A stretch of DNA of 23,070 nt, from positions 1 to 23,070 of IMG/VR virus record IMGVR_UViG_3300036716_001969; one strand, written 5' to 3'. Position 1 is the stretch's first letter. The number at the start of each line of letters is the position of its first letter. This DNA is from a virus. The notes under the pieces are model-generated. The model did not search any database and was not told the origin of the DNA. It saw only the letters and a list, made by a program, of their open reading frames with translations. Below, one piece after another: positions 1-23,070 of this stretch. Position numbers and translations under genes: made by a program.

Positions 1-948
1 TTGATAAGCATTGTCTAATACTATATCAGATGTTGTTGATTGAAGCAAGTAATTTAATGCTTTTCTTTCATCTGTTTCCAGGCTGCGGCCGAAGGGCGTC
101 AAAATCTTGTGGTTATCGTAGTAGCTCCTATACACTGACTTATCGTAAAGTCCTTCCAGCATATAGTCCCTAGCATTGGGGTTATATAGCCATGCAAAAA
201 AACGTGCTTTGACCTCTTCTCTTGTCGATAGATTTCGCGAGCATTTGTCTTTATTAAATTCGTGTATGTCATATGCCGGCTGGTTCTTCCCTGAAAACGC
301 TAATAACGTTCTAATTTCTGCACCATTTAGGTCAAGTTCCAAATAAAGGTCGTTTTGAGGTTTTATTTGAACACGCTCCTCTTTTCTGATGCTGAGGATT
401 GGATATGAGCCTTTGGTGGTTGCAAGTCGGCCAGTTGCTGAAGAGAAAATATCATAAATAATTCTTTCTTTGTTTTCTCCTACATTAATTTCCCTCTTAC
501 TTATGTCTGTGGTAAGAACGTGAATTTTATGTAAAATATCGTAATCTTTAGGTCTTTCTATTCGCGAAGCTGCTCGGACCATAGCGCTCTCCCTAAGAGA
601 GAACCACTTACCCATCAAATGGTCGGGCAGAAAGTCATAGAAACAAAGCTCTGAAAAATCGATTTTGGCTGTAATAGCTGCCTTTTTTTGTGCTTCCAGC
701 AACTCTTCTACCTGAGATAATGCCATGGGGTCTTCGGAGTACTCCGATAGCTGCTGATTTTTCAAGAAAATGTTTAAATAAGTATATTGTTGGTCTTCTT
801 CAAAAATGGGGGAGTGGCGCCAAGCAGTATTGCTGTCTTTTACCAGAGGTTTTATCTCAGTGTCATTAAATGTAAAATTGTTGTCGCAATATATGCCTAC
901 GCATTGGTTCTCTATATCAAGTGGCTGTATTATCTTCTCTTTTTTCAT
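1..948 (-). CDS. Family A (T7/Pol I-type) DNA polymerase, C-terminus cut by left window edge
   Basis: My own translation from ATG 948-946 stays open for 316 codons to the left edge. Family A landmarks appear in order: TGR at residues 172-174; motif A as DLNGAEIR at 206-213, matching T7 DASGLELR and keeping the metal-binding Asp, the steric-gate Glu and the Arg; an O-helix (motif B) beginning TREEVK, with R243 and K247 spaced as in T7 R518/K522; and ALNYLLQS at 297-304, nearly identical to T7 ALNTLLQS. The HDE of motif C would lie just outside the window. F251 sits at the T7 Tyr526 / E. coli Phe762 position, and Asn256 replaces the usual Gly after the O-helix Tyr. Only about 200 residues precede motif A, so there is little room for a 3'-5' exonuclease domain. 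The start overlaps the upstream gene by 32 bp and has an AAAGAG-like ribosome site. Its role is inferred to be phage DNA replication or repair synthesis. Confidence 0.88.
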   Translation of the reverse strand, partial: MKKEKIIQPLDIENQCVGIYCDNNFTFNDTEIKPLVKDSNTAWRHSPIFEEDQQYTYLNIFLKNQQLSEYSEDPMALSQVEELLEAQKKAAITAKIDFSELCFYDFLPDHLMGKWFSLRESAMVRAASRIERPKDYDILHKIHVLTTDISKREINVGENKERIIYDIFSSATGRLATTKGSYPILSIRKEERVQIKPQNDLYLELDLNGAEIRTLLAFSGKNQPAYDIHEFNKDKCSRNLSTREEVKARFFAWLYNPNARDYMLEGLYDKSVYRSYYDNHKILTPFGRSLETDERKALNYLLQSTTSDIVLDNAYQ

Positions 949-2092
949 ATTTCTCTTTTATAATCTGCGAGCTTATTTGGCCTATTTTGCCAATAGCTTC
1001 TTTGAGTCCATATATTTGGTTAATCTGTAGGACACTTGTCTTGCTCTTTTCAAAACTAGTGTCAGTATAAATATCTAGCTCCATAAGCCGGACGAATAGT
1101 AGCAGCTCCAACCACTCTTCCGCGGAGAGCATTTCTATTTCTGGGCGGAATACGTTCTCTTCCTTTGTTTTCGCGTTTTGACTATTATACACTGATCTTA
1201 CATAAAATGGAACTACTTTTTTCATGTCATTGTAAGTTTTTATTACAAAATCCTGCAAATCGTAGAGGTCGTCTTCATGAGATTTCAGCCTATATATTGA
1301 ATTTAACACGTTTTTTGCTTGTTGTCTAGTGTGTGGCTCATCCGATTCCGAGGCTTGTCCTCTTCTAAGTATGGAGTGAATTGATGGGTGGTCTAAATTC
1401 GCATACAATCTCCAAGGGTTAAATTTGTCAACGTAAAAACCAGATGAAGCTGCATAATCCACAAAACACTCAAAATCCCTACTCTGGACTATCTGCCCCT
1501 TTTCAAAGTCACGATTGTAATCAAGCTTTGCCAGCTCCAAAACCATGCCAGAACTTCTAACGTTATTGTGCCTAGAAAGGAGAAAGCCGCTTCTAGTAAC
1601 CGGAAAATTCCTTAGATTTTTCGACAACGTTTCCTTGAGAGCTGTCAAATAACACCTATAATCATTAATTTGCTTATCATTTTGAAGAAAACTGGAATAC
1701 TTTGCACTGTTATAGATAATGTAATCCCCGTAGAGCCTTTCGAATGACTCGTGGCCTGCAACCGGAACAACACCATCAAGGAAAACTGGGGCGTTTCTAT
1801 CCGTATTGTTTATTCTTTCAAGATATGCTGCCCTAAATATCTCGAATGCTGTCGCGACGAAACCTAAACACTGTATATCTGGTGCAAAAGTAGGAAAAGT
1901 AGCAAACACTGCAGGATCGCCAACGGGATATACCGGCTCAAACACCTCATTGATTAGTCCATAAGCGTGCTTATCGTATAAAGTGTCTATCATCCCGGGA
2001 TAATTAATTAAATTTTTGTATTTTAATCTTTCGTCGAATTCCACTTTAAGTATTGACGTCGAGCCACCAAGAAATATTTCCTTTTCAGCCAT
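917..2092 (-). CDS. Unrecognised 391-aa protein, probably virion/baseplate-associated
   Basis: I do not recognise the family. The protein is soluble-looking, with no signal peptide or membrane segment. It is rich in aromatic residues in the middle (FNPWRLYANLDHP at residues 224-236) and ends in a charged, helical Lys/Glu-rich tail. It has no exonuclease-type DxE signature that would make it the missing proofreading part of the polymerase encoded next. The start at 2092 follows GAGGAGAGGGATAAA, one base after the stop of the hub-like gene, so the two are probably translationally coupled. Its place directly after tail-tip genes suggests a baseplate or tail-fibre-attachment component. That rests on context only. 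Its last 32 bp overlap the polymerase start in another frame. Confidence 0.7.
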   Translation of the reverse strand: MAEKEIFLGGSTSILKVEFDERLKYKNLINYPGMIDTLYDKHAYGLINEVFEPVYPVGDPAVFATFPTFAPDIQCLGFVATAFEIFRAAYLERINNTDRNAPVFLDGVVPVAGHESFERLYGDYIIYNSAKYSSFLQNDKQINDYRCYLTALKETLSKNLRNFPVTRSGFLLSRHNNVRSSGMVLELAKLDYNRDFEKGQIVQSRDFECFVDYAASSGFYVDKFNPWRLYANLDHPSIHSILRRGQASESDEPHTRQQAKNVLNSIYRLKSHEDDLYDLQDFVIKTYNDMKKVVPFYVRSVYNSQNAKTKEENVFRPEIEMLSAEEWLELLLFVRLMELDIYTDTSFEKSKTSVLQINQIYGLKEAIGKIGQISSQIIKEKYEKREDNTAT

Positions 2093-2093
2093 T

Positions 2094-4844
2094 TTATCCC
2101 TCTCCTCTAGCAGGGGTTTTCTTAAATTGTGTCGAACTCACTAGTCGCACAGCTTCGCTTGAAGGGCGAGATTCATCAATCTCTATTACCTCGCCGCGGA
2201 TAAGGTTATATCGAACACCCCCTGTCTGGGGATTTATTTCCTTATCTACAACACCGGGGATTGAAACAACATTACTATCCTGGTGTAATATAAAATCGTT
2301 TGAAACGCGGCGGGCAGTATTCTCGTCAAGAATATTTCTACCTGTTGAGGGGTCCTTTAGCTCCACGAGTTGTGATAAGTAGTGACTCTGCGAAACCTCG
2401 ACCATGGTCGTATCCAAATCTGGGATTTCACCAGGGACATCGTCATTGCTGGCCTCCGTTCTCTTCATATTGTCTAAAGATTTCGGTTTAGGAGCAGCGT
2501 TACTTAAGCCCTCTGCCTCTGAAGCATGCGAACCAAAAGAGCACTCAATCGAAGTCGTAAGAGAGCCTGCTCCATCGAATTTCGTTGATATGTTTAGGAC
2601 TGTATAGTATCCACCAAGACCTATTCTAAATGCTGGGGAGTTTACATCGTCGGCTGAGCCAAAACCTATGTTATTTGGGTTTATATATATTTGACTACCA
2701 GGCATAAACAAGTTGTTACCGACCATAGTAATATTGGCATTATATGGCATCTTAAGTTCGTCATATAGCCCAACCTGATTTGTCATTAACTGCTCTTGTG
2801 CGAAGGGTACATCAAAACGCGAAAAGTTAATCTCCTTTATGAGTCCTCTATTCTTACCTAAGAGAAAGTGATAAATGCCTTCGCGAGAGTCCTTGTCTAG
2901 ATTCCCAGAACCATCTGGTGCTAACTCTCTATCTGCTTTTTGATATATAACAAAGTACTCGCTTTCATCATCAATCTTTGTTGCCCTAAAGTCTTTCTGG
3001 CCGCTTGGGACCGCTTCGGGTCTCATGGCGGCTTGCGATGCGAGAGCTTGTCTCATTCGGGGTCCGGAATACGTAGTCGACGTAAATGTTGGCTGAGCGC
3101 TTACAACCTTAGAAGCAATACCAACATTGGACCAATTCCTTCCAAATACATTTGGCAACAAAGTGCTAACGCAATCGTTAACAAATTGAGGTATAGTGTA
3201 TGTGTTTCTATAAGAATTTACAATCTTATCAAACATAAACTCTTGATAAGCCTCTAGAGATATTGGTATATCGGCTATGTTAATCCTCGTGGTCTCTTCT
3301 GAATTATTTGGCTGTACGTAACTCTTAAACTCTATGTCGGGCAGCAGCATTCGATAATTCGATAATTGCTTTTTGGCGCCCGAAAGCACTTTTGCAATCT
3401 TCTTTTTCTCGTCTGTAGTTTTTTTAGCTATAGTGACTAGGTTGCTTAGTTCTTCTTTGTTGATCCCCACGTCCGCTGCTAATTTATCCGCTTCGGACGA
3501 CTTAATATCAATATACGGTGGTATCTTAGCTGACTTTTGAAGGGTAGCTAAGGCGTCATCTAAGCCTTCTCTTGTCTTCTCAAAAAACGCTTCTATCAGG
3601 TCCCCAAAGGTGACATAGTAAATTCTTCTTTTGGAGCTGTCCAAATCCTCTAACATTTTTGTCAAATCTTGTGACCCTGGAAATAATTTCAAATCATCTG
3701 CGGGTATACCTATAGCACCAAGGGCCGAATTGACGAATTTCTGTGCGCCGGAGGCCACTCTTTCGTTGAGGGTTACTCCAAGCTCAGTATAACTCTTCAA
3801 GGTGGGCTCGTCAGTGTCAATAAAGTAAATTTTCTTATTTCTTTCGAGAATATTCATCAGCTTTCTTATCTCTATCGACTTCTGTATTTGTGTCTTTCTA
3901 ACAGACTTTTGCGCTTGGTCATCGCTTTGCTTCTTCTTTGTTGAGTCTAGCTTCTTTTTTTCAGGTGAAAACATCTGCCTTATGTTGGCGCGTTTAAGCA
4001 GGTCGACCGGACTATCAGTTGTGCTAAAAATTCTGTCGCGGCCGGCATTGTTTATTCTTGCCGTATACTGAATGTCTATGTTTGCCGAGCCATCCTGATT
4101 AACGTTAATACTGTGATGCACCACATTCATCCTCAAAGATATGTTTGAGTCTCTTATTTCCTTTATCTCTTCCTGCGTAAACAGCCTGGTGTCGGGTACT
4201 GCATATCCCAGAGTGGCTGCGACCTCTACTGGGCGGACCAGGTCGCCGGACGTAACTGTTGACCCATTAATCTCCTTCTTCTTTGCCGACTTTGCAATAG
4301 ATATCGTAAAAAGGTCTGCCAAAGGGGCATAACCCTTCTCAACATCAAATAAATTCGCCAAATTGTCAACGTAAAGAGCTAAGTTGGCTTCCAAAAAGCG
4401 TGGTGCCTCGTATGGATTCGTCCCTGTAAACTTCACATCAAAAGACTTGATACCTGCACCTTTCGTTCTGCTGTGGCCACTAGTCGTAGCTGCCTCGTCT
4501 GAAATTGTAGAAACGGGAAAGAAAAAAGGTGTTAGGCGCGCGGCGGCATCGTTTGCTGCGTTCTGAGCTTTAAAAAATCTCAATTCTGGCACCAGAGCAC
4601 TTATTTTGTGAGTCTCAAGGTTGAAAAAGTGTGCCTTTATAAGCTTTTTCCCAGATGCATCTCGGGCGTTGTAAATCTTTGACATAACCGCTTCAGGCCG
4701 GTATGGACCCTGAAGCTTGTGCACACCCGTTGCTGACGTTCCTGGTGAAAGTCTGCTCTCTTTTAAGGTTTTTGGCGCACCGGACAACAAATATATGAGA
4801 TATGCCTGTGGGTGAAAATTGTTTAAGATTATTTCGCTGGACAT
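2094..4844 (-). CDS. Large baseplate/tail-hub-like structural protein (916 aa)
   Basis: The position after the tape measure and LysM-like genes, and the C-terminal architecture, suggest a central baseplate or tail-hub component. Residues 704-773 have a beta-rich segment (NITMVGNNLFMPGSQIYIN, then GLGGYYTV and a stretch of beta strands). I associate this with the hub/late-control-type domain of many tailed-phage baseplate proteins, where it reads as a pattern 'G.p.l.PG..iYi.P'. Residues 294-338 form a Lys-rich, highly charged helical linker. Residues 1-290 are mixed alpha/beta. After residue 773 comes an acidic, probably flexible tail of about 140 residues. The start at 4844 is preceded by AAGAGAGA and lies one base after the previous stop. 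No lysozyme motif was seen, unlike T4 gp5. Confidence is good that it is a virion tail-tip protein and lower for the exact role. Confidence 0.72.
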   Translation of the reverse strand: MSSEIILNNFHPQAYLIYLLSGAPKTLKESRLSPGTSATGVHKLQGPYRPEAVMSKIYNARDASGKKLIKAHFFNLETHKISALVPELRFFKAQNAANDAAARLTPFFFPVSTISDEAATTSGHSRTKGAGIKSFDVKFTGTNPYEAPRFLEANLALYVDNLANLFDVEKGYAPLADLFTISIAKSAKKKEINGSTVTSGDLVRPVEVAATLGYAVPDTRLFTQEEIKEIRDSNISLRMNVVHHSINVNQDGSANIDIQYTARINNAGRDRIFSTTDSPVDLLKRANIRQMFSPEKKKLDSTKKKQSDDQAQKSVRKTQIQKSIEIRKLMNILERNKKIYFIDTDEPTLKSYTELGVTLNERVASGAQKFVNSALGAIGIPADDLKLFPGSQDLTKMLEDLDSSKRRIYYVTFGDLIEAFFEKTREGLDDALATLQKSAKIPPYIDIKSSEADKLAADVGINKEELSNLVTIAKKTTDEKKKIAKVLSGAKKQLSNYRMLLPDIEFKSYVQPNNSEETTRINIADIPISLEAYQEFMFDKIVNSYRNTYTIPQFVNDCVSTLLPNVFGRNWSNVGIASKVVSAQPTFTSTTYSGPRMRQALASQAAMRPEAVPSGQKDFRATKIDDESEYFVIYQKADRELAPDGSGNLDKDSREGIYHFLLGKNRGLIKEINFSRFDVPFAQEQLMTNQVGLYDELKMPYNANITMVGNNLFMPGSQIYINPNNIGFGSADDVNSPAFRIGLGGYYTVLNISTKFDGAGSLTTSIECSFGSHASEAEGLSNAAPKPKSLDNMKRTEASNDDVPGEIPDLDTTMVEVSQSHYLSQLVELKDPSTGRNILDENTARRVSNDFILHQDSNVVSIPGVVDKEINPQTGGVRYNLIRGEVIEIDESRPSSEAVRLVSSTQFKKTPARGEG

Positions 4845-4845
4845 G

Positions 4846-5193
4846 TTATCTCTCTCTTGTAGCTATCCTTATGGCCACATCTAGTTCTCGAGGAATGTAA
4901 ACCACATCCCCTATATTAAAGTGGGTATCTGTAGGCTTATTGTTATACCAGGCGATAATCCACCAATAATCAACATCGCCATAATATTCATAAGCAAACT
5001 TATAAAGCCTATCTCCCATCTTATAGATCCTCTGGACATGTGTCAAGTCTTTTCTTAACTCTTCGTCCGTCGGAGAATTGGGAGGCATCCTGGAAAGAAC
5101 CGAGGTCTCTTCAATGAAACGCCTATCGTATATTGTCTCTCTCTGTTTCTTGTCTGCTGTGTAAATGTCTCTATACAAATTTCTATTTGACAT
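4846..5193 (-). CDS. LysM-like baseplate wedge protein (gp53-like)
   Basis: This 115-residue protein has a LysM-type module at about residues 59-103: MGDRLYKFAYEYYGDVDYWW, then a helix with IAWYNN, then IGDVVYIPRE. The pattern 'GDrlyklA.eyYGd..yWW.Ia..N......l..Gdvi.IP' is the one found in the T4 gp53 baseplate wedge family and in gpX/LysM tail proteins. In those families the module is structural rather than a cell-wall hydrolase. The N-terminal 50 residues are polar. The gene lies between two other tail-tip genes, 13 bp after the 227-aa gene, and its ribosome site (AAAGGAG) overlaps that gene's stop codon. The role is inferred as a peripheral baseplate wedge or tail-tip adaptor. Confidence 0.75.
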   Translation of the reverse strand: MSNRNLYRDIYTADKKQRETIYDRRFIEETSVLSRMPPNSPTDEELRKDLTHVQRIYKMGDRLYKFAYEYYGDVDYWWIIAWYNNKPTDTHFNIGDVVYIPRELDVAIRIATRER

Positions 5194-5206
5194 GTAAAGT
5201 GCTCCT

Positions 5207-5890
5207 TTATTTCTCTAGCCCTCTAGAAGTGGTTGCAGCGTCTAAAGTAGCGTTAACGCCGCCCTGATTAATCGTGGCGCCGGCTGGGCTAGCTGCTGAA
5301 TATGGAAAAGTCTTCGTTATAAAATCCGAAGTTTCTGAGTCCCAGCCTAATGGACTTTCATGCTGCGGTGTAAATCTAAAGCTAATATTAAAATGCTTTG
5401 GAAATAAATCTCCTGCCAACGACACAAAATAGCCTGCGTCCTTATTTGGATTGAAATCTAACCCTTCGATACACCCCAAAAGGCTGCCGGCACCATTTGC
5501 TGACTGAATCATGTTGACGAATTTGACTCTTAAAAGTGGTGGCGCTTTAATTGTTCTGCCAATCGAACCACCTGAGCCATCAAGTGGTGCACTATAAACT
5601 GGATACAGCATCTTGACTAGTGTTTGCCAATTTGTTAGATTCTCTCTAGCACTTTCAAAACTAGGGGATAGCACGTCAAAACCCACCTGAAGTTGGCGAG
5701 TTGTTGATTGGTATGGTTTTATTGGGTCGTTTCTCCCAAAGACCTGCTCGTTACCCCAAGTAACTTGATAACTGTCGCTATATTCTGTTATAAATGCAGG
5801 AAAAGACACCTTCGTACTTGTCGCGACGTGTGTCAGTTCTACTATTTGATTTTTGCCTTTTGCTATATCATTAAAATTTGTAAAACTCAT
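5207..5890 (-). CDS. Tail-tip/baseplate structural protein, 227 aa
   Basis: No named family is certain. The protein is beta-rich, with segments such as TWGNEQVFGRNDPIKPYQST and CIEGLDFNP, and ends in a Gly/Ala/Thr-rich tail. It resembles the small proteins that follow the tape measure in marine T4-like and other myoviruses, which act where the tube meets the baseplate (analogous to the T4 gp48/gp54 position). The start at 5890 is well supported by AGGAGG seven bases upstream. It lies 16 bp after the tape-measure gene and 13 bp before the LysM-like gene, so all three should be co-transcribed. The call is based mainly on order and fold-like composition. It could alternatively be a tube-like or LysM-linked hub adaptor. 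Confidence 0.65.
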   Translation of the reverse strand: MSFTNFNDIAKGKNQIVELTHVATSTKVSFPAFITEYSDSYQVTWGNEQVFGRNDPIKPYQSTTRQLQVGFDVLSPSFESARENLTNWQTLVKMLYPVYSAPLDGSGGSIGRTIKAPPLLRVKFVNMIQSANGAGSLLGCIEGLDFNPNKDAGYFVSLAGDLFPKHFNISFRFTPQHESPLGWDSETSDFITKTFPYSAASPAGATINQGGVNATLDAATTSRGLEK

Positions 5891-5906
5891 ATGTTACCTC
5901 CTAGGC

Positions 5907-7457
5907 TTATCTTATCGGTGCCGAGGGTACCTGCTTACCCGCCGAGTTGAATATTTTAACTGCTATTTCCTGTGGCATTATCTTTTTGAGGTTTTCCACA
6001 GTAAAGATGCTCTCAATTGTTTCTGAAGCCAAAAGAACCGCCTTGGCTGCATCGCTTGATGCCAACGCTGACCCTGCGAACAGCTGGCCCCATGCTTGTG
6101 CATCGGGTGGTAATTTGTTAACAATCTTCTGTACTCTCTCCAAAGCATCGAAAGTCGCAGTTCTTTGAATCCCAGTGGTTGTACGAGGGTCTTTGACCAT
6201 CTTGGCGCCCCCCATTTGCAATTCAAGAAAGGCCGGCATAAGTTGGTCTATCGTGGTACCCATCGCTGCAAGTTTTTTCATTGCTTTCTGACGCATGAAT
6301 ATCTCGGTTGCTGCAGCCCTTGACATCTTGGACAACTGTATAGCGAATCTGTCGGCGGCCGGACGCGTTCGGTCAATTCCTGTTCTCAAAGTGTCTAACG
6401 ACCTTCCCAGTTGTTTTGACTTCATAGCGGTTGGGTCCTTAGCCTCTATCGCCTTCATCGACTTCTTCTCATCTATCTTTAAGTCCCCTCTGAGGAATTT
6501 GCGAGTGGTTGCCGCGTCCATACCCAGAGTCTTTCCTAATGCTAGGATTTCGAACTTGCCCATATCCTCGATGCTTCGACCGGATTCCATTATGGAACTG
6601 CGGACCTTTTTTGCTCTCTCCGCTTCGGTCATTGTCAACAGTTCCATTGAGTTAAAGGCGGACTTACCTAAAATCTGATTTAATTTCCCTGCTTTTTCTG
6701 CTGCTCCGGTAAAGGTGTCCATCCCGTCTCCGGAGAATGTATCCATCAACTGGTCAAAACCTACACCAGTTGTTGTGGACATTTTTTGCAAATCAATGAA
6801 ATTATCCATCATCTTGTCGGCCGTATAAGCAAAGTTTTTCTGCGCGAATTGAAAGTTCTTAGCTAACTCACCTGCAGAAACTGGTATCTCTCTCTGCACA
6901 TTTATGAGAGTACTTGTCAGTCCTTTTATTTCCGACTCGTTCTGGTTAAATGCGAAAGCTGCGGTGTCGACAATTTGTGCAAAATCACTCATTTCAAAGC
7001 CGGCACCTTGCATTGCAACGCCGGCAGTCATTAATGTTTTGGTGAAATCCTTAGATGCAACCGCAATTGCTAAAGTGTTATCCCTAAATGCAGCAGTTAC
7101 ATTAGAAGCTGCGGCAAGATTACCATTCAAGTCTAAACTAGCTTTATTTGCCGCAGAGATAGCCTTTGAAAAATCGTACATCTGACCAGAATAGCCTGCT
7201 TGAAAAAACTTTTGGTTTTGGTCTTGAAACTCTTTGGTTGAGGCGACCAATGCGGTAAAATGGCCTAGAACTTGTTCCGTTGGTTCGGTTATTGCCTTCA
7301 TCGCATCGCCAACAGATTTAATGGAGGCAGACGCCATTTTGCCGGTTGCCTTTGCAGCCTTGCTAAAGGCCGATTCGATATGCTTCTTTCCCTCGCGAGA
7401 AATGCCCTCGTAAGTCTTTTTGTCTTTTTCTTCTAATCCCTTTAGAAAATCAGTCAT
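5907..7457 (-). CDS. Tail tape measure protein (short, 516 aa)
   Basis: The protein is predominantly alpha-helical and Ala/Lys/Met-rich. Its N-terminus is charged and helical, followed by long heptad-like stretches (for example KAISAANKASLDLNGNLAAA) and a middle part resembling the tape-measure N-terminal domain. It sits directly downstream of the tail assembly chaperone and upstream of tail-tip genes, the position held by the tape measure in almost all long-tailed phages. No lysozyme, peptidase or clear membrane-spanning hairpin was seen. In tailed phages the tape measure sets tail length at about 0.15 nm per residue, so 516 residues would predict a rather short tail near 75-80 nm. The start at 7457 follows AGGAGAGG. 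Confidence 0.8.
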   Translation of the reverse strand: MTDFLKGLEEKDKKTYEGISREGKKHIESAFSKAAKATGKMASASIKSVGDAMKAITEPTEQVLGHFTALVASTKEFQDQNQKFFQAGYSGQMYDFSKAISAANKASLDLNGNLAAASNVTAAFRDNTLAIAVASKDFTKTLMTAGVAMQGAGFEMSDFAQIVDTAAFAFNQNESEIKGLTSTLINVQREIPVSAGELAKNFQFAQKNFAYTADKMMDNFIDLQKMSTTTGVGFDQLMDTFSGDGMDTFTGAAEKAGKLNQILGKSAFNSMELLTMTEAERAKKVRSSIMESGRSIEDMGKFEILALGKTLGMDAATTRKFLRGDLKIDEKKSMKAIEAKDPTAMKSKQLGRSLDTLRTGIDRTRPAADRFAIQLSKMSRAAATEIFMRQKAMKKLAAMGTTIDQLMPAFLELQMGGAKMVKDPRTTTGIQRTATFDALERVQKIVNKLPPDAQAWGQLFAGSALASSDAAKAVLLASETIESIFTVENLKKIMPQEIAVKIFNSAGKQVPSAPIR

Positions 7458-7505
7458 TGAATAAGCCTCTCCTATACAGACTAAATAGGTGGGTTCAGGG
7501 GTTTA

Positions 7506-7671
7506 TTATTCTGGTTTATCTTCAATGTCCCTGATTAAGCGGTTTAGAAACCACTCTCGAAGTTGCACGGGTAGGCTATAAGCTTCCGTAAACGTCCACT
7601 TACCATGCTTCATCAGTATATATATCGATTCGTAAGTACCCTTCTCGACGTACTCTTTAGTTAGACCAAAA
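7506..7671 (-). CDS. Frameshift extension of the tail assembly chaperone (GT-type, +1 frame)
   Basis: This stretch was not in the supplied list because it has no normal start codon. From the TTTT at 7671-7668 a frame one base ahead of the chaperone gene stays open for 53 codons to TAA at 7508-7506. It encodes GLTKEYVEKGTYESIY, then ILMKHGKWTFTEAYSL and PVQLREWFLNRL, and ends in an acidic tail. This looks like real protein: an amphipathic helical segment typical of the second domain of tail chaperones. Shifting on TTT would give a 347-residue fusion of 294 plus 53 residues. The first in-frame ATG would leave only about 35 residues and has no ribosome site. A CTG at 7682-7680, nine bases after an internal AAGGAGG, is a less likely independent start. 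Confidence 0.78.
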
Positions 7672-7698
7672 CCAGCCCACAGAGAAGGGCACCTCCTT
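7657..7698 (-). promoter_or_regulatory. Probable +1 programmed frameshift site with internal Shine-Dalgarno-like sequence
   Basis: On the coding strand the chaperone ends ..GGC TGG TTT TGG TCT AAC TAA. A tRNA-Phe on TTT (7671-7669) can move one base forward and still pair with TTT (7670-7668). The next codon is Trp, and the stop lies two codons further on. An AAGGAGG sequence at 7698-7692 lies 20 bases upstream of the slip codon. Internal Shine-Dalgarno sequences stimulate recoding in prfB and dnaX, but at closer spacing, so its role here is unclear. A one-base sequencing error in the homopolymer is the main alternative. Confidence 0.65.
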
Positions 7699-8550
7699 TT
7701 CTACTTCTGTAGAGCATGAGGGACAAGTAACATTCTGTTTTGTATCGAATGCTGGAACGTTCATATTATGTGCATATTTTATCATTCTTGCATCAGCTGC
7801 AGGAAGAATATCAATTAGCTTGGATAGGTCTGACATATCAACGATATCATTCACTGAGACTAACGCTCTTCTAATAAACTCAATTGTTTCGTTGTAAGGT
7901 AAGTTTAGCCGGTCTTTCTGCTCTTTGGATTTCTGCAAAAACTGAATATCTTCTCTTGATAGGAGTTTTACTCTCGCTGACAATCCCGTCACCGGCAAAA
8001 CAATTTCCAAAGTCTCGCTCGTAGTATCATACTTCCATTGATCAGTGTCCTCTATCTCAAACTTTTCAGTCTTTGTTTTTTCAAGCATTGCTGAAAGGCT
8101 GACCTCTACAGTCGATAGCTCTCCGCACTCTGGACAATCATGATTGATATCTAGACCGTCACCATACCCCGTCTTTCTTGCTGAGACCAGTATTGCAACT
8201 TTGTCACAATCTAATAAATCTGCAGCTCTTACTCCTTGGGTTATCATAAGCGAGTCTATTAACTTATCAAAAACAATCCCTTGCTCAATAAAACTATCAT
8301 TAATCATGATATCTTCTTCTTTTGCAGTCATTGACTTGATTTCAAGGCTCTCTAGTCCACTAATTGGGCTATTCTGCTCATAAAACTTGCCCCCACTAGG
8401 CAGATGTACTATCTCTGTCGCGACGGCGAAAGAAAGCCCAAATGGATTGGGCTTTTCCTGTTGCATGTGGGGGCTCATATTTTGCTGCGGTGGTACCGCT
8501 TCTGACTCCACAGACTTAGGTATCTGTGTTCTTCTCGAATTTCTTGACAT
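7657..8550 (-). CDS. Tail assembly chaperone / T4 gp26-family (T4_baseplate) protein with zinc-binding Cys pairs
   Basis: The zero-frame product has 297 residues. From about residue 37 it shows the pattern of the T4_baseplate/gp26 family common in T4-like phages: FGLSFAVATEIVHLPSGGKF, then TAKEEDIMINDSFIEQG with a long helix, then a GDK-like segment (LLDCDKVAILVSARKTGYG). C139-x2-C142 and C276-x2-C279 form two CPxC knuckles that together look like a split zinc ribbon. The first 35 residues are Pro/Gln-rich and disordered. The gene lies between tube and tape-measure genes, the classic place for the G/GT chaperones that wrap the tape measure before tube assembly. A 53-codon out-of-frame extension follows. 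The start at 8550 has AGAGGAAAC upstream. Whether it acts as chaperone, baseplate part or both is inference. Confidence 0.8.
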   Translation of the reverse strand: MSRNSRRTQIPKSVESEAVPPQQNMSPHMQQEKPNPFGLSFAVATEIVHLPSGGKFYEQNSPISGLESLEIKSMTAKEEDIMINDSFIEQGIVFDKLIDSLMITQGVRAADLLDCDKVAILVSARKTGYGDGLDINHDCPECGELSTVEVSLSAMLEKTKTEKFEIEDTDQWKYDTTSETLEIVLPVTGLSARVKLLSREDIQFLQKSKEQKDRLNLPYNETIEFIRRALVSVNDIVDMSDLSKLIDILPAADARMIKYAHNMNVPAFDTKQNVTCPSCSTEVEKEVPFSVGWFWSN

Positions 8551-8587
8551 GTTTCCTCTTTTAACTATTAACTAACTGTCTCTTGAC

Positions 8588-9175
8588 TTAATCTTCTGGG
8601 TTGAAACCCGCTCCCTCTTGGCTATTGAGATCCCAGGTTCCGGTTGGTTTAGGATTGTTTTTGCCGCTGACGCCATCGATTGTAGCATAATCATAGGTTA
8701 TGCTTATACTGATGTTCAATAAATCATCTGCACTATAGTCTAGCGTATCAAATTCTACAGAAGTTATTAGAGGGTTGTGGATTCTCCACTTTTCGGCCTC
8801 AGTAACACCGTCTGCTTTGAGCTGGACTAATTGTATTTGAGTACCTAGCGCCTCGACCATACCCTTTTTAGAGATGGTGGTCGCCTGGTTTTCATTATAT
8901 TCACTTGGGATAACATATCCAGAGTTTTCCAAAATCTTATACAAACTTTTTGTAGAATCCGGATTGACTGGGTCAACAAGAGTAATATCGATGGGATTCC
9001 ATTTTACTCTTCCTGGGTAATTGAATTCATAATTCAAAAACTGATGTGGTGTAGTCTCCACATTATAGCTCGGCTTCTTCACGCTCTTTACCACGAACTG
9101 GGGCACGCCTGTCCAATAGAGGAGCCATCTGAACTTCCTCTTTGGCTCGACTTGTCTTTCATTCCAAAATGCCAT
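8588..9175 (-). CDS. gp19: Tail tube protein (gp19-like)
   Basis: This 195-residue protein is slightly longer than T4 gp19 (163). Hallmarks of the T4-like tube family are visible: an N-terminal KFRWLLYW strand, PSYNVETTPHQFLNYEF around residues 35-51, then GRVKWNPIDITLVDPVNPD, which is the conserved beta segment leading to a helical region ending SGYVIP. The C-terminal half has NPLITSVEFDTLDYSADDLL and an ISITYDYA strand, as in the inner-tube beta-barrel. Hexamers of this protein should stack to form the inner tube inside the sheath. It follows the sheath gene by 53 bp, the normal order. The start at 9175 has AATAGGAGACTTAATATA upstream. Confidence 0.88.
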   Translation of the reverse strand: MAFWNERQVEPKRKFRWLLYWTGVPQFVVKSVKKPSYNVETTPHQFLNYEFNYPGRVKWNPIDITLVDPVNPDSTKSLYKILENSGYVIPSEYNENQATTISKKGMVEALGTQIQLVQLKADGVTEAEKWRIHNPLITSVEFDTLDYSADDLLNISISITYDYATIDGVSGKNNPKPTGTWDLNSQEGAGFNPED

Positions 9176-9228
9176 TATATTAAGTCTCCTATTAGTATAT
9201 ATTACTTTCTTTGCTTTTTTGACGACTA

Positions 9229-12108
9229 TTAGTCGTCAAAAGATGCGCCAGAGCGCGTTATAACAAAATCAACTGCGATAAACTCAATGGCTCTTGCTGG
9301 CTTCAAGAATATCTTTGCGTACATAACGTTTCTATCAACTAAATCAGGGGTTGTTGTTGTCTTGTCCAGCACCACCTTGAAATCTGTCAAGCCAAGTCTC
9401 GTCTTTACTCCTTCAAGAAAGGGTATTACCTGGCCAGTGAAGCGGGCCCATGTTGCCGGTACATTCTGGTCAAAAAGTAAGCCATTTGCAATTCTAGATA
9501 CCTCTTTCTTGACAAAAATTAGGAGACGACGAACATTGATTCTATCGAGAGCTGATGGTGTCAATTGAAGTGTCTTTTGCCCGAAAATAACCAAACCTTC
9601 TGAAACGAATGAGGCAATCGGATTAATGTTTGCCTCGTAGAGAGTGTCTCTGTCAGAAGAGAGCAACTGCTCCGATGCTTGCAACACTGGTATACCTGCA
9701 TTACCTTCGTTTAGTCCGCCTCTGTTAAAGCCAGCTGGTGCGAACCAGACTTCATCGCGCTGTTCGGTATACCCTATGACGCCCAAGGCGACAACTGATG
9801 GAGGGGCCCAAATATCACGAGCGTTAATAGTGTCTCTGACCTTTACCCATGGGTAATAGGTTGCTCCGTAGCTCGAGTTTAGTTGGCGAGCGGTGAGTGC
9901 CTTAGCGCTCTTGGCAGGGGTAGTATTATTAACCCTGTCCTGAAAGCTGGCACAACGAGCCTCAGAAGGTGGAATGTACACATCTGGAAGGTCGATGATG
10001 GCTAGTGCATCTGCTCGAGCTTCGCATGTTTGAACCAACTTTCTAGTCAGTGTAGTGTTCGTAATCCCAGGCATGACTGCCAAGTTCATCTCGAGCGCTT
10101 CAGGGTCACTAATTAACTCGATCGCCCTATCGATACTTGCGTGAGCATAGCTATTTCGCGTAGTGCTATCTGGGCCCACGCAGTTTGAGCGCGCACTCAT
10201 GTTAAAGGGGTCTGCCTCTCGAATATTAACTCCGTCAAAGCCGCCCTGCATAGGCATCGAGAAAGTATCAACGATATCTGTAATTGCTGACGATGTTGCA
10301 TTGGACAATGAAGTGTAAGCTGAGCCGGTGCGTTGTGAGCCAGAAATAAAAGCCACAACCGTTGGGCTATAAGAACTGAGGTCACCCACGTCAGGAGTGG
10401 CGTTGCCAGTGATGTAAACTTCATCGAGCGAGAACAAGTAAGAGTGTTCTCCAACGGAGGCAACACCACTAATTTGCTCAGATAAAATACTACTGAAGTC
10501 ACTGAATCTTCTTAAGTGGTCCATCATGCCAGTGTTAACTGCTGAGTAGTTTATTGTGCCTGATACATTCCCAATGGATTTCCTGTATTCGGCATTACCC
10601 ATGCTGTATTTAGCACTAAGAGACGGCGCTTGAGAGCCAGTGACAACATGTGGAACTTCTGGCCATTTGAGCTTTGTACCATCGGTCGCGGGGCCGGCGT
10701 TTAGGGCCCCAGTAACCCAAGAGCTCTCGGCGTCGAACTTATTCCATCTTGAGTCTTGAGCCGCGCGAATGGCTTTGGGTACGATTGGGCCCAAGAAGCC
10801 GAAAGGCACGGACTTTGGGTCAGCTGGTCCATTCTCGCCAACATCCTGAGCCATTTCAACCCTGATATAGCTGGACTGGTTAACATAATTTCCATATACC
10901 TTGTTTCTCTTTTGTACTCCGTCCCACTCAAAGTATTGGTCGCCGATTCTACGGGCGATGAAATCATTTGAGTTAGGGTTCAGATTAAGGTTCTCATAGC
11001 TATCAACTATATAAACTCTTCCACCTCGTCTCTGCTCAACAACAACGTCAAAGCGACCGAATGGGGAAGGACTGCCTGTGTCTGCAATCTTTATGTTTTC
11101 AATCTTCACATTCAAGTCCATCCCCCTTTCGCCCTCTTGGATGGCGATGAAGCGGAAGAGCTTCTCTAAAGAGGCTGGTGCGTAGCTACTGCTGGCGCCG
11201 TTATACTGAGGGATTGTCCACCCAGTACGGGCTGCAGCCAATTGATGATTGCTGCTCTTAAAATTTTCCATATTGTCTTTTAGTTTTAGTGGGAATACAA
11301 CGAAGGTGGAACCGTCGGCAGCTTCTCTCACCACCTTCTCATACTCTTCTTCGAAAGTTTCACCAATCCAGTAGTGCTCAGCTAGGGAGCCAGACGGTGG
11401 ACGTATTACACTAGAGTTTGTAGCAACTGGGTTTGTGTTCAGCACGTCTCTTATATAGTTTTTGCCTTCTCTCAGAGATACAGTTTTAGTTGCAGTCTCA
11501 GTGCCGTCGGTGACGACAACTTGAAAAGAGTGTCCTGAAATCTTGACTGGATACGTGGTGTGTCCGCCGGTCGAGCCACTAACTAGACTAGTTATGGTGT
11601 TTGCCGAGGAGGCGGTGACAGGGGCGCCCTTTACGCCAAATTTAAAGCTTGGTGATGCCAAATCCGAATATGCGATTGCGCACAAAGAAGCTGTTATAGC
11701 GCTCCCAGATACGCCAACGAAAAGCCCGTAAGCATCCTCTACATCCCATCCAGCTTCTGCACCAGATTGGACGTCTTCTCCTTCGACCCCCAGAAGTCTT
11801 ATAACGGTTACTGGCGAGTTGATATCTGCCTTAAGGTATGCTTGTGCTGCCAGAGGAGCATAGGCCGGGGCTAAGAGTCCGTTTCCCTCTCTCCAAGGGT
11901 CACTACCTTCATTACCAGGCAGTGGCTCTCCGAAAATCTCGACGAATTCCTGAAATGAATTAACCTTCACAGGTTTTAGTGCCGGTCCTCTTCTTGTACG
12001 ACCGATAACAACTGGCCCAATGCCACCTGGGACCTTTGGTAGTTGGCTATTATCAATCTCGCTCAGGAAAACACCAGGCGAGACAAACTTGAATTTCTTT
12101 GCAGACAT
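9229..12108 (-). CDS. gp18: Contractile tail sheath protein (gp18-like, 959 aa)
   Basis: Residues 858-959 carry the conserved sheath C-terminal domain: NVRRLLIFVKKEVSRI, FDQNVPATWARF, GVKTRLGL and the final strand RAIEFIAVDFVITRSGA, which makes the intersubunit handshake in sheath lattices. The N-terminus FKFVSPGVFLSEIDNS, then GPVVIGRTRRGPA, is the matching linker and first domain. The open frame extends 11 codons further to 12141, but ATG 12108 is preferred because AAGGAG lies eleven bases before it; the longer start has no such site. At 959 residues it is about 300 longer than T4 gp18 (659). The extra length lies in the middle and probably forms surface-exposed beta domains. The sheath contracts around the tube during injection. 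Confidence 0.93.
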   Translation of the reverse strand: MSAKKFKFVSPGVFLSEIDNSQLPKVPGGIGPVVIGRTRRGPALKPVKVNSFQEFVEIFGEPLPGNEGSDPWREGNGLLAPAYAPLAAQAYLKADINSPVTVIRLLGVEGEDVQSGAEAGWDVEDAYGLFVGVSGSAITASLCAIAYSDLASPSFKFGVKGAPVTASSANTITSLVSGSTGGHTTYPVKISGHSFQVVVTDGTETATKTVSLREGKNYIRDVLNTNPVATNSSVIRPPSGSLAEHYWIGETFEEEYEKVVREAADGSTFVVFPLKLKDNMENFKSSNHQLAAARTGWTIPQYNGASSSYAPASLEKLFRFIAIQEGERGMDLNVKIENIKIADTGSPSPFGRFDVVVEQRRGGRVYIVDSYENLNLNPNSNDFIARRIGDQYFEWDGVQKRNKVYGNYVNQSSYIRVEMAQDVGENGPADPKSVPFGFLGPIVPKAIRAAQDSRWNKFDAESSWVTGALNAGPATDGTKLKWPEVPHVVTGSQAPSLSAKYSMGNAEYRKSIGNVSGTINYSAVNTGMMDHLRRFSDFSSILSEQISGVASVGEHSYLFSLDEVYITGNATPDVGDLSSYSPTVVAFISGSQRTGSAYTSLSNATSSAITDIVDTFSMPMQGGFDGVNIREADPFNMSARSNCVGPDSTTRNSYAHASIDRAIELISDPEALEMNLAVMPGITNTTLTRKLVQTCEARADALAIIDLPDVYIPPSEARCASFQDRVNNTTPAKSAKALTARQLNSSYGATYYPWVKVRDTINARDIWAPPSVVALGVIGYTEQRDEVWFAPAGFNRGGLNEGNAGIPVLQASEQLLSSDRDTLYEANINPIASFVSEGLVIFGQKTLQLTPSALDRINVRRLLIFVKKEVSRIANGLLFDQNVPATWARFTGQVIPFLEGVKTRLGLTDFKVVLDKTTTTPDLVDRNVMYAKIFLKPARAIEFIAVDFVITRSGASFDD

Positions 12109-12161
12109 ATTAACTAATCTCCTTAAATCAGGCTCTTTCAAAAAAGTAAAATATTACTCTA

Positions 12162-12169
12162 ATAAATAG
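12162..12169 (-). promoter_or_regulatory. Candidate promoter octamer CTATTTAT upstream of the sheath gene
   Basis: On the coding strand this gap reads CTATTTAT, 53 bases before the sheath ATG and downstream of the fibre-gene terminator, where a new promoter is expected. The same octamer occurs before the DUF5659-like gene and before the 270-aa head protein gene, all on the same strand. It may be a phage-specific late -10-like element. No clear -35 element was found. Confidence 0.4.
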
Positions 12170-12200
12170 TTTTAGGTTTTTTCAAAAGAATAAAAGAAAG

Positions 12201-12230
12201 GAAAAGAAGGCCCCGACCGAAGTCGGGACC
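12201..12230 (-). terminator. Rho-independent terminator after the fibre gene
   Basis: On the coding strand the sequence is CCCGAC-TTCG-GTCGGG: a perfect 6-bp GC-rich stem closed by a stable TTCG tetraloop. It can extend by two more pairs beyond one mismatch. It is followed by GCCTTCTTTTCC and more T-rich DNA. It starts 28 bases after the fibre stop codon. The other strand lacks a T-tract after the stem, so termination is for leftward transcription. Confidence 0.88.
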
Positions 12231-12257
12231 AATGAGGAAGGATTTAGGATAGGGATA

Positions 12258-15200
12258 TTATTGGTTGATGTACTTGACGATGACTTCGTCTTCTGCAGCT
12301 ATTGAGTTACCAGATCCCAATGTAATGGTGGAGCCACTAATTGTGTAATCTGTACCCTGAGATTGCATAATGCCGTTGAAGTACACAGAAACGGCCGCGG
12401 CAGATGCAGGAGCGTTAGTCAACTCATCATAGGCTCCTCCTGAGCCAAATAGTACGGCAGATGCTGCGCATGCAGTACCGGTCTCGCGGACCTCTGAATG
12501 AGTAATCGAAAGAACACCAGCACTGGTCATCTGGATACCGTCGCCCTTAATATCACTGTTAAGCTTCGCACCAGTAACCTGGTCATCACCTAGATGAGCA
12601 GTGTCGATAGAGCCATCAACATACTGGTCACTATCAACAGAGTTTGCTGACATGTGAACAAGGTCGATAGAACCGTCAACGTACTGGTCACTGTCGACAG
12701 AGTTTGCTGACATGTGATCGAGGTCAATTGCGCCTGAGGCGATTTCTGCAGAGTCAACCGAGTCGGCTGAAAGCGTTAGAACACCAGCTGACAGAGTAGC
12801 ATCACCACTCATTGCAACCCAAGCGGCATCGGTGCCGTCAGATTGGAAAAAGCGATTTGCAGCACCTAGAGCCAGTGCCTGTGGGTCACCGGAAGCATCA
12901 CCAGAAATGATAGAGCCACGGGCGATACCAGCCATCTTAGCTAGTGTAACCTGATTATCCGCGATGTGAGCAGTGTCAATTGAGCCGTCGACGTACTGGT
13001 CGCTATCAACAGAGTTTGCACTCATGTGAGCCAAGTCGATTGCTCCGGCTGCAATGTGCTCGCTGTCTACAGCATCATCTTCAATCTTAGTGCCGTCAAT
13101 AACGTCAGCAGAAAGGTGTACTCTATCAATAGAGCCATCAACGTATTGGTCACTATCTACAGAGTTTGCAGACATGTGAATTAAGTCGATAGAGCCATCA
13201 ACGTATTGGTCACTGTCGACAGAGTTGGCTGACATGTGCTCAAGGTCAATAGAACCAGCAGCAAAGTGCTCACTGTCAACAGCATCATCGGCAATCTTAG
13301 TGCCGTCGATTGCATCTGCAGCAATATAAGCTCGAGCAACAGCAGTACCCTGCCACACACCGGCTGCGATAGTGCCAACCGAAGTCAAGCTTGAACCAAC
13401 AACGCTAGAACCTAGTGTCGTAGCACTAAGGACAGAAGCGTTATTGATCTTAAATTCTTGACTAGATGCAAGATTCAAGTGGTCAGAAACGTCCCAAGAG
13501 TCAACACCGTCATAGAGTAGGGAGGCCAAAGAGCCCGACGTGCCCGCGTCTTTGCCGATAGCGACACCTGCGCCGCCTGCAGAAGCGATTGAAGCGTTAG
13601 AAGAACCGGAAGCAAAAACCATTGCCTTATCAGCAATAGCAACAACAGTTGAGTTAACAGTTGTGGTGGTCCCGCCAACAACAAGATTGCCAGTCAGAGT
13701 AAGATCTTTGGCTCCCACATCGCCGTCGGCGTCAACAGAGAAGCCGGACATGGTGATTGTTCCCATTGTGAGATCGCCGGAGCCATCAATACTTGTGGCT
13801 CCAGCGATTGCGTTGGCAGTTGTGATACCACCAGAGAAGACTGCTGCGGCTTGGAAAGTTGGCACACCTTCAACATTTAGAGTACCATCGATATCAGTGT
13901 TACCATTTCGAGCAACAGTGAATTCTGCCATCGCGATGGTTCCAACTGCTAATTCGCCAGAACCAGAAATGGTTGTTGCACCAGCAACTGCGCCGGCTGT
14001 GCTAATAGTAAGGTTACCATTAACGTCCACGCCACCGTCAAGAGAAGCAAGGGCACTAAAGGTTTTAGCACCTGAAAAAGTCTGAGCAGTGGTCAGGTGA
14101 GCAGTGTCAGCATCCAAATAGGCTGAATCGATGACTGTACCTTGCCAAACACCAGTTGCGATGGTACCAAGGGCCGTAACTTGAGTTTGGGAAGCATCGA
14201 CTGCCAATACGCCGCTGGTTGCGGTAAGGCCGGTGCCACCTAACTCAGTTGCAACATCATCATGAACCATTCCAGTTTGGACGGCGTTAGCAGCGATAGT
14301 CAAAGCGCCTCCGTCAGCGACAGTTGCATCACCAGAGATAGCTGCAAAGTAGTGATTTTGAAGACTGTCAAGGCCGACCTTCTTAAGCAGGCCGCCATCA
14401 CTAATCATCAATTCGTCTGCGTCTGCAATGTCGGCATGAGCCAACTCTGTTTGACCAGAAATAACATTGTCGTTAAGCATTGAACCCTCAACTGCATCAG
14501 CTACAATTGTGGCGGCGCCGCCGGCGGCAATAGTGACATCACCGGCTGCGGTGGTGACGTTAGCGAAAATTGCATCCTCGAGGTTACCGAAAGTAATACT
14601 CTTTGGCTTACTGTCAGTTGCATCCTGGAAAGCAAAGGAATCTGCTTGTGCAACTGCAGTCAATGCACTCAAGCCTGCAAGGTCTAGCATCAATGCGGAC
14701 TTACCGTCTGCGGAACCTGACAAACCACCTGACCCTGAAAGGGCAATCTGTCTTGCTGAAATTTGTAATCGTTTAGCCACTGTATCTCCTCCCGAAGATG
14801 CACCACCCGACATACCACTTAGGGTTATGTTGGTAGCGTCTGTTGTTGTTATTGTAACGTTTCCGTCTGTACCTTCCACGTCATTTGTTAGACTAACTGT
14901 ACCATCACTAACTGTTGCTGTAATCTGAATAGGCAGATTATTAATAAGAGCACCGATGTAAGTCGCAAACTGGGCTGTAGTCAAAGTTGAACTACTGTCC
15001 CCCGAGGCGCCACGAGCAGCATAAACTGCTTCGTTAGCGGTCTGGACCGATGCCATGTTGTTGTTACCTCTATCAGTACCTACCTTCCAGGCAACTACGC
15101 CGGCGTCAGTCCAACTAGCACTTCCCGATGGAACCAGAGCAAGACTTAGCACGTTAGCCGCTGAGGTCGCTCTATCATCCATTACTCGCAAATAATTGCT

Positions 15201-15764
15201 AGAAACAGTTAATTGAGATGTGTAGAAGTCTGCTTCACCTGCGGTGTTGGCTGCTGTAAAGATCGACTTAATAGTATTCATTGTGTTTGACAGGTTAGTA
15301 ATACTATTCAAGTTGATCGAATAATCGCCTGTGCCGTTATCTCTACCATAACTGCCAAGGCCCGAGGTGGCGGTGAAACCGGAAGCCAAATCGACAAAGT
15401 CGATTGTAAACCCTCCAAACCCCGGTTGCTTGAATTGCAGCTTTGCTGGGGCGGTGCCGTCATTCTTAAAAGCAGCCTTCCAGTCTGCAAAAGAAGCTCC
15501 GCCGTCGGCGAGAGAGAAGTCAAAGAAAGGTCTTCGACTAGTGTTACCTTGCTGATATACAGTTACCAACTCCGACGCATTGCCATCGACTGTATTGTTG
15601 GATGCGGCGGTGCCGGATACAAAAATGCTGGATAAGCTCGAGTCATTAACTTGAACGCCAAGTTTGAGCGTACTGTAAGCAGCGCTTTGACCGTCATTAA
15701 TAGTAATGACAGTATATTGGTTCGGTAAACCTGAAAAGGCTATAGAACCTGCTGAATAAGCCAT
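12258..15764 (-). CDS. Repeat-rich fibre/structural protein, 1168 aa (tail, neck or head fibre)
   Basis: The composition (Ser, Thr, Ala, Gly, Asp) and repeats are those of phage fibres. The N-terminal ~330 residues are irregular beta-rich sequence. The middle has repeated modules such as TIATGVWQGTVID / TIAAGVWQGTAVA and two copies of a GSGxLxxGTIxMxxF unit. Residues about 843-1054 contain five copies of SANSVDSDQYVDGSID plus related DGTKIxDDAVDSEH units. The last 43 residues form a small beta domain with VYFNGIMQ and DYTISG, shared with the gp15-like protein. There is no S74 chaperone-type Ser-Lys ending. The start at 15764 follows AGGAGGAATAAGT, part of which can be hidden in a hairpin. It lies between neck genes and sheath. 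T4 fibritin (whiskers) also neighbours neck genes, so a neck fibre is one option and a receptor-binding tail fibre the other. Confidence 0.8.
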   Translation of the reverse strand: MAYSAGSIAFSGLPNQYTVITINDGQSAAYSTLKLGVQVNDSSLSSIFVSGTAASNNTVDGNASELVTVYQQGNTSRRPFFDFSLADGGASFADWKAAFKNDGTAPAKLQFKQPGFGGFTIDFVDLASGFTATSGLGSYGRDNGTGDYSINLNSITNLSNTMNTIKSIFTAANTAGEADFYTSQLTVSSNYLRVMDDRATSAANVLSLALVPSGSASWTDAGVVAWKVGTDRGNNNMASVQTANEAVYAARGASGDSSSTLTTAQFATYIGALINNLPIQITATVSDGTVSLTNDVEGTDGNVTITTTDATNITLSGMSGGASSGGDTVAKRLQISARQIALSGSGGLSGSADGKSALMLDLAGLSALTAVAQADSFAFQDATDSKPKSITFGNLEDAIFANVTTAAGDVTIAAGGAATIVADAVEGSMLNDNVISGQTELAHADIADADELMISDGGLLKKVGLDSLQNHYFAAISGDATVADGGALTIAANAVQTGMVHDDVATELGGTGLTATSGVLAVDASQTQVTALGTIATGVWQGTVIDSAYLDADTAHLTTAQTFSGAKTFSALASLDGGVDVNGNLTISTAGAVAGATTISGSGELAVGTIAMAEFTVARNGNTDIDGTLNVEGVPTFQAAAVFSGGITTANAIAGATSIDGSGDLTMGTITMSGFSVDADGDVGAKDLTLTGNLVVGGTTTTVNSTVVAIADKAMVFASGSSNASIASAGGAGVAIGKDAGTSGSLASLLYDGVDSWDVSDHLNLASSQEFKINNASVLSATTLGSSVVGSSLTSVGTIAAGVWQGTAVARAYIAADAIDGTKIADDAVDSEHFAAGSIDLEHMSANSVDSDQYVDGSIDLIHMSANSVDSDQYVDGSIDRVHLSADVIDGTKIEDDAVDSEHIAAGAIDLAHMSANSVDSDQYVDGSIDTAHIADNQVTLAKMAGIARGSIISGDASGDPQALALGAANRFFQSDGTDAAWVAMSGDATLSAGVLTLSADSVDSAEIASGAIDLDHMSANSVDSDQYVDGSIDLVHMSANSVDSDQYVDGSIDTAHLGDDQVTGAKLNSDIKGDGIQMTSAGVLSITHSEVRETGTACAASAVLFGSGGAYDELTNAPASAAAVSVYFNGIMQSQGTDYTISGSTITLGSGNSIAAEDEVIVKYINQ
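12604..13238 (-). repeat. 60-bp-period repeats within the fibre gene
   Basis: Five near-identical copies of about 53 bp encode SANSVDSDQYVDGSID. They end (plus strand) in CATGTG at 12656, 12716, 13028, 13178 and 13238. Copies 1-2 and copies 4-5 are exact tandem pairs with a 60-bp (20-residue) period. Copy 3 is separated from both pairs by other units. Third-position differences separate copies (ATACTGG, GTACTGG, GTATTGG), so they are not a recent single duplication. Such arrays can change copy number by recombination. Confidence 0.9.
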
Positions 15765-15774
15765 ACTTATTCCT

Positions 15775-15823
15775 CCTGTTTATTTTGTTTCTACAGGTAT
15801 ATTATATGATATTATTAAACAGG
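15775..15823 (-). promoter_or_regulatory. Inverted repeat overlapping the fibre gene ribosome binding site
   Basis: In the leftward mRNA, CCUGUUUA (15823-15816) can pair with UAAACAGG (15782-15775), an 8-bp perfect arm across a 33-base AU-rich loop. The second arm ends in the first half of the AGGAGG ribosome site. A second, shorter partner CCUGU (15797-15793) lies in the loop and could pair with the same ACAGG. This could restrict fibre translation. The stem is not strong, so the call is tentative. Confidence 0.4.
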
Positions 15824-15848
15824 ATATAAATTAGGAATGGAGTAAAAA

Positions 15849-16328
15849 TTAATCTTTCGTAAAAGAAACTTTATCACTGGGGCTGGACGGTAACGAAACT
15901 GTGTATCCCTCTTCGGGGACACCATACTCCAATCTGAGGGAGTTCAACTCTCCGTAGAATTCGTTGGTACTTGTCCCTACGAACCGAAGCAGTTGAGCTT
16001 TTTTCTGCTCGAATGATATAACAAGGTCCGCCAAAGAAGCCTTTGCAGCCTTAATCGCATCGAGTCTTTCGGTGACTCTTAAAGTCTCCTCCTCACTACA
16101 CTCTAAGTAGGAAGGCACTTCCTCAATCGCCTCTTCTTCTTCAACTTCTTCTTCTGTAGTTTCTTCTTCATGAAGATCGGACTCTTCCAGAATGGGCTCT
16201 TCTTGCTCAGATGGCGTATCGATTTCTTCAGTTTCCACACCATTTTGTGTGGTTTTTGGCTCTCTTTTTTGTGATTCGCCCGTTTCTAAGGCTGTGACTA
16301 AATCTTTTAATTTTTCTAAAATACTCAT
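15849..16328 (-). CDS. Small acidic protein, 159 aa, paralogue of the 121-aa gene product
   Basis: The open frame runs up to 16457, but the longer form would overlap the DUF5659-like gene. ATG 16328 has GAGGGG upstream and starts MSILEKLKDL, so I place the start there, 13 bp after the previous stop. Residues about 35-75 are extremely acidic (runs of Glu). Residues 88-159 are a helical hairpin-like domain with SFEQKKAQLLRF, then YGVPEEGYTVSLPSSP and a final DKVSFTKD. This domain matches the C-terminus of the protein encoded at 16650-17015 in motif order. No known family is recognised. The neighbours suggest a late virion or assembly accessory role. Confidence 0.72.
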   Translation of the reverse strand: MSILEKLKDLVTALETGESQKREPKTTQNGVETEEIDTPSEQEEPILEESDLHEEETTEEEVEEEEAIEEVPSYLECSEEETLRVTERLDAIKAAKASLADLVISFEQKKAQLLRFVGTSTNEFYGELNSLRLEYGVPEEGYTVSLPSSPSDKVSFTKD

Positions 16329-16341
16329 AATATTTTCCCCT

Positions 16342-16581
16342 CTATGAAAAAAGAATTTTTTTAAGATTTCTAACATTATTATCAAATCTACAGAAATCAG
16401 AAGATAAAAATTGTAAAGACGCTTCCTTGCATGTCTCGCCCGTATCTTCAAACTCAAAAAAGAACTTGCCGCTATCGAGCCTCTTACACGTCAAAAGTTT
16501 GCGCCCCTGGAGCTGCAAGTATGCGGCGATTCCGATATCACTTGTAATGAATGTCTTTTTTTCTTGCTCTGGTTCCGACAT
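16342..16581 (-). CDS. Small DUF5659-like protein (79 aa)
   Basis: The pattern TSDIGIAAYLQLQG, then a strand with LLTCKRLDSGKFFFEFED, then CxxASLQFLS and a final NVRNLKKILF resembles DUF5659, a small family of unknown function in phage and bacterial genomes. The open frame can begin at TTG 16596, but ATG 16581 is preferred because GGAG lies about ten bases upstream of it. Four cysteine-related positions occur (two in the middle, two near the C-terminus) without an obvious zinc motif. It is flanked on both sides by the two paralogous small genes and is probably co-transcribed with the downstream 159-aa gene. Confidence 0.65.
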   Translation of the reverse strand: MSEPEQEKKTFITSDIGIAAYLQLQGRKLLTCKRLDSGKFFFEFEDTGETCKEASLQFLSSDFCRFDNNVRNLKKILFS

Positions 16582-16616
16582 GTTTATTATCTCCAATGTT
16601 AGTTATTGATTGTAAG

Positions 16617-16624
16617 ATAAATAG
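16617..16624 (-). promoter_or_regulatory. Candidate promoter octamer CTATTTAT upstream of the DUF5659-like gene
   Basis: The coding strand reads TTTTCTATTTATCTTAC in the AT-rich gap, 35 bases before ATG 16581. The octamer is identical to those before the sheath gene and the 270-aa head gene. Confidence 0.35.
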
Positions 16625-16649
16625 AAAACTGCAAGAAGAATAACTGATA

Positions 16650-17015
16650 CTATTCGTCTTTTCTTAGAAAGTACCCTTTCTCTCCGGGGGTGGCAGGGAG
16701 CTTAAGCTCATACGTGAGGTTTTCACTAACATTTAAGTCTTTTTGGAGATTTTGGGCCATAGTGTAGAGGTCATTCTGCCCATATACTATCTGGTTCATT
16801 AGGTTTACTTTATTTTTCTCGAACTGAAGACACATACTTGAGAAATAAGCCTCTAAGTCTTGAAGTTTTTGCCTAAATTCAAAAACCGGTTGCACTTTTT
16901 CCCAATCAACCTCTACAACTTCTGTGTTTGTATTAGTGTTGGTTGTATTAGCGGTTGTGGTATCTGTGTTTTCAGAAGCGACTGTAGTTTCTTCTGTGTT
17001 TGTTGTTTTGGCCAT
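16650..17015 (-). CDS. Small protein, 121 aa, Thr/Asn-rich N-terminus, paralogue of the 159-aa gene product
   Basis: The first 34 residues are low-complexity Thr/Asn/Glu. Residues about 47-120 contain LQFEKNKVNLMNQ, then LNVSENLTYELKLPATP and a final GEKGYFLRKDE. These align in order with the C-terminal half of the 159-aa protein (FE-x2-K, a helix, V-x2-x-x-Y-x-LP-x2-P-x-x-K-x-x-F-x-KD). The start at 17015 follows AAGGAGAAATC. No family is recognised. It sits right after the gp15-like gene with an 18-bp gap, so it could be an assembly factor or minor virion protein of the neck or tail. Confidence 0.72.
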   Translation of the reverse strand: MAKTTNTEETTVASENTDTTTANTTNTNTNTEVVEVDWEKVQPVFEFRQKLQDLEAYFSSMCLQFEKNKVNLMNQIVYGQNDLYTMAQNLQKDLNVSENLTYELKLPATPGEKGYFLRKDE

Positions 17016-17033
17016 GATTTCTCCTTATTGATG

Positions 17034-18254
17034 CTAGCCTTTTATGTAGGTTATCACAACAAGGTCTCCATTTTCAACATTTTCGTTGAAAACTACAGTA
17101 TTTCCGCCAGTAATGGTGTAATCTTTAAGGGCGCCATCAGCCTGCAAGATACCATTAACTAAAACTTGCTCTGTATTTGCCTTTATTGTATGCAATGTTG
17201 CGAAAGTTGTCAATGATGCCGGTATTTCGTCATCTTCTTTTAATGTTTCTCTTACTACTAAATTCTGAGCCATGGTTTCAGCAAAATTTTCCGTTGTAAC
17301 GACATTGGCGGATACATCTGAGCCCCCTCCGGAGCCGGCTGTGGAAAAAAAGCTAGCAGCAGGAGTATTATTGATTATATATGGCGACATTAGCAAAGAC
17401 GCCAAGACATCCTTGGGGACACCCTCTAGTCCATAATATGCGCCGCGCTCATGTTCTGGGACCTCACCTAAAGTAATGCGCTCCCTGGGAATCTTTATCT
17501 CGACTGCGTTCTCTCTTATTGCGTAATGTGGCTTTTCTCTGTTTTTGCCCTCACCAACAATGTAGCCGATAACCTTAATAGCGATTTTAGTCTCGAATTT
17601 CCTCTCATCTCCGGAGAAGTCAGCTAGGTTATCACTAGAAGTATAATCTGGCTGGATAAAACCCTCATATTTATGATCCTTTTCCTGCAATCGAACAAAA
17701 TTAACTGTGCCAGGCTTTGTCGCAAACGGAGTCATGAGGTCATTCATTTGCTGTTGGTATTCTGTCCTAAGAGTTATCTCATATGATACTTCAACATTTA
17801 CCGGCATAGGAACAGTAACTGTCTTATAGACCACTTTTGGGTTAGCTCCTGGAAAATTCTTCTGGCCATATAGCTTTAATGCATCAGCATTTGCAAATTT
17901 CAATGTTTTTTGTTGATACAGGACTCTGCTAACATTAAGAGAGCCACCCTGCGAATCATCAGTTTCCGGCACATTACCCTGGAATATACCCGGAGATTGT
18001 TGGGACTTTGTAAAGGAATTTCTTTTGATAGAAATAATGGGGAGAACCAGCAAGCCTTGCTTGTCTCTTATTTCTTTATTTCGCTTAACCTGAAAAGACC
18101 TCTCTGCAGAGCCCCAAATAATTGGCACTGGCTTGAAGCCCTTGTTTGTCATCGTTGCCAGGCTAAGTGATTTAACAAAATTAAAAACAGATTGGTCTAT
18201 TGTCTCTATAGTCGAGACTTCAAAATGAACTTTCTTATCAATTGTCTCTGACAT
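17034..18254 (-). CDS. Tail terminator / sheath-stabilising neck protein (gp15-like) with C-terminal beta domain
   Basis: The layout matches T4 gp15: an N-terminal helix, then KPVPIIWGSAERSFQV (compare T4 VPITYASKEHF), a LPIISIKR strand, then PMPVNVEVSYEITLRTEY and QMNDLMTPF (compare T4 IYELSIFTRYEDDM and the following helix). T4 gp15 caps tube and sheath and joins the tail to the head. At 406 residues it is longer than T4 gp15 (272). The extra C-terminus includes a Gly/Ser linker near residue 310 and, from about residue 358, a beta module with VLVNGILQ and DYTITGG that also ends the fibre protein. The start at 18254 overlaps the end of the gp14-like gene by 17 bp. It follows gp13- and gp14-like genes as in T4. 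Confidence 0.72.
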   Translation of the reverse strand: MSETIDKKVHFEVSTIETIDQSVFNFVKSLSLATMTNKGFKPVPIIWGSAERSFQVKRNKEIRDKQGLLVLPIISIKRNSFTKSQQSPGIFQGNVPETDDSQGGSLNVSRVLYQQKTLKFANADALKLYGQKNFPGANPKVVYKTVTVPMPVNVEVSYEITLRTEYQQQMNDLMTPFATKPGTVNFVRLQEKDHKYEGFIQPDYTSSDNLADFSGDERKFETKIAIKVIGYIVGEGKNREKPHYAIRENAVEIKIPRERITLGEVPEHERGAYYGLEGVPKDVLASLLMSPYIINNTPAASFFSTAGSGGGSDVSANVVTTENFAETMAQNLVVRETLKEDDEIPASLTTFATLHTIKANTEQVLVNGILQADGALKDYTITGGNTVVFNENVENGDLVVITYIKG

Positions 18255-18735
18255 TGAATAATCCCTCTCTGGCTCTCACGCATGATGCGGCGATTTCGAA
18301 ACTAGATTCCACTTGACCAAAGAGCCACTTTGGCTCCTCAAGAGTCAATATCTCATACATGTGTTCGCCATACTGTATGAAGTCGCCCTCTCGAACAAAC
18401 AAGTCCTGATCTTCTGTTAGCCTTCTCTTGTGAAATGCAACTGATATCTTCTCAACCCTATCGACTCCTAAAGGTGTCGTAGACGTAGTTTGTGATTCAT
18501 ATTTGACCATCGCATACACCCTCACCGGTGCAAGGAAATTCTTATCAATTGATTCGCCGTACAAGCTGTGGAAGTTTGTGTGTTCTAAGCTAATCGGGTA
18601 ATAGACAATGGTCTGACCAATGACTCTCTCAATAACCTCGTCATTTACCTGCTTGACAAAGTCTTTTTCTTTTTGGCCAGTAAAAAGTGGAGGAGGAGGC
18701 GAATCCGGCTGTGACCATTTGTTATCATCAGACAT
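18238..18735 (-). CDS. Neck / head-tail connector protein (gp14-like)
   Basis: This 165-residue protein has a Pro-rich start and then FTGQKEKDFVKQVNDEVIER, a helix, followed by beta segments: IVYYPISLEHTNFHSLYGES, then VRVYAMVKYES, KISVAFHKRRL, and GDFIQYGEHMYEILTLEEP. The 'LYGE' segment and the later 'G..i.yg...YEI' segment are what I recognise from head-completion/neck proteins of marine T4-like phages occupying the gp14 position. It lies five bases after the gp13-like gene and overlaps the gp15-like gene, so coupled translation is likely. The ribosome site (GGGG within the upstream gene end) is weak, consistent with coupling. The assignment rests on order and partial motifs. Confidence 0.62.
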   Translation of the reverse strand: MSDDNKWSQPDSPPPPLFTGQKEKDFVKQVNDEVIERVIGQTIVYYPISLEHTNFHSLYGESIDKNFLAPVRVYAMVKYESQTTSTTPLGVDRVEKISVAFHKRRLTEDQDLFVREGDFIQYGEHMYEILTLEEPKWLFGQVESSFEIAASCVRAREGLFNVRDN

Positions 18736-18740
18736 CTATA

Positions 18741-20000
18741 TTACCCCACGAAAATGTAGTTAGGAACCTTTGTTAATCCCTTTTCTGAGTTTTCAAGCAT
18801 TGCTGAATCTCTTTCTGCCAATTTAGCATATGTCAATTCTGCTAGTGTTTCCTTGAGTTCTGTTCTCAACTTATCTTGCTCCTCCTTGCCCTCAGAGATT
18901 AGTGCAGAACCGTTTAGGGTGACGCTCTCGCCGGGGATAGGCACCGTCCCGAACTTGGACCTTACTTGTCCCAGAGTCTCCTTGCAGAGAGCCAATGCGA
19001 ATCTTCTAATCCATTGCTTGCCAATAGAGTTGATGTTGACAAAAGGCAAGTTTCCTATGGGCAAAGTATTCATGTTGTTGACACCATCGACAGCTGGGTC
19101 ATCACTCTCCCACGCATCTTGTGGGATGGAAAAGTCAATCCACATCTTAGTAGGTCCACCGGAATATGGCCTTGGGTACAATCTTACTTTGTTGTCGCGC
19201 AGTTCATAAGAAAAGTGAGACATCCTTGTGTAGATTGCATCCTCAAAAGCTTGGGCCTGGGCTTTATTCTGCCAAGCTGGTATTAGCTGAAAGCTTGAAT
19301 CATCTGAAAATTGGCCATAACTACTGAGGTTGCCTACCACGTTTAGACCTCCGTAGTATCCAAAGAATCTCCACATAGCATGCGGCGTCTTATAATATAC
19401 TTTCTTGACCAGTATCTTTTTGTTCCCGACTGATGCTGAATAGGCTGTACTCCCTGATACAATCTTCTGCAAATCATAATCTTGCTTTCCGTAAGTTATG
19501 TCAAAGCTAGCAGAGAATTGTGTTGAGCCCTTAAGCCCAACGTCAGCACTTACGCCTTCGGCAACGCGGCGAGTCATTCCATAATCAAATTTAGGAAACT
19601 TAAGTGCGACATGTTTTCCCCCAAGAGAAGAAGAAAGTGCACCTGCTTGGATATTCCCCTTTGAGTCAAAACTACCGGTGGAATCCCCTAAAGCATCCGA
19701 TATAATGTTAGTTGCTTGGTGAATGTTTATTAGGTATGAGTACTCTAACACTGCCTCTTCGTAGGCAGCATAAACATTACCCTCTGTAAGTTCAATGTCT
19801 AGGACGTCACCTCCCAGCTTTTTATAGACGTATGAAACCTGGTCAACTGCTCCTGTCAAAAATTCAACAGAATACAGCGGAGATGAAGCTTGTGAGTAGA
19901 TCTTATAAGGCAAAGTGCTATCGACATTCAGCACTGAACCTGTTGTTGGCAATATAACGGCAGATAACGTACTTGCTGGCGTCAATGTAGGTAAAGACAT
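18741..20000 (-). CDS. Neck / head completion protein (gp13-like), 419 aa
   Basis: The sequence contains VSYVYKKLGGDVLDIELTE, then NVYAAYEEAVLEYSYLINI near residues 75-93. This is a helical segment typical of head-tail adaptor proteins and of the neck protein found at this place in marine myoviruses. The C-terminal part has RLYPRPYSGGPTKMWIDF, then IGKQWIRRFALALCKETLGQ, RSKFGTVPIPGESVTLNG and a coiled, charged helix (residues about 365-400). It should bind the portal ring after DNA packaging and provide the site for gp14/gp15. The start at 20000 has GAGGGA upstream. T4 gp13 is shorter (309), so the beta-rich middle (residues about 110-290) would be an addition. The family name is inferred from order and these motifs. 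Confidence 0.62.
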   Translation of the reverse strand: MSLPTLTPASTLSAVILPTTGSVLNVDSTLPYKIYSQASSPLYSVEFLTGAVDQVSYVYKKLGGDVLDIELTEGNVYAAYEEAVLEYSYLINIHQATNIISDALGDSTGSFDSKGNIQAGALSSSLGGKHVALKFPKFDYGMTRRVAEGVSADVGLKGSTQFSASFDITYGKQDYDLQKIVSGSTAYSASVGNKKILVKKVYYKTPHAMWRFFGYYGGLNVVGNLSSYGQFSDDSSFQLIPAWQNKAQAQAFEDAIYTRMSHFSYELRDNKVRLYPRPYSGGPTKMWIDFSIPQDAWESDDPAVDGVNNMNTLPIGNLPFVNINSIGKQWIRRFALALCKETLGQVRSKFGTVPIPGESVTLNGSALISEGKEEQDKLRTELKETLAELTYAKLAERDSAMLENSEKGLTKVPNYIFVG

Positions 20001-20018
20001 TTAGTGTCCCTCGCTAAA

Positions 20019-20035
20019 TATAGTTTATCACTATA
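20019..20035 (-). repeat. Short inverted repeat upstream of the gp13-like gene
   Basis: TATAGT and ACTATA flank TTATC, giving 6-bp perfect arms with a 5-base spacer, about 20 bases before ATG 20000 in a 64-bp gap. It is AT-rich and has no T-tract. It could be an operator-like site or part of a promoter (coding strand CTATATTTAG, a broken version of the octamer), or chance. Confidence 0.3.
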
Positions 20036-20064
20036 ACTAGTATTTCAGGCTACTAAATGGCTGA

Positions 20065-20553
20065 CTAGTCTTTTTTTGTTTTTGTGGTCTTGCGGCGGGT
20101 TGTTGTCTTTGCGCGGGGCTTCGAAGGTGCCTTAGTACGTGTTTTCGATGCAGTCCTTGGCTTTCTCTTAGCCTTAGGCTTTTCAACCTCGACTTGTTGT
20201 AGCTGCGGCTCAGGTGCAGGCTTTCTTGCCCTTCTCGGAGCCTTTTTCTCTTCTGTCTTGTTCTTTATGACAATGACGTCTGAATCACTTTCTTCTGCAA
20301 GGTCTTTAGTTGTCAAAATTTCAATATCAAGTGGTGTCTCGACTGCACTCTCTTCTTTGGTTACTGCAGCTTCTTCTACCGGTTGGGGCTCGATAGGTGT
20401 GGCTTCAGGAACATTGTTAGGTGTTAGCTCTGGTTCTTTAATCTCTGTCTCTGCAGATTTAGCTTGGATTAAGCCGGAAAACTTCTTTTCCAGCTTTGGT
20501 CCAAGATTACCCAGTCTTCGATGTCTTTTGAGGAGCCTTTTCTTACGTCCCAT
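20065..20553 (-). CDS. Histone H1-like basic/acidic internal or head protein (162 aa)
   Basis: Three regions are clear. Residues 1-25 are very basic (MGRKKRLLKRHRRLG). Residues about 35-100 are acidic and Pro/Glu-rich, including EESDSDVIVI. Residues 105-162 are almost entirely Lys, Arg, Pro, Thr, Ala and Ser, ending KTTTRRKTTKTKKD, like the C-terminal tail of histone H1. It is likely disordered. The N-terminal leader resembles that of the neighbouring 270-aa protein. Such a basic tail next to capsid genes suggests binding to DNA inside the head, or to the capsid interior, but no family is recognised. The start at 20553 has AAAGGAT upstream, 15 bp after the previous stop. Confidence 0.72.
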   Translation of the reverse strand: MGRKKRLLKRHRRLGNLGPKLEKKFSGLIQAKSAETEIKEPELTPNNVPEATPIEPQPVEEAAVTKEESAVETPLDIEILTTKDLAEESDSDVIVIKNKTEEKKAPRRARKPAPEPQLQQVEVEKPKAKRKPRTASKTRTKAPSKPRAKTTTRRKTTKTKKD

Positions 20554-20568
20554 TATCTATCCTTTTTA

Positions 20569-21381
20569 TTACTTAAGTACTGTGACAGCTTGGGTCACGA
20601 CGGAATCTGTAAGCTCATTGTCATCTGAGTCAAGGGGAGTGATCTTAACAGTGAAATCGGTATCGTCTGTTACGGCTTCTTTCAACAAATCTGCAATGTC
20701 TTCGGAGTTGTCAGTCAGGTCGGCGAGTCTAGCGATTGTAATCGAAGTGACGTCGCCAGTGAGATTAACATTGTCGCCTGCTGCGTCAAGAACCTCTATC
20801 TTAAAGCCATTCGATGAAGGGTTTGCGAAAGATACAGCATCCTCGGAGCCGGCTTTTTGAACGCCGCTGATGACGGTCATTTCGATGGAAACAAACTCCA
20901 TGTTTGCGGCGGCGTTGTCCTTGAATGCATCTGCAAGTCCACCTAGTTCAATCTTGTTCTCTCTAACGCTGATATTAGCGCTCTTGTAACGAAGTGCGTC
21001 AGTGTCGTCCTTCATTCTAACAGTTATCTTGTGATTACCGACGGAAACAGAACCTGTCGCCGCGGGAGCTGTGTCAACTGCGAAAGAATACCTTTGTGTG
21101 GTCTCGCCGACGCCTTCGTCCGTGAAGACAGCACCCGCGTTAACATAAGCCGCACCATCGATGGAGTAGTCTATTTCGTCAGCGCCGGCATTAATGGGAC
21201 CCAATGCAAAGCCTTCTATCTTTACCGATTGGTTTTCGTTATCTGTTATTGTTAGTGCGTCGATGTACTGAGGCACGTCTGATAAGATATTATCGTCCGT
21301 TCCGTCCGACTTGTCCATCCATTGAAAATATTTTGATGCAAATTTTCTTGCCCTGTTTAAGATTCTTCTTTTCTTGCCCAT
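20569..21381 (-). CDS. Beta-rich probable head decoration/capsid-associated protein (270 aa)
   Basis: The protein starts with a basic leader (MGKKRRILNRARKF, then KYFQWMDK). This is followed by Ig-like beta sequence: SVKIEGFALGPINAGADEID, YSIDGAAYVNAGAVF and SVGNHKITVRMKDD. A second beta-rich half has KIELGG, SIEMTVIS and TSITIARLADLTDN, ending TDFTVKITPLDSDDNELTDS. The 'YSIDGAAY' and 'SVGNHKITVRMKD' motifs are typical of Ig-like repeats on phage structural proteins. It is the first gene after the major capsid protein terminator and has a candidate promoter and an AGGAGGATCC ribosome site. Inferred role: outer capsid decoration or a minor head protein. There is no signal peptide. Confidence 0.65.
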   Translation of the reverse strand: MGKKRRILNRARKFASKYFQWMDKSDGTDDNILSDVPQYIDALTITDNENQSVKIEGFALGPINAGADEIDYSIDGAAYVNAGAVFTDEGVGETTQRYSFAVDTAPAATGSVSVGNHKITVRMKDDTDALRYKSANISVRENKIELGGLADAFKDNAAANMEFVSIEMTVISGVQKAGSEDAVSFANPSSNGFKIEVLDAAGDNVNLTGDVTSITIARLADLTDNSEDIADLLKEAVTDDTDFTVKITPLDSDDNELTDSVVTQAVTVLK

Positions 21382-21426
21382 TTTAATGGATCCTCCTTCT
21401 CGTTGGTGAGATAGTTCTTATACAAT

Positions 21427-21434
21427 ATAAATAG
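21427..21434 (-). promoter_or_regulatory. Candidate promoter octamer CTATTTAT upstream of the 270-aa head gene
   Basis: The coding strand reads ACACTATTTATATTG between the major capsid terminator and the next gene, 45 bases before ATG 21381. A new promoter is expected right after a terminator. The opposite strand of this site happens to read TATAAATA (21426-21433), the T4 late promoter consensus, but pointing the wrong way for these genes. Confidence 0.42.
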
Positions 21435-21454
21435 TGTAGATTAATCTATATGGC

Positions 21455-21488
21455 AAAAGAAAAGCCCCACCAAACTAATGGCGGAGCT
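21455..21488 (-). terminator. Rho-independent terminator after the major capsid protein gene
   Basis: The coding strand has AGCTCCGCC, loop ATTAGTTT, then GGTGGGGCT, a 9-bp stem with two G-T pairs, followed directly by TTTCTTTT. It starts 26 bases after the capsid stop codon. It would cap highly expressed capsid mRNA, with the downstream promoter candidate restarting transcription. Confidence 0.9.
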
Positions 21489-21514
21489 TCTTCTTTTAGT
21501 TGCTGGACAGCTTA

Positions 21515-23070
21515 TCAGCCGCCGGACTCGCCTAGGAGACCACGAACAACAACCAACCCGTACATGTCAGGGCGAACCATCTTCTTGGCATAGCGCGTCA
21601 TGACGCCCTTACGAGGTACGAAGTCCTCTGTGCCAAAGATGGTGGGAGTGACCTGTAGTGGTACATAAGGAGCGTAGACAAAACCACTTTCGAGGAAGCT
21701 ACTACCCTTACGACCTACAAGACATACGTTGCGCAAGAAGTAAGGATCGACGTAAACGTCAAACTTCTTGCTCAAGCTACCAGCCTTCACAGCACCGATG
21801 GTGCCACGATCCTGGTCAGCAGTTACGCTTGCGCGGAAACCACTGGTGAATTCCAAGATGTTCGCAACTTCTGGTGAACAAACAACGAAGTTTGCACCGC
21901 CGCGGAGCGTCTTGCGGTGGATCTGAGCGCTAACGTCATTGATAGTCTCGATGAGTGTCTCATACCACTCACTGACCGTACCAGTGAAGTCAGGTGCTGC
22001 AGAAGTTGCACCAACTTCGATGCCGTTGCTGTCAACGAACAAGCCAGGAGCGCGGCTCCAGTAACGAGTTCCAGCAGTTGCACCGTTAACAAGCTCACTA
22101 AGAAGCTCACGGTCGATTTCAAGAGCAATCTGCTCTGAAAGAATACCAGTCAACTCAACCTCAGCGTCAAGGTTGTGATAAGCGTTAAGGTCTTGACCAA
22201 GCTCTGGAGACCACTTAGCCTTCAACTTCTTAGTCTGTGCGGTAACAGCGATGCTGTCAACCTTGATGTCGATTTCAGCAATTTGGCTCTTGCCAGTTGT
22301 GTCGCCTGCGTTGCCAGTTCCGTCCCGAGGCTCTTCAAGACCCCAGATCTCTTGTGGGAGAACTGCACCGACTGCGCTTGATGCGCCGGAGAAATCATCC
22401 TGAAGAGGGATTTCGAGAACAGTTGGAAGCTCGGCTGCTGCTGCGGTGCTGCCGTCAGCGTCATGAGCGACCATGATCAAACGGCCGTCAATAACGCGTG
22501 TGAGCCGGCGAACAAAGTTTGCATCGGCGCCGTCTTCGCCCGTAACTGCAGAAAGTAGTCCCGTATCGAGCTGCTCTGCACCAGCAACACCAAGGATGGC
22601 GGCGTCGGTCTCATAGACACCAACGTTGCCGCCTGCTGCGAGGATATCTGCATCAAAGCGAATAGCCTTCTTCTGGGCGTCAGTCATAGTTGCATCGATA
22701 GCCTGGTCAGTAACAACTTCACCACCTAAAGCAGCAAGACGATCACCTGAAATTGCCTGCCATGTCACAGTACAAGAACCAGTTGGGGTTGAGGCGCCAT
22801 GTCCAAGATTGTAGTGACCGCCTGCGCCGGCGCCGTCAGCGGCTCCGTCAGCAAGACTAACACCACCGGTCAATTGACGACCAACAACGTTGCCACCGTA
22901 AACGGAAGCTTCTTCCTTGGCACCGAGAGAATCTAATGTATGCGTAAAGTCCAAGAAGAAAATCAATCCACTTGGAAGACTCATTGGCTGAACGCTAACG
23001 AGATCGTTTGCAATCAATCCACCGAACACGCGGCGAACGATTGGGAATGCAACTGCTGCGAAGCCTTCGA
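21515..23070 (-). CDS. gp23: Major capsid protein (gp23-like), N-terminus cut by right window edge
   Basis: The frame stays open through the right edge, so the GTG at 23029 is internal rather than a start. The upstream codons read GFAAVAFPIVRRV, and then FGGLIANDLVSVQPMSLPSG, matching the gp23 pattern 'p.vRRiF.nLva.dlVgVQPM..P.Gliff'. Further landmarks are KLKAKWSPELGQDLNAYHNL, then DAEVELTGILSEQIALEIDR (spine helix and adjacent strands in the HK97-type fold), NFVVCSPEVANILE and the C-terminal PDMYGLVVVRGLL. 517 residues lie in the window, with the N-terminal arm (the part gp21 protease would trim in T4) missing. A Gly/Ala/Asp-rich stretch near the start of the visible part is probably an insertion-domain loop. 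It is followed by a strong terminator, fitting very high late expression. Confidence 0.93.
   Translation of the reverse strand, partial: EGFAAVAFPIVRRVFGGLIANDLVSVQPMSLPSGLIFFLDFTHTLDSLGAKEEASVYGGNVVGRQLTGGVSLADGAADGAGAGGHYNLGHGASTPTGSCTVTWQAISGDRLAALGGEVVTDQAIDATMTDAQKKAIRFDADILAAGGNVGVYETDAAILGVAGAEQLDTGLLSAVTGEDGADANFVRRLTRVIDGRLIMVAHDADGSTAAAAELPTVLEIPLQDDFSGASSAVGAVLPQEIWGLEEPRDGTGNAGDTTGKSQIAEIDIKVDSIAVTAQTKKLKAKWSPELGQDLNAYHNLDAEVELTGILSEQIALEIDRELLSELVNGATAGTRYWSRAPGLFVDSNGIEVGATSAAPDFTGTVSEWYETLIETINDVSAQIHRKTLRGGANFVVCSPEVANILEFTSGFRASVTADQDRGTIGAVKAGSLSKKFDVYVDPYFLRNVCLVGRKGSSFLESGFVYAPYVPLQVTPTIFGTEDFVPRKGVMTRYAKKMVRPDMYGLVVVRGLLGESGG

Follow-up and report, generated by a model that had tools for sequence, protein, structure and literature searches.

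A gene in the window, by which we mean the whole 23,070-nucleotide stretch of viral DNA analysed here, is likely (probability of about 0.85) to be a gp26-family chaperone gene in which a ribosomal +1 shift yields a short and a long form of the protein, there being no protein, ribosome-profiling or reporter data as yet. Access to the extension through the +1 frame is very likely; slippage itself and its rate are inferred. A bolder reading, which we favour by a small margin, is that a large T4-like lineage uses a natural +1 shift stimulated by a hairpin on the 5' (E-site) side, and that the direction of shifting at homologous Phe-Phe codons has switched between +1, with the hairpin, and -1, without it, within one family. 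The helper gene and its link to the chaperones are already known, and the novelty probably lies in the +1 direction and in the conserved 5' hairpin before the slip.

The probable chaperone gene and its reading frames

The source contig is a 23-kb sequence of a marine virus with T4-like head and tail genes, namely those for a Gp23 capsid, a sheath and a gp19-like tube. The gene of interest and its neighbours are as follows.

8588-9175, minus strand: tail tube protein (gp19-like), upstream neighbour (phrog_4542, E=2.4e-24)
8550-7657, minus strand: TAC-N, short tail assembly chaperone (T4 gp26 / T4_baseplate family), 297 aa, assigned from PF12322, phrog_150 and synteny
7668-7671, minus strand: putative +1 slip site UUU_U, then GG; P-site TTT at 7671-7669, with U 7668 skipped or re-paired
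7657-7659, minus strand: frame-0 stop TAA, two sense codons past the TGG that follows the slip codon; a stop is also present there in window-clade relatives
7506-7667, minus strand: TAC-C, +1-frame extension of 53 codons and a stop (GLTKEYVEK..EDKPE)
5907-7457, minus strand: probable tape measure protein, 516 aa, downstream neighbour; its position matches annotated tape measure genes in two relatives (L007, L013)

The frames themselves are shown. The 3' end of the TAC-N gene in frame 0 reads ..GTG CCC TTC TCT GTG GGC TGG TTT TGG TCT AAC TAA, with TGG at 7674-7672, TTT at 7671-7669, TGG at 7668-7666 and TAA at 7659-7657, and the protein accordingly ends ..VPFSVGWFWSN*. A P-site re-pairing codon of the prfB type (CUU_U, UUU_U) is present here as TTT_T. 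One base ahead, the +1 frame (GGT CTA ACT AAA...) stays open for 53 codons at 7667-7509 before a stop at 7508-7506; it reads GLTKEYVEKGTYESIYILMKHGKWTFTEAYSLPVQLREWFLNRLIRDIEDKPE, with the stop at 7506. ATG, GTG and TTG were sought in this frame between the preceding stop and the slip, and none was found. Shifts of -1 and -2 were considered for the window and rejected, the -1 frame being closed immediately and re-pairing after a -2 shift being impossible, by inspection, at TGG TTT TGG.

TAC-N matched PF12322 (T4_baseplate) with E=7.2e-10 and 39.4 bits, against a curated cut-off of 24.5, and phrog_150 ('baseplate hub') with E=1.3e-9, and its gene lies directly past the tube gene, in the same place as in relatives. 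In profile comparisons using hhalign, TAC-N aligned with T4 gp26 over 180 columns (46% probability, E=2e-4), WF being placed against FF at the end; this profile support for homology to gp26 is moderate, with membership of PF12322 also in its favour. A profile of 22 +1 extensions matched the gp51 C-terminus together with cyanophage and -1 extensions at 94% probability (E=1.6e-7). In T4, gp26 ends GLKEFFELL and gp51 is encoded by a separate, longer gene. Because T4 encodes gp26 and gp51 separately and the extension profile matches the gp51 C-terminal family, and from synteny and family, the window gene is very likely a G/GT-type tail assembly chaperone of the T4 gp26 family; binding and product levels are inferred. 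In lambda, G binds the tape measure and T binds the tube (PMC5009743), and by analogy with gpG and gpGT, TAC-N and TAC-NC (the short and the predicted long form) may bind tape measure and tube.

AlphaFold2 predicted a compact helical model for the TAC-C extension, with pLDDT of about 80-88 over the core, and gave a poor model of TAC-N (mean pLDDT 53.5). A search of solved structures with the TAC-N profile yielded no match, nor did family searches (Pfam, phrog) with the product of 5907-7457.

Two observations are recorded apart from this argument. The extensions at L041:2749-2928 and L116:2811-3038 resembled Pfam DUF6760 (PF20546) weakly and below its cut-off (E=0.0012 and 0.038). DUF6760 adjoins T4_baseplate proteins in contractile injection systems, and it is possible that it represents the TAC-C part of those systems. 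Elsewhere in the window, 60-bp tandem repeats (type HMSANSVDSDQYVDGSID) at 12603-12725 and 13126-13282 lie within a 1168-aa ORF (12258-15764), which is likely to encode a repetitive tail or fibre protein.

Relatives and the direction of the inferred shift

An independent contig from another metagenome (L002, 96% amino-acid identity) carries an identical TTTT and stop. TTTTGG, the frame-0 stop and the extension are all retained in L003/L005, L019, L021, L022, L024, L025, L026, L028, L031 and L032, about ten window-clade lineages keeping the site at 55-68% protein identity, and TTT is invariant at the slip position in 14/14 window-clade sequences; conservation of the site is thereby shown. Over nine extensions, pN/pS was 0.27 in the +1 frame, as against 1.21 and 1.53 for the same DNA in the other two frames: the extension is under purifying coding selection, and in the +1 frame only. 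Because independent assemblies are concordant and synonymous changes lie all around the four T's, it is very unlikely that the slip site of the window really holds three or five.

Alignment-based scans of IMG/VR returned some 200 loci, and 194 distinct complete genes were classified. The +1 frame was the only one open in 171, 16 more were open in both frames, the homologous stretch being that in +1, and 7 were of the -1 type, so that 187/194 carry the +1 extension; the search was seeded with +1-type queries, and these counts are therefore no unbiased frequency. The commonest gene end was TTT TTT TGG CCT (105/171 loci). Among 176 nonredundant loci the P-site codon was TTT_T in 138, TTT_C in 20 and CTT_T in 7, hence able to re-pair at +1 in 165, whereas other Phe codons took the form TTT_T or TTT_C in 292/1636. 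The extension is without any ATG, GTG or TTG in 73 of 175 loci. More distant isolates also carry a +1 extension on the gene between tube and tape measure, these being Flavobacterium phage immuto, Microcystis phage Mel-JY01, Bacillus phage SP-15 and Listeria phage LIS04. A search of genomes for cellular relatives gave a single locus, on a MAG contig. A distant subgroup (L215, L218, L220, L224) ends ELFNPS and has no UUU_Y slip site; the only well re-pairing candidate spotted there was CCC_A, which may possibly replace UUU_Y, as inferred from the sequences.

The homologous extension lies in the -1 frame in the jumbo phages RAS14, XacN1, PA5oct, BF, Munch, GAP32, XaC1, RaK2, XbC2 and Atu_ph07, at TTT TTC or TTT TTT after a T-ending codon (U UUU UUC/U), and also in cyanophage S-RIM8. 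On a tree of 83 TAC-N proteins, built with the last residues removed, three direction changes were needed, compared with 16.5 in shuffles. Three individual cases may be mentioned here. L012 (LR756511, a huge uncultured phage) is an isolated -1 case (GGT TTT TTC) inside a +1 branch and possibly a recent switch of frameshift direction. L159:2001-2760 reads TTC TTC TGG with the extension in -1, its neighbours being +1; it is one contig and may hold an assembly indel. In cyanophage S-SCSM1 (L240, 1471-2374), where gp26 ends FFA*, the gp51-like ORF is in the +1 frame and possesses an ATG of its own, in contrast to that of S-RIM8 (-1); it may now be a separate gene.

The original prediction had claimed a +1 frame entered by a TTT-T slip, a G/GT-type architecture and a T4_baseplate family gene, and all of these were supported, the sequence details on which it relied all being present. 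It also held that AAGGAGG lies 20 bases upstream (found at 7698-7692), that the extension has no proper start (no ATG, GTG or TTG) and that -1 gives the wrong frame (the -1 frame closes). The conservation check it proposed, TTTT at the same codon with a stop soon after, was run and met in relatives. The outcome that would have refuted it, an extension that is a separately started gene, was not encountered in the window lineage; T4 does show it (gp26/gp51), and so, probably, does one cyanophage. The prediction overlooked an alternative +1-prone codon, CCC-U, and a hairpin conserved on the 5' side of the slip site.

The hairpin 5' of the slip codons

In 176 nonredundant +1 loci, the 27 nt 5' of the slip pair folded with a mean of -5.17 kcal/mol, compared with -2.90 when synonymous codons were shuffled within each gene (z -19.7). 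The excess declines upstream of the slip and is near zero from 18 codons away. The baseline is imperfectly flat, with a weaker excess of structure 9-12 codons upstream (z -4.5, -2.8) and downstream of the slip (z up to -5.8). In contrast, fifteen -1 relatives had no 5' hairpin excess (-1.23 vs -1.18, z -0.1). When the +1 loci were grouped into 91 sequence clusters, the excess (negative) was found in 71 (Wilcoxon p = 2.8e-11); 39/176 loci, about a fifth, are without any. The excess across the family is thus shown. It persists in loci with shorter T runs, with z -6.4 for T4-5 and z -5.1 for T at most 3, the latter class having 21 members, two of which (L042, L101) are mis-anchored and truly T7.

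Covariation between the arms is also shown. A count in a fixed register proved uninformative, as the hairpin occupies several registers even within one group, and arm swaps were used instead: exchanging 3' arms among members of the same group lowered the stem score, and for three groups 0, 3 and 4 of 2000 swaps attained the real one. The 3' ends of the stems lie mostly 1-4 nt 5' of the Phe pair, as in L184, which reads GTTGCGGTC-CCTGT-GACCGCAAC-A-TTTTTTTGG (stem-loop-stem-spacer-slip), and L172, which reads TGTACCG-ATGA-CGGTACA-G-TTTTTTTGG. An SD-like motif 5' of the hairpin was present in 11/13 window-clade sequences, compared with 5.9 (sd 1.3) in synonymous shuffles, and in 61/68 of the next group, compared with 25.8. 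An Rfam search of 7400-8600 gave no match at E<=1. On balance we lean towards the 5' hairpin being a frameshift stimulator in the wider +1 lineage, its effect on the ribosome being inferred.

In the window itself the relevant features are these.

7692-7698, minus strand: SD-like AAGGAGG, 20 nt 5' of the TTT slip codon, about 4 nt with hairpin B looped out, and 2 nt from CCC
7683-7697, minus strand: hairpin A, AGGAGG (7697-7692), loop TGC, CCTTCT (7688-7683), in the fold of 7699-7676; a longer version occurs in L003
7675-7690, minus strand: hairpin B, GCCC (7690-7687), loop TTCTCTGT, GGGC (7678-7675), 3 nt 5' of TTT, in the MFE of 7699-7666
7686-7689, minus strand: CCC_U, alternative +1 slip candidate; CCC in 14/14 clade sequences, without conservation in distant relatives

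Hairpins A and B are mutually exclusive. Both arms of hairpin B are retained in L039 and L040 despite a different loop. The 14 window-clade genes have 65 invariant amino-acid columns with degenerate codons, of which 61 vary in codon; three of the four codon-invariant columns are CCC, GGC and TTT of the last seven codons, CCC being uncommon at prolines elsewhere. The gene end is therefore under constraint beyond protein sequence, and this synonymous constraint is shown. The fold of this site in the window is, taken by itself, no better than dinucleotide shuffles and only in about the best 10% of synonymous shuffles, and covariation cannot choose between hairpins A and B because both arms are invariant in the clade. 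With support so limited, whether a 5' hairpin acts as the stimulator in the window could go either way, and its register is inferred. Separately, masking of AGGAGG by the downstream CCTTCT (7697-7683) raises the possibility that hairpin A also controls anti-SD access.

Mechanism, rival explanations and known systems

In the mechanism we propose, most ribosomes would stop at the TAA at 7659-7657 and release the short form, TAC-N. In a minority, P-site tRNA-Phe on UUU would move one base forward (UUU to UUU on UUUU) to give the long form, TAC-NC, which is TAC-N with a 53-residue helical C-terminal domain. Across the lineage the slip would be made by tRNA-Phe on UUU_U or UUU_C, or by tRNA-Leu on CUU_U, aided by a duplex on the E-site side: the small hairpin, which lies 5' of these codons and is often preceded by an SD-like motif, would form as the mRNA leaves the E site or exit channel and promote forward movement, like the SD helix in release factor 2 and the designed 5' hairpins. 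UUU_U is a natural minority shift site of RF2 (PMC5009743), SD helices 3 nt upstream have been described as +1 stimulators (PMC5009743), and hairpins designed to sit beside a slip site, as mimics of the SD helix, raise +1 shifting both in yeast and on 70S ribosomes (PMC6321510, PMC3639245). Some points count against this reading. In E. coli, UUU_U supports +1 shifting only weakly (PMC5009743); the A-site codon in the window, UGG, is not a stop and is not shown to be rare here; and the designed hairpin had its effect only when RF2 was missing and the A site thus stalled (PMC6321510).

The rival that survives best keeps the ribosomal +1 shift and moves it to CCC_U (7689-7686), with GAGG directly upstream at near the RF2 spacing. 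Listeria phage PSA makes its +1 shift at CCC_U (PMC5009743), the stretch from CCC through TTTT hardly varies within the window clade, which is what dual coding would demand, and in the distant L215, L218, L220 and L224, which have no UUU_Y, CCC_A is the best candidate left. However, most relatives have no CCC there and yet have TTT, no stop or clearly slow codon follows, and with this shift the long form would carry other residues in place of the conserved last strand (VPFSVGWF = IPxGVxFF). We regard CCC_U as unlikely, if still possible in the window clade, and the inferred slip at UUU_U as the likely one. The two predict different products, ..EVP-SLWAGF-GLTK from CCC_U and ..EVPFSVGWF-GLTK from UUU_U, and the junction peptides expected from sequence alone are EVPSLWAGFGLTK and EVPFSVGWFGLTK, respectively.

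Transcriptional slippage, in which RNA polymerase would drop one U at the T run with the help of a nascent hairpin and the edited mRNA would be read in the new frame, is the main rival for loci with T7. In its favour, the hairpin is directly followed by T7 in most of the wider lineage, and nascent stem loops have been proposed as an aid (PMC5009743). Against it, the window clade has T4 only, many broken T runs (TTTCTTTGG, TTCTTTCGT, TTATTTAAT) still have the +1 extension and the hairpin excess (z -5.1), and the remaining sites retain the logic of ribosomal re-pairing (CTT_T, TTT_C). We therefore consider it very unlikely.

Also very unlikely is a separate small gene on a non-standard start, for instance CTG at 7682-7680, 9 nt past a perfect SD, AGGAGG. 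The SD-like motif is strong and well spaced to this CTG in the +1 frame, gp51-type genes are separate in T4, and a separate start is annotated in S-SCSM1. CTG starts are rare, however, both motif and CTG are missing in many relatives whose extension has no start codon, and a separate gene would need no conservation of the slip re-pairing codon.

Sequencing or assembly error, or a broken gene, to which a T homopolymer on a single contig might point and of which the relative L159 may be a case, is all but excluded by concordant independent assemblies, isolate genomes and over 180 loci and by purifying selection on the new frame; a simple fused gene is ruled out by the independent contigs, and a family-wide error is refuted.

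We return to the UUU_U shift as the preferred reading. Natural +1 shifts in bacteria and phages have mostly been explained by an SD helix, a stop or a rare codon. In the present lineage a conserved 5' hairpin accompanies hundreds of natural +1 sites and is missing from homologous -1 sites, so that the influence of a duplex behind the ribosome on the direction of frameshifting could readily be tested here. It also suggests an annotation rule, namely a gp26-family gene with TTTTTTTGG or TTTTTTCG near its end and an extension in the +1 frame, which turns many 'hypothetical' or missing ORFs into a long tail chaperone. Our search of the open-access literature found no report of +1 shifting in the gp26 family, nor of a natural 5' hairpin at a phage +1 site.

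That gp26-family genes are tail chaperones of T4-like phages, some of them frameshifted, was reported by Vladimirov, Gautam and Davidson (2022, Virology 566:9-15), whose link we take from the citing papers (PMC10885494, PMC12846349). Of the new connection between gp26 and the G/GT chaperones claimed in the original prediction, the connection itself is thus true and the novelty is not. The Listeria +1 precedent it invoked held only in part, as the Listeria events concern the major tail protein and, in PSA, the coat protein, and no chaperone (PMC5009743). A closer precedent is the haloarchaeal myovirus HSTV-2, a contractile-tailed virus with a probable +1 shift in its G/GT counterpart (PMC5009743), though an archaeal one.

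The T4-like gp26/gp51 pair belongs to the same family, with short and long forms and an extension homologous between the window and the gp51 C-terminus, and some T4-like groups frameshift; T4 uses two genes, whereas the window lineage uses a +1 shift with a 5' hairpin. The gene for lambda gpG/gpGT likewise lies between those for tail tube and tape measure, and its extension is entered by a shift shortly before the short form ends (PMC5009743); that shift is -1 in lambda and, by inference, +1 in the window. The -1 versions (RaK2, GAP32, BF, Munch, PA5oct, Atu_ph07, RAS14, XacN1, S-RIM8) have a homologous chaperone, terminal Phe-Phe codons and a helical extension, but shift at U UUU UUC/U and lack the excess of 5' hairpins (z -0.1, n=15); TAC-N genes of T4-like phages have poly-T sites that have been described as -1 signals (PMC12846349). 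As in prfB, the gene of release factor 2 (PMC5009743), the P-site tRNA in the +1 lineage would re-pair forward on CUU_U or UUU_U, and a 5' duplex would act as stimulator. In contrast, prfB depends on UGA in the A site and on an SD 3 nt upstream, in place of which the +1 lineage has UGG or CGU, both sense codons, and a hairpin in the mRNA; in the window the SD-like motif lies 20 nt, not 3 nt, 5' of TTT, and the A site holds UGG and no stop. The designed 5' hairpins (PMC6321510, PMC3639245) likewise sit at the E-site side with a spacing of a few nt and work on 70S ribosomes, but they are engineered constructs and no natural gene, and their effect in 70S lysate required the absence of RF2. The balance of evidence tips, if not far, towards the +1 lineage being their natural, conserved counterpart, with a hairpin near the slip codons that is under selection and that is inferred to raise the frequency of +1 shifting.
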